DNA of 64,000 nucleotides, taken from positions 1-64,000 of the forward strand of contig JAMORY010000025.1 in the NCBI GenBank assembly GCA_027063305.1, written 5' to 3'. Source of the DNA: Sulfurovum sp. GTDB taxonomy: Bacteria; Campylobacterota; Campylobacteria; Campylobacterales; Sulfurovaceae. Every line of letters starts with the position of its first letter. Position 1 is the first letter of the stretch. This document shows positions 1 through 64,000 of this stretch, piece by piece. Below the pieces are notes generated by a model. The model made no database searches. It was not told the origin of the DNA and saw nothing but the letters and a program-made list of their open reading frames with translations. The translations under genes and the position numbers were made by a program.

Positions 1-395
1 TAGCCTTTGAGAACATCTTTTTGGTAGTCGTTGAGCCTTCTGGGGTAGAGGAAAGCTTCGTTGATATCTCTGTCTTTAATGCCGATGATGAAAGGATCGA
101 TATCGTACTCCAGACCGATCCGGACAATCTCGTCACCAAGCGCTTTGTTAATAGTTTTCATATCGATAATCTTGCGTTCAGTAGTTACAATAATCGCTCC
201 GTCAAGTAGGATCATCGGGGTATTGATATGGAGTTTGTTGAGGAGCTCTTTGGATTTGGTAAAACTGCGAGCTGTTGCCACACCCATCAGTGCGTTTCGT
301 GCCTTCTGGTTCCATGTATCGATGCTAAAATCGCTTAGGCTCAGGTCCGAGCGCAGAAAGGTGTGGTCAAGATCGGTAATATAAATGGGCTGCAT
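1..395 (-). CDS. HAD-superfamily (Cof-like) hydrolase, C-terminus outside window
   Basis: N-terminal 131 residues of a haloacid-dehalogenase-like phosphatase; the rest lies beyond the window start. The protein opens MQPIYITDLDHTFLRSD, which carries the HAD motif I DxD (residues 8-10), followed by an ATARS segment and an LLDGA segment typical of Cof/YbjI-type sugar-phosphate or nucleotide phosphatases. The ATG at 395 lies 7 nt downstream of the stop of the periplasmic protein gene, so the two are probably co-transcribed. Substrate cannot be told from this part. Confidence 0.8.
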   Translation of the reverse strand, partial: MQPIYITDLDHTFLRSDLSLSDFSIDTWNQKARNALMGVATARSFTKSKELLNKLHINTPMILLDGAIIVTTERKIIDMKTINKALGDEIVRIGLEYDIDPFIIGIKDRDINEAFLYPRRLNDYQKDVLKG

Positions 396-402
396 CGTTA
401 GA

Positions 403-1146
403 CTACTGATGTTTACTGATATCATAGCGTTTTGCCAAGGAGAGGAAGAACTCCTCAAGGGCATAAGCGGTAGCGGCAGCAATAGCATTGCTCTCATGTT
501 TGATCGCAGGTTCTTTTGCGATCTTCTCAAGTGCTTCGAGCTCTTCAATGCTAAAATCACGCGTCGCATAGATCACACCCTTACGTGATTGTTCCATCAT
601 CTGTTTTACATACGCCTCTTTTCGCTCTTTCAGTTTTTCTGCATCGATATCACTGCCTCCGGGAGCATTCTCTATAAGCGGTTTTATAAGATTGTCGAAC
701 ATGATCGCCATACTCTCTTTGTCATACATCTCGTCACTGATCTTTTTTGCCATTGCGATCCGTTCATGGTTCTGAGGATCTTCCTCTAAGGAGTTGAGGT
801 ATGCTTCGATCTCTTTGTCGGATGCTTCCTGACTTTGAGCGATCGCAGAGACATATTGAAGCAGTAGAACGTTACGGTAGGCTTTGAGGATCTCATCCAT
901 CTCCTCTTCGCTAAGGTGCTGCTGAAGATAAGATTTAAAACGTATCGATAGCAGTTGCATATCGTAAGGTGTGTTCTCTTCATCGCTATTGAGCCTATTG
1001 AGGTTTTCTTGCATGATGGAGAACTGGTTCTCTAGTTCAATCAGCTGTTCATCTGCATTAGAGATACTAAGGTATTGCTCTATTTGTTCGGGAGTGGCGG
1101 AAAATAGGTATGCCGATGCCAGTGCATATAGTAATAATCGTTTCAT
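403..1146 (-). CDS. Hypothetical exported alpha-helical protein
   Basis: 247 residues beginning MKRLLLYALASAYLFSA, a short Sec signal peptide with probable cleavage near the Ala at residue 17. The mature part is acidic, rich in Glu, Lys and Leu, and predicted by eye to be almost wholly helical, with coiled-coil-like stretches. An in-frame start 27 bases upstream (1173) would spoil the signal peptide, so the ATG at 1146 is preferred. I do not recognise a family. It sits directly upstream of the HAD hydrolase gene. A periplasmic helical role is inferred from the signal peptide only. Confidence 0.7.
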   Translation of the reverse strand: MKRLLLYALASAYLFSATPEQIEQYLSISNADEQLIELENQFSIMQENLNRLNSDEENTPYDMQLLSIRFKSYLQQHLSEEEMDEILKAYRNVLLLQYVSAIAQSQEASDKEIEAYLNSLEEDPQNHERIAMAKKISDEMYDKESMAIMFDNLIKPLIENAPGGSDIDAEKLKERKEAYVKQMMEQSRKGVIYATRDFSIEELEALEKIAKEPAIKHESNAIAAATAYALEEFFLSLAKRYDISKHQ

Positions 1147-1201
1147 AAATGTGATTATACCATAGCTTGGCAAGAGATGATTAATTATCTTTTAACGGTG
1201 A

Positions 1202-2389
1202 TCAGGAGAGTGTTTTCCCTTTGATCAAAACAGTGAAGAACCGAATACCCCAAAGAATGAACATCAGCATCCATACTGTAGCGGAGATGTCGAAAAGAAC
1301 CATGAAATTCCATCCGAACGCTGCGGCGACAGAAACGAACAAGCGCATGATCACTACGACCTGAGTCCAGTTAAAAAGTACCTTCTCCCACATAGTCGCT
1401 TGCATCATGTTCCCTGAGTGTCCGATAGTTACACGTGTTCCGAACCCGATGAGTATGGTAAAGACAAATCCCAACATCAGTACATGAATGTCAAGAAGCA
1501 GGAAGGTCGCACCGCTAATGAGTGCGGTCAGGTTTGACATTGCCCCGAACAAAAAGGCAACAGGGATCCAGTAGAGTGCCAAGTGGAGTATCCATAGCAG
1601 TGGATTAGGGTTGGGGAAGGGAAGTTCCCAGCGTAGGATCTCTTTGCCGATATAGAATGCCAGTGCCAGATCGACAGGGAAACTGCTATGTGTAAAAAGA
1701 CTCTCTAGCACTACATGAAGAGCAAGCATTACAGCTACATTCCTGACAAAAAGATCGTTCCGTACATACATGCAGTGTGAGAAGAAAGGTACCATACGCT
1801 GTGCAACGGAGAAGGTCAGTAAAAATAGGTAGAGATAGATGCCGATCTGTGTGGCAAAAAAGAGAAGAAAAGGAAGAAAGAGCATTCCCAGAAGATAGAG
1901 AATGTGTGCAAAGAAGCCAACACCCATTGCCGAGAGTATCCAGAAGAGGTCATGTTTATCCGGCATGGTTGTCATTGTGTATATCTCTTTAAGGATACCA
2001 AATATCATACTATGAGCGACCAGAAGTACCACAACACCTGCATAGGCAATGAGTGGAGATACGATGCTTCCTAGTGCAAAAAGTATGGAGCCGATATAGT
2101 AGAGGCTAAAAATACGTATGTAGATCGTTCTCTTAATAGGTGGGGTTGATGAAAAACGGGGGAATGTGGTAAATAGAAATGCGGTAAATGCCGGGGTAAA
2201 GAGTAAAAAGAGCATGGCATATCCGTGAAAGAGCGTAGCTGAGATCGCCAGATGAAGTATACCTTTATAGCTTAGAAGGAAAATAAGCATGGTTACAATG
2301 GCATTGACAAAACCAAGAAGAAAAAATGGTTGGTGGGGTTGGGAGAAGAAGTAGCTCTCTTGGGCATTTTCACTAAAGTTAAAGTGCAT
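1202..2389 (-). CDS. nnrS: NnrS family haem/copper membrane protein
   Basis: 395 residues with about twelve hydrophobic spans, matching NnrS, an integral membrane haem- and copper-containing protein associated with nitric-oxide stress and denitrification in Proteobacteria. Recognisable parts are the N-terminal FSQPHQPFFLLGF segment, the central QRMVPFFSH segment with its conserved His, and the late TRVTIGHSGN segment with another conserved His. The upstream gene on the same strand is a cytochrome c peroxidase, so the pair fits a respiratory or nitrosative/oxidative stress context. No strong Shine-Dalgarno precedes the ATG. Family assignment is firm; the exact physiological role is not. Confidence 0.88.
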   Translation of the reverse strand: MHFNFSENAQESYFFSQPHQPFFLLGFVNAIVTMLIFLLSYKGILHLAISATLFHGYAMLFLLFTPAFTAFLFTTFPRFSSTPPIKRTIYIRIFSLYYIGSILFALGSIVSPLIAYAGVVVLLVAHSMIFGILKEIYTMTTMPDKHDLFWILSAMGVGFFAHILYLLGMLFLPFLLFFATQIGIYLYLFLLTFSVAQRMVPFFSHCMYVRNDLFVRNVAVMLALHVVLESLFTHSSFPVDLALAFYIGKEILRWELPFPNPNPLLWILHLALYWIPVAFLFGAMSNLTALISGATFLLLDIHVLMLGFVFTILIGFGTRVTIGHSGNMMQATMWEKVLFNWTQVVVIMRLFVSVAAAFGWNFMVLFDISATVWMLMFILWGIRFFTVLIKGKTLS

Positions 2390-2462
2390 ACTGAAGCCTT
2401 TTTGGGCGTATCATAACAAAAGCATCTAAAAAAGGGATTGAGCTGTATCAATGAGAAAAGTT

Positions 2463-2563
2463 ATTGCATAGGTTTCCCGATTGACCGGGATCTCCGGGGG
2501 AGGGAGACAGTTCTTTAGGAAGAAGAAAAGGGAGACCCGACCAATACGGGAAGCCTATGCAAT
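2463..2563. repeat. Inverted pair of REP-like palindromic units
   Basis: Left arm 2463-2495 and right arm 2530-2563 are imperfect inverted copies: both begin ATTGCATAGG, run on with TTCCCG or CTTCCCG, then ATTG, then CGGG and TCTCCC. Each arm also folds on itself (TTCCCG against CGGGA). This is the layout of a bacterial interspersed mosaic element: two REP units facing each other. It lies in the 222-base gap between nnrS and the cytochrome c peroxidase gene, both on the minus strand. Confidence 0.75.
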
Positions 2564-2571
2564 AGTGTATC

Positions 2572-2602
2572 ATACTGCTCCTCAAAAGAGGAAGAGCAGT
2601 AT
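2572..2602 (-). terminator. Hairpin downstream of cytochrome c peroxidase
   Basis: ATACTGCTC (2572-2580) pairs perfectly with GAGCAGTAT (2594-2602), with a further CCTC/GAGG inside. It starts about 10 bases after the stop of the peroxidase gene on the minus strand. There is no long U tract, so it may stabilise the 3' end rather than terminate alone. Confidence 0.55.
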
Positions 2603-2611
2603 AGACAGATT

Positions 2612-3634
2612 TTACTTAAGATCAGGTTTAGGTGTCTTATTTGTGCTTTCTGGAAGCTGTGGGTATTCCACTGCCGGTTTTCTACCTTTAAGTGCACCAA
2701 GGAATGTAACGATCTTTTGTGCATCTGCATCAGAGATCTCTTTTCCAAGTTGTGTTTTACCCATCTCCTGAACCGCTTCTTTGAGTGACCAGATCGCACC
2801 GTTGTGGAAGTATGGTGCAGTCTCAGTGATGTTTCTGAGTGTCGGTGTTTTGACCATACCGTTCTTGTCACCTTTGAAGTCACCAACATTGGCATATTTA
2901 TACGGCTTGACAAGTGGGAATTTCTGCATACTTCCGCCAAGTGCTACACCTGTGTGACACGCTGCACAACCCATATCGATAAATGTGTTCAATCCCTCTT
3001 TTTCCTCTTTGCTCAACGCATCTTTCTTTCCATTAAGGAAATCATCGAATCTTGATGGTGTTACAAGTGTTCTTTCAAAGATACCGATCGTTTGTGTGAT
3101 CGTTTTGAAGTCGATCTTCACATCGTTACCGTATGCTTTTTTGAATGCTGAAACATACGCAGGCATAGAGTTGACACGTGCTTCGACAAGTGACGGTGCT
3201 GCTGCCATTTCAGGTGCCGCTTGCATTGGTCCTTGTGCCTGATCTTCAAGGTCAGGGCTTCTTCCGTCCCAGAACTGTCTGTCGGCGAATACTGCATTAT
3301 ATACGGTAGGTGAGTTGAGGTGGTGCGGGTTTGCCGTCCACTTATGACCTACAGCTGCCGATATACCGTCAACACCGCCCATACCGAGATTGTGACATGT
3401 ATTACAAGAGATCAGCCCGCTTTTAGAGAGTCTTGGTTCAAAATAGAGTTTTTTACCAAGTGCTACACGCTCAGGTGTGATGGACTTGTTCGGGTCGATC
3501 ATTTTTGCAAGTGTGGCTTTATCTGTAGGGATAGCTACCAAACCTGCATTTTTTGCTTTTGTTGCGATATCCGTCGATGCCAATAGTAGTGAAGATGCCA
3601 ATACTGACACTCCGATAAGTTTTAATACTTTCAT
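2612..3634 (-). CDS. ccpA: Dihaem cytochrome c peroxidase
   Basis: 340 residues of the bacterial CCP/MauG family, which reduces periplasmic hydrogen peroxide to water with electrons from small c-type cytochromes. A signal peptide (MKVLKLIGVSVLASSLLLA) is followed by two haem c sites, CNTCH at residues 77-81 and CAACH at 223-227, the usual two-domain layout. Conserved FWDGR and the late TPTLRNI and PYFHNGA segments are present; the last carries a haem-ligand-type His. A good ribosome site (AGGAGAA) precedes the ATG at 3634. Downstream lie a hairpin and then nnrS. Confidence 0.93.
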   Translation of the reverse strand: MKVLKLIGVSVLASSLLLASTDIATKAKNAGLVAIPTDKATLAKMIDPNKSITPERVALGKKLYFEPRLSKSGLISCNTCHNLGMGGVDGISAAVGHKWTANPHHLNSPTVYNAVFADRQFWDGRSPDLEDQAQGPMQAAPEMAAAPSLVEARVNSMPAYVSAFKKAYGNDVKIDFKTITQTIGIFERTLVTPSRFDDFLNGKKDALSKEEKEGLNTFIDMGCAACHTGVALGGSMQKFPLVKPYKYANVGDFKGDKNGMVKTPTLRNITETAPYFHNGAIWSLKEAVQEMGKTQLGKEISDADAQKIVTFLGALKGRKPAVEYPQLPESTNKTPKPDLK

Positions 3635-3786
3635 ATTCGTTCTCCTATTCGATAATGGATAGAGGGATTATACAGTAGTAAATATTAAAGGAAAATAAAT
3701 ATTATCTAAAAAATATTTTTAAATGTTTGAATCATTTTTTCTCATATGCTACTTATGTCGCATCACTATCGATAGCGTACGTGTTA

Positions 3787-3820
3787 TGATACATTCAATA
3801 CATATCAAGATTATGTATCA
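3787..3820. promoter_or_regulatory. Candidate operator: spaced inverted repeat
   Basis: TGATACAT at 3787-3794 and ATGTATCA at 3813-3820 are a perfect inverted repeat separated by 18 bases, and the left half overlaps a -10-like TATGAT (3785-3790). A separate 10-base palindrome CTATCGATAG lies at 3766-3775. Both are in the divergent gap between the peroxidase gene and the DUF1931 gene. Binding by a dimeric regulator is inferred; no regulator is identified. Confidence 0.4.
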
Positions 3821-3846
3821 AATAAAACGTTAAAAAAGGATAGAAC

Positions 3847-4296
3847 ATGGCAGTAGTAGGATTTACAAAACTAGAAGCACTTTTTAGAAAAGCAGCGTCA
3901 CTTGACATTAAAAAAGGACATGCAAAAGAGATCACCGATATCGTTGAGAAGAAATTGGTAGACCTTCTGATCGCAGGTGAGCGTAATACGAACATGAACG
4001 GAAGAGATGTCATTATGGAATCAGACCTTCCTATCACAAAAGGGTTGCAAGAGACGATCATCGCGTTTAAAAAGCTTGAAGAGGATATCGATCTTAAAGA
4101 TGTACTCGATACATTGACAACCTTCCCGCCACTCAAGTACCCTTATGCAGCGGATCTTGAAGCGAAACTTCCAGAGATCACCGGTGCATTGTTGGTTGTA
4201 ATGGCAAAGATCATGAAAGAGATTGACGGTAACGACCGTGCACTTGATCATGAGACCATTGAGAAGACACAAACGATCATGGATCTGACACTCTAA
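3847..4296 (+). CDS. DUF1931 protein with double histone fold
   Basis: 149 residues resembling the DUF1931 family, whose structurally known member from Aquifex aeolicus (Aq_328, as I recall) carries two histone folds in one chain. The family hallmark NGRD (about residue 56) followed by a SDLPITKGLQ stretch is visible, as is the later FPPLKY turn and an LLVVMAKIMK helix. Length agrees with the family. No signal peptide or membrane span. The gene is monocistronic, with its own promoter region holding a spaced inverted repeat, and convergent with helicase 1. DNA binding or compaction is inferred from the fold; no function is established for the family as far as I know. Confidence 0.85.
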   Translation: MAVVGFTKLEALFRKAASLDIKKGHAKEITDIVEKKLVDLLIAGERNTNMNGRDVIMESDLPITKGLQETIIAFKKLEEDIDLKDVLDTLTTFPPLKYPYAADLEAKLPEITGALLVVMAKIMKEIDGNDRALDHETIEKTQTIMDLTL

Positions 4297-4320
4297 GTAT
4301 CGGATATTGGAAGGGAGGGC

Positions 4321-5790
4321 TTACCCTCTGTTCCCACCACCGTTACGGCTGGAGCGTCCGTTCCTGTTGTGACGGTTCCCTCCGCCGTGACTGTTACGTC
4401 TACGGTTATTTCCTCTATATCCGCCGTGACCACGGCCTCTACCTCTGTCATTCCCACGATTTTGCATTGCACGTTCAATAAGCAGTTCAACCTCTTCAAG
4501 ACCAAGACCGATCACATCTTTACCCTTGACAGCATTTTCATTTTGGATCATGCTTGCCAAAAGGTGTGCGATGGTGACAATGTCAAGGTCGTGTTGAAGT
4601 GTTTTGACCAGCTCTATCGCCTTATCGGTGATCTGCGTATTGGCGATCTTCTCGATGAGTTCGTCCTGACGGCTGTTTTGTACTTCGATACGGGTAGGGA
4701 TCACTTGCGTGATCAGCTTGGCACCGACATCTTTTTCGATACGTTTAATGGTACGAAGTTCATTGGGGCTTACCAATGTGATCGCCTCTCCACTCTTTCC
4801 ACCGCGTCCGGTACGTCCGATACGGTGTACGTAACTCTCGGAGTCGAAGGGAATATGGTAGTTGAAGACGTGTGTGACATCATTGACATCAAGCCCACGT
4901 GCTGCTACGTCGGTGGCAACGAAGATATCGATACCGCCTTGTTTGAATGCACGGATGGTCACTTCACGCTGTTTCTGTTCCATATCACCATGCAGTCCGC
5001 TTACTTTGAACCCTTGTGCAGTCAAGTGTGCAACGAGTCTGTCGACCTCTTTTTTCATACGACAGAAGATGATACACTTGTCAGGGTTCTTATAGTCGAT
5101 GAGTCTGACAAGCGCATCGTCTCTTTCACGATCTTGAACAACATAGTAGTACTGTGTGATCTTGGAGTTGGTGCTCTCGCTTTTAGTAATGGAAACGGTC
5201 TTGGGGTCGTTAAGGATCTCTTCTGCCAGTTTTCTAATGGCTTTAGGCATGGTTGCCGAGAACATCAATGTCTGGCGCTCTTTAGGCAGGAAGGTGAAGA
5301 TATTCTTGATCTCATCCAAAAACCCCATGTCAAGCATCTCATCGGCTTCATCGAGAACGACGAATTTCGGGTTGAGCTTGATCTTTCCACTCATAAGAAG
5401 GTCTTGCAGACGCCCCGGGGTCGCTACAACGATAGAGGCTTGTTTGATACGCTCGATCTGTTTACCGTAAGCCGTACCACCGTAAACGGTAGCGGTTTTG
5501 AGTCCTGAGAGTTTACCGAAACGGTAGAGCTCGTCACTCACTTGCATGGCAAGCTCACGGGTAGGAACGATCACAAGTCCCTCTACAGAACCGTCAGCTT
5601 CCATCATGCTCATCATCGGTAGACCGAACGCGGCTGTTTTACCTGTACCCGTTTGTGCCTGAGCGATCATGTCATGTCCCTCAAGAACAAGTGGGATCGC
5701 CTCTTTCTGTACGGGGCTAGGCTCTTTGAATCCTGCCTCTTCAACGGCAGCGAGAATGGTTGGTTTTAAATTAAAATCTTGAAATGTCAT
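4321..5790 (-). CDS. DEAD-box RNA helicase 1 with RG/N-rich tail
   Basis: 489 residues. ATP-dependent RNA unwinding enzyme of the DeaD/RhlE type. Motifs in order: Q motif (FKEPSPVQ), Walker A AQTGTGKT, PTRELA, TPGR, DEAD, SAT, then in the second RecA domain ARGLDV and HRIGRTGR. After residue about 440 comes a low-complexity tail dominated by Gly, Arg, Asn and His (GRGRGHGG and similar), a typical unstructured RNA-binding tail. It is one of three DEAD-box genes in this window. A role in ribosome assembly or RNA turnover is inferred from the family. Confidence 0.93.
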   Translation of the reverse strand: MTFQDFNLKPTILAAVEEAGFKEPSPVQKEAIPLVLEGHDMIAQAQTGTGKTAAFGLPMMSMMEADGSVEGLVIVPTRELAMQVSDELYRFGKLSGLKTATVYGGTAYGKQIERIKQASIVVATPGRLQDLLMSGKIKLNPKFVVLDEADEMLDMGFLDEIKNIFTFLPKERQTLMFSATMPKAIRKLAEEILNDPKTVSITKSESTNSKITQYYYVVQDRERDDALVRLIDYKNPDKCIIFCRMKKEVDRLVAHLTAQGFKVSGLHGDMEQKQREVTIRAFKQGGIDIFVATDVAARGLDVNDVTHVFNYHIPFDSESYVHRIGRTGRGGKSGEAITLVSPNELRTIKRIEKDVGAKLITQVIPTRIEVQNSRQDELIEKIANTQITDKAIELVKTLQHDLDIVTIAHLLASMIQNENAVKGKDVIGLGLEEVELLIERAMQNRGNDRGRGRGHGGYRGNNRRRNSHGGGNRHNRNGRSSRNGGGNRG

Positions 5791-6047
5791 AGTTAGTCTT
5801 TGTGTTAAAATAGTCGGTGTTTATAGATGTCTTTCGATACATAGAAGTTTTTGTTTCATATAGTACTTTCAGAGGCTAAAACCCTCTCTCTTACAACTGA
5901 TACCAAACTTTATGTCACACGTAATGTTCGTGGAAAAAATAGAGGAGATGTTCCCATCTCAAATACAGGGAGTTTAGTACACTCTTGCAGAAAAGTTCGG
6001 AAGTATAGCAGATTTTTGGAGAAAAAGATAGGGTTTGGGAGAAAAAA
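5791..6047. other. Gap between helicase 1 and trpA, no gene seen
   Basis: No supported coding sequence, RNA gene or repeat is seen here. Open frames in it lack ribosome sites and family resemblance. It holds the 5' region of helicase 1 (the gene reads leftward from 5790). Confidence 0.4.
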
Positions 6048-6060
6048 GAGAAAAATTCTC
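6041..6060 (-). terminator. Terminator of trpA
   Basis: On the minus strand the trpA stop codon is followed at once by GAGAA-TTT-TTCTC and then six T residues. The stem is only five pairs, but the position and T tract fit an intrinsic terminator. Confidence 0.5.
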
Positions 6061-6801
6061 TTAATTGTTGATCTTCTCCTTGATCTCTTTGGCGATCGCA
6101 GTGATCTTGGCGATCTTCTGCGTATCGCTCAGTGTAGTGTCAAGCAGTACCTTGACGAATGCCGAGCCGACAATGACCCCGTCGACACCTTTGGCCTTCT
6201 CTTGTGCAGTGTTCTGGTCGACACCGAATCCGACAAAGACCGGTGTATCGGTCGCCCCTTTGATCTGAGCGACCACCTCTTGCAGGTCTTCACTTTTGCC
6301 CGCTCCCGTGATTCCGGCATACGCGACAAGGTAGATGAACTTCTTCGCATCGGCTACGATCTGTTCGATACGCGCTTTGGGATCGGTCGGAGCGATGAAG
6401 TCGATGAGGTTCAGCCCCGCCTCTTCGATGGCGGGTTTGTAGGGTTTTGCCTCTTCAAAAGGCAGATCCGGAATAATGAAACCGTTCACACCCGTCTCTT
6501 TCGCTTTAGCGATGAAGTGGTCAACCCCTTTATGGTAGAAAGGGTTGAAGTATCCCATCCAGAGCGTATCGATGTGGGGTGCGATCTTGGTTGAAGCGTC
6601 AAAAAGGTGTTCCAGACGGAATCCGTTCTGTAGTGCTTTAAGGTTCGCAGCTTCGATCACGGGACCGTCGGCTACGGGATCGGAGAAGGGCATACCAAGC
6701 TCAAGGGTATCCACGCCTGCTTCGGCAAGGGCTAATGCAGCATCAATGGTGAACTCCACTGAAGGGAAACCGGTAGTAATATAGGCGACTAATTGTTTCA
6801 A
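6061..6801 (-). CDS. trpA: Tryptophan synthase alpha chain
   Basis: 246 residues. Cleaves indole-3-glycerol phosphate to indole and glyceraldehyde 3-phosphate, passing indole to TrpB. The TIM barrel is complete: ELGMPFSDP carries the catalytic Glu (residue 34), VADGP the catalytic Asp (45), and AYAGITGAG and the later GFGV and IVGSA phosphate-binding loops are intact. The N-terminus is short, starting straight at the first strand (MKQLVAYITTG). No other trp gene is adjacent, so the pathway is scattered, as is common in this phylum. Divergent from panB. Confidence 0.95.
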   Translation of the reverse strand: MKQLVAYITTGFPSVEFTIDAALALAEAGVDTLELGMPFSDPVADGPVIEAANLKALQNGFRLEHLFDASTKIAPHIDTLWMGYFNPFYHKGVDHFIAKAKETGVNGFIIPDLPFEEAKPYKPAIEEAGLNLIDFIAPTDPKARIEQIVADAKKFIYLVAYAGITGAGKSEDLQEVVAQIKGATDTPVFVGFGVDQNTAQEKAKGVDGVIVGSAFVKVLLDTTLSDTQKIAKITAIAKEIKEKINN

Positions 6802-6886
6802 AATAGGACTCTTTTTATCTGAGATGAGTTATAGTTTCAACATTATATGATAAAATGAGTAAAAATATAGACGGGACAGATTTACA

Positions 6887-7699
6887 ATGAGCATTCACAC
6901 CCCTAGAATAGAGAAAAAAGTGACACTTAGTACCATCGCGAAGATGAAAGGTGTTGAACCTATTACCATGGTAACGGCATACGATGCGCTCTTTGCGCAG
7001 CTTTTTGACGGTGAGGTCGAGATGATACTAGTCGGCGACAGCCTCAATATGAGCTTTTACGGCAAAGCAGATACCCTTTCGGCAACCATGGATCAGATGA
7101 TCTACCATACACAGGCGGTATGTAACGGAGCTAAACATGCGTGTATTGTCTTCGATATGCCTTTTGGCTCCTACCTGACACCCCAACAGGCACTGGAGAA
7201 TGCCGCACGTGTCTACCGTGAGACCTGTGCGGATGCGGTCAAGGTCGAAGGGGGCAAAGAGAAGGTAGCTGTGGTCAAAGCACTTTCACAGAACGGTATC
7301 GCCGTAGTTGCCCATATCGGTCTGATGCCTCAGCATGTCAGAAGTGAAGGGGGCTACAAGGTACGCGGTAAAGATGAAGCCGATATCGAAGCGTTGGTAG
7401 AGGACGCGCTTGCATTGGAAGAAGCAGGTGCGGTGATCGTATTGGTAGAGGGTGTCAAGGCTGAAGCGGCAAAACGTATTACCGAAGCGGTCAAAGTACC
7501 GACCATCGGGATCGGTGCAGGGAGTGAGACAGACGGTCAGGTACTGGTCTGGTCGGATATGTTCGGTTTCTTCGAAGCCTTTACCCCGAAATTCGTCAAG
7601 CAGTACTGCAACGGTGCCAAAGAGGTGCGCAAAGGGCTGGAGCAGTATGTTTCAGAAGTAAAAAGCAGAGCTTTTCCTGATGAAAAACACTCGTATTAA
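6887..7699 (+). CDS. panB: 3-methyl-2-oxobutanoate hydroxymethyltransferase
   Basis: 270 residues. First committed step of pantothenate synthesis: transfers a hydroxymethyl group from 5,10-methylenetetrahydrofolate to ketoisovalerate. Family signatures seen: ITMVTAYDA near the N-terminus, LVGDSL with the Mg2+ ligand Asp, MPFGSY, KVEGG, AHIGLMPQ and GIGAG. Length is normal. The stop codon is followed at once by the left heptamer array of the 7.7-kb repeat element, and ruvB follows after the element. Confidence 0.95.
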   Translation: MSIHTPRIEKKVTLSTIAKMKGVEPITMVTAYDALFAQLFDGEVEMILVGDSLNMSFYGKADTLSATMDQMIYHTQAVCNGAKHACIVFDMPFGSYLTPQQALENAARVYRETCADAVKVEGGKEKVAVVKALSQNGIAVVAHIGLMPQHVRSEGGYKVRGKDEADIEALVEDALALEEAGAVIVLVEGVKAEAAKRITEAVKVPTIGIGAGSETDGQVLVWSDMFGFFEAFTPKFVKQYCNGAKEVRKGLEQYVSEVKSRAFPDEKHSY

Positions 7700-7700
7700 T

Positions 7701-7838
7701 AATGAGTAACGGAGTAATGAGTAATGAGTAACCGAAGCGTTAAATATTCTTTCTATCAAAATAAAGGCATTGCAAAGCAATGCGAACCAGAACTCCTCAC
7801 TCCTCACTCCTCACTCCTCACTAGACCTCAAGGAGGTC
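7701..7838. repeat. Heptamer-array element A (panB-ruvB gap)
   Basis: Left array 7701-7734: period-7 units TAATGAG, with one 8-base unit (TAACGGAG), starting directly at the panB stop. Right array 7792-7822: four units ACTCCTC plus ACT. Between them lies a perfect palindrome GCATTG-CAAAG-CAATGC (7767-7783) followed by GAACC. Just outside the right array, GACCTC-AAG-GAGGTC (7824-7838) forms a hairpin that contains the ruvB ribosome site AAGGAGG. Together with elements B, C, D and the single array E it makes a set with the same form but different unit sequences. Confidence 0.75.
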
Positions 7839-7842
7839 GCTG

Positions 7843-8850
7843 ATGGAAAGAATGGTCGAAATAGAGCGTTTTGACGGAGAAGCTTCCTATGAAGTGACGC
7901 TCCGTCCCTCGTCGTGGGATGAGTATATCGGTCAGGAGAAGATCAAGAAGAACCTGCGTGTCTTTATCGAGGCAAGCAAACGCCGTGAGGAAGCACTGGA
8001 TCATATTCTTTTCTTCGGCCCTCCGGGGTTGGGAAAGACCACTTTGGCGAATATTATCGCCTCTGAGATGGATGCCAACATCAAGACCACCGCTGCACCG
8101 ATGATAGAGAAGGCAGGGGATCTGGCAGCACTGCTGACCAACATCGAGGAGGGGGACATTCTCTTTATCGATGAGATCCACCGTATGAGCCCGGCCATTG
8201 AGGAGATCCTCTATCCGGCGATGGAGGATTTCAGGCTCGATATCATCATTGGTAGCGGTCCTGCGGCACAGACGGTCAAGATAGACCTGCCGCGTTTTAC
8301 GCTCATAGGTGCGACGACCCGTGCGGGGATGCTCTCCAATCCGCTGCGTGAGCGTTTTGGGATGCATTTTCGTATGCAGTTCTATACGCCTGAGGAGTTG
8401 GCGCATATCGTCAGACAGGCAGCGCAAAAGCTGGAAAAACCGACCCAGAAAGATGCGGCGCTTGAGATCGCCAGACGAAGCCGCGGTACACCGCGTATCG
8501 CACTGCGACTGCTTAAAAGGGTGCGTGACTTCTCGGAGGTCTTCGATGAATCGGAAGTGACGCTGGAGCGTGCGCGTTATGCGCTTGATGAGCTTGGGGT
8601 GAACCATCTGGGCTTCGATGAGCAGGATATTCAGCTGCTTGAACTGCTTGTCAGTGCCAAGAAACGTCCGATGGGGCTTAGTACCATCGCTGCGGCACTG
8701 AGTGAAGATGAAGGGACCATTGAAGATGTGCTTGAGCCTTATCTTATTGCCAACGGATACATTGAACGAACGGCACGCGGGCGTGTGGCGACACAGAAGA
8801 GTTTTGAGCACTTTAAGCTCGGCGGTATGCAAGAGGGGCTTTTTGAATGA
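7843..8850 (+). CDS. ruvB: Holliday junction branch migration ATPase RuvB
   Basis: 335 residues. Hexameric motor that drives branch migration with RuvA during recombinational repair. The conserved start [12 protein letters not shown], Walker [10 protein letters not shown], Walker B DEIH, sensor GATTRAG and the arginine-finger region (TPRIALRLL) are all intact. The ATG at 7843 follows a strong AAGGAGG that sits inside a hairpin at the edge of repeat element A. The 3' end overlaps the next gene by 4 bases (ATGA), so ruvB and the AI-2E transporter gene are co-translated. Confidence 0.97.
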
Positions 8851-9869
8851 ATAAGACATCATTAATGGTTACAGCACTTTTTGTACTGGCGATCATAGGT
8901 GCGTACAGTGTTTATAAGCCTTTTTTACTCTCCTTAATCGTTGCGATATTATTAAGTATGGCTACTTTTAACTTGACGAAAAAACTGGTTGATTTTACAC
9001 ACTCACCTAAGATCTCTGCGGCTATTTCGACCCTTATGATGTCTATGCTGCTTTTTGCACCGATCATCTATTTGGCGACGGTGGGGGTGAACTATATCTC
9101 CGGGATCGATCAGCAAGGTGTTACAGATACGATGTCGGCACTTCGATCCGTGATCAATGATATCACCTTTTTACAGGATCTGACGCAAGAGTATCTTAGC
9201 GATGAGAAGATCGCCGAGTACATTAAAGCATCGACATCCTACTTGACGCTGGCGGGAAGTACGGGACTTGGTTTTGTGAAGAATATGCTTTTTGTGGTGG
9301 TCTTTTACTTCTTTATCAATTACTATGGAAACCGCTTTTTCGATACGATCCTCGAACTGCTACCTGTAAGTCCGCAAAAGGGCGAAAAGATGATGAAAGA
9401 GGTCTCTGCAACAATGGAGATCGTTTTTTATTCCATTATCGTTACAGCGATCTTTGAGGGGTTCTTGTTCGGTATGCTGATGAGTTTTTTCGGCTTTAAC
9501 GGGCTTTTCTTCGGTGTTATCTACGGGTTTGCTTCACTCATACCGATCATTGGAGGTATGGTGGTATGGGCACCTGTTTCACTCTATGTCTGGACGAAGA
9601 TCGATACCCAAACAGCGATCGTTATCGCCTCCTACTCGGTGATCGTTATATCTGTTATTGCCGATACTTTCGTCAAACCGATGATCATTGAGATCATTAA
9701 ACGGGATTTCCTTAAGAGTACGTTGCAGATCAACTCGATCTTGATCTTCTTCTCCATTTTGGCGGGGATGAGTACTTACGGGTTCTGGGGAATGATCCTT
9801 GGACCTGCGATCACATCGTTCCTGATCGCGATCACAAAGGTTTACTTGGACTATTCGGAGACAAGTTAA
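8847..9869 (+). CDS. AI-2E family (PerM-like) membrane transporter
   Basis: 340 residues with about eight membrane spans and an extracytoplasmic domain between the early and late spans, the layout of the AI-2E exporter/PerM family. Signature late segments: [19 protein letters not shown] and the final spans before TKVYLDYSE. Substrate is unknown; members are variously linked to signal or ion export, and the family name should not be read as proof of AI-2 transport. It overlaps ruvB by 4 bases. A second family member begins at the right edge of the window (63214). Confidence 0.88.
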
Positions 9870-9904
9870 CCGTCAATTAATATTTATCGTTTACAATTAG
9901 CCTA

Positions 9905-9910
9905 TATAAT
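9905..9910 (+). promoter_or_regulatory. -10 box of the two-component operon
   Basis: TATAAT at 9905-9910, in A+T-rich sequence after the upstream stop. A transcript starting about 7 bases later would have a leader of only some 10-15 bases before the response regulator. Confidence 0.45.
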
Positions 9911-9931
9911 AGATGAAAAGGATATACCATC

Positions 9932-10609
9932 ATAAAGATATTGATCATAGAAGATGACCCGGAGTTGGCACTTATCTTGACCAACTACCTAACCAAGTAC
10001 GATATGGAGGTCATAGGGGCGGAAGATCCCTATATCGGGCTTTCACTCTTGACCCAGCACGATTTTGACCTGATCATCCTTGATCTGACCCTTCCGGGGA
10101 TGGATGGTCTGGAGGTGATCCCGAAGATCAGAGAGATCACCGATATTCCGATCATCATCTCTTCCGCACGTGATGATATTACCGATAAGGTCATCGGGCT
10201 TGAGCGTGGGGCGGATGACTATATGCCAAAGCCGTACGATCCGCGCGAACTGGTGACACGCATTAAGACGATACTCAGACGTACACAAGGAAGTGAAGGG
10301 AAAAAGGAGAAGCAAGAAGAACTTTTTGTTGCAGATCCGTCTGCAAGGACCATTCTCTTCAAGGGGCATTTTCTTGAGCTGACCGCAGCGGAGTATGATA
10401 TCCTCTCTATGCTCATTCAACACAAGAACGGGTCGGTATCGCGTGAGCAACTGCTCTATGAGAGTGAACATATCGATGATGACAGTTCGGTCAAGAACAT
10501 TGATGTGATCATCTCCCGTATCCGCCAGAAGATCGCCAAGATCGATCCGGACCATAGCTATATCAAGCCTATACGCGGTGTAGGGTACTTGCTAACAGAC
10601 CGCGTTTAA
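9932..10609 (+). CDS. OmpR-family response regulator (ArsR/RacR-like), non-standard start
   Basis: About 225 residues: a receiver domain with the phospho-acceptor Asp in LIILDLTLPGMDG and a C-terminal winged helix (residues about 125-220). The family start KILIIEDD is present, but it is preceded by ATA (9932) or ATC (9929) and there is no in-frame ATG, GTG or TTG between the upstream stop (TGA, 9914-9916) and the TTG at 9941, which would delete the first beta strand. AAGGA at 9917-9921 is well placed for 9929/9932 and too far from 9941. The sensor kinase begins 2 bases after the stop. It resembles the epsilonproteobacterial ArsRS/RacRS pairs. Confidence 0.85.
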   Translation: MKILIIEDDPELALILTNYLTKYDMEVIGAEDPYIGLSLLTQHDFDLIILDLTLPGMDGLEVIPKIREITDIPIIISSARDDITDKVIGLERGADDYMPKPYDPRELVTRIKTILRRTQGSEGKKEKQEELFVADPSARTILFKGHFLELTAAEYDILSMLIQHKNGSVSREQLLYESEHIDDDSSVKNIDVIISRIRQKIAKIDPDHSYIKPIRGVGYLLTDRV

Positions 10610-10610
10610 G

Positions 10611-11849
10611 ATGAAGAATCTCTCCGTTACCACCTTTATCCATATTCTCTTCTCCGTAGCGATCATTATCCTGATCGCTACATTCACACTCTTTCACTAC
10701 TGGGATCAGGATAGGCAGAAGATCGAAGAGTTCAAGCGGTATCAGCTTATCTCTTTGACCTTTCTTTCGAATCTAAAGCTCTATCCTTCAGAGGAGGAGC
10801 TACGAAAGCTCTATAAGGAGCTCCACGTCAAGCCTGTACCGCGCAAAAAAGTCGAAAAGCTCAAAGAAGCGATCTCCGATAGAGGAGATACACTCTTCTC
10901 TGGTGGATCTCAGCAACTAGGAAGGGTACGGGTTTTCAATGTTGACGGAGAGCGTTATATTTATGTTCAACGTATGTCCTATAATCTATTGTTAAAAGAT
11001 AATGTTCCGAAGAACTTCTTTTTTGAGATCGCGGTAACACTGGGCGTTGTCTTGATACTTCTTCTTTTGGTACTCTACATTGCCGTTTTGAAAAAGCTCT
11101 CGCCACTCAAGAAACTCCATCGACAGATACAGCGTTTTGCACAAGGAGATATGAATGTCTCCATCACCTATGAGCATGACGATGAGATCGGAAAGATCGC
11201 CAAGAGCTTTGATGATGCGATCAAGCATATTAATCAGCTTAGCACCTCAAAGAACCTCTTTATGCGTAACTTGATGCATGAGTTGAAAACCCCTATTACA
11301 AAAGGGCGCATTGTCGTTGAGATGCTGGATGACGAGGCGACCAAACAGGTGTTGGTACGGGCATTCGAGCGTATGAACGAGCTTATCTCCGAACTTGCCG
11401 AGATCGAACGGGTGACAACAAGAAGTTTCGAGCCGAACTTTGAGTACCTGATGCTCTCGGAGATCATCGAGGAGAGTAAAGAGCTGCTTATGGCGGAGGG
11501 GAGCTGTGTAAGCATCGATATCGAACCGATGGCATTGACAACCGATAAGAAGCTGATGGTGCTTGTTCTAAAGAACCTTTTAGATAACGGTATGAAGTAC
11601 GGGATAGATAAGTGTGTAACCCTGCGTACCCGTAACGGTGTGATCGAAGTGGTCTCTAAAGGTGAACCGCTGGAGCATCCGCTCTCTTACTATACCGAAC
11701 CCTTTTCTCAAGCAGAAAAGCGGAGTGCCGGTTTTGGGTTGGGACTTTATATTGTCGATACGATCTTAAAAAAGATCGGGTACTATTTGGAGTATCGTTA
11801 TGAAGAGGGACAGAATATCTTTATGCTTGTTCCGCAGAAGCAGGGGTAA
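10611..11849 (+). CDS. Membrane sensor histidine kinase (ArsS-like)
   Basis: 412 residues: one membrane span near the N-terminus, a periplasmic sensor of about 115 residues, a second span (near 140-165), a HAMP linker, a dimerisation helix with LMHELKTPITKG carrying the phospho-accepting His, and an ATP-binding domain ending FGLGLYIVDTI. The H-box form MHELKTPITKG is characteristic of epsilonproteobacterial kinases such as HP0165 (ArsS). It pairs with the response regulator 2 bases upstream. The signal sensed cannot be read from the sequence. Confidence 0.9.
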   Translation: MKNLSVTTFIHILFSVAIIILIATFTLFHYWDQDRQKIEEFKRYQLISLTFLSNLKLYPSEEELRKLYKELHVKPVPRKKVEKLKEAISDRGDTLFSGGSQQLGRVRVFNVDGERYIYVQRMSYNLLLKDNVPKNFFFEIAVTLGVVLILLLLVLYIAVLKKLSPLKKLHRQIQRFAQGDMNVSITYEHDDEIGKIAKSFDDAIKHINQLSTSKNLFMRNLMHELKTPITKGRIVVEMLDDEATKQVLVRAFERMNELISELAEIERVTTRSFEPNFEYLMLSEIIEESKELLMAEGSCVSIDIEPMALTTDKKLMVLVLKNLLDNGMKYGIDKCVTLRTRNGVIEVVSKGEPLEHPLSYYTEPFSQAEKRSAGFGLGLYIVDTILKKIGYYLEYRYEEGQNIFMLVPQKQG

Positions 11850-11855
11850 GGTAAT

Positions 11856-11920
11856 GCAGGTCGGGTCCTGTTGAACCTGACTCCATCTATTGTTTGTCAG
11901 GGTAGGATACCCTGACCTAG
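11856..11920. repeat. REP-like inverted pair between convergent genes
   Basis: Unit 1 (plus, 11856-11881): GCAGG then GTCGGGT/ACCTGAC stem. Unit 2 (minus, 11895-11920): reads TAGGTCAGGG, then TATCCTA, then CCCTGACA. The TAG that opens unit 2 is the stop codon of the Fe-S protein gene on the minus strand. The pair lies between two convergent genes and could act as a two-way terminator. Confidence 0.7.
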
Positions 11921-13221
11921 GCTTCTCTAAGCGCTTCGGCGATCAACTCCAGCGGGTTTTTGAAGATCACTTCCGAGCCTGCGCGGTTGAGTGATTCGCT
12001 GATCTGTACACGACAGGCACTACATTCGGCACTGACATAGTGCGCTTTGGTCTCATCGATCATTGCCGCTTTGGGCTTACCGGCAGCTTCTGCAAAGTGG
12101 AACTTCTCCGTTTGCATCGTGACACCGCCAAATCCGCAACAGCGGCTTGGATCGCTCATCTCCGCTATCGGATAGTTAGGGCTAAGGAGGTTACGAGGCT
12201 CTTGCCAGATACCTTGTACCTTCTTTGCATGGCACGGGTCGTGGTAGGTGACAATATGGTCGAACTTCTTACCTTTCTCTTCTAGCAATCTCTTTAGCTC
12301 CGTATGGTTATGTAGCCACTCGGTCGCCATATGGATCTTTTGGGCTACCTTTTTGGCACGTGCTTCCCACTCGGGCATATGATGATTTTTGAAAAATACC
12401 TGCCAGTCGTGTGTGACCATTGCCGAGCAGGTTGCTTCTGGAATGAGCATCGCATCATATTCATCCATGAAGGTCTCGAAGTATTCGATGTTCTTCTTTG
12501 TCATACGCTCTACCGAGTCCACAGCACCGGTAAAGTATGCCGGTGCCCCACAGCACTGCTGCTCTTTGGGAATAAAGACTTCAATATTGAGGTGCTCAAG
12601 TATCTCTACAAGGCTCTTTCCAATTCCTTCATAGTTGTAATTTCCCAAACAACCGATGAAGATAGCTACCTTTAGCTTCTTCTCCTGCGGTTTGGGTGCG
12701 GGGATGTGCTCCGGGTAGCTGTTAAGAAAGCTAGTTTTCATCATCGATGGGATGAGACGTCCCTTTTTCATCATCGGGATGGAGAAGCGTGCTTTAAGCC
12801 CTCTGCCTTTCTTATCTTCTGCCAAGGCACAGGTTTTGAACATGAAACCGAACTTCATGACGATATCCATCACTTTACGGTGTTCAAGCAGGAAGAAGAT
12901 CGCTTTTTTAAACCATGCGATCCCATATTTATCTGCAATATCGGCACGTACCTCTTCAATGACCATATCCGTAGGCAAAGAGTTGGGGCAGACATCGGTA
13001 CAGGCAGTACAGAGAAAGCAGCTCTCAAAGATATCTTTGGCATTCTTATCCAGCGGAAGTTGTCCCCTCTGATAAGCACCTAAAAGGTCGATAAAGCCAC
13101 GTGGTGAGGTGGTCTCATCGGGGTTGATCTGGTGAATGGTACAGACTGGGATACACTTTCCGCATTTGATACAGGCATCACTGGTCTCGGTGAAATTGAA
13201 AAGCTCTTCGGGTTTTTTCAT
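11917..13221 (-). CDS. Fe-S oxidoreductase, GlcF/GlpC-like
   Basis: 434 residues. An N-terminal pair of 4Fe-4S motifs (CIKCGKCIPVC near residue 17, CFLCTACTDVCP near residue 68) is followed by two CCG domains (CCGAPAYF and CCGFGG), the layout of the electron-transfer subunit of glycolate oxidase (GlcF), anaerobic glycerol-3-phosphate dehydrogenase (GlpC) and lactate utilisation LutA. No flavin subunit is adjacent, so the partner is unknown. It lies next to hemN, as I recall for HP0665/HP0666. The ribosome site AAGGAG lies within a hairpin (13225-13243) at the edge of repeat element B. Confidence 0.85.
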   Translation of the reverse strand: MKKPEELFNFTETSDACIKCGKCIPVCTIHQINPDETTSPRGFIDLLGAYQRGQLPLDKNAKDIFESCFLCTACTDVCPNSLPTDMVIEEVRADIADKYGIAWFKKAIFFLLEHRKVMDIVMKFGFMFKTCALAEDKKGRGLKARFSIPMMKKGRLIPSMMKTSFLNSYPEHIPAPKPQEKKLKVAIFIGCLGNYNYEGIGKSLVEILEHLNIEVFIPKEQQCCGAPAYFTGAVDSVERMTKKNIEYFETFMDEYDAMLIPEATCSAMVTHDWQVFFKNHHMPEWEARAKKVAQKIHMATEWLHNHTELKRLLEEKGKKFDHIVTYHDPCHAKKVQGIWQEPRNLLSPNYPIAEMSDPSRCCGFGGVTMQTEKFHFAEAAGKPKAAMIDETKAHYVSAECSACRVQISESLNRAGSEVIFKNPLELIAEALREA

Positions 13222-13224
13222 GCG

Positions 13225-13417
13225 AAAACTCCTTGGGAGTTTTGAGTGAATAGTGAATGGTGAATAGTGAATGGTGTCGGTATGTTTTGCTTTGCAAAAC
13301 TTTTATTGGTCGTGTTCATAAAAATCCTTGTAAAAGAGAGCATTGTGTAACAATGCAAACCTTCATTATTCATTATTAACTATTGATCATTCATTGACAA
13401 GACGGTTATACCGTCTT
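13225..13417. repeat. Heptamer-array element B (between the Fe-S gene and hemN)
   Basis: In order on the plus strand: hairpin AAAACTCC-TTG-GGAGTTTT (13225-13243) holding the Fe-S gene ribosome site; array TGAATAG/TGAATGG, four units (13247-13274); TGTCGG; palindrome GTTTTGC-TTT-GCAAAAC (13284-13300) followed by TTTTATT; spacer; palindrome GCATTGT-GTA-ACAATGC (13340-13356); array of five units of form TTNANTN (13362-13396), the third being TTAACTA; hairpin AAGACGG-TTATA-CCGTCTT (13399-13417) that contains the hemN stop codon. Element C shares the same plan part for part. Confidence 0.8.
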
Positions 13418-14773
13418 AGAGAAGCTCTTTTTGCTTCCGCTGTACTGATGCATATAGGCATCGAACGGCATGGCGATGTTACGGATAAGCAGTGTTCCTG
13501 TAGGGGAGACGCTGATCTTCTCATCGGTGATGGTCACAAGGTCCGCATCGACAAACTCCTGAAGCGCTTCAAGTGCATTGGCAAAATAGTCTTCAAAGTC
13601 GATACCGTGTTCTTTTTCGACACGTTTGATATCAATGGCGAAATTCGCCATCAGCTCCATGATGACCGCTTTTCTCAGGTAGTCGTCATCGCTAAGTTCC
13701 ACACCGCGCTCGAAAGGTAGTCTTCCCGAATCGATCGCCGCCTCATACGCTTTCATATCTTTGGTGTTCTGTGCATAGTAACGGCTGCCTTCTCCGATGC
13801 TGGTCAGCCCGATACCGATAAGGTTCGCACCCCCTTTGGTCGTGTAGCCTTGGAAGTTACGGTGTAGCTCCCCTTTTGCAATGGCACCGAATAGCTCATC
13901 TTCGGGTTTGGCAAAGTGATCCATTCCTACCATCTTATAGCCGTTCTTTTCAAAAAAGTCAATGGTGTACTGGAATATCTGTAGCTTCACATCGGGAGAG
14001 GGGAGTGTGGTCTCATCGAACTTACGCATGGTCTTCTTCATCCACGGTACGTGGGCGTAGTTGAATACCGCCAATCTGTCCGGATCGAGGCTGAAAGCCT
14101 GTTCAAGGGTTGATTTAAAGCTCTCGAAGGTCTGGTAGGGTAGTCCGTAGATCAAGTCGACATTAATGGAGTTGATGCCGTATGTACGTGCCAGATCGAC
14201 TGCGGCTTTGGTCAGGTCGTAAGGCTGGATACGGTGGATCTCCTGCTGTACCTTCGGGTCGAAATCCTGCACACCGAAACTGATACGGTTAAAGCCATGC
14301 TTCTTAAAGACCTTCATCTGCTCTTCATTGAAGAAACGCGGATCTATCTCTACGCTGATCTCCGCATCGACACTCCAGTTGGGGAACTTCTCTTTGATGT
14401 AAGAGACGATCTCATCAAGCTCGAACGCCTTGTAGAATGTCGGTGTTCCACCCCCGAAGTGGAACTGGATCACTTCACGGTTTGTATCGAGGTGCTGTGC
14501 GAGGATGTCGATCTCTTTTTTAAGGTACTCGATGTATTGGCTCAGTTTCTCTTCTTTAGAGGTAAAGACGACGTTACAGCCGCAGAAGTAACAGGCACTT
14601 CGGCAAAATGGCAGGTGAACATACAATGAGAGCTTTTCATCTCCCTCTTCAAGGTATTTGAGGTAGTTCTCATATTTGAAGTCGTTATTGAACTCTAAAG
14701 CAGTCGGGTAAGAGGTGTATCTTGGTCCGGGTTTGGAGTATTTGCTAAATTTTTCTAAGTCGATGGTGCTCAA
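13406..14773 (-). CDS. hemN: Oxygen-independent coproporphyrinogen III dehydrogenase
   Basis: 455 residues. Radical-SAM enzyme converting coproporphyrinogen III to protoporphyrinogen IX without oxygen. The radical-SAM cysteines are C57, C61 and C64 (CRSACYFC), with an extra Cys at 66 as in true HemN; the N-terminal PGPRYTSYPTA and the FGGGTPT and FGVQDFD segments are intact. The start is a TTG at 14773: upstream in-frame codons run into the repeat array, and AAGGAA sits just before it. Both the ribosome site and the TTG lie inside a palindrome (14769-14789), and the stop lies in another (13399-13417). With hemB it supplies haem for the many cytochromes here. Confidence 0.95.
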   Translation of the reverse strand: MSTIDLEKFSKYSKPGPRYTSYPTALEFNNDFKYENYLKYLEEGDEKLSLYVHLPFCRSACYFCGCNVVFTSKEEKLSQYIEYLKKEIDILAQHLDTNREVIQFHFGGGTPTFYKAFELDEIVSYIKEKFPNWSVDAEISVEIDPRFFNEEQMKVFKKHGFNRISFGVQDFDPKVQQEIHRIQPYDLTKAAVDLARTYGINSINVDLIYGLPYQTFESFKSTLEQAFSLDPDRLAVFNYAHVPWMKKTMRKFDETTLPSPDVKLQIFQYTIDFFEKNGYKMVGMDHFAKPEDELFGAIAKGELHRNFQGYTTKGGANLIGIGLTSIGEGSRYYAQNTKDMKAYEAAIDSGRLPFERGVELSDDDYLRKAVIMELMANFAIDIKRVEKEHGIDFEDYFANALEALQEFVDADLVTITDEKISVSPTGTLLIRNIAMPFDAYMHQYSGSKKSFSKTV

Positions 14774-14974
14774 AAGATTTCCTTTTGAGAGTGAATAGTG
14801 AATAGTGAATAGTGAATAGTGTCGGTAGGTTTTGCGCTGCAAAAGCACTATTTACTGTTTACTTATTCCGTTCACTCCTTTTTATTTTTTAATAAAAGTG
14901 TTCGGTACGAACACATACAATCATTATTCGTTATTAACTATTAATTATTCACTCAATCATCGTTCCGATGATTG
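14769..14974. repeat. Heptamer-array element C (between hemN and argF)
   Basis: Hairpin CTCAAAAG-ATTTC-CTTTTGAG (14769-14789) over the hemN ribosome site and start; array TGAATAG x4 (14792-14819); TGTCGGTAGG; palindrome TTTTGC-GCT-GCAAAA (14830-14844); spacer of about 50 bases; palindrome GTGTTCG-GTA-CGAACAC (14898-14914) with a TTTTATT tail on its other strand; five units of form TTNNNTA (14920-14954), the third TTAACTA as in element B; hairpin CAATCATCG-TTC-CGATGATTG (14954-14974) containing the argF stop. Left arrays of B and C are nearly identical, and the palindromes are not. Confidence 0.8.
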
Positions 14975-15882
14975 TCAAGCCATACCATGATCCCTTTTTG
15001 GGCATGGAGGCGGTTCTCCGCTTCGGTGAAGATGACATCGGCGTGTTTTTCAAATGTCTCTTCGCTCACTTCGTATCCTCGGTAAGCCGGAAGACAGTGG
15101 AGGAAGATGGCATCGTCTTTGGCATGGCTCATCAGTGCCTCATCGACCATATACCCTTCAAAGGCTTTGAGGCGGATCTCTTTCTCATCTTCCTGTCCCA
15201 TACTGACCCAGGTGTCAGTAGTGACCACATCACACCCTTTGACCGCTTCGACAGGATCGTTTCCGAATGTGATCTTCGCACCGCTCTCTTTGGCAAAAGC
15301 AAGAGCTTTTTTTACGATGGCTTCGTTACATTCATACCCTTTCGGGGTAGCAACGCGAAGCTCGAAGCCCATTTTAGCCGCAAGCATCAGCCATGAGTGT
15401 GTCATATTGTTCCCGTCCCCGACATAGGCACATACAGGATTGTCTGCTTTGCCGAACTCCAGCATGGTCAGGTAGTCGGTCATCAGTTGTACGGGGTGGT
15501 AGTCATCGGTCAGACCGTTAATGACAGGAACTTTAGAGTAGTGTGCAAACTCTTCGAGTTTGCTGTGCTCAAAGGTACGGATCATCACCATATCGACCAT
15601 ACGGCTGATAACGCGTGCGGTATCTTTCATCGGTTCGCCGCGACCGAGCTGAATATCGCTGGAGGAGAGGAAGAGTCCTACACCGCCGAGCTGATAGATC
15701 CCCGTTTCAAAGCTGACACGTGTACGTGTAGAGCTTTTCTCGAAGATCATACCGAGGGTTTGTTGCTCCATGTAAGGAACGAACTCTTTACGTTTGGTCT
15801 GTGCTTTGATCTTACGTGCGAGATCGATCATTTCAAGCAGTTCGCTCTTAGTGAAATCCGCAAGGGTTAAAAAGTGTCTCAT
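14953..15882 (-). CDS. argF: Ornithine carbamoyltransferase
   Basis: 309 residues. Makes citrulline from ornithine and carbamoyl phosphate in arginine synthesis. The carbamoyl phosphate loop SSTRTRVSF, the HPVQ segment (here [12 protein letters not shown]) and the ornithine loop HCLPAYRG are present. The ATG at 15882 ([12 protein letters not shown]) matches the family start and is preceded by AAGG; an in-frame ATG at 15900 is less likely. The last codons and stop form one arm of a palindrome at the edge of repeat element C. hemN-argF-hemB-ribA order is as I recall in Campylobacter jejuni. Confidence 0.96.
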
Positions 15883-15968
15883 TGGACCTTCCTTATACAC
15901 CTATTTTCAGGTGCAAAATTTAAAGAGAATATTCTACCATAAATATGGCTAAATTGAACTTGACATCT

Positions 15969-16589
15969 TTAAAGCTTTGGTTTTTTCACCGTTTTTCCAA
16001 GCTCCGTAGCAATGGCATAAGCGATCAGGTGTGCGATCTTCTTAAGACGAGGCTCAAGCCAATAGGTCTGCTTGGGACAAGTGATCTCTCCAAGCTCCAG
16101 AACAAGGAACTTTGGGGCCAATATCCAGCGGTATGCGTAGTAGTCGCGTAGATTGTCGGTGAAGTTGTCTTCATGCCAGTTAAAAGGGTAGTAGGGCTCA
16201 TAGAGTGCTTTCCATCGCTGAGCGAACTGGTAGGATGCGTTATTGTCGGGGTAGCCTACCGAAGCGCCTGAGTGGCAGATGTTGTTAGCCCCGTCAAAAT
16301 GGATTGCAACAGCGATCTTGGCACGTTGCATGGTACTGTCTGCGGGGATACGCAGCACATCGATCCCCCATATACGAAGCTGTTTTGCAACTTCATCGGC
16401 GACTTGTACATTCCAATCCTCTTCTCTGAAATCCTTACACTCCGCACCGGTATTTCCACAGGTACGCCCCTCATGCCCTGCCTGTACAATGACCGATACG
16501 GGAGGTTTAAGGCTCTGGTAGAGAATGTAGCCTAAAAAACCTATGATAATAATGGTAAAGAGTGCCGCCGTTTTATTCTTGAGTTTCAT
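15969..16589 (-). CDS. Membrane-anchored N-acetylmuramoyl-L-alanine amidase (Amidase_3-like)
   Basis: 206 residues. A single N-terminal membrane span (about 10-28) anchors a periplasmic domain that shows the zinc-amidase pattern: QAGHEGR with the first His ligand, FREEDWN with the Glu ligand, AIHFDG with the second His, and LVLELGE with the catalytic Glu. It would cut the bond between muramic acid and the stem peptide. It is short for the family and has no SPOR or AMIN domain. Cys residues flank the first motif. It sits between argF and hemB on the same strand. Assignment rests on motif spacing only. Confidence 0.7.
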   Translation of the reverse strand: MKLKNKTAALFTIIIIGFLGYILYQSLKPPVSVIVQAGHEGRTCGNTGAECKDFREEDWNVQVADEVAKQLRIWGIDVLRIPADSTMQRAKIAVAIHFDGANNICHSGASVGYPDNNASYQFAQRWKALYEPYYPFNWHEDNFTDNLRDYYAYRWILAPKFLVLELGEITCPKQTYWLEPRLKKIAHLIAYAIATELGKTVKKPKL

Positions 16590-16652
16590 AGGCGCGATTA
16601 TAGCGTAAATTATTTGACATCATAAAGAAGAAAAGAAGATAGGCAGTAGCAC

Positions 16653-17624
16653 CTATCCTCGTAGAATTTCCGCCGCTTCTTTTGCATGGTAGGTAATGAT
16701 GATATCCGCACCCGCACGTTTGAAGCCAAGCAGTGTCTCCATCATCACTCTGTCGTAGTCGATGACACCGGCTTTGGCTGCCATTTTAAGCATAGAGTAT
16801 TCACCGCTGACATTGTAGACTGCCAGTGGCAGAGTGGTGTTCTCTCTGACATCTCTGATGACATCCATGTAGGCAAGGGCGGGCTTGACCATGAGGATGT
16901 CCGCACCTTCGAGTTCGTCGGCTACACTCTCTGCAATGGCTTCTCTGCGGTTTGCAGGGTTCATCTGGTAGCTTCTTCTGTCTCCAAAGCTTGGGCTGGA
17001 CTCTGCGACATCACGGAAAGGGCCGTAGTAGGCGGAGGCGAATTTGGTAGAGTAGCTCATAACAGGAAGGTTCTCGAACCCTGCACCGTCAAGTCCGCCG
17101 CGGATCGCTTGTATCATACCATCCATCATCCCTGAAGGGGCGATCATATCCGCACCTGCTTTGGCATGAACCACCGCTTGTTTGGCAAGGTTGTCAAGGG
17201 TGATGTCGTTGTCGACGGTCTCCAGTACGGGGTCAAGTACACCGCAGTGTCCGTGATCGGTGTATTCGCAAAAACAGAGGTCGGTGACTACGAACATGTC
17301 GGGGTGTGCCGCTTTGATCGCACGAACGGTCTGAGCGATGATACCGTGTTCACACATCGCATCGCTTCCTACAGAGTCTTTGACATCAGGGATACCGAAG
17401 AGAATAACGGACTTGATCCCCAGCGCTTTAAGTACCTCACACTCCTTAACGATCTCGTCAATGCTCATCTGGTAAACACCCGGCATGGAAGCGACTTCAT
17501 CTTTAATACCTTCGCCGCTTCTTGCAAAGAGCGGGTAGATAAAATCATTCACGGTCAGTGCCGTCTCTTGGAGTAGGTTTCTGAGGACTGGGTTGATTCT
17601 TTTTCGTCTAAATCTGGTAAACAT
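16653..17624 (-). CDS. hemB: Delta-aminolevulinic acid dehydratase
   Basis: 323 residues. Condenses two 5-aminolevulinate molecules to porphobilinogen. The metal site CFCEYTDHGHCG contains the three Cys of the zinc-dependent class; Schiff-base lysines lie in STKFASAYYGPF and in MVKPALAY. Length is normal. Divergent from ribA across a gap that holds a heptamer array. Confidence 0.96.
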   Translation of the reverse strand: MFTRFRRKRINPVLRNLLQETALTVNDFIYPLFARSGEGIKDEVASMPGVYQMSIDEIVKECEVLKALGIKSVILFGIPDVKDSVGSDAMCEHGIIAQTVRAIKAAHPDMFVVTDLCFCEYTDHGHCGVLDPVLETVDNDITLDNLAKQAVVHAKAGADMIAPSGMMDGMIQAIRGGLDGAGFENLPVMSYSTKFASAYYGPFRDVAESSPSFGDRRSYQMNPANRREAIAESVADELEGADILMVKPALAYMDVIRDVRENTTLPLAVYNVSGEYSMLKMAAKAGVIDYDRVMMETLLGFKRAGADIIITYHAKEAAEILRG

Positions 17625-17665
17625 AAAATAGCCTTGGATAAATAGTTTTCATCATTTTACACTAA

Positions 17666-17700
17666 AATTTCTAATTTCTAATTTCTAATTTCTAATTTTT
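17666..17700. repeat. Single heptamer array E (hemB-ribA gap)
   Basis: Four perfect units AATTTCT (17666-17693) plus a degenerate fifth, AATTTTT. No opposite-facing partner array is present, unlike elements A to D. It runs into the ribA -10 box, so unit number would set the distance of upstream sequence to that promoter. Confidence 0.7.
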
Positions 17701-17704
17701 AAAG

Positions 17705-17710
17705 TATAAT
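17705..17710 (+). promoter_or_regulatory. ribA -10 box, close to the start codon
   Basis: TATAAT at 17705-17710 ends only 6 bases before the ribA ATG at 17717. No Shine-Dalgarno lies between the array and the ATG. Transcription from this box would start at or very near the A of ATG, giving a leaderless message. Confidence 0.45.
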
Positions 17711-17716
17711 CCCCTC

Positions 17717-18295
17717 ATGACAAATATTGAGATATCACAAATCGCTACCTTGCCGACCAAGCATGGTACCTTTAAAATTCAGGCGTTCAAAGAGAAAGAG
17801 AGCCAAAAAGAGCATCTTGCGATCTTTACGGAGAACCTCTCCACACTGGATACTCCTATCGTACGTGTCCACTCGGAGTGTCTGACCGGTGATGCCATCG
17901 GCTCTGTTAAATGTGATTGCGGAGAGCAGCTTGATTTTGCGTTGGACCTTATTGCCAAAGAGGGCGGACTGGTGATCTACCACCGTCAAGAGGGGCGCAA
18001 TATCGGACTTTTGAACAAGGTTAACGCCTATGCCCTGCAAGACCAGGGGCTTGACACGGTCGCGGCGAACCATCAGCTAGGCTTCCGTGCCGATGAGCGT
18101 ACCTATGAAGTGGTAGAGTTCATGCTTCATCATCTTGGTATCGAAAAGCTCAAGCTCCTTACCAACAATCCTGCCAAGATCGAATCGTTGCAAGATATTG
18201 AGATCGTAGAGAGACTTCCTATCAAGATCGACCCCAATCCGCATAACCAAGCCTATCTCAAGACCAAAAAAGAGCAGATGGGGCATCTGCTGTAA
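17717..18295 (+). CDS. ribA: GTP cyclohydrolase II
   Basis: 192 residues. Opens riboflavin synthesis by converting GTP to a diaminopyrimidine with loss of formate. The catalytic core is complete: RVHSECLTGD, the zinc-binding Cys in CDCGEQL with the upstream EC, HRQEGRNIGL and TNNPAKI. It is a stand-alone RibA without a RibB domain. No Shine-Dalgarno is visible before the ATG. A transposon-like repeat follows the gene. Confidence 0.95.
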   Translation: MTNIEISQIATLPTKHGTFKIQAFKEKESQKEHLAIFTENLSTLDTPIVRVHSECLTGDAIGSVKCDCGEQLDFALDLIAKEGGLVIYHRQEGRNIGLLNKVNAYALQDQGLDTVAANHQLGFRADERTYEVVEFMLHHLGIEKLKLLTNNPAKIESLQDIEIVERLPIKIDPNPHNQAYLKTKKEQMGHLL

Positions 18296-18328
18296 TACCC
18301 GCTTCTTTCCAAACTCCTTTTTAAATTA

Positions 18329-18596
18329 GGGGCACCTCTAAAAACCCTACATGCCCATAATGGGTTTTGCAAATGTGAGGTTGTGCAAGAGGCTTTTGAG
18401 TCATAGCCGTAGCTACGATGAAGGAAGCATCTTGTGCAAGATCGCGTTTGCAAAGCCCACCCCGCGGGCAATACAAGCTTCCGCCCATACGGCGTTACTC
18501 ACTTTTGAATTAGCTACGGCTAGTCCTGCAAGTGAGTGCCTTGCCTGAACGAAAGCTTGTAATGTTATGGGTATGCAGGGTTATTAGATGTGCCCT
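18329..18596. mobile_element. MITE-like element with 32-base inverted ends
   Basis: Left end (18329-18360) begins GGGGCACCTCTAAAAACCC and ends CCCATAA; the reverse complement of 18565-18596 begins AGGGCACATCTAATAACCC and also ends CCCATAA. Most of 32 positions agree. The interior has a second inverted pair, TAGCCGTAGCTA and TAGCTACGGCTA, so the whole element can fold. At about 268 bases it encodes no transposase; open frames in it have no family resemblance. It looks like a non-autonomous element mobilised in trans; the family is not assigned and no clear target duplication was seen. Confidence 0.65.
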
Positions 18597-18602
18597 TTAG
18601 GT

Positions 18603-18608
18603 TATACT
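18603..18608 (+). promoter_or_regulatory. -10 box of the membrane-protein gene
   Basis: TATACT at 18603-18608, about 34 bases before the ATG at 18642 and immediately outside the MITE-like element. Confidence 0.4.
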
Positions 18609-18641
18609 ACTGGTAAATAAAAGCAGAAAAGGAACTTAACG

Positions 18642-19295
18642 ATGCAAGAGAGGCATATGGAGATCAAGTCGTATGACTTTGATATTATTGAGCTTATTAA
18701 AGAGGGATGGCAGCGTATCGAGGGTGTCAAAGGGGTATTTGTCAGCGCCTTTGCTATCTATGTGGTTGCTGCGATCATCGTTCAAACTGGACTGAGCCTT
18801 ATTTTCCCTTCTCCTGCGGACAATCCCGACTTTGCCAATCAGACCATTGTAACAATTTTAAGCTACCCTGTACTGATGCCGCTGTTAACGGGCATGATCA
18901 TGATGGCGATCAGGCATGTCAGAGGAGAGAGCATTGTCTTTCAGGATGTGTTCGGCTACTACGGCATGACCTGGACTTTGGCACTGGCGGCACTGCTGAT
19001 CTATGTGATGACAGTAACGGGACTTCTCTTCTTCATTCTTCCGGGTATCTACCTGAGTGTTGCCTACATCTTTACACTGCCGCTCATTGCAGACAAAGGC
19101 ATAGGTGTCTGGGAAGCGATGGAGCTTTCAAGAAAAATGGTCACACAACACTGGTTCAAGGTCTTTGGATTGATGATACTTTTAAGCCTTGGACTTATGG
19201 CAGGATTCGTGACATTCGGTATCGGGCTGATCTGGGCGGTTCCGTTGATGCTGATCGCGCTGTACGGGTTGCTCTATCCGATCATGTTTGAGTAG
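18642..19295 (+). CDS. Integral membrane protein of unknown function
   Basis: 217 residues with about five membrane spans and a soluble N-terminal stretch of some 30 residues. It resembles proteins with the membrane domain seen beside glycerophosphodiester phosphodiesterases and the YciC-type families: a central FFILPGIYLSVAYIFTLPLI and a following EAMELSRKMV loop. AAGGAAC lies 8 bases before the ATG at 18642. The stop codon TAG is also the first three bases of a REP-like palindrome, so the repeat appears to define the C-terminus. Function unknown. Confidence 0.7.
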   Translation: MQERHMEIKSYDFDIIELIKEGWQRIEGVKGVFVSAFAIYVVAAIIVQTGLSLIFPSPADNPDFANQTIVTILSYPVLMPLLTGMIMMAIRHVRGESIVFQDVFGYYGMTWTLALAALLIYVMTVTGLLFFILPGIYLSVAYIFTLPLIADKGIGVWEAMELSRKMVTQHWFKVFGLMILLSLGLMAGFVTFGIGLIWAVPLMLIALYGLLYPIMFE

Positions 19296-19404
19296 GTCGT
19301 ATTGTTTCAATACGACAAATGGTGTTGTGTCCCAATATCGTTGATTATTAAAAAATGGTATTTGTGATGTGTTAGGGTGATGTCGGATTCAAGAATCCGA
19401 CCTA
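19293..19404. repeat. REP-like inverted pair
   Basis: Unit 1 (plus, 19293-19317): TAGG, then TCGTATTG-TTT-CAATACGA, then CA. Unit 2 (minus, 19381-19404): TAGG, then TCGGATTC-TTG-AATCCGA, then CA. The outer bases TAGGTCG...CGACA are shared while the stems differ. Unit 1 starts at the TAG stop of the membrane-protein gene. The pair fills the gap before the convergent metF gene. Confidence 0.75.
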
Positions 19405-19441
19405 CGTGTTTAGCAACATTAATGTGTGATGTTTTTGAACG

Positions 19442-20362
19442 TTATCCTATCAATTCCGAACAAAGATCGAACCGGTTGTGTGTCATCAGATGCACTTTGC
19501 CGTGTTCTGCCATCACTTCATCGAAGATACGTTTGGAGAGGGCAAACCCTACCTCCTGTTCTTTTGCTTCTCCATCCATCGCTGCAAGGTTCATCTCATC
19601 GATGATCGCTTTGGGGACGGAGATACCCGGTACTTTGTCATCGATGAAGTTGGCAGTTCTGGCACGGACAATAGGAAACTGTCCTAAAACAAGTTGAGCC
19701 TCTTTTGCCGTATCACGGATGCTCATCTCTTTTGCCTCTTCAAAGAGAGCCAACAACTCTTTGGCATTTTCAAGGTCATAGACCGGCTGGGTGATGATGG
19801 CGCGTGCCCCGTAGTTAAGCTTCTTGACCATACGCTTTTGCAGTTTTTTCATATCTTTGGCATAGCTGTTGCTCACTGCGAACGGGTAGATGGGCTTGGG
19901 TGCAGGATTGAGCGGCTTGTTGGAGTAGTCCACACCGTTGTTAAGATGGTAGATGATGCTTAGAAGCAGTGTAGAGTCACGCTCCAGTACCCCTTTGACC
20001 TCAGGCTGGTCGGAGTACTTTGCCGGATCACCTGTAAGTGCCAAGATACATCGCAGGTCAAAGTCGTTGGCACCAAGCAGGGTGGACTGGAGTGAGAGCT
20101 TGTTCTTGTCTCTCATACTCATGGTCGCCAGTACCGGCTTGCCAAAGGTCTGTTGAAGTTTAATGGCAGAGAGCACACCGCTCATTTTGAGTTTTGCCAG
20201 CGGATTGTCGGTGCAGGAGAAGCCGTTGACCTTTTTATACAGTTTGTGCTTTTGAATGTCGTGTATGATCTTGTCCAGTGATGCGCCATGCGGCGGGTTC
20301 ACTTCGACGGTAATGAACTTTTTTGTCTCGTTACATAAAAAATCGCAGAATTTATCGAACAT
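19442..20362 (-). CDS. metF: Methylenetetrahydrofolate reductase family protein
   Basis: 306 residues of the flavin-dependent MTHFR family, which reduces 5,10-methylene- to 5-methyl-tetrahydrofolate for methionine synthesis. Seen: TVEVNPPHGA with the conserved Glu, the LALTGDPAK loop (flavin site), FAVSN, and AIITQPVYD with the conserved Gln/Pro. It is more distant from the enteric MetF than most genes here, and the C-terminal half is divergent, so a specialised MTHFR-like role is possible. Divergent from serB. Confidence 0.82.
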   Translation of the reverse strand: MFDKFCDFLCNETKKFITVEVNPPHGASLDKIIHDIQKHKLYKKVNGFSCTDNPLAKLKMSGVLSAIKLQQTFGKPVLATMSMRDKNKLSLQSTLLGANDFDLRCILALTGDPAKYSDQPEVKGVLERDSTLLLSIIYHLNNGVDYSNKPLNPAPKPIYPFAVSNSYAKDMKKLQKRMVKKLNYGARAIITQPVYDLENAKELLALFEEAKEMSIRDTAKEAQLVLGQFPIVRARTANFIDDKVPGISVPKAIIDEMNLAAMDGEAKEQEVGFALSKRIFDEVMAEHGKVHLMTHNRFDLCSELIG

Positions 20363-20390
20363 ATCTATAGGCTCTTTGTGTTAAATTGGC

Positions 20391-20396
20391 TATAAT
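20391..20396 (+). promoter_or_regulatory. serB promoter -10 box
   Basis: TATAAT at 20391-20396 preceded by TTGGC, in the divergent metF-serB gap. Confidence 0.45.
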
Positions 20397-20428
20397 TCTA
20401 CCAAAATTATGCATAGAGGTATCTATTA

Positions 20429-21052
20429 ATGTCCAAACTGGCTGTATTTGACTTTGATTCTACACTGATGGATGGCGAAACCATTGACTTTCTGGCTAAA
20501 CCGCTTGGGCTTGAGGCGCAGGTGGCTGCCATTACCGAACGTGCCATGGCGGGAGAACTGGACTTTTTCAAGTCACTGGTTGCACGTGTAGCACTGCTTG
20601 AGGGGCTTGAGAAAGCCAAGGTCGATGCCATTTGTGCCGACCTGCCTATGATGCCAGGGGCAGCTGAGGTAGTAGCGGGGTTGAAAGAAAAAGGTTATAC
20701 CGTTGTCTGCTTCTCCGGCGGTTTCCGTAACGCGACCAAGCCTGCCTGTGAGAGACTTGGTATCGATGCGGACTTCTCCAACTTCCTGCATGATGAGAAT
20801 GGTATTTTGACCGGCAGAGTAGGGGGAGAGATGATGTACTCCGAAGCCAAAGGTGATATGATCGTGCGTATGCAAAAACTGTTGGGGATAGGCAGAGAAG
20901 ATACGCTGGTCGTCGGTGACGGTGCCAATGACCTGAGCATGTTCGCCCATGCCGATACCCGTGTGGCATTCTGTGCCAAGCCGGTACTCAAAGAGGCGGC
21001 GACGCACTGTGTGGATGTCAAAGACCTGACCGAGATATTGAAGATCGTTTAA
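20429..21052 (+). CDS. serB: Phosphoserine phosphatase
   Basis: 207 residues. Last step of serine synthesis, dephosphorylating L-phosphoserine. HAD motifs are complete: FDFDSTL (nucleophile Asp and acid Asp), CFSGGF (motif II Ser) with the later Lys, and GDGANDLSM (motif IV). There is no N-terminal ACT domain. The ABC transporter gene follows closely and may be co-transcribed. Confidence 0.93.
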   Translation: MSKLAVFDFDSTLMDGETIDFLAKPLGLEAQVAAITERAMAGELDFFKSLVARVALLEGLEKAKVDAICADLPMMPGAAEVVAGLKEKGYTVVCFSGGFRNATKPACERLGIDADFSNFLHDENGILTGRVGGEMMYSEAKGDMIVRMQKLLGIGREDTLVVGDGANDLSMFAHADTRVAFCAKPVLKEAATHCVDVKDLTEILKIV

Positions 21053-21058
21053 TGAAAG

Positions 21059-21064
21059 TATAAT
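21059..21064 (+). promoter_or_regulatory. -10 box just before the ABC exporter gene
   Basis: TATAAT at 21059-21064, right after the serB stop, only 5 bases before the ATC at 21070 where the ABC protein seems to begin. The context AAAGTATAAT equals that before ribA. Confidence 0.35.
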
Positions 21065-21069
21065 GCAGC

Positions 21070-22815
21070 ATCAACAGCATTGTCAAACAGCTTCTTGGCT
21101 ATAAAAAAGAACTCATATTAGGTAATATTATTGCCATAGCCGCCACGCTTCTGGTGGTGGTGATCCCCCTTTTTATTCCTATTATTGTCGATGAACTGCT
21201 TTTGGGGAAAGACCATGGCTTCATTGCATGGATCTCAACCCATATCTGGCAGAGCGATACCAAAGGGTATGTGCTTGGGATCTTGGCATTCATTCTTCTG
21301 CTTCGTCTGCTCAGTACGGTACTGTCGATCTTTCAGACAAAGATATTTGTTTCCATATCAAAAAATATTACATACCAAATGAGACAAAAACTGCTTGAAC
21401 ATCTGAAGCATGTATCGCTCAAAGAGTATGAGATGATGCGGGTAGGGGCGGTGACTTCCAAATTAGTAACTGATGTGGAGACCATCGACGGATTTGTCAG
21501 TACGACCATCTCCAAACTGATCGTCTCTTCTCTGGTTCTCATCTTCTCTTCGGTCGTACTGCTCTGGATACACTGGCAGCTGGCGCTTTTTATTTTGCTG
21601 ACCAATCCTGTTGTGGTACTTTTTACCGTCAAACTTTCACGCAACATCGGGAAGCTGAAAAAAGAGGAGAACAAAGCGGTGGAGCTGTTCCAGTCAAGTC
21701 TGAACGAGACGCTGGAACTCTTTCACCAGATCCGTGCTGCCAATAAAGAGGAGTACTTTTTCTCTCATAGTGAGGAAAAAGCCAAAGAGCTCAAAGAACA
21801 CTCTGTCAACTATGGCTATAAGAGTGATGCAGCGATGAAACTCTCCTACCTTGTCTTTCTGGCAGGGTATGAAGTATTTCGTGCAGTAAGCATTTTGGCG
21901 GTTGCCTACTCCGATCTAAGTGTCGGTTTGATGTTGGCTATCTTCTCCTACCTCTGGGTGATGGTCTCACCGACACAGGATATCATTAATTTCCAGTATG
22001 TGCTTGCTACGGCAAAGGCAGCATGCAAACGGATCAATACGATCTTTGAGATGGAGCAGGAGCCTGTCGTAACAGAACATAGCAACCCTTTCAAGCATGG
22101 TAGTACGGTTGATATTGAAGTGAGATCACTCTCTTTCGCCTACAGAGAGAAAGACTACATACTAAAAAATATCAATATGCGAATCGATGCGGGAAGCAAA
22201 GTGGCGATCGTCGGTGCCAGCGGGAGCGGAAAGACAACATTGGCGAACATCCTTAACGGCTTCTATCCGCTTAAAGAGGGTGAGATATATTACGGCGGTG
22301 TGAGTAACCGACAGTTGCAGCTCTCAACGATACGGGAAAATATTTACCTTATCTTGCAACACCCTAAACTCTTTAATGATACAATGCGTTTTAATCTTAC
22401 GCTTGGCAACGACCACAGTGACGAGGAGATGGCGAGGGCTATCGAGATCGCGCAGCTTGGGGAGGTCATCGAAAGATTGGAACACAGGCTTGATACCCTT
22501 GTCGGAAAAGACGGGATCAAGCTTAGCGGCGGGCAGCGGCAGCGTGTTGCGATCGCCCGTATGGTATTGGCAGATCCTAAAGTAGTGATATTTGACGAAT
22601 CGACCTCGGCACTCGATGTGCATACCGAGGCAAAACTTTTCGAGGCACTGCACGACTTTCTCAAAGAGAAGACCGTCATTACCATAGCCCACAGACTCAG
22701 TACCATCAAAAGCGCAGAGTTCATCTATGTGCTTGAAGAGGGCAGACTGGTTGATAGCGGTACGCCGCAGGAACTGCTGGAGAAGGATGAAAGCTACTTT
22801 AGCAGGATGATATAA
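21070..22815 (+). CDS. ABC exporter (fused membrane and ATPase domains), unusual start
   Basis: About 580 residues: six membrane spans (first near residue 25) and a C-terminal ATPase with Walker A GASGSGKTT, Q-loop LQHPKL, signature LSGGQRQR, Walker B VVIFDES and the H-loop HRLS. It acts as a homodimeric or heterodimeric exporter of the MsbA/lipid-drug type; substrate unknown. The sequence stays family-like back to INSIVKQLLGYKKEL, but the frame has no ATG, GTG or TTG between the stop at 21061-21063 and a GTG at 21154, which would cut into the first span. ATC (21070) or ATT (21079) are the only plausible starts, or a base change has removed the true one. Confidence 0.88.
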   Translation: MNSIVKQLLGYKKELILGNIIAIAATLLVVVIPLFIPIIVDELLLGKDHGFIAWISTHIWQSDTKGYVLGILAFILLLRLLSTVLSIFQTKIFVSISKNITYQMRQKLLEHLKHVSLKEYEMMRVGAVTSKLVTDVETIDGFVSTTISKLIVSSLVLIFSSVVLLWIHWQLALFILLTNPVVVLFTVKLSRNIGKLKKEENKAVELFQSSLNETLELFHQIRAANKEEYFFSHSEEKAKELKEHSVNYGYKSDAAMKLSYLVFLAGYEVFRAVSILAVAYSDLSVGLMLAIFSYLWVMVSPTQDIINFQYVLATAKAACKRINTIFEMEQEPVVTEHSNPFKHGSTVDIEVRSLSFAYREKDYILKNINMRIDAGSKVAIVGASGSGKTTLANILNGFYPLKEGEIYYGGVSNRQLQLSTIRENIYLILQHPKLFNDTMRFNLTLGNDHSDEEMARAIEIAQLGEVIERLEHRLDTLVGKDGIKLSGGQRQRVAIARMVLADPKVVIFDESTSALDVHTEAKLFEALHDFLKEKTVITIAHRLSTIKSAEFIYVLEEGRLVDSGTPQELLEKDESYFSRMI

Positions 22816-22816
22816 G

Positions 22817-22913
22817 TGAAGCGTTGAGCGCTGAGCGTTGAGCGTTGAGAGGAAATATTTATCCACTCTTCACTCTTCACTCTTCACTCTTCACTTCAAT
22901 TCCAAAGGAATTG
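22817..22913. repeat. Heptamer-array element D (ABC exporter-uppP gap)
   Basis: Left array 22817-22851: five units of form YTGAGCG (TGAAGCG, TTGAGCG, CTGAGCG, TTGAGCG, TTGAGAG), starting 1 base after the ABC stop. Right array 22864-22898: CACTCTT x4 then CACTTCA. A palindrome CAATTCC-AAA-GGAATTG (22897-22913) follows and holds the uppP ribosome site AAAGGAA. This is the most compact of the paired elements, with only about 12 bases between arrays and no inner palindromes. Confidence 0.78.
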
Positions 22914-22918
22914 ATTTA

Positions 22919-23683
22919 ATGGATATGATTCAAGCGGTGATCATCGGGATCATCGAAGGTTTTACAGAGTTTTTGCCCATCTCCTCGACAGGGCATATGA
23001 TCGTCGCTTCCAAATTTCTGGGCGTGGCGGAGAACGATCTTACAAAAGCGTACGAAGTGATCATACAGTTTGCCGCTATTTTGGCAGTGATGCTCATCTA
23101 TAAAGAGAAGATCACATTCAAGAAGATCGATCTGTGGATGAAACTCTTTGTTGCTTTTCTTCCTCTTGCTATTGTCGGCTTTATCTTCAAAGACTACATC
23201 AAGACACTCTTTAACGTAGAGACCGTAGCGTGGATGTTTATCATTGGCGGTATCGTTTTTTTGGTCGTGGAATACTTCTACAAAGAAAAAGAGAGTCATG
23301 TGAAAGATGTGGAGTGTACAAGCTATAAGCAGGCACTGGCGATCGGTGTGGCACAAATTTTTTCACTGGTTCCGGGGACAAGCAGGGCAGGTGCGACGAT
23401 CATTGGTGGACTTTTAGCAGGGCTTGACAGAAAAGCTTCGGCAGAGTTCAGCTTCTTGCTTGCCATCCCCGTCATGGCGGCAGTAAGCGGGTATGACCTG
23501 CTTAAACACTATCAGGAGTTTGCCGATGCCAACTGGGGTGCATTTCTTGTCGGCTTCATTGTCGCTTTTGTGGTTGCCTATGCGACCATCAAGCTCTTTT
23601 TGGTATTCATTCAGCGGTTCACGTTTGTGGTGTTTGGTATTTACCGAATTATGTTTGGAGTGATCTTGTTGGTATTGTTGTAG
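22919..23683 (+). CDS. uppP: Undecaprenyl-diphosphatase
   Basis: 254 residues, mostly membrane. Recycles undecaprenyl pyrophosphate to the monophosphate carrier used in peptidoglycan synthesis; also linked to bacitracin resistance. Family signatures: [16 protein letters not shown] near the N-terminus and [13 protein letters not shown] in the second half. The ATG at 22919 follows AAAGGAA; longer frames upstream are only the heptamer array read as protein. The stop codon TAG opens a REP-like palindrome. Confidence 0.95.
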
Positions 23684-23737
23684 GGGCAGACCTGTGTGTC
23701 TGCCCTTTTATAGGGTAAACACACAGGATCACCCCTA
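23681..23737. repeat. REP-like inverted pair of the TAGGGG type
   Basis: Unit 1 (plus, 23681-23705): TAGGGGCAGAC, CTGTGT, GTCTGCCC, followed by TTTTAT. Unit 2 (minus, 23713-23737): TAGGGGTGATCC, TGTGTG, TTTACCC. The first three bases of unit 1 are the uppP stop codon. The stem of unit 1 is perfect and that of unit 2 is decayed. Lies between uppP and helicase 2. Confidence 0.75.
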
Positions 23738-23843
23738 CGGTATTGAATTTAAAGAGTCTCTTTCGGGAGGCTCCATTAAGTTCAAAAAGATATTTTGGAC
23801 AAATTTTATGTAGGGCAGATTTTATACTGCTCAAAGGAAGACA

Positions 23844-25226
23844 ATGAAATTTCATGAATTTAATTTCCACAAAGACCTTGCTAAAGGGGTGAAGATAGCA
23901 GGGTTCAAAGAGCCAAGCCCCATTCAGGAGATGGCGATCCCGATCATTGAAGAAGGTCGAGACCTTGTCGCTCAGGCACATACGGGAACAGGAAAGACCG
24001 CAGCGTTCGGGCTTCCGATGCTTGATAAATTGGCAAAAGGGGAGATCGAACGTGCTTTGGTCATTACGCCTACACGTGAGCTTGCAACACAAGTAAGCGA
24101 TGAGCTTTACCACTTGGGGCGTTTTGCTGGTATCCGTACGCTGACCGTTTATGGCGGTGTAGGGTATGGTCGTCAGATCGCACTCATCCACAAAGGAGTG
24201 CAGATTGTCGTAGCGACCCCGGGGCGATTGAAAGACCTCTACCGTAAAGGGAAGATCGATGTGTTCAACCCTGAGATCGTGGTGCTTGATGAAGCTGATG
24301 AGATGCTTGATATGGGTTTTTTGGAAGAGATCAAAGAGATCTTCGAGTATATCCCGCAGAACCGTCAGACACTGCTCTTTTCGGCAACGATGCCAGAACC
24401 CATTAAAGAGTTGGCGAACCACATCCTCTATCAGCCTGAGTTCATTTCAGTTGTCGGAGACGAAGAGACGACCAACAATGTCATCGATCAGCGCTATTAC
24501 GTTATTAACGAGAACCAAAGAGATGAGGCGATCGTAAAGCTTTTGGAGACGGAAGATACCAATAAGTGTATTATCTTCTGCCGTATGAAACGTGAAGTCG
24601 ACAGGTTGACCGAACATCTGCAAGCGCTTGGATTCAATGCGGCAGGATTGCATGGTGATCTTGAACAACAGGATCGTGAAGTGATCATCAAAGCCTACAG
24701 AAGAGGGGAGACCAAGATCATGGTCGCTACCGATGTAGCGGCACGTGGTCTGGACGTGAAGGATGTCACCCATGTATTCAACTACCATATCCCGTTCGAT
24801 CCGCAAAGTTATGTTCACCGTATCGGACGTACGGGACGTGCAGGCAAGAGCGGTCAGGCGATCACACTGGTGACCACAGAGGAGTTCAGAGAGCTTCAGC
24901 GTATTCAAAAAGAGGTAGGAGCACAGATGCGTCTGGCGACCATTCAAGGCGGAGAGATGCTCGATAATGAGAGTATCGACTATCTTATCGATAAGATCAG
25001 AGACCTTTCCGTACATCCCGAGGCCTCCCGTCTGCTTGAAGCTTTGAATGATATAGATAGAACACTGCTCTTGGAGAAGCTTCTCTCTAACGTGATAGAA
25101 GGAGAGCACCACCATATCGGCTCTCAAATAGGGTTCGATCAGAGCGATGTCGATGAGATGATGGAAAACTATACAAATGAGCAAAAAGCTACCCGAAATA
25201 ACAATCGAAGAAAAAAGCGCCGATAA
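23844..25226 (+). CDS. DEAD-box RNA helicase 2
   Basis: 460 residues. Same order of motifs as helicase 1 (FKEPSPIQ, PTRELA, TPGR, DEAD, SAT, ARGLDV, HRIGRTGR), but Walker A reads AHTGTGKT, with His where Gln is usual. The C-terminal extension (from about 370) is acidic-helical and then ends in a short basic tail (NNNRRKKRR) rather than an RG-rich one. The stop codon lies within a 13-pair hairpin with a T tract. The gene starts after a REP-like pair. Likely an RNA-remodelling enzyme with substrates distinct from helicase 1. Confidence 0.93.
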   Translation: MKFHEFNFHKDLAKGVKIAGFKEPSPIQEMAIPIIEEGRDLVAQAHTGTGKTAAFGLPMLDKLAKGEIERALVITPTRELATQVSDELYHLGRFAGIRTLTVYGGVGYGRQIALIHKGVQIVVATPGRLKDLYRKGKIDVFNPEIVVLDEADEMLDMGFLEEIKEIFEYIPQNRQTLLFSATMPEPIKELANHILYQPEFISVVGDEETTNNVIDQRYYVINENQRDEAIVKLLETEDTNKCIIFCRMKREVDRLTEHLQALGFNAAGLHGDLEQQDREVIIKAYRRGETKIMVATDVAARGLDVKDVTHVFNYHIPFDPQSYVHRIGRTGRAGKSGQAITLVTTEEFRELQRIQKEVGAQMRLATIQGGEMLDNESIDYLIDKIRDLSVHPEASRLLEALNDIDRTLLLEKLLSNVIEGEHHHIGSQIGFDQSDVDEMMENYTNEQKATRNNNRRKKRR

Positions 25227-25238
25227 TCGACGCTTTTT
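25212..25238 (+). terminator. Terminator overlapping the helicase 2 stop codon
   Basis: AAAAAGCGCCGAT (25212-25224) pairs with ATCGACGCTTTTT (25226-25238) with one mismatch; the T run gives an intrinsic-terminator form. The TAA stop (25224-25226) is at the loop. Confidence 0.7.
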
Positions 25239-25295
25239 AACTAACCCAAAGCAAAACGGGTTTAAAATTTGTAAACCAAATTATAAGGTGACAGT

Positions 25296-25538
25296 ATGGA
25301 ATACACACTCGTAGGCGAAGCCCTCAAGTTTATGGTACTGGGAATGTTGATCGTCTTTGTCTTCCTCATCGTACTTGTACAGGTGATGAAGCTTCAGGCA
25401 TATCTGATCAATAAATACTTCCCGGAAAAAGCACCTGAGGTGCCAACTTCTACTCCTCAAGATAACGCAACACAAGATGCTCATCATGTGGCGGCAATTG
25501 TAGCGGCTATCGCAGAATTTCGTAAAAACAAATCGTAA
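25296..25538 (+). CDS. oadG: Oxaloacetate decarboxylase gamma-type subunit
   Basis: 80 residues: one membrane span (about 8-32, MVLGMLIVFVFLIVLVQVM) and a hydrophilic tail ending in a His-containing HHVAAIVAAIAEF stretch, as in OadG, which anchors the alpha subunit to the beta subunit and binds zinc. It begins the oadG-oadA-oadB run; 13 bases separate it from oadA. Confidence 0.85.
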   Translation: MEYTLVGEALKFMVLGMLIVFVFLIVLVQVMKLQAYLINKYFPEKAPEVPTSTPQDNATQDAHHVAAIVAAIAEFRKNKS

Positions 25539-25551
25539 ACAAGGTTTCTAA

Positions 25552-27348
25552 ATGGCAAAAAAATATATTGATGTAATGGATACGACCTTCAGAGACGGCT
25601 TCCAGTCTGTCTTCGGTGGTCGTGTATTGATGGAGGACTTTTTCCCGGCGGTTGAAGCGGCAAAAGAAGCGGGGATCACCCACTTCGAGTTTGGTGGCGG
25701 TGCACGCTTCCAGTCACTCTTCTTCTACCTTCAGGAGAATGCGTTCGAGATGATGGATCAGTTCCGTCAGATCGTTGGGCCTGATGCGAATCTTCAAGTA
25801 CTCTCACGCGGTATCAATACGGTCATGCTTGATACGGGAAGTCGTGAGATGATCGATCTCTTCGCTAAGATGTTCGCAAAGCACGGTACGACGACCGTAC
25901 GTAACTTCGATGCACTCAATGATGTCAATAACCTTGAGTACTCTGCGCAATGTATCAAGAAGCACGGTATGAACCACGAAGTGGTCGTAACGATGATGGA
26001 TCTTCCTCCGGGATGTAAAGGGGCACACGATGTACCTTTCTATGAGAAAACACTCAGAAACATACTCGATAGCGGTATCGAGTTCGATTCTGTCTGTTTC
26101 AAAGATGCATCAGGTACGGCTAACCCGCATAAGGTTTATGAGACCATCGCGATGGCAAGAAAACTTCTTGGTGACAGCGTACACCTCAGACTCCATACAC
26201 ATGAGACAGCAGGTGTTTCCGTAGCTTCTTACCTTGCAGCGCTTGAAGCGGGAGCTAACGGTATCGATATGGCGGCATCTCCTGTAAGCGGTGGTACGTC
26301 ACAGCCTGACATCCTTACTATGCTTCATGCGACAAAAGGAACCAACTATAATCTCGGTGACTTGAAACTCGATAAGATCCTTAAGTACGAAGAGAGACTC
26401 AAAGAGTGTCTTGCCGAATATATGATCCCGCCTGAAGCGACACAGGTAAGCCCGCTTATTCCGTTCTCTCCAATGCCTGGTGGTGCGCTTACTGCCAATA
26501 CACAGATGATGAGAGATAACGGTGACCTTGACAAGTTCGACGAGGTTATTAAAGCGATGAAAGAGGTGGTAGAGCGTGGCGGTTACGGAACGTCGGTTAC
26601 ACCGGTCAGTCAGTTCTACTGGCAGCAAGCGTATGCGAACGTGATGTTCGGTCCATGGAAGCAGATTGCTCCGGGTTACGGGAAAATGGTTCTTGGTTAC
26701 TTCGGTAAAACACCTGTCGAACCAGATCGTGAGATCGTAGAGCTTGCAAGTCAGAAGCTAAAGCTCGATCCGACAACGGAGAACCCACTTGATATTGCAG
26801 ATAGAGACGAGAACAAGTCTATCGCACACTGGAAGAAAGTGCTTGAAAATGAAGGTCTTGAGACAACAGAAGAGAACATCTTCATTGCAGCGGCATGTGA
26901 TCAAAAAGGTATTGCGTTCCTCAAGGGTGAATCACCGTTGATGGTAAGAAAAGGTAAAGAAAACGATTGTGGAGAAGGAAATATGGCAGGAAATTATACG
27001 GTAGTAGTAGATGGTAAACAGTACAGTGTTCAAGTAGCAGAGGGTAGCGGTGATGTTCAGATCGCTCCTGCGGCAAATACAGCTCCGGCTACAGAAGCTG
27101 CAGCGGCGCCGGCACCGGCAGCAGGTGGAGCCGGAAGTATCGAGATCCACTCTCAAACTCCGGGTAACGTCTGGAAGATCCTTAAAAATCCGGGTGACAG
27201 TGTTGCAGAGGGTGATGTGATCATGATCCTTGAAGCGATGAAAATGGAGATCGATATCGCAGCACCGCAAGCCGGTACGATCAAATCGATCAATGTAAAC
27301 GTCAATGATGCGGTAGCCGACGGACAACTTCTAGCAACAATGGAGTAA
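25552..27348 (+). CDS. oadA: Biotin-dependent decarboxylase/carboxyltransferase alpha subunit
   Basis: 598 residues: a carboxyltransferase TIM barrel starting [11 protein letters not shown], the conserved CFKDASG and RLHTHET segments with metal-binding His residues, a PYC_OADA region, an Ala/Pro-rich linker (near residues 510-525) and a C-terminal biotinyl domain with EAMKMEI, where Lys is biotinylated. In this phylum the same protein is often called pyruvate carboxylase subunit B; the flanking oadG and oadB argue for a membrane-bound, Na+-coupled oxaloacetate decarboxylase. Direction in the cell cannot be told from sequence. Confidence 0.93.
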
Positions 27349-27350
27349 TC

Positions 27351-28700
27351 ATGAAGATTAAACATCTGTTACTCTCTGTGCTTTTTGCCTTTGCTTTTTT
27401 CACTAGCCACGTCAGTGCTAGTGAAGCGGCGGCAGGCGCACATGAATTTAAAACACAAGAACAGCTTATTGCTGAAGAGAAAGCGAACTATCATCCTAAG
27501 AGTGTAGGGGAGCTTATTACAAGCTTTTTCCATACAACAGGACTTGATGCGATCATCAACCCCAAAGAGGGCGTGAAGAACGGTCAAGGCAAAGAGATGA
27601 GTCTCTTTGCTCAAAGCTGGGGACGTGTGATCATGTTCATCATCGTCTTTATCCTTTTCTACCTTGCGATCGCCAAAGGGTTCGAGCCGTTGCTGCTTCT
27701 TCCGATCGCGTTTGGTGGTTTGCTGGCGAATATTCCTATCGCGAATATGACCGGGCCACATGGTATGCTGGGTATTATCTACAATATGGGTATTGCCAAC
27801 GAGTTCTTCCCACTCCTTATCTTTATGGGGGTAGGGGCGATGACAGACTTTGGTCCTCTCTTGGCAAACCCTAAAACAGCGCTCCTTGGCGGTGCGGCGC
27901 AGTTCGGGATCTTCGGTTCACTCGTAGGTGCTGCGGCGCTTTCTCAATATACGGGAATGGTCGACTTTACGCTCCAGCAATCGGCAGCGATCTCTATTAT
28001 CGGTGGTGCCGATGGTCCGACATCGATCTTTATTGCATCCGCATTGGCACCTGAGATGCTTGGGGCTATTGCAGTTGCGGCATATTCGTACATGGCACTT
28101 GTACCGGTCATTCAGCCTCCGATCATGAGAGCGTTGACAACCAAAGAGGAGCGTCAGATCGTGATGAAGACAAGTAGAAAGGTCAATAGACTTGAAAAGC
28201 TTGTTTTCCCTATCGTCGTTATTATGATGATCGCACTGGTACTTCCTGATGCGGCACCGTTGATGGGAGCATTTGCATTTGGTAACTTCGCTAAAGAATC
28301 AGGTGTTGTAGACAGACTCTCCAACGAGATGCAGAACTCATTGATCAATATCGTAACCATCTTCCTGGGGTTCGGTGTCGGTATGACACTTCAGGCGGAC
28401 AAGTTCCTTGTACCTGAAACATTGGGGATCATGGTGATCGGTCTTTTGGCATTTTCGGCAGGTACAGCAGCAGGTGTGATCATGGCAAAGATCATGAACA
28501 AGTTCTCTGATGAGCCTATCAATCCGCTTATCGGTTCGGCAGGTGTATCTGCTGTACCTATGGCGGCACGTGTATCGAGTAAAGTCGGTTCCGAAGAGAA
28601 ACCGGGTAATATCCTTTTGATGCACGCAATGGGACCAAACGTTGCGGGTGTTATCGGTTCAGCAGTTGCTGCCGGTGTACTCTTGTCGATTTTTAAATAA
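27351..28700 (+). CDS. oadB: Na+-translocating decarboxylase beta subunit
   Basis: 449 residues with a probable signal sequence or first span (about 4-22), a soluble stretch of about 70 residues, and about nine more spans. The family signatures GADGPTSIF (Asp for Na+ and carboxybiotin) and the late [18 protein letters not shown] are intact. It decarboxylates carboxybiotin on the alpha subunit and exports Na+. It starts 2 bases after oadA and is followed by a strong hairpin. Confidence 0.94.
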
Positions 28701-28706
28701 TTTCAA

Positions 28707-28732
28707 GATAGAGTAAGGCTTCTTACTCTATC
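28707..28732 (+). terminator. Hairpin after the oad operon
   Basis: GATAGAGTAAG (28707-28717), loop GCTT, CTTACTCTATC (28722-28732): a perfect 11-pair stem directly after oadB. The downstream T tract is poor. Confidence 0.65.
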
Positions 28733-28825
28733 ATTCCGCTTGAAAAGTATAAAGAAGGAAAAAATTTATCTTTTTCTTTCTTTATGCTTTGGCATACATT
28801 CAAATGAAACTATAAAGAGGATACT

Positions 28826-30418
28826 ATGAGTACCAAAACGCCCAACGGACTTGACAAACTGGGATTGAAAGACATTAAAGAGGTCTATTACAATTTGAGT
28901 TATGATGAGTTGCAAGCGCATGAGATCAACAGAGGAGAATGTAAGATCTCTACCTCCGGAACAGCGATGTGTGATACCGGTATTTTTACCGGTAGAAGTC
29001 CTAAAGACAAATACTTCGTCGATCAGCCGCCTTCAAATGAAAATATTGCATGGGGAGATGTGAACAGACCGATCAAAAAAGAGATCTATGAAGAGCTGCT
29101 TGATCTGACACTCACACAGCTTTCAGGGAAGAATATTTATGTTATGGATGTATTTGCCGGGGCGAGTGAAGCGAGTAAACGCTCTATCCGTTTCGTTACG
29201 GAAGTGGCGTGGCAGGCACACTTTGTAAAAAATATGTTCATCCGTCCCACAGAGGAGGAGCTGGAGAACTTCGAGCCTGACTTTACCGTTTATAATGCAT
29301 GTAAGGTCGTAGATGAGAAGTATAAAGAGCACGGGCTGAACTCTGACGTGTTCGTTGTGTTCAATATCGAGGATAACATCTCTATTATCGGTGGTACATG
29401 GTACGGCGGTGAGATGAAGAAGGGTATCTTCTCTATGATGAACTACTGGCTGCCGCTTGAGGGTAAACTCTCTATGCACTGTTCTGCCAACGTTGGCAAA
29501 GAGGGGGATGTATGTCTCTTCTTCGGACTCTCAGGAACAGGGAAGACCACACTCTCTACAGATCCTAACCGTGCGCTTATCGGTGATGACGAGCATGGAT
29601 GGGATGAGAACGGTGTATTTAACTTCGAGGGCGGATGTTATGCGAAGGTAATCAACCTCGATCCTAAATCTGAGCCTGAGATCTACGGTGCGATCGTCAA
29701 AGATGCACTCTTGGAGAATGTTGTAGCTGATGAGAACGGGAACGTTGACTACTCTGACGGTTCAAAAACGGAAAATACCCGTGTCTCTTATCCGATCGAG
29801 CATATCGAGAACCATAAGCATGACCTTCAAGCGGGACATCCGAACAACATCATTTTCCTCACAGCAGATGCGTTCGGTGTATTGCCTCCGGTAAGTAAGC
29901 TTACCAAAGAGCAGGCGATGTACTACTTCCTTAGTGGATATACGGCTAAAGTCGCTGGAACAGAGCGTGGGATCACTGAGCCGGTCGCAACCTTTTCCGC
30001 ATGTTTTGGTGAAGCGTTCTTGCCGCTTCATCCAACAGTCTATGCAGAACTTCTCGGTAAGAAGATCGATGAGCATAATGTAAACGTCTACCTTGTCAAC
30101 ACAGGTTGGACAGGCGGTCCTTACGGTGTAGGAAAACGTATGAGCATCAAAGATACCAGAGCGTGTATCGACGGTATCTTGAACGGTTCTATTAACAATG
30201 CGGCGTTTGAAACACTACCGACGTTCAACCTGCAGATCCCTAAATCGCTAGATGGTGTGGAGGACAATACCGTACTCAACCCAAGAAACACTTGGGCAGA
30301 TAAAGCGGAATATGATGCGATGCTTGCGAAGTTAGCCGGTATGTTCATTGAGAACTTCCATCGTTATGATGATAAGGGGGGTGAGTTCGATTTTGCCTCT
30401 GCCGGACCACAATTGTAA
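28826..30418 (+). CDS. pckA: Phosphoenolpyruvate carboxykinase (ATP)
   Basis: 530 residues. Interconverts oxaloacetate plus ATP with phosphoenolpyruvate, CO2 and ADP. The ATP-type motifs are seen: FTGRSPKDK, the kinase-1 loop [11 protein letters not shown], the metal Asp in IGDDEHGW and the late GGPYGVGKR. With the oad operon just upstream it forms a C3/C4 node fitting gluconeogenesis from oxaloacetate in an autotroph using the reductive TCA cycle (inferred). Confidence 0.96.
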
Positions 30419-30738
30419 GCTTTTTACTTATTTTGCAGCATCTTGAAGTGGTTTCGCCTTCATGGCTCCACTTCGTTACGACCATTCCGGTTCCAAAGCT
30501 ATGAATGATAAGCAGTTGTTATCTACTTAACGCTTCTCATCCGTTCAGTCACTTACTAGCGTGTAAGCTCCTTTATTCCAAACCTCCCCTCAAACCCAAA
30601 CTAGCACAAACTAACCAAAAATCTTTACAATTGTTTTTTTAAAAAACATTATTGAATTAAGAGATTTATTATCTTATATTATTCTAAGATTTCTATAGTA
30701 TAGTTTCACATTAAATTACAAATTAAAGGAATGTGGTG
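30419..30738. other. Long gap pckA to small membrane protein; hairpins but no gene
   Basis: The first 180 bases are C-rich on the plus strand and hold GAAGTGG...CCACTTC (around 30448-30475) and CTTAC-TAGCGT-GTAAG (near 30553-30570). The last 130 bases are extremely A+T-rich and hold the promoter region of the next gene. No coding sequence or tRNA is seen. The first part may be a decayed repeat. Confidence 0.4.
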
Positions 30739-30927
30739 ATGGATGTAAATAAAATCAGAAAAATTTGTAGACCGGTAAGAATTGTGATCGGATCGGCATT
30801 GATCGCAACAGGGATTGTCACAGGTAATAAGTGGTTCTTCCTTGGTGTTGTACCGTTGATCGCAGGTATTGCGAACTTCTGTCCGCTTTGTATCATCACA
30901 AAAAAGTGTGATCTACCTGAAAACTAA
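30739..30927 (+). CDS. DUF2892 (YgaP-like) small membrane protein
   Basis: 62 residues with two membrane spans: ARPV-type start (KICRPVRIVIG), then IATGIVTGNKWFFLGVVPLIAGI, a tight turn, and a C-terminal CPLCIITKKC with CxxC. This matches the transmembrane domain found at the C-terminus of YgaP-type rhodaneses and as a stand-alone DUF2892 protein. AAAGGA lies before the ATG at 30739; two GTG codons just upstream are less likely starts. Function unknown, perhaps sulfur- or redox-related by the YgaP link. Confidence 0.8.
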   Translation: MDVNKIRKICRPVRIVIGSALIATGIVTGNKWFFLGVVPLIAGIANFCPLCIITKKCDLPEN

Positions 30928-30985
30928 ACTGCACAATAGGGGGCAAATGCTACTTTTGTCCCGTCTTATCTCTCCTACCATGATG

Positions 30986-30991
30986 TATAAT
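30986..30991 (+). promoter_or_regulatory. mgtE promoter -10 box
   Basis: TATAAT at 30986-30991, about 29 bases before the mgtE ATG at 31020, with AAGGGAGG between. Confidence 0.5.
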
Positions 30992-31019
30992 GCTGCGATT
31001 TTTGATAAGGGAGGCTTCT

Positions 31020-32348
31020 ATGGATAAATTGACACACTACCTCAATACCCATCCTATTGACGAACTACACCCCTCTGAGATCGCAAATTTGCTTAAAGAT
31101 CTCAATGAGACCGAATTTGAAGAGGCGATCCATGCCATTCCAAAAGAGTTGATCGCCGATGTCGCACTGGAGCTTCCCGATCGTTATTTTGGGGAGATCG
31201 TCGAGAACTTCACCCCTGAAGAGATCGCGGAGTCGCTTTCTGAAATGGAGTCGGATGACCAGACGGACTTTATCAAAGAGCTTGAAGAGCTGGATGACTC
31301 CAAAGCCAAAGAGGTCTTCGATCAGCTCGATAAAGAGGATCAGAAGGACATTCTTCAACTAAAGCAGTATGATGAGGATGAAGCGGGTGCCTACATGCAG
31401 GTGGAGGTCTATGCTGCTAAACTCGACCAGAAGGTTGAAGATGTCATCAAAGTGTTTGCCGAGCTTAAGCGTAATGATGAACTTGAGAACATCAATTACC
31501 TCTTTGTCACCGATGAGGAGGGGCATTTGCGTTATGGTGTCGGACTTGATGACCTGATCTTGTTCGATTTTCAAAAGACACTGCGTGAGAATATTCAACA
31601 AAACCCTGAGAAGTACAAGCCGATCATCGGGCATGACCATGACGATATCAAGGATATCGTACAGAAGTTCCAAGAGTATGACCTAAACTCCATGCCTATT
31701 GTCGATGAATATGGTAAATTGCTCGGGCGTATTACCTCGGATGATATCTACGATGTCATCAGTGAACATGCAACTGATCAAATGTACCATCTTGCAGGGG
31801 TCGATGATGAGGCCGAAGAGGATGATGATCTGCTCAAAGCCGGAAAGTCCAGAGCTATCTGGCTTGGGATCAACCTGCTTACGGCAATTGCCGCCTCTTT
31901 GGTGATCGGACTCTTTGAGAGTACCTTGCAAAGTTATGTGGCATTGGCGGTGCTGATGCCGATCGTTGCCTCTATGGGTGGAAATGCCGGAACACAGTCG
32001 CTTACGGTCGTTGTACGGCAGTTAGCACTAGGGGAGATCGCCAAACACGATGCGATGCGTACCATTAAAAAAGAGGTACTTCTCTCACTAGGGAACGGAT
32101 TGCTCTTTGCCGTGGTCATCGGAGTGATCGCATGGATATGGTTCAGTAAACCACTGCTTGGTGTGGTGATCGCACTCTCAATGGTCATCAACCTTTTAAG
32201 TGCCGGTTTTTTCGGTGCGGTCGTACCGCTTGTTTTAAAGAAACTCAATGTCGATCCTGCGATCGGAAGTACCGTGATATTGACCACGGTGACTGATATT
32301 GTCGGATTCTTTAGCTTTCTTGGGCTTGCAACCCTTATATTACTATAA
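31020..32348 (+). CDS. mgtE: Magnesium transporter MgtE
   Basis: 442 residues. Mg2+-selective channel gated by cytosolic Mg2+. The order is an acidic N domain (about 1-125), two CBS domains (about 130-250), a linker helix and five membrane spans (from about 275), with the pore segment VASMGGNAGTQS intact. The ATG at 31020 follows AAGGGAGG. A CNNM/CorC-like gene follows after 18 bases, so Mg2+ uptake and a second Mg2+-linked protein seem to be co-expressed. Confidence 0.95.
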   Translation: MDKLTHYLNTHPIDELHPSEIANLLKDLNETEFEEAIHAIPKELIADVALELPDRYFGEIVENFTPEEIAESLSEMESDDQTDFIKELEELDDSKAKEVFDQLDKEDQKDILQLKQYDEDEAGAYMQVEVYAAKLDQKVEDVIKVFAELKRNDELENINYLFVTDEEGHLRYGVGLDDLILFDFQKTLRENIQQNPEKYKPIIGHDHDDIKDIVQKFQEYDLNSMPIVDEYGKLLGRITSDDIYDVISEHATDQMYHLAGVDDEAEEDDDLLKAGKSRAIWLGINLLTAIAASLVIGLFESTLQSYVALAVLMPIVASMGGNAGTQSLTVVVRQLALGEIAKHDAMRTIKKEVLLSLGNGLLFAVVIGVIAWIWFSKPLLGVVIALSMVINLLSAGFFGAVVPLVLKKLNVDPAIGSTVILTTVTDIVGFFSFLGLATLILL

Positions 32349-32366
32349 AAGGATACTTTACACACT

Positions 32367-33416
32367 ATGGACTTGTTGATCTTATATTTTATGGCGGCGG
32401 TTGTTGTCTCTTTTGTCTGTTCGGTACTCGAATCGGTACTTCTTTCGGTTACGATGCCTTATATTTCAGTCATGGAAAAGGAGCGTCCGAGTGCAGGAAA
32501 ACTGCTTCGCGGTCATAAAGAGCATATCAATAAATCGATCGCTTCGATCCTTATTTTAAATACCGTTGCCAATACCGTTGGTGCGGCGGCAGTCGGAGCA
32601 CAGGCCGAAAAGGTCTTTGGTTCGGGAGCGCTCTTTTGGGTCTCGGCTATCTTGACCTTTGCTATTTTGTTCTTTGGAGAGATCATCCCTAAGACGATCG
32701 GGGCAACATACTGGAAACAGATCGCACCGGCAGCGGGTTATATTATCCGTTTCTTTATCTGGTTCACTTATCCGATCATTCTCTTGACACTATTCGTGAC
32801 CAACCGTATCAAGAAAGGTGACGAGGGAATGAGCTTGACCAAAGAGGAGCTTTTAGAAAGTGCGCTTTTGAGTGAAGATGAAGGTGTGCTCGATGAGCAG
32901 GAATCCGATATTATCGAGAATATCCTAAAGCTTGACGATATCAAAGTACATGATATCCTTACACCAAGAACGGTCGTTTTTGCATTGGAAGGAAACCGTA
33001 CTATCGCCGATATCGTCAAGAACGAAGCGGACATCTTCAAATACTCACGTATCCCTGTCTATGACGGTAATATTGAGAATATCACGGGAATGGTCTTGAC
33101 CAAGCAGCTTTTTGGGCAGGCGTTAAAAGATGACAGCGTACTGCTTAAAGATATTCAAAAAGATATCTACCGTATCAATGAACAGGTACCTGTTTCATGG
33201 GCACTGGATCTCTTTATTGAAAAGAAAGAGCATATGTTCCTTGTACTTGACAAGTATGATCAGGTAGAGGGGATCGTTACGCTTGAAGATTGTGTCGAGA
33301 CTATTTTGGGTGTCGAGATCGTTGATGAGAGTGATGCGCATGTCGATATGCGTGAGCTGGCAAAATTGAAGATGCGTTTACAGAGACGTCAGAACAAAGA
33401 TCTGAACCTAGACTGA
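32367..33416 (+). CDS. CNNM/CorC-like transporter (DUF21 plus CBS pair)
   Basis: 349 residues. A DUF21 membrane domain (three to four spans, residues 1-150, with the GEIIPKTIGA segment), then two CBS domains (about 190-325) including VHDILTPRT. The usual C-terminal CorC_HlyC domain is absent or reduced to a basic tail. Members of this family move or regulate Mg2+ and other divalent ions, which fits its place after mgtE. Its stop overlaps the ATG of helicase 3 by one base. Confidence 0.88.
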   Translation: MDLLILYFMAAVVVSFVCSVLESVLLSVTMPYISVMEKERPSAGKLLRGHKEHINKSIASILILNTVANTVGAAAVGAQAEKVFGSGALFWVSAILTFAILFFGEIIPKTIGATYWKQIAPAAGYIIRFFIWFTYPIILLTLFVTNRIKKGDEGMSLTKEELLESALLSEDEGVLDEQESDIIENILKLDDIKVHDILTPRTVVFALEGNRTIADIVKNEADIFKYSRIPVYDGNIENITGMVLTKQLFGQALKDDSVLLKDIQKDIYRINEQVPVSWALDLFIEKKEHMFLVLDKYDQVEGIVTLEDCVETILGVEIVDESDAHVDMRELAKLKMRLQRRQNKDLNLD

Positions 33417-34723
33417 TGCCGTTTCCATCCTCTCTCTCACCCAGACTACAGGAGGCTTTGCAGGATGCAGGCTTCCGTGAGCCAACCCCTATTCAAAAGG
33501 TATTGATGCCTATTCTTCTGCAAGGTTCGAATGCGATCGCTTCAGCACAAACTGGAAGCGGTAAGACCCTTGCCTATCTACTCCCTATTCTTGAGCAGGT
33601 ACGTCCTACATCACCCAACCCACACCGCTATCCTAAAGTTTTCATCCTCTCTCCGACAAAAGAATTGGCACAGCAGATATATGAAGTGACAACGAAGTTC
33701 GCATTTGCCGTAGGCTTGCATACGGTACTGCTTCAAGGAGGGGGAAAGCGTAGTGAAGAGGTGAAGCGTCTGGATAGAGGGATCGATATTATCGTAGCAA
33801 CACCACAACGTGCTTTGGAGCATATCGAGGCACGACGTATCGATATCAAGGGGATCAAACACCTTGTGATCGATGAAGCGGATATGATGTTCGATATGGG
33901 CTTTGTCTCCTATCTTGAGAAGATATTTACCGCTATGACGGAGCGTTCTCAAAAGGTGATCGTCTCAGCGACCATCACCCCTCGCGTGGTCAAGCTTGCT
34001 AAATCTTATATTAAGCCGCTTAAGCGTGTAGAGCTAGCCCCCCCGGGGAAGATCGCCGATACCATTACGCAGTATCTCTATCCGGTCGTACGCAGTAAAA
34101 AAGAGGCGCTTTTGTCATGGTTGATCTCTTCAAACAATATCAAGCGTGCGTTGGTGTTCGTGCGTAAAAAGGAGCTTGCCGATGGTGTTGCCGAGAGTTT
34201 ACGCTCATGGGGATACAAGGTAGGCGTATTGCATGGAGAACGTTTACATGGTGAACGGAAGAAGTCTCTTCTTGCTTTTAGAGAAGGGCGTTATGATATG
34301 CTTGTTGCGACCGATATCGCTGCACGCGGGTTGGATATCAGCGAGTTGGATGTGGTCATCAACTATGATATTCCTCATGTCAAGCATGACTTCATTCACC
34401 GAGTCGGACGTACGGGTCGTGCAGGAAAAGAAGGGATGGCGATCACTCTTGTCAGTCCCGATGAGATCGAGCAGCTTCACGACCTTCAAAAGGTACTTGG
34501 CAGTAAGATCAAAGAGATGATCATTCCTGAGTATGCCCCCAAAGAGGTGAAGGCTAGAGGCTATCTGCTTCATCCGCCGCAACGCAGAAAACGAAAAGCC
34601 CCTGCGGCAAAGAGGAGCGGAACATATGCCTTGAGCAAAAAGGGAAAGAAGCGGAAGACCACAAAGCGTGACGGCTGGAAGCAGTTCGATGCGGCAAAAG
34701 AGAAGAAAAAGGGAAGAAAGTGA
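33416..34723 (+). CDS. DEAD-box RNA helicase 3
   Basis: 435 residues, RhlE-like. Motifs: FREPTPIQ, AQTGSGKT, PTKELA (Lys where Arg is usual), TPQR (Gln for Gly), DEAD, SAT, ARGLDI, HRVGRTGR. A long basic tail (from about 380) is rich in Lys, Arg and Pro. It is translationally coupled to the upstream gene by a TGATG-type overlap and is the most divergent of the three helicases in the window. Confidence 0.92.
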   Translation: MPFPSSLSPRLQEALQDAGFREPTPIQKVLMPILLQGSNAIASAQTGSGKTLAYLLPILEQVRPTSPNPHRYPKVFILSPTKELAQQIYEVTTKFAFAVGLHTVLLQGGGKRSEEVKRLDRGIDIIVATPQRALEHIEARRIDIKGIKHLVIDEADMMFDMGFVSYLEKIFTAMTERSQKVIVSATITPRVVKLAKSYIKPLKRVELAPPGKIADTITQYLYPVVRSKKEALLSWLISSNNIKRALVFVRKKELADGVAESLRSWGYKVGVLHGERLHGERKKSLLAFREGRYDMLVATDIAARGLDISELDVVINYDIPHVKHDFIHRVGRTGRAGKEGMAITLVSPDEIEQLHDLQKVLGSKIKEMIIPEYAPKEVKARGYLLHPPQRRKRKAPAAKRSGTYALSKKGKKRKTTKRDGWKQFDAAKEKKKGRK

Positions 34724-34774
34724 TTAACCCTTTTTCGATAAGATGCGGAAAACTTAATATAAAAGGAATATAGT

Positions 34775-34951
34775 ATGGCAAAAGTACCAGAAGATGTAGG
34801 ATGTAACAATATGGATTGTGTAGAGTCGGCTAATTGTCAAAGAACAGTGATCTATGAAAACGGTACGGCTAGAGAGGTCAAGACCTTCGGTGGTACACCG
34901 GAGAAAGGGTGTGGTAAGTTCCTCCCTAAAAAAGATGAGGCGCAGAAGTAA
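34775..34951 (+). CDS. Small Cys-rich protein, 58 residues
   Basis: Begins MAKVPEDVGCNNMDC after a good AAAAGGA 9 bases upstream. Four cysteines (residues 10, 15, 21 and 47) in a hydrophilic, soluble protein with a NGTAREVKTFGG middle. Clear start, ribosome site and codon use support a real gene. A metal or Fe-S site is possible from the cysteines but not shown. It lies between helicase 3 and the convergent truD. I do not recognise a named family. Confidence 0.7.
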   Translation: MAKVPEDVGCNNMDCVESANCQRTVIYENGTAREVKTFGGTPEKGCGKFLPKKDEAQK

Positions 34952-34958
34952 GCCTCGA

Positions 34959-36044
34959 CTACTTCAGCGGGAACTTTCCGATCTCTTCAAGGAAAGTTGT
35001 CGCATATGCCCCTTTGGGCAGATAGAAATCCACCTTTAACACTTTTTTCTCTTTATCGTATACCGTTTTCACATCCTGCGGCCATATCCATGCGAAACGT
35101 CTATCTCCTCTTAAGCTGGTCAACTCTGTATCGTCGAAGGGCTCTTCTAGGTGGTATGCATCGCTTTTGGCACGTATGGCATTGGCACCGCAGAGCAGTC
35201 CTGTAGGAGAGAGCTTTTTGGTTTCGAACATCTTGGCACTTAGAAGCATATCTTTGACAAATCCCGTTTTCCCATGCGGGTATGGCATGGTCACATCCCC
35301 TAGGAAGAGTTTAAAGAACTGCGGTTGTTTTACCAAAGCCTTTATCAGTGCTTCGGGATATTGAAGTTTTTTTGCCGCCACTGCCGGCGGATGGGAAGTG
35401 ATGGTGTTGGAGAGCTTTACACGCATTCCCAGCCACTTGTTAAAAAGGTGGCTTTGGTAGGCGGCAACCAGTAGCTTTTCGCGGCTTCCTTTGAGCCGTT
35501 TCCCCGAGTGTGCGATCTCTTTACCCTGAAGGTAGCTTTTGCTGTCCTCTCCAAAACGCTGGTAGCCGTAGTAGTTGGGTATCCCTTTGGTCTGCATCAT
35601 CTTTGCGGTGGTGTTGAAGAACTTGGCATCGGAGGGGTTGATGCGGTGTAGAAGAATGGAGAAGCGGTTGCCTTTGAGGTGTCCTATTTTGATGGGTGCT
35701 TTGTTGTAGGTGCGCTCCAGTATCTCTACACGTTCGGTAGTGAGGTTTTTGTTCAGAAGTTTCTCCGCTTGTTTGGGGATGGAGATATACTGAATGGTGG
35801 TTGCATTTTTATCTTTGAGTCCTGCATAGCCGATGTCGCGTTCACTCAGTTCAGTTGCTTTGGCAAGAACGGTCGTTAGCTTCGAGGTGCTCATGTCGGT
35901 CTTTTTGATCTTGAGGATCAGGTAGTTCCCGTTTTGGGTAAAAGCATAAAGCGGCACCTCTTCAACGAAGAAGCGCTCTATGGTCTGTTGAAAGTCAAAA
36001 GAGAGGGGTTTATGCCCGTAGGCGTATTGTTTGATATGATTCAT
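34959..36044 (-). CDS. truD: tRNA pseudouridine(13) synthase TruD
   Basis: 361 residues. Isomerises U13 in tRNA(Glu). The catalytic GLKDKNATT motif (Asp nucleophile) is intact, as are the NRFSI and NYYGYQRFG segments of the family. Length is normal. Convergent with the small Cys-rich protein gene; the next gene on the same strand starts 24 bases upstream. Confidence 0.94.
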   Translation of the reverse strand: MNHIKQYAYGHKPLSFDFQQTIERFFVEEVPLYAFTQNGNYLILKIKKTDMSTSKLTTVLAKATELSERDIGYAGLKDKNATTIQYISIPKQAEKLLNKNLTTERVEILERTYNKAPIKIGHLKGNRFSILLHRINPSDAKFFNTTAKMMQTKGIPNYYGYQRFGEDSKSYLQGKEIAHSGKRLKGSREKLLVAAYQSHLFNKWLGMRVKLSNTITSHPPAVAAKKLQYPEALIKALVKQPQFFKLFLGDVTMPYPHGKTGFVKDMLLSAKMFETKKLSPTGLLCGANAIRAKSDAYHLEEPFDDTELTSLRGDRRFAWIWPQDVKTVYDKEKKVLKVDFYLPKGAYATTFLEEIGKFPLK

Positions 36045-36068
36045 GCTGCCATTATAGCAAAAAAGCGA

Positions 36069-36854
36069 CTATCCACACTTACCGGGTGCGCACTTCATCG
36101 CACCGCATTTGCCTTCGAGTTTACTTTTGATACTCCCGCTTCTCATACTGTTGATCATCTGCTGTGTCTCTTTGGGATGAGCGATGAACTTGTACCCTTT
36201 GTATAGAGTGAAGAGTCCGTAGAGTACTACCAGCATGGCAGCCAGTTTCATCATCGTACCGCGCAGGTTCCCTCGTTGTAGGAACTTGGTGACCGTTCCA
36301 AGAAAGAAGAGTGCGGGGATGGTCGCCAAACCGAAGGTTGCCATGACGATCGCACCCCAGAGCGGGCTTGCCGTACTGGCGGCGAAGATCGCAAAGGAGT
36401 AGACCAGTCCACAGGGAATGATACCGTTGAGCATACCAAGAAGGTAGAAGCTTGAGAGCGATCTGTCTTGGATAAGAGAGCGGAAGGTCTGCTGGAACCA
36501 TCCTTGTTTGGAGATGGAGACCTCCGCAGAGTTGAGGAACTTGAAGTTCCCCAGAAGCGAAGCACCTGCCATGATCATCAGTATTCCCGTAAGGACAAAG
36601 AGTACACCTTTGGTTGTCGGGGTAAAGGCGATCGCCTTTCCTATAAGCCCGAACATCGCTCCGAGAATGGTATAGGTGGTGACACGCCCGAAGTTGTATG
36701 CCAGGTGCGAGAGTGTCTGCTCCCGTATCGAAGCGTTCGGATCGATCTTGCTGGAACTGTATGCAACGACAATACCGCCGCACATACCGATACAGTGCCC
36801 GACACTTCCTAGAAATGCCGTACTTAGGATAATGATAAGGTCAATATTGTTCAT
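36069..36854 (-). CDS. DsbD_2/UreH-type membrane protein with Cys-rich tail
   Basis: 261 residues with six or seven spans, of the sulfite exporter TauE/SafE-like group that includes CcdA/UreH relatives acting in cytochrome c oxidase maturation or copper handling. The N-terminal GHCIGMCGGIV carries a Cys pair inside the first span, and IIPCGLVYSF a Cys-Pro in a later one, as in thiol- or metal-transferring members. The C-terminus KCGAMKCAPGKCG adds three or four Cys, suggesting a metal-binding tail. With the many cytochromes nearby, a maturation role is plausible. Confidence 0.8.
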   Translation of the reverse strand: MNNIDLIIILSTAFLGSVGHCIGMCGGIVVAYSSSKIDPNASIREQTLSHLAYNFGRVTTYTILGAMFGLIGKAIAFTPTTKGVLFVLTGILMIMAGASLLGNFKFLNSAEVSISKQGWFQQTFRSLIQDRSLSSFYLLGMLNGIIPCGLVYSFAIFAASTASPLWGAIVMATFGLATIPALFFLGTVTKFLQRGNLRGTMMKLAAMLVVLYGLFTLYKGYKFIAHPKETQQMINSMRSGSIKSKLEGKCGAMKCAPGKCG

Positions 36855-36934
36855 GGGTCCTTCTCGTGTTTTAATGTAAAACTATATTATTATTTTGCTA
36901 ATATAACGTTAAGTATTTCGATCGAAGGATAAAA

Positions 36935-37375
36935 ATGTTTAAGACGCTGAAGCGTGGCATTGTCAAAATGTTTAGGGAGTTCCTTGTCTATCATAACAGC
37001 TCACTGGAGTTCCGTGCCAAACTTTTGACACTCATGGTCTCCAGTAACGGAGAGATCAGCGAGTGTGAGAAGCACAAGCTCAAAGAGATCGCCCATGCGA
37101 TCTACAAAGAGGATGAGGAACGTGCGGATCTGTTGATCGATACGGTGATGGAGTATCATACCAAGATCGTGACCAATAATGGGTTGGACTTCGAACACCT
37201 CATACAGTTGGTGGCACGTGAGGTCAAAGAGGTGAAGCGTTTTTGTCAAAAGATCGATATCGACCTTTTGATGCAATTGCATGAGTGTATGGATGAGGAG
37301 GATGAAGAGGAGAGACTCTTCCAGATACGTATCATCGAGTTCCTAGAGAGTCTAAAAGAGGAGTGTCAAGTCTAA
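36935..37375 (+). CDS. Hypothetical helical protein, TerB-like
   Basis: 146 residues, wholly helical by eye, with a basic N-terminal 20 residues and an acidic remainder ending in an EEDEEERLFQ stretch. The pattern FRAKLLTLMVSSNGEISECE recalls TerB/DjlA-type domains (acidic residues in a helix-turn after a hydrophobic helix). Its stop is immediately followed by the ATG of the acylphosphatase gene. The TerB assignment is tentative. Confidence 0.55.
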   Translation: MFKTLKRGIVKMFREFLVYHNSSLEFRAKLLTLMVSSNGEISECEKHKLKEIAHAIYKEDEERADLLIDTVMEYHTKIVTNNGLDFEHLIQLVAREVKEVKRFCQKIDIDLLMQLHECMDEEDEEERLFQIRIIEFLESLKEECQV

Positions 37376-37658
37376 ATGGTGTGGTATCGTTTTATTTCTT
37401 ATGGCAAAGTACAGCATGTCTACTATCGCAAGTTCATCTCCGGGGCAATGATGCGTGCGGGGTTCAATGGGTATGTCAGAAATCTCGATGACGGTACGGT
37501 GGAGACGGTGGTGTTCATCATAGATGAAGAGAACGATCTGCCGCGTGCAATGAAGATCCTTAAAGAGGGGGTCACCTATGAGTGAAGTGGAGAAGGTAGA
37601 GTATGAGATCATCGATGATGTTGAGATCAATATAGATGGTTTTGAGATACGCTATTGA
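37376..37658 (+). pseudogene. acyP: Acylphosphatase gene split by a frameshift in a G5 run
   Basis: The first frame gives 69 residues with the acylphosphatase signature: YGKVQHVYYRKF (catalytic Arg) and GYVRNLDDGTVE (catalytic Asn). It runs out at TGA (37583-37585) after LKEGVTYE. In the next frame the family C-terminus continues: removal of one G from GGGGG (37567-37571) reads LKEGSPMSEVEKVEY and then DGFEIRY to a stop at 37656-37658, giving a full-length family protein of about 93 residues. The enzyme hydrolyses acyl phosphates. It may be a sequencing error, a true null or a phase-variable tract; the open 25-codon ATG frame at 37578 is its severed end. Confidence 0.8.
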
Positions 37659-37673
37659 TAAAGGAGATATAAC

Positions 37674-37874
37674 ATGGCAAGCGGATGGGGATGTCAGTTC
37701 CTTGGAAAGAACGGTGATATCAAAGAGTGGTGTATGAAACTGCACCACCCGTGTGATCCGGGATGCAAAGGGTGTATCATCTACGGACAGGTGGAGTTCT
37801 CCCAGCCTCAGATCGATGAGGAACAGGAGAAGAAAATGAAAAATCGGAGTGATAATCCGTTGGGGGAGAGGTAA
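37674..37874 (+). CDS. Small Cys-rich protein, 66 residues
   Basis: Begins MASGWGCQFLGKNGDIKEWC and carries HPCDPGCKGCII, five cysteines in the first 35 residues, followed by a charged tail. The spacing CxxxCxxC suggests a metal or Fe-S site. AAAGGAG precedes the ATG well. It follows the split acylphosphatase gene and precedes the A+T-rich defence module. I have no family name for it. Confidence 0.7.
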   Translation: MASGWGCQFLGKNGDIKEWCMKLHHPCDPGCKGCIIYGQVEFSQPQIDEEQEKKMKNRSDNPLGER

Positions 37875-37963
37875 CACTGAAAGTAAGTTTCAAGCAATAG
37901 AAAAAGAAAATTTTAGATAGAATGATGATTATATTTGAATGAGGGGAGTTGCTTGTTTTTATT

Positions 37964-40900
37964 ATGAATAAATCACCAAAAGATGTACTCAAAAAATCAT
38001 ATCTTAAAGAAAAACCTGTAGAAAAAGAGATTGATGAATTTATTAAAGCCATAGAAGATCTGAAAAATGAAATCCATGAGAATGAAAGTGAAGAATACAA
38101 TAAAAATCTCCTTCCTACTTTTTTTCAATCTATTGGCTATCGAGACTATAAAATCAATACAAAGGGGCGAATAGATCTTGCTATTTACAATAAAGAGAGT
38201 ATTCCCGAAGTCATTATAGAGGCAAAAGCACCTAAAAATAGATCGGAAATGATCAGTCATGACAACTTCAACAAAAAAGCATTTCATGAGGCATTACTCT
38301 ATTTTTTACAAGAGATAAATAAAGAACATAACTACGATATCCGTCATGTTATTATTACCAATATGTATGAATGGTATGTTTTTGATGCGGCTGAGTTCAA
38401 TAAGATCGCTTCCAATAAAAAAATAAAAAAATTCTATATCGATACGGAAATTAAAAAACGAAGCCTGTTTCAGCTCAATCATGATAAATATGAAACATTT
38501 AGACAGATACTTGAGAGTGAAAAAGTACTACAAAACTTGGACTATGTACGCTTTAATCTCAAAGATGACTTTAATAAAACTTACATCAAAAACTTATACA
38601 AATTTCTTTCACCAAGACATTTGTTAAAACAATATATTGAGTCTGATTCCAATACGCTTAATACCAAGTTCTATGATGAGTTGCTCTATATTTTAGGATT
38701 GGAAGAGACTTCGGGTAACAAAAAATTGATTCAGCGTATCTCTCCTTCAAAAAGAAGTTACGGTTCACTGATAGAAAACACCATACGCAAACTTGAAACT
38801 GAGACGGAGTGTAGAGGTAAAGAGAACGAAGAGGAGCTCTTTGAAATTGCATTGGGGCTTAATATTACATGGCTTAACAGAATACTTTTTCTGAAGCTAC
38901 TTGAAGCAAAGCTTTTAACGATCCATAACGGGAAGTATCCAAAGTTTCTCTCTTTTGAAATAGTGAGAGAGTTTGATAATCTTAATACACTGTTCTTTGA
39001 AGTATTGGCAATAGATATCACAGAAAGAAAAGCTATTTATATTGATGCATTTAAAGAGATACCTTATCTGAACAGTGTGCTTTTTGAGACCACAAAGCAA
39101 GAGTGTGACTATTTGCGTATAAGTAACTTGAAGGATAACGCCAAGATTAAAGTCCTTTCAAAATCTGTCTTGACGCAGCATAGAAATGAGGAATTAAATA
39201 CTTTGGAGTATCTGCTTAAATTCCTCTCTGCTTATGACTTCGCGACAGATTCGAGTGCAGAGTTTAAAAATGAACATACGCTCATCAATGCTTCTGTTTT
39301 AGGATTGATTTTTGAAAAATTGAACGGTTATAAGGATGGAAGTTTCTATACACCAAGTTTCATTACGATGTATATGACCCGTCAGACCATACGAAATGCA
39401 GTCGTATCCAAATTTAATGAAGCATTGAAAGATGATCATATTGTATTTGAAAGTTTTAGTGAATTAAAGAACTATAGCGAAGCCAATTTTTATAAAGAGG
39501 ATTTTAAAAAGAGAGCAAACCAAATTTTAGATAGTATCACCATAGTTGATCCTGCGGTAGGTAGTGGACATTTTTTGGTTTCGGCACTTAATGAACTGCT
39601 TGTAGTAAAAAGTGAATTGAAAGTGTTAAGAGGTTTGGCTGCCTACAATGTGACAAATGAAAACGATGAACTTTACATAGAAAACAAAGAGGGTGTTTTT
39701 TTTGAATATAGATTCGGTGCATCTGGCAAAATAGATAAAGAAGCACAAGAGGTGCAAAAAGCGCTTTTTCATGAAAAACAAAAGATCATAGAAAATCAAC
39801 TATTCGGTGTTGATATCAATCCAAACTCCGCACAGATCACTAGACTGAGGCTTTGGATAGAACTGCTTAAGCACAGCTATTATGATGATAACGGTATGTT
39901 TGTTACGATGCCCAATATTGATATCAATATTAAAGCTGGAAATTCACTCATAAGCCGTTACAGTTTGCATGATGAGATAGATATCCCTAACATACAGTAT
40001 GATATTGAACGGTATAAAAGTATTGTCAAAGAGTACAAAGAAGGTATTTTTTCTGTTACTAAAGATGAGATACGAAGTGTGATAGATGACCTTAAAGAGA
40101 AGTTTAAACTCTCTCTTAAAGCAGAATGGAAAGAGATCAAAAAGCAAAAAGAGTTATTAAAAGAGTATGTTAGCGAGTATGGTTTTCATAATCTCTCTGA
40201 CGATTTATCGCTTCTGGCGGTCAAAGAGGGATATAGACCGCAAGGTACACTTTTTGGTGACGATGATGAGACTATCACAAAAGCAAAAGCTAAAAAGAGA
40301 GAAAAACTACTGAAAAAGTTGATAGATATCACCCATCAGATAGATGAAAAACTCAATGGAAAGATCTACGAAAATGCTTTTGAGTGGCGGTTCGAGTTTC
40401 CCGAAGTGCTGGATGATGAGGGGAACTTTGTAGGGTTTGATGTGGTGATCGGCAATCCGCCGTATATCATGGAAGATGATAACAAGTCGGCATTTAACGG
40501 GTTACATGAGGTGCCGTGTTATCAAGGAAAAACAGATATTTGGCACCTGTTTACCTGCAAAGCGATTGAAATAGCCAAGCAAGACGGATATATAAGCTTC
40601 ATTGCCAAAAACCAATGGCTTGACAGTGCAAGTGCTTCAAATATGCGTAGAGTGCTCTATGACCATACTTCTATTGAAAAAATCATAGATTTTGGTACCA
40701 ATATGGTCTTTAAAGATGCTGCACAACAGACAATGATATTTGTATTAAAAAAGAGTAGTGAAGGAAAAGAACATCATATAGATTATGTTAAATATGCGGA
40801 CAAAGTATCTTTAGAAGAGATTACGGAACATTTGCATGATATGGAGCCGTCCGAGTTTGTGAAAATGGGACAAAAAATACTTCCAAGAGAGTATGATGAG

Positions 40901-41791
40901 AAGGAGAATATTGGTTTTTCTTCTCCTGAAGCGGAAGCTATTTTGTATAAAATAGAGAAACGGAAAAACTTCATTTTTGACGAAAAAGAGGAGATGATAC
41001 AGGGTATCATCGGTGGACCAGATAAAGCCTTTATCATTCCCAAAGAAGCGTTGAATAGTTTTGAGGAGAAAGAAAAAATCTACTTCAAAATGCTTCATAC
41101 CCATACCGATAGATACTATACAGAAGATACGGACAAATATATTTGTTATATTGCCAAACATAATTTTAAAGATAAAGATATTGAAGATTATCCAAATATA
41201 AACAATATGTTGTTGCCTTACAAATCATACATAGATGAAAAAGGAAAAGAAAAAGGATTGGCACATAGAAGAGAGGTTCTTAAAGGTAGTATTGAGTGGT
41301 ATCATCTTTGGTGGGCGCGAGATGAATCTTTTTTTAAAGAAGGAGCTAAACTTATTTTTGCATCTCGTACATTAGGTAAAAACTTTACTTATACCGATAA
41401 AGTATTTTATGGTTCAAGAAATCTTTTCTTTATCAAGTCAAATAGAGTAGATCTTAAATATATAGTAGCCCTGCTCAACTCCTCTTTGATGTACTTTTAT
41501 ATGCAGGAGAGACTCAAACATACGGGTGATTTGTTACAAATTGATAAAAATCAGTTTATGAAAATACCACTTTATGTCCCTGAAAATAGTGAAAAGTTTG
41601 GTCAAGTTGTAGATAAAATTATTGACATTAAAAAACAAAACCAAGATACTACCGAACTTGAAGCTCAGATAGACCAAATGGTGTATGAACTGTACGGTTT
41701 GAATGAGGAGGAGATTGCCATTGTAGAAGGCAGGGAGTTTGAACCGGAGGATGAAATGGGGTATAATAGCACTATGGAGAATGCAGAATGA
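37964..41791 (+). CDS. Type IIG restriction-modification enzyme (Eco57I-like)
   Basis: 1275 residues in one chain. The N-terminal domain carries a PD-(D/E)xK pattern (D71 in GRIDLAIY, E86 and K88 in IIEAK), a likely nuclease. A helical region follows, then an N6-adenine methylase with motif I DPAVGSGHF (near residue 528) and motif IV GNPPY (near 829), and a C-terminal target-recognition region. This is the layout of enzymes that cut and methylate with the same polypeptide. Codon use is strikingly A+T-rich compared with flanking genes, which suggests transfer. The start at 37964 is taken because a GAGGGGAG lies upstream; a TTG at 37949 is too close to it. The stop overlaps darG (ATGA). No separate specificity gene is present. 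Confidence 0.85.
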   Translation: MNKSPKDVLKKSYLKEKPVEKEIDEFIKAIEDLKNEIHENESEEYNKNLLPTFFQSIGYRDYKINTKGRIDLAIYNKESIPEVIIEAKAPKNRSEMISHDNFNKKAFHEALLYFLQEINKEHNYDIRHVIITNMYEWYVFDAAEFNKIASNKKIKKFYIDTEIKKRSLFQLNHDKYETFRQILESEKVLQNLDYVRFNLKDDFNKTYIKNLYKFLSPRHLLKQYIESDSNTLNTKFYDELLYILGLEETSGNKKLIQRISPSKRSYGSLIENTIRKLETETECRGKENEEELFEIALGLNITWLNRILFLKLLEAKLLTIHNGKYPKFLSFEIVREFDNLNTLFFEVLAIDITERKAIYIDAFKEIPYLNSVLFETTKQECDYLRISNLKDNAKIKVLSKSVLTQHRNEELNTLEYLLKFLSAYDFATDSSAEFKNEHTLINASVLGLIFEKLNGYKDGSFYTPSFITMYMTRQTIRNAVVSKFNEALKDDHIVFESFSELKNYSEANFYKEDFKKRANQILDSITIVDPAVGSGHFLVSALNELLVVKSELKVLRGLAAYNVTNENDELYIENKEGVFFEYRFGASGKIDKEAQEVQKALFHEKQKIIENQLFGVDINPNSAQITRLRLWIELLKHSYYDDNGMFVTMPNIDINIKAGNSLISRYSLHDEIDIPNIQYDIERYKSIVKEYKEGIFSVTKDEIRSVIDDLKEKFKLSLKAEWKEIKKQKELLKEYVSEYGFHNLSDDLSLLAVKEGYRPQGTLFGDDDETITKAKAKKREKLLKKLIDITHQIDEKLNGKIYENAFEWRFEFPEVLDDEGNFVGFDVVIGNPPYIMEDDNKSAFNGLHEVPCYQGKTDIWHLFTCKAIEIAKQDGYISFIAKNQWLDSASASNMRRVLYDHTSIEKIIDFGTNMVFKDAAQQTMIFVLKKSSEGKEHHIDYVKYADKVSLEEITEHLHDMEPSEFVKMGQKILPREYDEKENIGFSSPEAEAILYKIEKRKNFIFDEKEEMIQGIIGGPDKAFIIPKEALNSFEEKEKIYFKMLHTHTDRYYTEDTDKYICYIAKHNFKDKDIEDYPNINNMLLPYKSYIDEKGKEKGLAHRREVLKGSIEWYHLWWARDESFFKEGAKLIFASRTLGKNFTYTDKVFYGSRNLFFIKSNRVDLKYIVALLNSSLMYFYMQERLKHTGDLLQIDKNQFMKIPLYVPENSEKFGQVVDKIIDIKKQNQDTTELEAQIDQMVYELYGLNEEEIAIVEGREFEPEDEMGYNSTMENAE

Positions 41792-42693
41792 TCACCTATG
41801 TCCGTACCAATATCTTTGAGTCTAATGCTCAAGTGCTTGTTAATACCGTCAATACCGTAGGGGTCATGGGCAAAGGACTTGCCAAAGAGTTCAAACGTCT
41901 CTATCCGGAGATGTTTAAACAGTATCAGAAATTCTGCGAACAGGGTCAGTTGACCGTCGGTAAATTACAGCTCTATAAAACACCTAACAAGTGGATACTG
42001 AATTTCCCTACCAAAGCCAACTGGAGACATCCATCTAAACTGGAATATATTGAGCAGGGTCTACAAAAATTCGTAGACAATTATGCAAGGCTTGGCATTA
42101 CCTCCATTGCTTTTCCGATGCTCGGATGCGGAAATGGCGGTCTCTCATGGGAAGATGAGGTCAAACCGCTTATGGAGAAGTATTTGGCTGATCTCCCCAT
42201 AGAGATCTACATTCACATTGCCAAACAAGATGCTTATAAACCGGAACATCATGATCAAGCTCAGATCGACCGGTGGTTGCACAGTGAACCCGACTATCTC
42301 TCCGCTGTTGAGTTCATCGGTGATCTAAGACGCCATTACGCAGGCTTGATCAATACAGTCAATAAAATGCATATCGGTATGGAGATCAGCATAGAACAGA
42401 TAGGAGAGCAAGAACTATTCTGTCTGGAAAATGATACGATCCACCTCTGTTTGGATGAAGTGAGTCTTACGGGTATGTGGCAGTCACTCAGAGAGAATGG
42501 TATATTGCGCGCATCCATGCTCTCTTCCGATCTGGCGAAACATGCTGAATATGTGATGGTTTTTCTTAGTGAGTTGGACTATCTGGTACTGACTCAGATA
42601 GGAGACAACGAAGATGAACTGGCAGTAAGACTACTCTCGCATAAACAGCCGCTTAAAGAGCCTGAGCAAGTATTTTTTGGTGATGTTGCGTAG
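41788..42693 (+). CDS. darG: DarG-like macrodomain protein (DNA ADP-ribosylglycohydrolase antitoxin)
   Basis: 301 residues. Residues 1-155 form a macrodomain of the DarG type: NTVNTVGVMGKGLAKEF binds ADP-ribose, and LNFPTKANWR carries the Lys (K76) that corresponds to the DarG catalytic lysine, with LGCGNGGL later. It would remove ADP-ribose from thymidines modified by DarT. Residues 156-301 are an extra helical/beta region that may contact the toxin. Its ATG overlaps the restriction-modification stop, and its own stop overlaps the next gene. Here antitoxin precedes toxin, the reverse of the usual darT-darG order. Confidence 0.85.
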   Translation: MITYVRTNIFESNAQVLVNTVNTVGVMGKGLAKEFKRLYPEMFKQYQKFCEQGQLTVGKLQLYKTPNKWILNFPTKANWRHPSKLEYIEQGLQKFVDNYARLGITSIAFPMLGCGNGGLSWEDEVKPLMEKYLADLPIEIYIHIAKQDAYKPEHHDQAQIDRWLHSEPDYLSAVEFIGDLRRHYAGLINTVNKMHIGMEISIEQIGEQELFCLENDTIHLCLDEVSLTGMWQSLRENGILRASMLSSDLAKHAEYVMVFLSELDYLVLTQIGDNEDELAVRLLSHKQPLKEPEQVFFGDVA

Positions 42694-42695
42694 TG

Positions 42696-43673
42696 ATGAA
42701 CAGAGAAGCATTTGCCAAAGCATTTAAGAGGCAGTTGGCTGAGAGCTATCAAGACGGTTATCAGGCGTGGTGGCACAAGTACCTTTTTCACTTTAGTGAT
42801 ATAAGCAATGTTATTTCCATTTTAAACTCAGGCAGGCTCTATAGTCGAAACAGAGCACTCGAATTGGGACTCATGCAAAATGATAATGCCGATGATGATG
42901 TTATAGAACATACCACGTTGGATGCAAAGGATTATGTACGCTTTTACTTCGGAGCATTGACACCGACACAGTATCACAATGAAGGGTTTAAGCCGCAAAA
43001 CCAAATTACCAACAACGCACACTGTCCGGTACCGGTTTTTTTACTCTTTGATTTTGTCTCGCTTTTAAGTTATCAAGAGTGTCGTTTCAGTAGCGGCAAT
43101 ATTGCCGCTTCAGGGGTCGATATCTATAGTGACATTCAGGATCTTGAGAGATTGGAGTTCGAGCATATATATCATCGTGGTAGTCTTTATGGTGTACCGA
43201 ATGCTTCACATATCACATACTGTAGGCATGCTGAGGTACTCCTCCCTCATGAGCTGGATATATGGGATGCTTTAAAGTTTGTAGTGGTTCGTTCGGAAGC
43301 TGAGAAGCAGACATTGATACATCATTTGAGAGATGATGTTTTAGAGAAGATAGCAGATACAATACGCGTACGAACGAACGGGCTTTTTTATGCGAACAGG
43401 CTCTATGTCAAAGAGGTGAATTTAGTCGATAACGGTTATATCATTACCTTCTCCAAAGCAACAGTACCCGATAGATTTGATTTTCGTTTTATTGTGACGG
43501 ATCGCCGTACCGGAAAGAGCATTATTAAAGAAGTGCCACAAGTTACGCTTGAGAATGCCAAGCCCAAACTGTTAATAGATGGTGATCTAAAAAATAGTAT
43601 ATTGCGTATAGAAATAAATGGGCATTTGGCGTATGAACATGACTTTAGTCACCTGTTGCATATTTTAGTTTAA
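42696..43673 (+). CDS. darT: DarT-like DNA ADP-ribosyltransferase toxin
   Basis: 325 residues. Family features: FHFSDISNVISILNSGRLY near residue 32 (NAD site), DYVRFYFGALTP and the catalytic-Glu-type segment RHAEVLL (near residue 180). DarT proteins transfer ADP-ribose from NAD+ to thymidine in single-stranded DNA and arrest replication, including that of phage. The last 100 residues or so are a beta-rich extension not seen in the short DarT proteins I know. A GTG at 42693 is an alternative start. The stop is directly followed by the end of msrA on the other strand, with no spacer. Confidence 0.82.
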   Translation: MNREAFAKAFKRQLAESYQDGYQAWWHKYLFHFSDISNVISILNSGRLYSRNRALELGLMQNDNADDDVIEHTTLDAKDYVRFYFGALTPTQYHNEGFKPQNQITNNAHCPVPVFLLFDFVSLLSYQECRFSSGNIAASGVDIYSDIQDLERLEFEHIYHRGSLYGVPNASHITYCRHAEVLLPHELDIWDALKFVVVRSEAEKQTLIHHLRDDVLEKIADTIRVRTNGLFYANRLYVKEVNLVDNGYIITFSKATVPDRFDFRFIVTDRRTGKSIIKEVPQVTLENAKPKLLIDGDLKNSILRIEINGHLAYEHDFSHLLHILV

Positions 43674-44204
43674 CTACTCCGCCACCTTATCCCCGAATTT
43701 CTCCATCAACTTCGCGATCTTCGGTGGGATGACGGCATTACAGTAGCCTTGCATCGGGTTTTGGCGGTAATAGTCTTGATGGTAGTCTTCTGCGGGATAG
43801 TAGTTCTTTAGTGGCTCTAGGGTGGTGACGATAGGCTCGCTGTAATCATTTTGCGCACGTGCTATAGCACGTTTTGCCGCTTCGAATTCCTTTTCATTCT
43901 GGTAACAGATACAGCTTCTGTACTGTGTACCCACATCGGCTCCCTGATGGTTGAGCTGGGTCGGGTTGTGTGTTGCAAAAAAGACATCCAAAAGGGTGTC
44001 CATATCGATGATCTCATCATCGTAAGTGATCTTGATCACCTCTGCATAACCGGTATTACCACTACATACGCTTCGGTAGTCCGGGTTTGGCATATCGCCG
44101 TTGGCATAGCCGCTCTCGACATCGCTAACCCCTTTGAGCCTTTCAAATACCGCTTCGGTACACCAGAAGCATCCGCCGCCTACGATGAGTTCTTTTGTTG
44201 CCAT
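43674..44204 (-). CDS. msrA: Peptide methionine sulfoxide reductase A
   Basis: 176 residues. Reduces the S-epimer of methionine sulfoxide in proteins. The N-terminal GGGCFWCTE has the catalytic Cys; GYANG and later EDYHQDYY (substrate Tyr/Asp) are present. The ATG at 44204 follows GGAAAG. It ends in direct contact with the darT stop. No msrB domain is fused. Confidence 0.95.
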   Translation of the reverse strand: MATKELIVGGGCFWCTEAVFERLKGVSDVESGYANGDMPNPDYRSVCSGNTGYAEVIKITYDDEIIDMDTLLDVFFATHNPTQLNHQGADVGTQYRSCICYQNEKEFEAAKRAIARAQNDYSEPIVTTLEPLKNYYPAEDYHQDYYRQNPMQGYCNAVIPPKIAKLMEKFGDKVAE

Positions 44205-44232
44205 GTTCTTTCCTTGCAAAATAGGTTTATTG

Positions 44233-44253
44233 GGGTCGGTTTTGTGCCGACCC
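44233..44253. repeat. REP-like hairpin upstream of msrA
   Basis: GGGTCGG (44233-44239) pairs with CCGACCC (44247-44253); on the minus strand it is followed by CCAATAAA. It lies in the divergent gap between msrA and trxC and shares the GGGTCGG style of other palindromes in the window. Confidence 0.5.
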
Positions 44254-44316
44254 ATTATTATGTTAGGGTTTAGTAAAAATGCAACCTCAGGTACATTTTC
44301 TTCGTTGCTTGTGTGC

Positions 44317-44322
44317 TATAAT
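44317..44322 (+). promoter_or_regulatory. trxC promoter -10 box
   Basis: TATAAT at 44317-44322, with an upstream TGTGC that could act as an extended -10. Confidence 0.5.
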
Positions 44323-44373
44323 AACCCAGAAAAATAAGAGATGACTAAAAATAATGAAAATGGAGGATGAAAG

Positions 44374-44802
44374 ATGACTGTCAATGTCGTATGTCCACAC
44401 TGTGGAAAAGTGAACCGTATCCCGAAAAAGGACTCCTATGCCAAAGCCAACTGCGGTGCATGTAAGAGCTCTTTGCTCGATGCCAAGCCTGTAGAGGTCA
44501 ATGGCAGTAGTTTTGGCAACTTTATTGCCAATTCCGATCTGCCTGTAGTAGTGGATTTCTGGGCACCGTGGTGCGGTCCGTGCCGTATGATGGCACCTGC
44601 ATTCGAGGAGGCTGCCAGATCCCTGCCGCTTAAGGCGCAGTTCTTGAAGGTCAATACCGAAGAGAACCCGCAGCTTGGCGGGCAGTACGGTATTAGAAGT
44701 ATCCCGACGATGGTACTCTTTAAAGGAGGACGTGAAGTGGATCGTGTCAGCGGTGCACTCAGCAGCGATCAGATCAGACAATGGGTCGCACGTTACCTCT
44801 AA
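44374..44802 (+). CDS. trxC: Thioredoxin 2 with zinc ribbon
   Basis: 142 residues. The N-terminal CPHC and CGAC pairs (residues 8-11 and 28-31) form the zinc ribbon of TrxC; the thioredoxin fold follows with active site WCGPC (about residues 69-73) and the cis-Pro in RSIPTMV. It supplies reducing power, plausibly for MsrA across the divergent gap. GGAGGATGAAAG precedes the ATG. Confidence 0.95.
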   Translation: MTVNVVCPHCGKVNRIPKKDSYAKANCGACKSSLLDAKPVEVNGSSFGNFIANSDLPVVVDFWAPWCGPCRMMAPAFEEAARSLPLKAQFLKVNTEENPQLGGQYGIRSIPTMVLFKGGREVDRVSGALSSDQIRQWVARYL

Positions 44803-44814
44803 ACCATACAATGC

Positions 44815-44843
44815 GCACCCTCCATCTTGCAGAGGGTGCTTTG
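44815..44843 (+). terminator. Terminator of trxC
   Basis: GCACCCTC (44815-44822), loop, GAGGGTGC (44832-44839), then TTTGTT: a clear intrinsic terminator form. Confidence 0.75.
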
Positions 44844-44864
44844 TTACTTTCTTTTGAAATATGC

Positions 44865-44870
44865 TACAAT
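44865..44870 (+). promoter_or_regulatory. -10 box of the second two-component operon
   Basis: TACAAT at 44865-44870 preceded by ATGC, about 45 bases before the response regulator ATG. Confidence 0.45.
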
Positions 44871-44914
44871 ACTCTCTATGATCCACCCCAAAGAAATATC
44901 TACCTAGGAATGTC

Positions 44915-45586
44915 ATGGCAAAAATACTCCTACTTGAAGATGATGCCAATCTAAACGATACGGTCACGGAGTTCCTTGAGGATGAGGGACATGAAGTGAT
45001 CTCCGTATTTGATGGGTATGAAGCCCAAGAGAAGCTCTATGAAACGAAGTTCGATCTCTTGTTACTTGATATCAACGTCCCCGGAATTGATGGACTGGAA
45101 CTGCTTAAAGAGAGTCGCCAAGAGGGAGTGGTCGCACCTGCGATCTACATCACTTCCATGAACAGTGTTGATGATCTGGAGCGTGGTTTTGAGAGTGGCT
45201 GTGATGACTATATTCGTAAGCCTTTTGTACTCAAAGAGCTTTTGATCCGTGTGGAGACCCTTTTAAAGCGAAGCTTTTTCCATGAGCAGAAACAACTCAT
45301 ACCCATACGGGAAGGGATCGAGTATGATACGAAGAACAGTGAGCTTGTGATCGACGGAACACCTGTTTCACTGGGTAACAAGGAATCGAAGCTGCTACAG
45401 CTCTTTATGAAGAATAAAGGGGAGGTGCTTTCGCATGAGCGTATCTATAAGCATCTTTGGGATTACAATGAAGAACCGAGTGATTCCGCACTGCGCACCT
45501 ACATTAAGAATTTACGTAAACTAATAGGAAAAGAGAGTATTGTCAGCATCAAAAAACAGGGCTACAAATTCATTACTGCGAAGTGA
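44915..45586 (+). CDS. OmpR-family response regulator (DccR-like)
   Basis: 223 residues: receiver domain (acidic pair in LLLEDDA, phospho-acceptor Asp in LLLLDINVPGIDG, Lys in IRKPF) and a winged-helix DNA-binding domain (about 130-220). It pairs with the overlapping kinase gene. The pair, followed by small cytochrome-like exported proteins, resembles in form the epsilonproteobacterial DccRS system controlling exported proteins. Its targets may be the genes just downstream (inferred). Confidence 0.92.
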   Translation: MAKILLLEDDANLNDTVTEFLEDEGHEVISVFDGYEAQEKLYETKFDLLLLDINVPGIDGLELLKESRQEGVVAPAIYITSMNSVDDLERGFESGCDDYIRKPFVLKELLIRVETLLKRSFFHEQKQLIPIREGIEYDTKNSELVIDGTPVSLGNKESKLLQLFMKNKGEVLSHERIYKHLWDYNEEPSDSALRTYIKNLRKLIGKESIVSIKKQGYKFITAK

Positions 45587-46736
45587 GAAGAAGTCACTCT
45601 ACCGATTCTTGGCACTCTATGTAGCGATGGTGATCTTCGGTATCACACTGCTATCGGCATTCTACTATGAGAGTCAAAAGAAGCTGGCACTCTCGAACTA
45701 TCGGGTAATGATGGCTCAATATGCCTATATTCAGACAAAGCGCCTTAAGGTACTCCATCACTTTTTCCCCGATAGAAGAGAGTACCCTCGTGACCCCCGT
45801 TTTACCTCTGCGATCTACGATATCGAGTTTCATAAGATATTTTCACTTAACCGTGTGGAGAGTATCCGTTTTGATGAGGAGATCTATTTGACAAACGGGT
45901 ATGTCCATTTTATCAAAGGGCTCGATACCTACTATTTGGGTACACGTTATCTGGTCATTGAAGTACAAGATGACGCTAAGTGGGAGGTGGCTATTTGGAA
46001 AGATATTGCACTCTATGGGACGATCGCATTTGTGCTCTTTTTGCTCTTTGGGCTTTATCTTGCCAAGCTCTTCTTGAAACCGATGCGTGACTCGATCATG
46101 CTACTTGACCGCTTTATCAAAGATACGACCCATGAGCTCAATACACCGCTCTCTGCTATCTTGGCGAATATCGAGATGATGGATACGGATGTGATGGTTG
46201 AGAAGAACCGTAAGAAGCTTGAGCGTATCAATATCGCGGCAAAGACGGTCTCGACCCTCTATAAGGATCTTACCTTCTTGACCTTGGAGCAGGAGAAGAA
46301 GAACGAAGATGAGCATTTGGATGTCAAGGAGATCGTTCTTGACAGGGTGGAGTACTTCGATATTCTTGCACGTTCCAAACAGGTCACTTTTTCTTTGGCA
46401 TTGGATGATGCGACCCTCTATATGGACCGCCGTAAGTTTACCCGTATTATCGACAATCTGATATCCAATGCGATCAAATACAATAAACGCAAAGGAGCGA
46501 TCAAGATCACACTTGAGCCAAACCGTCTGATCATTGAAGATAGCGGTATCGGTATCGATGAAGAGAAGATACCGCTTATGTTCGACCGTTATCTTCGTTT
46601 CAATAGTAGTGAGGGAGGGTTCGGTATCGGTTTGAGCATTGTCAAGAAGATCGTTGACGAGTATGGGATAAGCATCGATGTAACATCACAAAAAGAGGTG
46701 GGAACAAAAATGGAGATACGATGGGAAAACGACTAA
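45540..46736 (+). CDS. Membrane sensor histidine kinase (DccS-like)
   Basis: About 380-398 residues: first span (about 22-43), a periplasmic sensor of about 100 residues with a basic PDRREYPRDPR stretch, second span (near 158-178), no clear HAMP, H-box DTTHELNTPLSAI with the phospho-accepting His, and the ATPase end FGIGLSIVKKI. The start is uncertain: the TTG at 45540 has AGGAAAAGAGAG before it but overlaps the regulator by 47 bases; later CTG or TTG codons lack ribosome sites. Its stop overlaps the small cytochrome gene by 16 bases. Confidence 0.88.
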   Translation: MSASKNRATNSLLRSEKKSLYRFLALYVAMVIFGITLLSAFYYESQKKLALSNYRVMMAQYAYIQTKRLKVLHHFFPDRREYPRDPRFTSAIYDIEFHKIFSLNRVESIRFDEEIYLTNGYVHFIKGLDTYYLGTRYLVIEVQDDAKWEVAIWKDIALYGTIAFVLFLLFGLYLAKLFLKPMRDSIMLLDRFIKDTTHELNTPLSAILANIEMMDTDVMVEKNRKKLERINIAAKTVSTLYKDLTFLTLEQEKKNEDEHLDVKEIVLDRVEYFDILARSKQVTFSLALDDATLYMDRRKFTRIIDNLISNAIKYNKRKGAIKITLEPNRLIIEDSGIGIDEEKIPLMFDRYLRFNSSEGGFGIGLSIVKKIVDEYGISIDVTSQKEVGTKMEIRWEND

Positions 46737-47074
46737 GAGGAGTTCTGGTAACGATCGTCTTTTTAAATGGCGTCTCTTTATGGGGGGAGTCTGAGAATAT
46801 CTTTGAGCGCAACTGTGTGCCGTGTCATCAAGAGTTGCCGACCTCTTTGGGGGAGATGTTCAAGAGCTACCTGCTTGTCTATAGCAGTGAGAAGTTCGTT
46901 AAGGCAGGAATCAAGCACTATCTACGCCATCCGTTCAAGAGTCTTTCGGTGATGTCCGATCTTTTTATCGATACATACGGGATCAAAAAACCTACCCATT
47001 TGACCCCTAAAGAGCTGGATGAAGCGATCGATATCTATTGGGAAAAGTTTAAGGTTTTTGATAAGTTGAAGTAG
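46721..47074 (+). CDS. Small monohaem c-type cytochrome
   Basis: 117 residues: signal peptide (to about residue 22), one haem c site CVPCH at residues 32-36, and a mature part with few other features. There is no obvious distal Met ligand close to the usual place. It overlaps the sensor kinase gene, so it is part of the same transcript: a sensor pair feeding into, or reporting on, periplasmic electron transfer is possible. Confidence 0.75.
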   Translation: MGKRLRGVLVTIVFLNGVSLWGESENIFERNCVPCHQELPTSLGEMFKSYLLVYSSEKFVKAGIKHYLRHPFKSLSVMSDLFIDTYGIKKPTHLTPKELDEAIDIYWEKFKVFDKLK

Positions 47075-47075
47075 C

Positions 47076-47081
47076 TATAAT
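47076..47081 (+). promoter_or_regulatory. -10 box upstream of the first haem-less cytochrome relative
   Basis: TATAAT at 47076-47081, 40 bases before the ATG at 47121. Confidence 0.45.
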
Positions 47082-47120
47082 CATTGCAACTTATTATGAA
47101 GTAAGAGGAAAAGGTTCGGA

Positions 47121-47441
47121 ATGAAAAAGGTAATGACGACAATTGCATTGGCATGTTTGGTAACGGCAACAATGCCGACATCCGTGATGGCTAGTGCGAA
47201 AGCGGGACAGAAGGTCTTTAAAAAGAAGTTTCGTAAAAGCTGTGGTTTTTCAGGTGTGAAGTTCGCACGAATGCATACGCAAGCGGAGTGGGAGAAGATC
47301 TATGAAGAGGGTAGGTTCAAAGATGAGGCTCAAAGGATCTGCCCTAAACTTGATGAAAGCAAGATCAAAGAGAGTTGGTGGAAACATGTTTACGACTTCT
47401 CTTATGAATATGCGAAAGATGGTGCGATCCCTTCTTGCTAG
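47121..47441 (+). CDS. Exported cytochrome-like protein without a haem site (copy 1)
   Basis: 106 residues with a signal peptide ending near ASA (residue 26). The start of the mature part, KAGQKVFKKKF, resembles class I cytochromes c, but where CxxCH belongs there is SCGFSGVKFARMH. The rest, HTQAEWEKIYEEG, a Cys before Pro, YDFSYEYAKDG and a final IPSC, is shared with the next gene. Three Cys remain. It is annotated in relatives simply as cytochrome c, as far as I recall, though no haem attachment motif is present. Role unknown. Confidence 0.75.
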   Translation: MKKVMTTIALACLVTATMPTSVMASAKAGQKVFKKKFRKSCGFSGVKFARMHTQAEWEKIYEEGRFKDEAQRICPKLDESKIKESWWKHVYDFSYEYAKDGAIPSC

Positions 47442-47455
47442 AGTTGTAACTTCCT

Positions 47456-47486
47456 GAAGCAGTTTAATGCAGACTGCTTCCTTTTT
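47456..47486 (+). terminator. Terminator between the two haem-less paralogues
   Basis: GAAGCAGT (47456-47463) and ACTGCTTC (47473-47480) followed by CTTTTTC. Confidence 0.75.
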
Positions 47487-47562
47487 CTACATACCCTTCA
47501 CAATCTTTTCACAATTTCATGTTATTATTCTTCTGTCTTAAAAATACTTCAAAGGATGAACA

Positions 47563-47877
47563 ATGACAAAAATGACTAAACTTGCACTTGCTGCACTTCT
47601 TGGAATGGCTGTAGTTTCTACAACAGCATCTGCTAACCCTGCTAAAGGTAAAAAGATCTATATGAAGAAACTTAAAGCGGCTTGTGGATTTTCAGGAGCG
47701 AAATTCGCTGCAAAACACACACAAGATGAGTGGGAGCAGATCAAAGGTGCAGGAAAATTCCAAGATGAAGTAGCAAAACTTTGTAACGGTGCGAAATTGA
47801 AAGCAAAATATGTGAACGATGTATATGACTTCGCATATGAGTACGCTTCTGATTCAGGAAACGTTCCTTCTTGTTAA
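47563..47877 (+). CDS. Exported cytochrome-like protein without a haem site (copy 2)
   Basis: 104 residues, clear paralogue of the gene at 47121. Signal peptide to about ASA (residue 24), then GKKIYMKKL, ACGFSGAKFAAKHTQDEWE, an LCNGAKL segment, YDFAYEYASDSG and VPSC at the end. The three Cys are conserved in both copies (CGFSG, middle LC/IC, final PSC) and CxxCH is absent. A-rich codon use and a strong AAAGGA suggest high expression. Probably a small periplasmic redox or structural protein. Confidence 0.78.
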   Translation: MTKMTKLALAALLGMAVVSTTASANPAKGKKIYMKKLKAACGFSGAKFAAKHTQDEWEQIKGAGKFQDEVAKLCNGAKLKAKYVNDVYDFAYEYASDSGNVPSC

Positions 47878-47880
47878 TCT

Positions 47881-47897
47881 ATCGCCTTTGTGGCGAT
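47881..47897 (+). terminator. Hairpin after paralogue copy 2
   Basis: ATCGCC-TTTGT-GGCGAT directly after the stop; no T tract. Confidence 0.45.
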
Positions 47898-47952
47898 ATG
47901 TTGAGGTTAGGTTGGGCTTGAGACCAAGGTCTTTCATTTAAATTATACATGA

Positions 47953-47958
47953 TATAAT
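47953..47958 (+). promoter_or_regulatory. Cytochrome c553 promoter -10 box
   Basis: TATAAT at 47953-47958, about 30 bases before the ATG at 47989. Confidence 0.5.
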
Positions 47959-47988
47959 TTCACGCAATTCAAAATAAAAGGAATGATT

Positions 47989-48285
47989 ATGAAAAAAATC
48001 GCAATCGCAATGTTGTTCGCTGGTTCTACACTTCTTATGGCTGACGGAGCTGCACTTTATGCTAAATGTGCTGGTTGTCACGGACAAAAAGGTGAAAAAT
48101 CTGCACTTGGTAAATCTGCTGTGATCCAAGGTCAAGATGCTGCTAAAACTGTAGAGCAACTTAAAGGTTACAAAGCTGGTACACTTAATCAACATGGTAT
48201 GGGTACATTGATGAAAGGTCAAGTTGCTTCTATGAGCGATGCTGACATTCAAGCTGTAGCTGATTATATCGCAGGTCTTAAGTAA
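47989..48285 (+). CDS. Small cytochrome c (c553-like)
   Basis: 98 residues: signal peptide (to about LMA, residue 18), CAGCH haem site near residues 27-31, GQKGE after it, and a C-terminal SMSDADIQAVADYIAGLK helix with Met ligands available in HGMGTLMKG. This is a monohaem class I cytochrome that could donate electrons to the peroxidase near 3 kb or to a terminal oxidase. AAAGGA fits the ATG at 47989 better than that at 47983. The stop codon lies within a palindrome (48274-48289). Confidence 0.9.
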   Translation: MKKIAIAMLFAGSTLLMADGAALYAKCAGCHGQKGEKSALGKSAVIQGQDAAKTVEQLKGYKAGTLNQHGMGTLMKGQVASMSDADIQAVADYIAGLK

Positions 48286-48318
48286 GACCGTTCCTATCCA
48301 AGTCCATATGGGCTTGGA
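48274..48318 (+). terminator. Two hairpins at the c553 3' end
   Basis: GGTCTTA-AG-TAAGACC (48274-48289) contains the stop codon, then TCCAAG...CTTGGA (48297-48318), with TCTCTTTTA after it. The second is a plausible intrinsic terminator. Confidence 0.65.
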
Positions 48319-48658
48319 CAGTCTCTTTTACCACTTCTTTTTTACACTTTTATTATTTCTTCATTTTATTCTTCTTATCGTACTTTATTATATGTATATA
48401 TTTTTAGCTGACTAGGGTTTGAAGTATTTGTATATTTGTTACTATATTTTTTTATGGGGGAAGTATATTGTTGTAAGTGATCTTAGGTACCAACAATCTA
48501 GAATGGAAATGTACGAGGGTAGTCGATACAACAAAAACTTTTAAAAAGGAGGAAGAATGAAAAAAGTTTCTGTCGATACCTAAGATGTAGTGCAAGTATA
48601 TCTAATTAAGATAAAATTAGTCTTAAATAAAGAAAGAAATTTTATCTTTTAGAAAAAA
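48319..48658. other. Gene-poor gap with a perfect inverted repeat and an 8-codon frame
   Basis: A 340-base, very A+T-rich gap. ATCTTAGGTA (48480-48489) and TACCTAAGAT (48577-48586) are a perfect spaced inverted repeat. Between them a strong AAGGAGGAAGA leads to ATG AAA AAA GTT TCT GTC GAT ACC TAA (48557-48583), whose stop lies in the right arm. No longer gene is seen. It may be a leader peptide, a footprint of an excised element, or the truncated head of a lost gene. Confidence 0.45.
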
Positions 48659-49000
48659 TTAGCATACAAGCCAATTCTCAAGTTGAAAGAGAGCTTCGGT
48701 TGCAGGTAGGGCTTTCCATCCATGCGATTCGAGATACATCATCTTCCCTCCAAAGTACCCTACAATATAGTGCTCTTTGTAAATAGGGAAAAGTCCGCTT
48801 TGAAGCATGGCAAAGATATCATCGAAGCTTTTTGGGTTTTGATAGAAGGAGAACTCCAATGTATGCAGGGCGACCAATGCCGTATGGAGTAGCTCATTCT
48901 TTGCCATGGAAGCGGAGAGTACATAATACCCCGGATAGCTTACAGCTGGATCTGGTACAAGGTCTCTGATATAAAGTTTCTCTTTTTTCTGATACATCAT
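48659..49000 (-). CDS. Hypothetical protein, 113 residues
   Basis: Soluble, no signal peptide, with aromatic-rich strands (YPGYYVLSASMA, HYIVGYFGGKMMYL) suggesting a small alpha/beta domain. It begins MMYQKKEKLYIRDL; two adjacent ATG codons leave the start uncertain by one residue. I do not recognise a family. It lies in a run of small minus-strand genes and has no obvious operon partner. Confidence 0.55.
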   Translation of the reverse strand: MMYQKKEKLYIRDLVPDPAVSYPGYYVLSASMAKNELLHTALVALHTLEFSFYQNPKSFDDIFAMLQSGLFPIYKEHYIVGYFGGKMMYLESHGWKALPATEALFQLENWLVC

Positions 49001-49055
49001 CGTATTATAGCCAAGGTGTGAACGTCTGAAGCATAATATGACAATTTGTCATACT

Positions 49056-49403
49056 TTACTCTTCCAGGGCAGTGATCTCTTCTTTGAGAACGTAGATAAA
49101 GGTTTCAACATTCGTCTCATCGTAACGCTCTACGGTAACGGAATGACGTTCGAACTCCTCTCCTTCAAAATCATCAAGGTACTCCCAGTGGTCACAAAGG
49201 TTGTGGCTATAGAAGAGGTATCCGTGTATTACATCCTCTTTGGGAGAGAGTTTGATACCGGGGTAGCCCATGGAAGCGGACCACCCAGCACCGATCAATT
49301 TGCCTTTGATCGTGGCAGGAACGAACTTTCCTCCTATCTTCTCTAAGACTTCACCATGTGGTGCATTCGGCATGAGCGTACCATAGACAAAGAGTGACTC
49401 CAT
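49056..49403 (-). CDS. Gamma-glutamylcyclotransferase-like protein
   Basis: 115 residues of the AIG2/GGCT fold. The opening LFVYGTLM is the substrate-binding loop, and the LDDFEGEEFER segment carries the conserved acidic residues (catalytic Glu). AAAAGGA precedes the ATG at 49403; the upstream in-frame start at 49427 is not supported. It may form 5-oxoproline from gamma-glutamyl substrates or repair gamma-glutamylamine adducts; the exact substrate is unknown. Confidence 0.82.
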   Translation of the reverse strand: MESLFVYGTLMPNAPHGEVLEKIGGKFVPATIKGKLIGAGWSASMGYPGIKLSPKEDVIHGYLFYSHNLCDHWEYLDDFEGEEFERHSVTVERYDETNVETFIYVLKEEITALEE

Positions 49404-49506
49404 TGCTATATCCTTTTTTTGGCGCATTGTATCATATGCTTGTAAAGAGAAAGTGAAGTTGCAATTTATGTTATGATTATAAATATAAAAGGATAAAGGA
49501 TGAAAA

Positions 49507-49869
49507 ATGTTAAATATAATTTTTGATAAAGAAGAGGCGATTGTTACACTAGAGCCTGTCTATCCGTTAGAGCGAGAGGATTTTGAAACAGCAGTGAAGG
49601 TGATAGATCCGTTCATTCAAGCACATGGCACTTTAAAGGGGTTGATCATCGAGACGAAGTCGTTTCCGTACTGGAAGGATCTGGCTGCATTGATCGCACA
49701 TTTGAAGTTTATCAAGGGGCATCATAAGAAGGTGAAGCGTCTGGCATTTGTAACAGACTCGATCATAGGAGAGATATCGGAGCACTTTACTTCTCATTTT
49801 GTTCATGCAGAAGTAAAGCATTTTCCATACGGTGCACATGGAAAGGCACGCGCATGGATACTACATTGA
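49507..49869 (+). CDS. SpoIIAA-like (STAS/SEC14) domain protein
   Basis: 120 residues. The pattern of an N-terminal strand pair, LKGLIIETKSFPYWKDLAAL, KRLAFVTDS and the final AWILH matches the SpoIIAA-like family (DUF3478), a lipid- or membrane-associated STAS-fold domain. No signal peptide. Convergent with the HicA-like gene, whose stop is 1 base away. Function unknown. Confidence 0.78.
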   Translation: MLNIIFDKEEAIVTLEPVYPLEREDFETAVKVIDPFIQAHGTLKGLIIETKSFPYWKDLAALIAHLKFIKGHHKKVKRLAFVTDSIIGEISEHFTSHFVHAEVKHFPYGAHGKARAWILH

Positions 49870-49870
49870 T

Positions 49871-50134
49871 TTAGTCGATCTTATCCGGTGTAAGCCCAAC
49901 CTCTTCGAGCCAATGTCTTAGCATGACCACTTCATCTTTTGACAAGTGATCCCCATGAGGAAGTGGAAGCACGAACTCTTTTTCTCCGTAGAAGAGTTTT
50001 GCTTTGTGTTTTTTAGTCAGTTCAACTGTTACGCCGTAGTGCTCCAGTGCTGAGATCAGTTTTTTAACATCGATATTGGCCGATGTCGGGTGTTCGAATA
50101 CTTTTTCTATTTTTGCTTTATGTTTGTGGCTCAT
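49871..50134 (-). CDS. HicA-like protein without partner
   Basis: 87 residues resembling the HicA-type double-stranded-RNA-binding fold found in stand-alone proteins: FEHPTSANIDVKKLISALEHYG, then a basic strand pair, then PLPHGDHLSKDEVVMLRHWLEE. In HicA toxins a His in the GSH-type position is catalytic; here the PHG His is the nearest. No hicB antitoxin is adjacent on either strand, so it is probably not an active toxin-antitoxin pair. Confidence 0.65.
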   Translation of the reverse strand: MSHKHKAKIEKVFEHPTSANIDVKKLISALEHYGVTVELTKKHKAKLFYGEKEFVLPLPHGDHLSKDEVVMLRHWLEEVGLTPDKID

Positions 50135-50222
50135 TATGTTTCCTTTTTTATGATTTGGCGTATGGTATCACACATTATGCCGATATGAATGTAACTAAAG
50201 TCGCATTTTACGGCATAGAGTA

Positions 50223-50729
50223 TCACTGACGCATAGCATCGGTCTTGTCCATGACCTGTTTAACCGTTGATTCGAATATTTCGATAATGTTCGTTTCAAA
50301 CTCATCAGGGTTGAAGCCATACTCTACAGGGTAGTTCATAACCAGACGAAGACTGTCTCTGTCTATCATGGTCACTTTTGGGAACTTTTTATCTGCATTC
50401 CATTTGTTGGCAAAAGTGATAAGCTCATCATAGTGGCTGCGTTTGGTACTGAACTGTGCAACGACTTGAAGGTTCCAGATCTTTTTGGAGCTGCTTAAAC
50501 GGTTGAAGATGACATACGCATCCCATTTTCCATTATTGATTTTGAACTGAATATCCCCATCTTTATCGATAGTATAGTCGTATCCCATTTTTTTCATGGT
50601 CTTCTCTACCGCTGATGCGGTTGTCTTATAGACCTTTGTCTCGGCAAGGGTCTCTCCCTTAAGTTGCATGGCATATGCCTGTCCGCTAAGAACAAAAAGT
50701 GCTACACTACTGAGTATTATCTTTTTCAT
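50223..50729 (-). CDS. Exported YbjN-domain protein
   Basis: 168 residues. A signal peptide (MKKIILSSVALFVLSGQAYA) precedes a YbjN-like domain: MKKMGYDYTIDKDGDIQFKI, then YVIFN and WNLQVVAQF strands, then ITFANKWNADKKFPKVTM. YbjN domains are alpha/beta folds related to type III secretion chaperones, mostly of unknown function. GGGAGA precedes the ATG at 50729; frames upstream of it are non-coding. Divergent from a lipoprotein gene. Confidence 0.75.
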   Translation of the reverse strand: MKKIILSSVALFVLSGQAYAMQLKGETLAETKVYKTTASAVEKTMKKMGYDYTIDKDGDIQFKINNGKWDAYVIFNRLSSSKKIWNLQVVAQFSTKRSHYDELITFANKWNADKKFPKVTMIDRDSLRLVMNYPVEYGFNPDEFETNIIEIFESTVKQVMDKTDAMRQ

Positions 50730-50863
50730 ATTGGTCTCCCTTGATTTATTAAAAGTGGATAAGAGGAGTATATCCAATGCTTTTTTAAAAAAGGCATAAT
50801 AACTATTAAGAATCTCTATGGTATATTTTTTAGGTAACTTAAACAATACAGGGAAGCTTTTCA

Positions 50864-51793
50864 ATGAAAGGAAGAAACGAATTAAAAGTATGGGTAGGCG
50901 GATGTCTACTTGGATTGGCACTTACAGGATGTGGCGGAGGAAGCAGCAGTTCTGTATCGGATAGTGTAATCGCACAGGAAGATATGGTGACGATCGATGA
51001 CTCTAACAAAGAGACAGTGATCAGTAGTTTGGTCACCAGTCAATATAATTCCGATGCACTCACCGGAACATCGGTCGCGAAATCCGCAAAGAGTACCGCA
51101 GATGAAAAAATGGTAACGTATGTCGGGCTGAACAGTAAAAGTATATCTGTTCCGTATGGTATTGAGAAATTGAACAATGAAGTTGGTACATATGAGTGTT
51201 CGGTTTCCGGTACTATCGACTATGTATTGTATGATGATGGAGACTATGCTATTACCTTTAATCGTTGTGATGATGGTGCAGGTGTCATGAGTGGAAAAGA
51301 GAATGTAAGCCATACAGACAATGAACTGCACATCAACGTAAGTGAATTTACATATCAGTCTGAGTATCAGAGCTATACGATCGATAGTTTGGATGAGACG
51401 ATCACGTATGACGATGAAGGTTATATTCGTACTATCGAATATGCATTGAATGGTTCATACGAGGATGAAAGTACCAAGATCGACTTTGCAGATTATCGTG
51501 TAACAGAAAATATAAGTGATGAAGACTATGTACATGAGACAGTTCATGGATATGTTCGTACGTCATGTTTGAATGCATGGATCAAAGTGGATGAAGATAT
51601 TACATTCAACTATTGGGATGAAGATATTGTAAGTGGAGAAGTAACCTTTAGTGGGAATGATTCAGAGCTACGTATTATCTTTAGTGAAGAGGGTGATGTC
51701 GATGTTTACTTGAATGATGTTCATACCGATCATTATGATTCAGAGAGTGAGTTTGAATCAAACTATGAAGCAGAAGGTGTCTGCCAGAGCTAA
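50864..51793 (+). CDS. Acidic lipoprotein of unknown function
   Basis: 309 residues. Signal peptide with lipobox LTGC (Cys at residue 23) followed by GGGSSSS, a flexible tether. The mature part is rich in Asp, Glu, Ser and Tyr in regular short strands (for example YVLYDDGDYAITFNRCDDG), suggesting a beta-rich domain with a Cys pair. No family recognised. Anchored in a membrane; outer or inner not determined. Confidence 0.7.
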   Translation: MKGRNELKVWVGGCLLGLALTGCGGGSSSSVSDSVIAQEDMVTIDDSNKETVISSLVTSQYNSDALTGTSVAKSAKSTADEKMVTYVGLNSKSISVPYGIEKLNNEVGTYECSVSGTIDYVLYDDGDYAITFNRCDDGAGVMSGKENVSHTDNELHINVSEFTYQSEYQSYTIDSLDETITYDDEGYIRTIEYALNGSYEDESTKIDFADYRVTENISDEDYVHETVHGYVRTSCLNAWIKVDEDITFNYWDEDIVSGEVTFSGNDSELRIIFSEEGDVDVYLNDVHTDHYDSESEFESNYEAEGVCQS

Positions 51794-51829
51794 TGGTATT
51801 TCGTATAGGGGATGGAAGTCCCCTATATT

Positions 51830-52996
<1,167 letters not shown>

Positions 52997-53017
52997 TTAT
53001 ATCCAATTAGGGCATAA

Positions 53018-54451
53018 ATGAAGAACATACTCATACTTGCAGACGGTAGTGTCGCTAAACATTTCGTATCGTGGATAGGACGGAAAAGAGTGGCGGAGAA
53101 CCGCTATTATGTCACTTGTTTCAACGAAGGGGCAACGCCTGAAAAGATGGGGAAGAACATTACCTTGATCAAGGCGGACCCGACCAGTTATGCCCGTATC
53201 AAAGAGATCATGGAGAGTGTCAAGTTCTCGGACGTATTCATTGTAATGGAGCGGAAAGAGGATGCGGTCTATACATTGAAGAATATCCGCCTTGTCGACT
53301 CCAAGATCAGGATCGTTCTGTTAAATAGCTGGGATGATCCGCAAGTAGGAAAGGATGAGCAGAACCTTACAGTACTCAATGTTGATGAGTTGATGGCCGC
53401 ACATCTTTACGATCAGCTTCCCAATGTCCCTGTCATTGCACAGAACGTAGGACTTGGAAAGGGGGAGATCATGGAGGTTTATGTTCCGTTTGGAAGTACC
53501 TTCGCATTCCGTCATGTCGGTTCTATTTTGCAGCGAAAGTGGAAGGTCGCTGCGATCTATCGTGATGAGAAGCAGATCATTCCGACAAGTGCGACGATGA
53601 TCAGACCGAATGATATGTTGCTTCTTTTGGGAAAACCGATGGTACTTGACGGGGTTTACCGTATGATCAATAAACGTATCGGACTTTTCCCTGAGCCGTT
53701 CGGGAAGGATCTCTATCTTCTTCTCGATGGTCAGCGTGATGGAACGCATTCTATCCGATATCTTGAAGAGTCTATCTATTTGCTGGATAATCTTGAAGAG
53801 AAGTCCCTCTATGTACGGATCATCAATCCAAACGATTTTGCTTTAATAGAGAAACTTCGTACGTTCGAGTCTGACCGTGTGACGATCATGGTCTGTTATG
53901 AAGATCAGGATCTTATGCAGTTGATGGAGTTCGATATTCAAGAGTATGACATCGGTCTGGTCTTGAACAGTATCGAGACCTTTGCGTCAGAAGAGGTACA
54001 GAGTACGGTCTACGCATTGCGAAAGCTGGTCTACCTTTTTGGTGATCAGAGACTTGTCGATATTAAAGAGTGTGTGATACTGATGGATGAACGTGAAAAG
54101 ATGGAGTCTATCTCTGCAACGGCATTCGATATTGCCGAATCATTATCGATGAAGTTGTGTCTTTGTGATTTCGATCCTGAAGGGGAGTTTGACCATCGTA
54201 AAACAGTCTATGAACACTATGAGACACTGGGGCACATCTTTGATATGGAGATCACGATCACACAACGTGTCTCTAATCCCGTTCGTGAGCTAAGCGGTAT
54301 GGAGAAGGTCCTTCAGATCGCTCCGTTCGAGAAGTCTCTTAAAAAAGACAATCCTTTGAAGTATCTCTCCATGAAACTCAAGGATTTCCTGCTTGATACA
54401 CATAAGCATCCCAAATTGCTTGTGCCGTATGCGATCAGTGATATCCAGTAA
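53018..54451 (+). CDS. TrkA-like NAD-binding protein (COG3400 type)
   Basis: 477 residues. An N-terminal Rossmann-like TrkA-N domain (NILILADGSVAKHF, with the usual GxGxxG replaced by ADGSVA) is followed by a TrkA-C (RCK_C) domain with the FGSTFAFRHVG segment near residue 155. The second half is another nucleotide-binding-like repeat with no membrane span. Family members in this phylum are annotated only as COG3400. A role in K+ channel or transport control is inferred. It lies between tgt and aroB, as I recall for HP0282. Confidence 0.8.
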   Translation: MKNILILADGSVAKHFVSWIGRKRVAENRYYVTCFNEGATPEKMGKNITLIKADPTSYARIKEIMESVKFSDVFIVMERKEDAVYTLKNIRLVDSKIRIVLLNSWDDPQVGKDEQNLTVLNVDELMAAHLYDQLPNVPVIAQNVGLGKGEIMEVYVPFGSTFAFRHVGSILQRKWKVAAIYRDEKQIIPTSATMIRPNDMLLLLGKPMVLDGVYRMINKRIGLFPEPFGKDLYLLLDGQRDGTHSIRYLEESIYLLDNLEEKSLYVRIINPNDFALIEKLRTFESDRVTIMVCYEDQDLMQLMEFDIQEYDIGLVLNSIETFASEEVQSTVYALRKLVYLFGDQRLVDIKECVILMDEREKMESISATAFDIAESLSMKLCLCDFDPEGEFDHRKTVYEHYETLGHIFDMEITITQRVSNPVRELSGMEKVLQIAPFEKSLKKDNPLKYLSMKLKDFLLDTHKHPKLLVPYAISDIQ

Positions 54452-54462
54452 AGGTATTTTGT

Positions 54463-55827
54463 ATGCTACAGGAAGAACAGCATCGGAAACTATTACGATA
54501 TAAGCAGAAGATATTAAGCAAGATCACATTTATCCTCTTCTTACTGATTATGCCTATGGCGATCTTTCGTTTTTATGAGGGGAACTATCTACAAAGTGCC
54601 AGTGATATGATACTGGGGATCTTCTTGATCTATACATCGAAAAGAGCGACAAGATCAACCAAAGAGGTATTCTACCCATTGGCACGGAAAGTCTTTTTTG
54701 TTGCTTTTATAACCCTTTTTATCTTGATGGTACACACCCATGAGACAATCTCTTTGTTTGCTTGGATAAGTACGGCGATCTATTTGATATTTTATGTCTT
54801 TGATGCGAAAGAGGGGTGGCGTTGGTTCAGTGTGATCGCAACCATTATTGCTGTTTTGTTCCTGTATGACGATACGCTTTTGGGCTTGAGCGGGTATGAG
54901 CTACTGGTACTTCTGTTCAATATGATATCGGTGCTCTATATTATTACATGGTATGAGCGTATCAAGGAGGAGTCTTCCGAAGCTTTCATCCGTCAACAAC
55001 GGTTTTTGAAACAGAAGGTTGAAGAGAAGACATTGGCGCTGAAACAGCTAAATGCCAGTCTGGAAGAGCGTGTACAGCAGGAGGTCGAGAGTAATCGGCT
55101 AAAAGAGGGGCAGTTGATACAGCAGTCGAGATTGGCACAGATGGGTGAGATCATCAGTATGATCGCACATCAGTGGCGACAACCGCTCTCTGCCATATCG
55201 ACATCGAGTATTTTACTGGAGCTTAAATCAAGATGGGGTGATGTCGATGCGGATCTTGTACGTAAAAAGTCACAGGAGATATCCTCTTTGGCACAGCATC
55301 TTAGTAAAACGATCGATGATTTCAGGGATTTCTTCAAGCCCAATAAAGAGAAAGAGGTAAGTGACTATAATTCGATCTTGATATCGGTAAGGAATATGAT
55401 TGAACCGGCATTGGCCTATAAAGAGATCGCACTTTGCTATGAACTCCATGCCAAACAGCACTTTAGAACCTATACGAGCAAACTCAAGCAGGTGGTATTG
55501 AATTTGATCAAGAATGCGGAAGATGCATTACTTGAGAATAATATTCCCGATCCGACCATTACGGTACGCACCTATGATGAAGAGGATCGTATCATTCTGG
55601 AGGTCTCCGATAATGCAGGAGGGATACCCGAGGAGATCATGGATAAAATATTCGATCCCTATTTTTCGACCAAAGGGGAGAAGAACGGTACAGGACTTGG
55701 ACTTTACATGTCAAAAGTGATCGTAGAGAAACATTGTGGCGGGATACTTTCGGTAGAGAACACACAAGAGGGTGCGGTCTTCCGTATCGTGCTTTACCGA
55801 GATGGTGACGCATCATCGGAACTCTGA
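54463..55827 (+). CDS. Membrane histidine kinase, no adjacent regulator
   Basis: 454 residues. About five or six membrane spans in the first 170 residues, a coiled coil (about 180-225), an H-box of the HQWRQPL form (GEIISMIAHQWRQPLSAIS), and an ATPase domain ending in GTGLGLYMSKVI. This H-box style is very common in Campylobacterota and other sulfur-metabolising bacteria. No response regulator is next to it. It is inserted between the TrkA-like gene and aroB, so it is an addition to the gene order I recall from Helicobacter. Confidence 0.9.
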   Translation: MLQEEQHRKLLRYKQKILSKITFILFLLIMPMAIFRFYEGNYLQSASDMILGIFLIYTSKRATRSTKEVFYPLARKVFFVAFITLFILMVHTHETISLFAWISTAIYLIFYVFDAKEGWRWFSVIATIIAVLFLYDDTLLGLSGYELLVLLFNMISVLYIITWYERIKEESSEAFIRQQRFLKQKVEEKTLALKQLNASLEERVQQEVESNRLKEGQLIQQSRLAQMGEIISMIAHQWRQPLSAISTSSILLELKSRWGDVDADLVRKKSQEISSLAQHLSKTIDDFRDFFKPNKEKEVSDYNSILISVRNMIEPALAYKEIALCYELHAKQHFRTYTSKLKQVVLNLIKNAEDALLENNIPDPTITVRTYDEEDRIILEVSDNAGGIPEEIMDKIFDPYFSTKGEKNGTGLGLYMSKVIVEKHCGGILSVENTQEGAVFRIVLYRDGDASSEL

Positions 55828-55870
55828 GGTCTGTAACGCCATACGCATCGGATTTTAAGTGCTTATAAGA

Positions 55871-55876
55871 TAAAAT
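55871..55876 (+). promoter_or_regulatory. aroB promoter -10-like box
   Basis: TAAAAT at 55871-55876, about 40 bases before the aroB ATG. Confidence 0.35.
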
Positions 55877-55914
55877 AGAAACAACTATATCTTAATATAT
55901 CCGAGGCTTTCCCT

Positions 55915-56964
55915 ATGATCGTCCCTATTGAACTTCTACCGCCAAAACCGGTGAAATATGACATTACCATCGATGCACTTCCCCCTTTGAAATTTGACAC
56001 CAAAGTGGTGATCGTAACGAACCCGACCGTTGCAGGGTATCACCTTGATACGTTACTTGAAAAGGTCAATGCACCGCAGTTGCATGTGGTAAGCATTCCT
56101 GACGGCGAGCAGTATAAAACGCTTGAGACCGTAGAGCAGATACTCAATGAATGCTTTGAGCATAAGTTGGATAGAAAATCACTCCTTATCGCATTTGGCG
56201 GAGGTGTGATCGGTGATATGACGGGCTTTACCGCAAGCCTCTATCAGCGTGGTATCGACTTTGTTCAGATCCCTACGACACTTCTTTCGCAGGTGGATGC
56301 GAGTGTCGGTGGGAAGACGGGAGTGAACAACAAGTACGGTAAGAACCTCATTGGTGCGTTCTACCAGCCCAAAGCGGTCTATATCGATCCTGCATTCCTC
56401 GAAACACTGCCAAAACGTGAATTTGCCGCAGGTTTCGCTGAGATCGTGAAGATGGCGGTGATGTTCGACAGAGACTACTTCGATTTCCTTAAAAACGCTG
56501 AGTTAAGCGATGAAGCGCAACTCAAAGAGGCGATCAAGCGCAGTGTCGAGCTTAAAGCCTGGGTCGTCAATCAGGATGAGAAAGAGGCGGGTATCCGTGC
56601 CGTGTTGAACTACGGGCATACTTTTGGTCATGTGGTGGAGAATGAGACCAACTATACGACCTACCTGCATGGTGAGGCGGTGGCTATCGGAATGGTGATG
56701 GCAAACACTTTGGCCGTGGAACTTGGTATGATGACACAGGCTGAGGCAGACGAGGTCAAAGCGGTGCTTGACGGGGCCGATCTTCCTACCGATTACCGTA
56801 TTGAGGATGTCGATGCTTTCTATGAGCACTTTTTCCTAGATAAGAAGAGTGCAAACAATCGCATCAAGTTCATTCTTCCAAGAGGGATCGGCGGACATGA
56901 GATCGTACAGGATATCGATGAAGCGGTCGTGAAAAAAGTGCTTGGCATGTTCGGAGAGAGATAA
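55915..56964 (+). CDS. aroB: 3-dehydroquinate synthase
   Basis: 349 residues. Second step of the shikimate pathway; NAD- and zinc-dependent. Seen: AFGGGVIGDMTGF, PTTLLSQVDASVGGKTGVN, FAEIVKM and zinc ligands in NYGHTFGHVVE and LHGEAVAIGM. Its stop overlaps the start of the mechanosensitive channel gene (TAATG). First gene of a tightly packed run of at least six genes. Confidence 0.97.
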   Translation: MIVPIELLPPKPVKYDITIDALPPLKFDTKVVIVTNPTVAGYHLDTLLEKVNAPQLHVVSIPDGEQYKTLETVEQILNECFEHKLDRKSLLIAFGGGVIGDMTGFTASLYQRGIDFVQIPTTLLSQVDASVGGKTGVNNKYGKNLIGAFYQPKAVYIDPAFLETLPKREFAAGFAEIVKMAVMFDRDYFDFLKNAELSDEAQLKEAIKRSVELKAWVVNQDEKEAGIRAVLNYGHTFGHVVENETNYTTYLHGEAVAIGMVMANTLAVELGMMTQAEADEVKAVLDGADLPTDYRIEDVDAFYEHFFLDKKSANNRIKFILPRGIGGHEIVQDIDEAVVKKVLGMFGER

Positions 56965-58622
56965 TGCGGCGTCTACTTCTGCCTCTTCTTTTTGTCACGG
57001 TGTCACTGCTTGCGCAACCGGGTGTGCAGAATACAAGTGTCGCACCTGCTACGGTTGAGTCCAATACGACCAAAAAGAAGAGTGCGCCCAAGATACCGCA
57101 CTACCTTCTCGAAGAGAAGAAACAGCTCGATATCGACCTCAAAGAGAACAATATCTGGTCGAAGATCTACAGTAACTACCATATTTACAAAGAGCTTAAG
57201 CATGAAGAGGAGGCGATCGATAAAAAGATCGCTCAACTCCATAAACTCTCCAAACGCCGCCGTTTGAACAAGGCACAAAAAGAGGTGCTTGAGTCGTTGG
57301 AGAACAAGAAGAAGGTACTTCAAGGAAAACTGCAACTCCTTAAAGAGTATGAGAAAGACCCTTTCAAGAAGTTCCTGACCCCACCTAAGATAGGGACGGT
57401 TCCTTCGGTAGGCAACCCTTTTGCCGTGATCTCCGCACTCTCTTTTCAAGAGAAGCTCAAGAACGATCAAAAAGAGTATAACAGCCGTTATGAGTCTATT
57501 AAAAGTGTAATGCAGCAGCTTCATGCCAAGGAGAAACTGCTAAAACAGCTGATCGCACTCGATCCTAAGAATAAAGCGTACCAAACGGAGCTGGAGACGG
57601 TCAAAGATCAGATCAAGACCTTTACGCCTGTGATCGAGATATTCGAGACGACCCAAAGTGTTTATACCAAAAAGATCGATGAGATCAAGCTTAATTTGCA
57701 AGCGGAGATCAAAAAAGAGATCGAAAAAGCGACGACGATCGGTATTATCATCCTGATATTCCTTGTACTGGTATTTTTGATCAAATATCTGGTGCGACGC
57801 TATATGTCCGATAATGAGCGCTTCTATACCATCAACAAGTTCCTCAACTTCACCTTTTTCACACTTTTGTTGCTGACACTCCTCTTTGCCTACATCGAGA
57901 ATGTCAGTTACCTTGTTACCATCCTTGGGTTCGCCTCTGCAGGTATCGCCATTGCAATGAAGGATTGGTTCATGTCTATCATGGGGTGGTTCGTCATTAT
58001 CATCGGTGGGGCGATCCATGTCGGAGACAGGGTGAAGTTCGTGCGTAACGGTATGGAGTATGTGGGGGATATCGTCGATATCTCACTGCTTCGTATGACC
58101 ATTCAGGAGGATGTGACACTGACGACCTACATGAAGAACCGTAGGGCAGGGCGTATCATCTTTGTACCGAACAATTTCGTCTTTACCGATATGATCGCCA
58201 ACTACTCCCATGCAGGGCTTAAGACCGTGTGGGATGGGATAGATTTTGTCGTAACGTTCGATTCGAACATCAACAAAGCGACCTCGATCGCCAAAGAGGT
58301 GACAAAGAAGTACTCTAAGGGATATACCGATATTACGCGAAAACAGCTCAATAAGCTAAGAAGTCAGTACAGTATGAAGAACACCAATGTCGAACCGCGT
58401 ATCTTCGCCTTTATCGATACGAACGGGATGCGTATCTCGGCGTGGTACCATACCAATGCCTATGCGACATTGACACTGAGAAGTACGATCTCTACGGAGA
58501 TCATTGAGCGTATTCAGGCCGAAGAGGATATTCGGCTGGCTTATCCGACACAATCTATCTATATCGATAAGGATGTGCGTAAGCCGCAAATGCCTGAAGG
58601 ACTTGAAGGGGAACAGGCATGA
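56964..58622 (+). CDS. MscS-family mechanosensitive channel with long coiled-coil N-terminus
   Basis: 552 residues. Signal peptide (to about residue 18), a periplasmic segment of about 240 residues with lysine- and glutamate-rich coiled coils, then three membrane spans (near 258-280, 292-312 and 318-345) and the MscS beta and C-terminal domains. The pore helix region GFASAGIAIAMKDWFMS fits MscS. It would release solutes on hypo-osmotic shock. It overlaps the mtaB start by 4 bases. Confidence 0.88.
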   Translation: MRRLLLPLLFVTVSLLAQPGVQNTSVAPATVESNTTKKKSAPKIPHYLLEEKKQLDIDLKENNIWSKIYSNYHIYKELKHEEEAIDKKIAQLHKLSKRRRLNKAQKEVLESLENKKKVLQGKLQLLKEYEKDPFKKFLTPPKIGTVPSVGNPFAVISALSFQEKLKNDQKEYNSRYESIKSVMQQLHAKEKLLKQLIALDPKNKAYQTELETVKDQIKTFTPVIEIFETTQSVYTKKIDEIKLNLQAEIKKEIEKATTIGIIILIFLVLVFLIKYLVRRYMSDNERFYTINKFLNFTFFTLLLLTLLFAYIENVSYLVTILGFASAGIAIAMKDWFMSIMGWFVIIIGGAIHVGDRVKFVRNGMEYVGDIVDISLLRMTIQEDVTLTTYMKNRRAGRIIFVPNNFVFTDMIANYSHAGLKTVWDGIDFVVTFDSNINKATSIAKEVTKKYSKGYTDITRKQLNKLRSQYSMKNTNVEPRIFAFIDTNGMRISAWYHTNAYATLTLRSTISTEIIERIQAEEDIRLAYPTQSIYIDKDVRKPQMPEGLEGEQA

Positions 58623-59866
58623 AAAAGGTCTTTTTCAAAACATTCGGATGTCGTACCAACCAGTTCGATACGCAAGTGATGATGTCCAAGCTCAAAGACC
58701 ACCAGCTGACACAAGATGAGCTTGATGCAGAAGTGGTCGTTGTCAACTCCTGTACCGTAACCAACGGTGCGGATTCATCGGTGCGTAACTACATCTCTTC
58801 CATTAAGCGTAAGAACCCTCAAGTACGGGTTATCTTGGCAGGTTGCGGTTCTCACTCCAAAGGGGAGTCGCTCTTTGAAAGCAAGAAGGTCTTTGGGGTC
58901 ATGGGGCATTCTGAAAAAGAGAAGATCAACGAGATACTAAAAAGAGAAGAGCGCTTTTATGAGATAGGAGACCTTGCACATGTCGATTCGACCATTGTCG
59001 AGGAGTTCGTAGGTAAAAGTCGTGCGTTCATCAAGGTGCAAGAGGGGTGTGATTTCGCCTGCTCTTACTGCATCATTCCTGCGGTTCGCGGAGGGGCGCG
59101 TTCTCACCGTGAAGAGACTGTCTTAGAGCAGATCAGGAAGCTTGCTGCGAATGGATTTGGGGAGTTTATCTTAACGGGTACCAATGTCGGAAGTTACGGG
59201 AAGGATCACAACACCTCCATGGCGGAACTGCTTAAGAAGATCAGTATGATCCGAGGGGTCAGACGTATCCGTATCGGGAGTTTGGAGCCTATTCAGATCG
59301 ATGATGCCTTTATGGAGCTTCTTGATGAGCCATGGATGGCAAAACATCTGCATATCGCACTGCAACACACATCGGACAAGATGCTTGAACGGATGAACAG
59401 ACGGAACCGTTTTGAGAGTGATCTTGCGCTGTTTGAGAAGATCGCATCGCACGGCTATGCGCTTGGAACGGATTTTATCGTCGGGCATCCGGGTGAGGAT
59501 GAAGCTGCATGGCAAGAGGCGATAGAGCGTGTTAGGATGCTGCCTTTGACCCATGTGCATGCCTTCTCCTACTCTAAGCGTGACAATACTGCATCGGCAC
59601 AAATGAAAGAGATTGTCCGCGGTGATATTGCAAAAGTAAGGCATAGAGAGTTGACCACACTGGTCAAAGCGAAGAACTACGCCTTTAGAAGAAGTCACAA
59701 CAGCAACCTTGAAGTGCTGCTTGAGAATGGGAAGGACGGAGTCTTTTACGGCTTCGATCAATACTTCAACCGTGTTGAGGTGACAAGTAGCGAGGAGTTG
59801 AGTTCAAACTGGGTACTCTTGAATGATGTGGAGGTCAAAGAAGATGGCAACTACGCAACGCTCTAG
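58619..59866 (+). CDS. mtaB: tRNA t6A37 methylthiotransferase
   Basis: 415 residues. Radical-SAM enzyme adding a methylthio group to t6A37. UPF0004 domain with Cys in TFGCRTNQ, NSCTV and AGCG (three Fe-S ligands), radical-SAM CDFACSYC near residue 143, and a C-terminal TRAM-like end. The absence of a long insertion and the FGCRTN form fit MtaB rather than MiaB or RimO. Coupled to neighbours on both sides. Confidence 0.92.
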   Translation: MKKVFFKTFGCRTNQFDTQVMMSKLKDHQLTQDELDAEVVVVNSCTVTNGADSSVRNYISSIKRKNPQVRVILAGCGSHSKGESLFESKKVFGVMGHSEKEKINEILKREERFYEIGDLAHVDSTIVEEFVGKSRAFIKVQEGCDFACSYCIIPAVRGGARSHREETVLEQIRKLAANGFGEFILTGTNVGSYGKDHNTSMAELLKKISMIRGVRRIRIGSLEPIQIDDAFMELLDEPWMAKHLHIALQHTSDKMLERMNRRNRFESDLALFEKIASHGYALGTDFIVGHPGEDEAAWQEAIERVRMLPLTHVHAFSYSKRDNTASAQMKEIVRGDIAKVRHRELTTLVKAKNYAFRRSHNSNLEVLLENGKDGVFYGFDQYFNRVEVTSSEELSSNWVLLNDVEVKEDGNYATL

Positions 59867-61523
59867 TATGAAAAAGAGGTTTATTCTCGAAAAACCGATA
59901 CGTATCATCATTGTGTTGGCAGGTGTATTGGTATTGCTTCTGGCATTTGCTTTTATGCGTGATACTGCAAAGCTCATTGGACATAAAGAGGCGAATGTAC
60001 TTTATACGAAAGATCGTATTAAAAAGCTTGTCCTTGATGGGGAATATTTCTATCTGATCACCAAAGACGGCACCTATAAGGTCTACAAGGATGCCATCAA
60101 CCAAAATGCTTTCTTCTCCAAATATCCCGTCGAGGTCAAAGAAGACCCTCTTGTTTGGTATGACCTTCTTTCACTTCTACTGTTCGCCGGTGCGATCTTC
60201 TATCTGTTCCGTTTTCTTAAAGAGAGCCGTACCCAGCAACTTCAACAGGTGGAAGCACTGCAAAGCAATACCTCCCAGACCCGGCACTCTCCGATACAGG
60301 CGATCCGTTCTAACGTGACCTTTGATGATGTTGCGGGTATCAAGGATGTCAAAGAGGAGCTTGAGGAGATCATCGATTTTCTTCGTGATCCGCAAAAATA
60401 CCGTGAACTCGATATCCGTCTGCCAAAGGGGGTGTTGCTTGTAGGCCCTCCGGGTGTCGGGAAAACGCTCATCTCCAAAGCGGTTGCCGGAGAAGCAGGT
60501 GTACCGTTCTTCTACCAAAGCGGTGCATCGTTCGTGCATATCTATGTGGGTATGGGGGCAAAACGTGTGAGTGAGCTCTTTGCCAAAGCCAAGCAGATGG
60601 CTCCGAGTATCATCTTTATCGATGAGATCGATGCGGTCGGGAAAAGCCGTGGAGAGTTTCGTAACGATGAGCGTGAAGCGACGCTCAATCAGCTATTGAC
60701 CGAGATGGACGGCTTCGAAGAGAGCTCAGGGGTCATCGTTATCGGTGCGACCAATAAGATAGACGTACTTGATGAAGCATTGTTAAGAGCAGGGCGTTTC
60801 GATAGACGTATTCACATCTCCCTGCCTGATCTGGAAGATCGTATCAAGACGCTTGAGCTTTACCTTGCCCATAAGCCTCATAATGTGGATATCGAGCATG
60901 TGGCACGTATGACAGTGGGGTTCAACTCCGCAGCACTCGACACCCTGACGAACGAAGCGGCGATCCATGCAATGCGCGAAGGAAGAAAGGTTGTGGAGAC
61001 CTCCGACTTTGAAGCGGTTAAAGAGAAGGTACTATTGGGAAAGCGTAAGATACTCAGTTTTAGTGATGAAGAGCGACAGATACAGGCACGTTACCAAGCG
61101 GCAAAAGCGGTGGTGGCAACGTGGCTTGATGTGGAGTTTGAGAAGATAGGTATCGTTACCACCCGTTTCGTGACCCAAGAACATGAGATACTCTCCCGTT
61201 CGGCACTGATGAATCGTATTAAGGTCTATTTGGCAGGAAGTATCGCTACGCAGATGCACTATCATGAGCAGTTCACCAATGCCGGAGAGGATATCCATCA
61301 GGCAAAAGCATTGGCGCATAAAGCGATATATGAGTACGCCATGAGTGAGAACTTCAGCATCTCTCCCGCAGAAGAGGAGTCTTTGCTTCAAACGGCGATT
61401 GTGGAGCTTAAAACACTACTTAAGCAGTTGGAGCCGGCAGTTGAAGAGGTGGCGGCATATCTTTTGGTGTCGGAGAATATAGAACGGGAGAGATGCAGGA
61501 GGGTACTTCTTGACCTATTTTAA
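59844..61523 (+). CDS. FtsH-like AAA+ protein that has lost the protease site
   Basis: 559 residues. Two membrane spans (20-38, 105-123) around a small periplasmic domain, then an AAA+ domain with Walker A GPPGVGKT (201-208), Walker B IIFIDEID (257-264), second region of homology, and arginine-finger region [10 protein letters not shown]. The pore motif reads FVHIYVG where FtsH has F-V-x-M/L-F-V-G. In the peptidase region the zinc motif HEAGH is replaced by YQAAK (417-421), although the later Asp is kept (GEDIHQAK). ATP-driven unfolding without cutting is expected. Relatives (HP0286, as recalled) lie next to mtaB in the same way. The ATG at 59844 has GGAGG upstream. Confidence 0.85.
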
Positions 61524-62022
61524 CGGTTTCTCTCTCCAAGGCGAAGAGGCACTTTTTCATGCGTGGTTGATAAAGGGAGAACATACGGTTGCAGGATTCA
61601 GCTACGGCGCGCAGAAGGCACTGGAGTATGCACTGCATACCGATACCCGCATTGAGAGGCTTATTTTACTCTCTCCGGCATTTTTCCAGACACAGAAAGC
61701 CTCATTCATCAGAGCGCAGCTGCGCTACTTCGATACAGGCAGGGATGCCTATGTCTCCCAATTTTTAAAAAATGTCGCCTATCCGTCCAATACTATACTT
61801 GATGAACATCTTTGTATCGGAAGCAGAGAGGAACTTGAAGCCCTTTTGAGCTATGTGTGGGATGCGGAAAAACTACAACAAGTACAAGCACGCGGTACAG
61901 TGGTAGAGGTTTTCCTGGGCGGTAAAGACAAGATCATTGATGTTGACGCGGCGTATGCGTTCTTTTCTAAGTGTACGGTAACCTATTTTATTAAAGATGC
62001 GGGGCATCTTTTAAGGAGCTGA
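61510..62022 (+). CDS. bioV: Alpha/beta-hydrolase, BioV-like pimeloyl-ACP methyl ester esterase
   Basis: 170 residues. A short alpha/beta-hydrolase: nucleophile elbow GFSYGA (Ser), LLSPAF, LGGKDKIID (Asp) and DAGHLLRS (His). The compact form and the MTYFNGF start match BioV, the esterase that frees pimeloyl-ACP during biotin synthesis in Helicobacter and relatives. TTG at 61510 is the start, with AGGAGGG 6 bases upstream; it overlaps the ftsH-like gene. Biotin is needed by the OadA carboxyltransferase here, which fits. Confidence 0.72.
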   Translation: MTYFNGFSLQGEEALFHAWLIKGEHTVAGFSYGAQKALEYALHTDTRIERLILLSPAFFQTQKASFIRAQLRYFDTGRDAYVSQFLKNVAYPSNTILDEHLCIGSREELEALLSYVWDAEKLQQVQARGTVVEVFLGGKDKIIDVDAAYAFFSKCTVTYFIKDAGHLLRS

Positions 62023-62023
62023 T

Positions 62024-62464
62024 ATGCCATTCACACCTAAAACACCCTACCTGACAACAGACGGGATCATCGAACTCTATGACGGTTCGGATTTTCGAGG
62101 TATTGTACTGATAGAGCGGAAGAACGCCCCCTTGGGTTTGGCGATCCCCGGTGGGTTCGTCGATGTGGGTGAACGTGTAGAGGATGCGCTGGTGCGGGAG
62201 ATGAAAGAGGAGACGACGCTGGATGTGCGCATCTCCTACCTGCTTGGTATCTACTCCGACTCCAAGCGTGATCCGCGTTTTCATACGGCAAGTGCGGTGT
62301 ATGTGGTAACGGCACAAGGAGAACCCAAAGGGGAGGATGATGCCAAAGAGGCGAAGGTGTATGCACTTGATGCCATTCCTTTCGAGAGGTTAGTCTTCGA
62401 CCATGCACAGATACTTAGAGACTATTTGCAAAAAAGGAGAGAAGTTGCCTCTCGTTGCGGATAG
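62024..62464 (+). CDS. Nudix hydrolase
   Basis: 146 residues. Complete Nudix box: GGFVDVGERVEDALVREMKEE, with glutamates for Mg2+. The flanking IVLIERKNAPLGLAIPGG fits ADP-ribose-pyrophosphatase-like members, but the substrate is not determined. Starts 2 bases after the bioV-like gene, and its end overlaps the magIII start by about 20 bases. Confidence 0.9.
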   Translation: MPFTPKTPYLTTDGIIELYDGSDFRGIVLIERKNAPLGLAIPGGFVDVGERVEDALVREMKEETTLDVRISYLLGIYSDSKRDPRFHTASAVYVVTAQGEPKGEDDAKEAKVYALDAIPFERLVFDHAQILRDYLQKRREVASRCG

Positions 62465-63128
62465 TTTTGCACTGCTTCAAGCGCTTAAAAATGCCGGCTA
62501 TCTTCAAACGACAAGAGACCCGCTCTGGTGGCCGTATAGCGGTACGCAGAAGATGGTCATAGGTGCACTGCTGACACAGCAGACCAAGTGGGAGCGGGTA
62601 GAGGAGTCCTTGGTACTTTTGGAAGCAGAGAGTATCTGTTCGCTCGAAGCGCTTGCAGATGCAGATATTGAGCAGATCAAAGCGTGCATCAAACCCAGTG
62701 GCTTCTACAACACAAAAGCCCAACGTCTCAAACTCCTTGCTTTAAATATTCTACAAACTTACGGGGACTTTGCCTTCTTTCAACAAGAGACCGACAGAGC
62801 ATGGCTGCTTGCTCAAAAAGGTATCGGTATGGAGAGTGCCGACGCCATCCTCTGTTATGCCTGCTATCGCCCCGTTATGGTAGTTGACAGCTACACCAAC
62901 CGCCTGCTTACCGCTCTAGGCTACACCTTCGAGGACTATATGTCCATACAATCATGGATGCATGAGGGTATTGAAGCACGCCTGAATGACTGCTACAATC
63001 TCTATGGCTATGAGATACCGCTCTCCACACTTTATGCCCGTTTTCACGGGAAGATCGTGGAGTTTGCCAAAACGTATATTGCAGGGAAAAAGGTGGATAT
63101 CTCGGTGCTGATGAGAGAGAACCGTTAA
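62445..63128 (+). CDS. magIII: 3-methyladenine DNA glycosylase (MagIII type)
   Basis: 227 residues of the helix-hairpin-helix GPD superfamily. Strong resemblance to H. pylori MagIII: LLTQQTKWERVEESL, KPSGFYNTKAQRL, QKGIGMESADAILCYAC (hairpin) and VVDSYTNRLL with the catalytic Asp; then LYARFHGKIVEF. The Fe-S cluster cysteines of endonuclease III are absent, as in MagIII. TTG at 62445 is preferred (AAGGAGA upstream, matches the family start); an ATG at 62403 would add an unrelated leader overlapping the nudix gene. Confidence 0.87.
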   Translation: MPLVADSFALLQALKNAGYLQTTRDPLWWPYSGTQKMVIGALLTQQTKWERVEESLVLLEAESICSLEALADADIEQIKACIKPSGFYNTKAQRLKLLALNILQTYGDFAFFQQETDRAWLLAQKGIGMESADAILCYACYRPVMVVDSYTNRLLTALGYTFEDYMSIQSWMHEGIEARLNDCYNLYGYEIPLSTLYARFHGKIVEFAKTYIAGKKVDISVLMRENR

Positions 63129-63213
63129 GGTATAAGGGGTGGATCGCTTGTGGTTTCCCTTTGCTAAAAAGGTATGGCTGTATGAAGGATAAGCACAAGG
63201 GGGCGCTCAGAAT

Positions 63214-64000
63214 TTAATTCCCTAAGAGTGTTGCGATCCACTTGGTATCTTCTTTGGCATTGAGGACGATCTTGACCATGATGGTCAGCGGTACGGAGAG
63301 TAGCATGCCTACAGGTCCGAGCAGCCAGCCCCAGAAGATGAGTGACAGAAAGACCACCAGTGTAGAAAGCCCCAGTCCTTTCCCCATGATACGCGGTTCG
63401 AGGATGGAGCCGATGGTGATATTAACGGCAAGATAGAGCCCTGTAACCCCAAGCGCTGTAGTAAGGTCATATTGTACCAGTGCCATGAGTACAGCCGGTA
63501 CGGCGGCAATGATAGAGCCGATATTGGGAATGAAGTTAAGCAAGAAAGCGACCACACCCCACAATACGGCGTAGTGAATATCAAAAAGTTCCAAACCGAT
63601 GGTGATAATAACGCCTGTTGCTGCGGAGGTCATGGATTTGAGCAGAATGAAACGTTTGACGTTGTCGCTGACATCCATGAGCGAGCGAAGACTGCTTGAA
63701 TCGCTCTTTTCGATCTTTTTGGTAAATTGTGAGATCTCCATAAGCATAAAGATGACCGTTACGATGATCATAAAGGAGTTTGTCAGCAGACCGCCGAGTG
63801 ATTTGAGTGTTGTGGCGATATACTCAAGAATACTGTCCGTAGCGAACATTGCCCTGATATCCTCTTTGGGGATGTTCACACCCCAGCCTTCAAGGGTGGA
63901 GAGAAAGTGGTTGAAGTCGGTCCTCAACTTCTCTTCATAGAGAGGAACATTATGTGAAAAGTCCTGTACGGAGGTACCGATGAGCATGACCAATGTACTG
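63214..64000 (-). CDS. AI-2E family membrane transporter, N-terminus outside window
   Basis: At least 262 C-terminal residues of a second AI-2E/PerM-like protein, read on the minus strand and cut by the window edge. Seen: an extracytoplasmic helical region, then several spans with the signature LLNFIPNIGSIIAAVPAVLMA, ILEPRIMGKG and FLSLIFWGWLLGPVGMLL. It is a different branch from the copy after ruvB. Convergent with magIII. Substrate unknown. Confidence 0.88.
   Translation of the reverse strand, partial: STLVMLIGTSVQDFSHNVPLYEEKLRTDFNHFLSTLEGWGVNIPKEDIRAMFATDSILEYIATTLKSLGGLLTNSFMIIVTVIFMLMEISQFTKKIEKSDSSSLRSLMDVSDNVKRFILLKSMTSAATGVIITIGLELFDIHYAVLWGVVAFLLNFIPNIGSIIAAVPAVLMALVQYDLTTALGVTGLYLAVNITIGSILEPRIMGKGLGLSTLVVFLSLIFWGWLLGPVGMLLSVPLTIMVKIVLNAKEDTKWIATLLGN

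Follow-up and report, generated by a model that had tools for sequence, protein, structure and literature searches.

The DUF1931 gene of this Sulfurovum sp. contig is predicted to belong to a regulon of protein quality control genes. We put at about 0.7 the probability that its product, a histone-fold pseudodimer, works outside chromatin in protein quality control, and that it is expressed from a promoter shared with chaperone genes and activated by a Crp/Fnr-family regulator. The DNA analysed is a single stretch of 64,000 nucleotides (the window); the coordinates of the features under study are given in Table 1. The common DUF1931/chaperone regulon is well supported by comparison of promoter regions. 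A promoter common to DUF1931, dnaK, hsp20, yfdX, hdeD and htpX gives a testable protein-quality-control claim for a family without a role.

Table 1. Features of the DUF1931 locus (positions in the window)
Feature	Position	Strand	Basis
Di-haem cytochrome c peroxidase (CCP_MauG), divergent	2612..3634	-	Pfam
Operator TGCTACTTATGTCGCA, 1 mismatch to TGCWAC-N4-GTWGCA, predicted Crp/Fnr-type activator site	3747..3762		orthologue comparison
Predicted extended -10 TGTTATGAT, hexamer TATGAT at 3785-3790, 22 nt past the operator	3782..3790	+	sequence, spacing
Inverted repeat TGATACAT-N18-ATGTATCA, judged a chance feature	3787..3820		arms at 3787-3794 and 3813-3820
Predicted transcription start, about 7 nt past the -10, operator centre near -42	3797	+	position of the -10
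Probable ribosome-binding site AAAAGGA	3834..3840	+	read from sequence
DUF1931 double histone-fold gene, 149 aa, pI 4.9	3847..4296	+	ORF, Pfam, PDB relatives, AlphaFold2 model

Fold and charge of the DUF1931 protein

The protein matches the PF09123 (DUF1931) profile over its whole length (profile positions 1-138 of 138, E = 1.6e-50, 171.3 bits against a cut-off of 21.8), contains the NGRD...DLPITK motif and, as judged by eye, has no obvious signal peptide. A sequence search of the PDB identified 1WWI/1WWS from Thermus thermophilus (1.2e-33) and 1R4V from Aquifex aeolicus (1.1e-15), and no other relative up to E = 1. The AlphaFold2 model, built with 40 aligned sequences as input (pLDDT 91.7, pTM 0.87), contains two histone folds in one chain, with helices at residues 6-17, 23-50 and 65-76 and at 83-90, 102-126 and 135-148. 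It superimposes on 1WWI with Z 26.1, 0.8 Å rmsd and 42% identity, and on 1R4V with Z 16.9, 2.3 Å and 30% identity. The next fold matches are histone doublets: the Methanopyrus histone 1F1E (Z 12.0), Melbournevirus doublets, H2A-H2B and the SAGA chain 6t9i_C. No chaperone is named among the 50 fold matches listed, which excludes nothing. The family and fold matches confirm the family name proposed in the earlier note, which had recognised a DUF1931 double-histone-fold protein by its NGRD...ITK pattern. Its remark that the family has no known role, and here stands under its own promoter, also agrees with our results and with the accessible passages of the papers, which assign no role.

Bacterial histones have two main families, and the pseudodimeric DUF1931 proteins form one of them, according to the passages seen (PMC12701072). 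The basic character of nucleosomal histones is absent from the window protein, which has a pI of 4.90 and a net charge of -7.3 at pH 7. Among members that passed a length filter, the pI ranges from 4.81 to 5.44 in 21 proteins from Campylobacterota and from 4.74 to 6.14 in 25 others. The passages available likewise describe DUF1931 doublets as being without the high pI seen in another archaeal doublet (PMC10919886). In the RKTxxxxD loop of DNA-binding histones, K/R and T touch DNA, and R and D shape the loop (PMC11390915, part of the text). The shaping residues R53 and D60 are invariant in all 43 aligned DUF1931 members, and both contact positions are replaced, in the window protein as in the others: K by D in 42 members and by E in one, and T by V, I or L in 43 of 43. 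Four basic residues, R14, K23, K27 and K36, are conserved. The acidic pI and the missing contact residues make chromatin packing unlikely. DNA binding by the protein itself is thus judged unlikely from charge and residues, in agreement with published remarks, in the parts of the texts seen, that the family has no DNA-binding residues and no assigned role (PMC12701072, PMC11390915, PMC13088155).

The two proteins of known structure, TTHA1479 of Thermus (1WWI) and Aq_328 of Aquifex (1R4V), resemble the window protein in the whole-length PF09123 match and in having no DNA-contact residues. The passages available on them give no function; the window protein, by contrast, comes with a regulon and a stress-gene context. 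The T. thermophilus DUF1931 gene TT_C1115 is listed among genes with a low transposon hit rate in the portion of the source seen (PMC13140390).

A conserved operator and the predicted regulon

Side-by-side reading of the upstream regions of orthologues uncovered the palindrome TGCWAC-N4-GTWGCA, located about 40 bp upstream of the inverted repeat that the earlier note had pointed out. The window copy differs from the consensus in having GTC instead of GTW. Of 27 loci, 26 have the operator, with at most one mismatch, ahead of the DUF1931 unit; in the remaining one (L036) the contig stops at the gene before the unit. In 46 named Campylobacterota loci, the operator stands no more than 400 bp from the assigned start of the unit in 36 cases and the reversed pattern in none; for one of the 36 (L159) the scored match is inside yfdX and the promoter site was found separately, and among the 10 misses several have a wrongly placed start of the unit or only a short stretch of DNA upstream.

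The operator is followed by a -10 element at an almost constant distance. In the spacing analysis we used the 45 sites found within 1.5 kb upstream of DUF1931 in 44 loci and the window; L141 and L149, which have too little upstream DNA, were left out, and L148, identical to L146, was counted with it. A TANNNT sequence begins 21 nt (29 sites) or 22 nt (12 sites) past the 16-mer at 41 of these sites, and the next commonest offset occurs at 8 sites. Two of the remaining four sites are inside yfdX, one is inside another gene, and one is an extra site in L157. The composite promoter, operator plus -10, is thus present in 41 of the 44 Campylobacterota loci and in the window; no site was found within 1.5 kb in L171, L172 and L175. 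The spacing is the same where DUF1931 stands alone and where it follows yfdX. The window promoter has a TG upstream of TATGAT, and no clear -35 element. Class II activators of the Crp/Fnr family bind a dyad centred near -41.5, and both the size and the position of the palindrome match this mode of activation. The promoter geometry therefore appears to be of the class II Crp/Fnr type, with the start position derived from the predicted -10. The divergent peroxidase gene was considered as a second target of the same operator and rejected: on its strand no TANNNT stands at 21-22 nt, so it is probably not controlled from this site.

Other genes share the composite promoter. In 15 DUF1931-bearing genomes the exact 16-mer has 53 sites, several of them inside genes and so not in promoters, and the reversed control has 7. 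The window's genome contains 33 matches with at most one mismatch and 23 for the control, and single-mismatch sites alone are therefore weak evidence. Selecting the sites with a -10 at 20-23 nt past the operator and an ORF behind it left DUF1931, yfdX, hsp20, dnaK, hdeD and one dubious 84-aa ORF, whose site (L076) is likely spurious. The htpX gene, with TATTCT 22 nt past the operator, falls outside the ORF filter, where a longer in-frame start was chosen, and was added from reading the sequence. The six target genes are spread over contigs C25, C27 (at two places), C28 and C29, and only the crp, yfdX and hsp20 genes are adjacent. Pfam analysis of representatives confirmed the YfdX, DUF308/HdeD, HSP20, Peptidase_M48, Rhodanese and DUF505 families; dnaK was identified by its phmmer label in congeneric genomes and recognised by sequence in the window's genome.

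When 61 genomes of the genus were searched, 71 matches to the composite promoter were obtained, compared with 3 for the control; 27 of the genomes have the promoter. As a check against mere co-travel of a crp-yfdX cassette, 20 regions with composite sites, mostly distant from crp, were opened. They lead into dnaK (13), hsp20 (3), hdeD, DUF1931, a rhodanese-like ORF and an unlabelled ORF (one each).

Two more gene families were seen at operator sites. In several genomes a gene for a 649-aa DUF505 protein (MLIKKEHA...), located behind the DUF1931 operon in L031 and L034 and seen in L121 as well, has an exact operator to itself; the protein looks like another member of the regulon. Rhodanese-like genes stand on exact operators in L102, L108, L109, L114 and L272, in L108 and L109 divergently from a gene for an exported Hsp20-like protein, and are likely further members.

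The candidate regulator is a Crp/Fnr-family protein. In the window's genome the gene for this 224-aa protein (L087, 3482-4156) immediately precedes yfdX, behind which come hsp20 and an hsp20-like gene, and a relative in G044 has the cNMP_binding and HTH_Crp_2 domains. Of the 46 Campylobacterota loci, 16 have such a gene close to DUF1931, in most cases right before yfdX. The protein contains no cysteine and hence is not an FNR-type iron-sulphur sensor. An orthologue was found in 24 of the 61 genus genomes, and the composite promoter in 24 of 24 genomes with it and in 3 of 37 without it (Fisher p = 4.9e-14, which is not a strict probability given the shared ancestry of the genomes). The orthologue threshold (identity of at least 61%, E of at most 2.5e-77) was chosen after viewing the table, and co-occurrence was scored at the genus level, as a paralogue of about 44% identity blurs the threshold at the family level. 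The three promoter-bearing genomes without a clear orthologue are G014 (100% complete) and G139 (65% complete), both with sites at dnaK, and G106, where a 58% identical fragment was counted as absence. An Rrf2 gene, seen near dnaK only, was set aside as a candidate for the regulator.

An element conserved in this way, present at chaperone genes as well and linked to a Crp/Fnr regulator, speaks for regulation in trans. In the mechanism that we propose, the Crp/Fnr-family protein encoded beside yfdX would bind the palindrome and activate transcription from about -41.5, in the class II manner, substituting for the -35 element. DUF1931 would then be made together with Hsp70, small Hsp and the envelope factors YfdX, HdeD and HtpX and, judging by this gene company, may act as a cytosolic stress-protective partner, that is a co-chaperone, a holdase or an adaptor.

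Gene neighbourhoods and known systems

DUF1931 has a patchy distribution, with 29 of 120 genomes of the family and 20 of 298 of the phylum sample. The named-genome scan covered the best 80 of 315 confirmed relatives and is biased to close relatives, many being the same genomes as those of loci with G handles; the closest, with 85-88% protein identity, come from MAGs assigned to Sulfurovum and, in one case, to Campylobacterales. Among the 46 Campylobacterota loci, yfdX is nearby in 30, hdeD in 31 and htpX in 3, and at least one tagged stress gene or crp in 37. Outside Campylobacterota, 20 of 34 loci contain a DnaK, GrpE, DnaJ, ClpB or Hsp20 gene, and 10 have no tagged stress gene in the DNA covered.

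The gene order Hsp20-DUF1931-PsiE was found in nine Thermaceae loci (L184, L186, L188, L189, L191, L195, L199, L206 and L209), in eight of them with an antiporter gene next. Thioredoxin, ClpB and, in four loci, DnaK/GrpE/DnaJ genes are encoded within 10 kb in several of these regions, and Pfam identifies PsiE, Na_H_Exchanger, TrkA_C, Thioredoxin, HSP20 and ClpB domains among the neighbours. Hsp20 is near DUF1931 in 11 of 33 loci outside Campylobacterota (L211 not included), 9 of the 11 being Thermaceae, against 0.56 expected from genome-wide copy numbers; without Thermaceae the figure is 2 of 24 against 0.32. Outside Thermaceae the Hsp20 link is thus weak, and the chaperone link rests on DnaK/ClpB operons. 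A baeRF (bacterial archaeo-eukaryotic release-factor-like) gene was also seen near the Thermaceae clusters of Hsp20-DUF1931-PsiE and antiporter/TrkA_C genes.

In PLSDB, DUF1931 was found on 22 plasmid records, 15 of them from Rhodococcus. All eight plasmid regions opened, a non-random choice among the 22, have chaperone genes within 7 kb. Upstream of DUF1931, Rhodococcus and Nocardia plasmids carry dnaK, dnaJ, cbpM and clpB, mostly with grpE and trxA, and on some of them DUF1931 comes right after an FAD-dependent oxidoreductase gene. The neighbours are GroES-GroEL-Hsp20-Trx-DnaK in Trichormus, Hsp20-Hsp20 in Aquicella and, at the edge of the region, DnaK in Streptomyces. Plasmid 4 of Aquicella lusitana (L133) has an apparently split gene, with DUF1931 matches at 1863-2033 and 7001-7318; one of them, a fragment, follows two Hsp20 genes, and the second match is 5 kb off, beyond a Tn3-family transposase. 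A viral carrier was considered and rejected, with no relative found in viral contigs.

HrcA with CIRCE and HspR with HAIR are repressor systems that control dnaK and other chaperone genes; HrcA and HspR govern heat-shock control in pathogenic relatives of the vent bacteria. In contrast to these repressors and their operators, the site described here is a predicted activator site, likewise at dnaK. The proposal is thus a heat-shock-type regulon of vent bacteria under a Crp/Fnr activator. NssR and NssA-C of Campylobacterota belong to the same Crp/Fnr superfamily as our candidate. In the passages seen, their consensus is TTGA-N6-TCAA, at nitrogen-oxide genes, including Crp/Fnr sites at denitrification genes in Nitrosophilus (PMC11539149); the present regulon differs in its operator TGCWAC-N4-GTWGCA, its proteostasis genes and its cysteine-free regulator.

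The transmissible locus of stress tolerance (tLST), as described in the passages available (PMC8290217), shares Hsp20, YfdX, HdeD and an HtpX-like M48 protease with the present regulon, and in Thermus the neighbours of DUF1931 extend this likeness to Trx, PsiE, a Kef-type antiporter and ClpB. The Thermaceae cluster looks like a tLST-type stress cluster of thermophiles. In Sulfurovum the gene families are shared, but a single contiguous mobile island was not found in the window's genome, where genes from separate parts of the chromosome, dnaK and DUF1931 among them, have one operator in common. The present regulon would resemble tLST in its working, and we do not class it as tLST. The text of PMC8290217 contains neither "histone" nor "Crp". 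Our literature search yielded no DUF1931-chaperone link in the passages retrieved, and nothing that joins a bacterial histone fold with Hsp20/ClpB, YfdX with Campylobacterota or tLST with histone, or that concerns TTHA1479. For a heat-shock Crp/Fnr regulon in Nitratiruptor, nothing on point appeared among the 10 of 170 matches listed. The novelty of the DUF1931 stress regulon is provisional, because subscription papers and preprints were mostly outside the search.

Weighing the alternatives

The earlier note suggested that the protein might regulate its own promoter through TGATACAT-N18-ATGTATCA. The repeat is exact as described, and its left arm overlaps the predicted extended -10; this part of the observation stands. 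The regulatory reading was not borne out. When the 212-bp intergenic region was shuffled 300 times with its dinucleotides preserved, 27% of the shuffles contained a perfect inverted repeat of this kind, with arms no shorter than 8 bp and a spacer no longer than 30, and 0.45 occurrences of the 34-mer with at most three mismatches are expected per 64-kb window. A comparison with orthologues, the check proposed in that note, gave no exact copy within 400 bp upstream of any of the 46 Campylobacterota genes, where L136 comes nearest, with 3 mismatches in the 16 arm positions, and the other 45 have 4-8; among 268 loci, the window's own is the single exact copy. The repeat was accordingly rejected as an operator, and a histone-like autoregulator acting there is highly improbable. 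A dimeric regulator of another kind might instead own the conserved operator, the Crp/Fnr gene merely accompanying the yfdX cassette. The dnaK site of G014, a genome without a clear crp orthologue, and an Rrf2 gene that in L091 and L113 stands some 1.3 kb away from the dnaK site would fit such an arrangement. We regard it as unlikely, given the co-occurrence with crp, distal dnaK sites included, the crp genes near DUF1931 in 16 of 46 loci, and a palindrome whose size and computed spacing suit class II activation.

The gene company is open to different readings as well. A stress-induced nucleoid protein that binds or shields DNA in heat or oxidative stress, as Dps does, would be expected to be co-regulated with chaperones, and both the confirmed histone fold and the conserved R14, K23, K27 and K36 agree with it; the acidic pI of the members compared (4.74-6.14), the replaced loop residues and the survey passages that find no DNA-binding residues leave it with a low probability. 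DUF1931 could also be a passenger of stress islands that acts elsewhere, for example in redox or metabolite sensing, the chaperone linkage then being uninformative about its role. Such islands are mobile and mixed, the distribution of the gene is patchy, and the oxidoreductase neighbour on some Rhodococcus and Nocardia plasmids would suit a role of this sort. Against it, the promoter logic is unchanged whether DUF1931 is alone or in a yfdX operon, and the chaperone company recurs in unrelated phyla with differing gene orders; we consider the passenger explanation doubtful. The preferred reading, a role in protein quality control, is suggested by the promoter held in common with heat-shock chaperones, which points to coping with protein damage rather than to DNA packaging, and it would account for the missing DNA-contact residues. 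Promoter co-membership alone does not establish a biochemical function, and the activity of DUF1931 as a co-chaperone or adaptor is inferred from sequence context. We speculate, with slightly less than even confidence, that in DUF1931 an ancient double histone fold has been turned into a dedicated proteostasis factor, which acts in the cytosol as a (co)chaperone or adaptor and travels with Hsp20, ClpB, DnaK, YfdX and HdeD across phyla and plasmids. In Campylobacterota its inducer would be a Crp/Fnr-type activator of which the literature searched gives no description and which controls dnaK itself by way of TGCWAC-N4-GTWGCA.

Several other genes of the window were noted. An NnrS-family membrane protein gene adjoins the peroxidase gene that is divergent from DUF1931 (1202-3634, by Pfam). 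An AAA+ ATPase of 566 aa (59823-61523) weakly matches the M41 (FtsH-type) peptidase domain. Positions 37949-43673 encode a type IIG restriction-modification enzyme (PADLOC E 7e-260) and, after it, a DarG-like macro-domain protein and a DarT-like ADP-ribosyltransferase; together they make up a defence cluster, in which the last two form a DarTG toxin-antitoxin pair.
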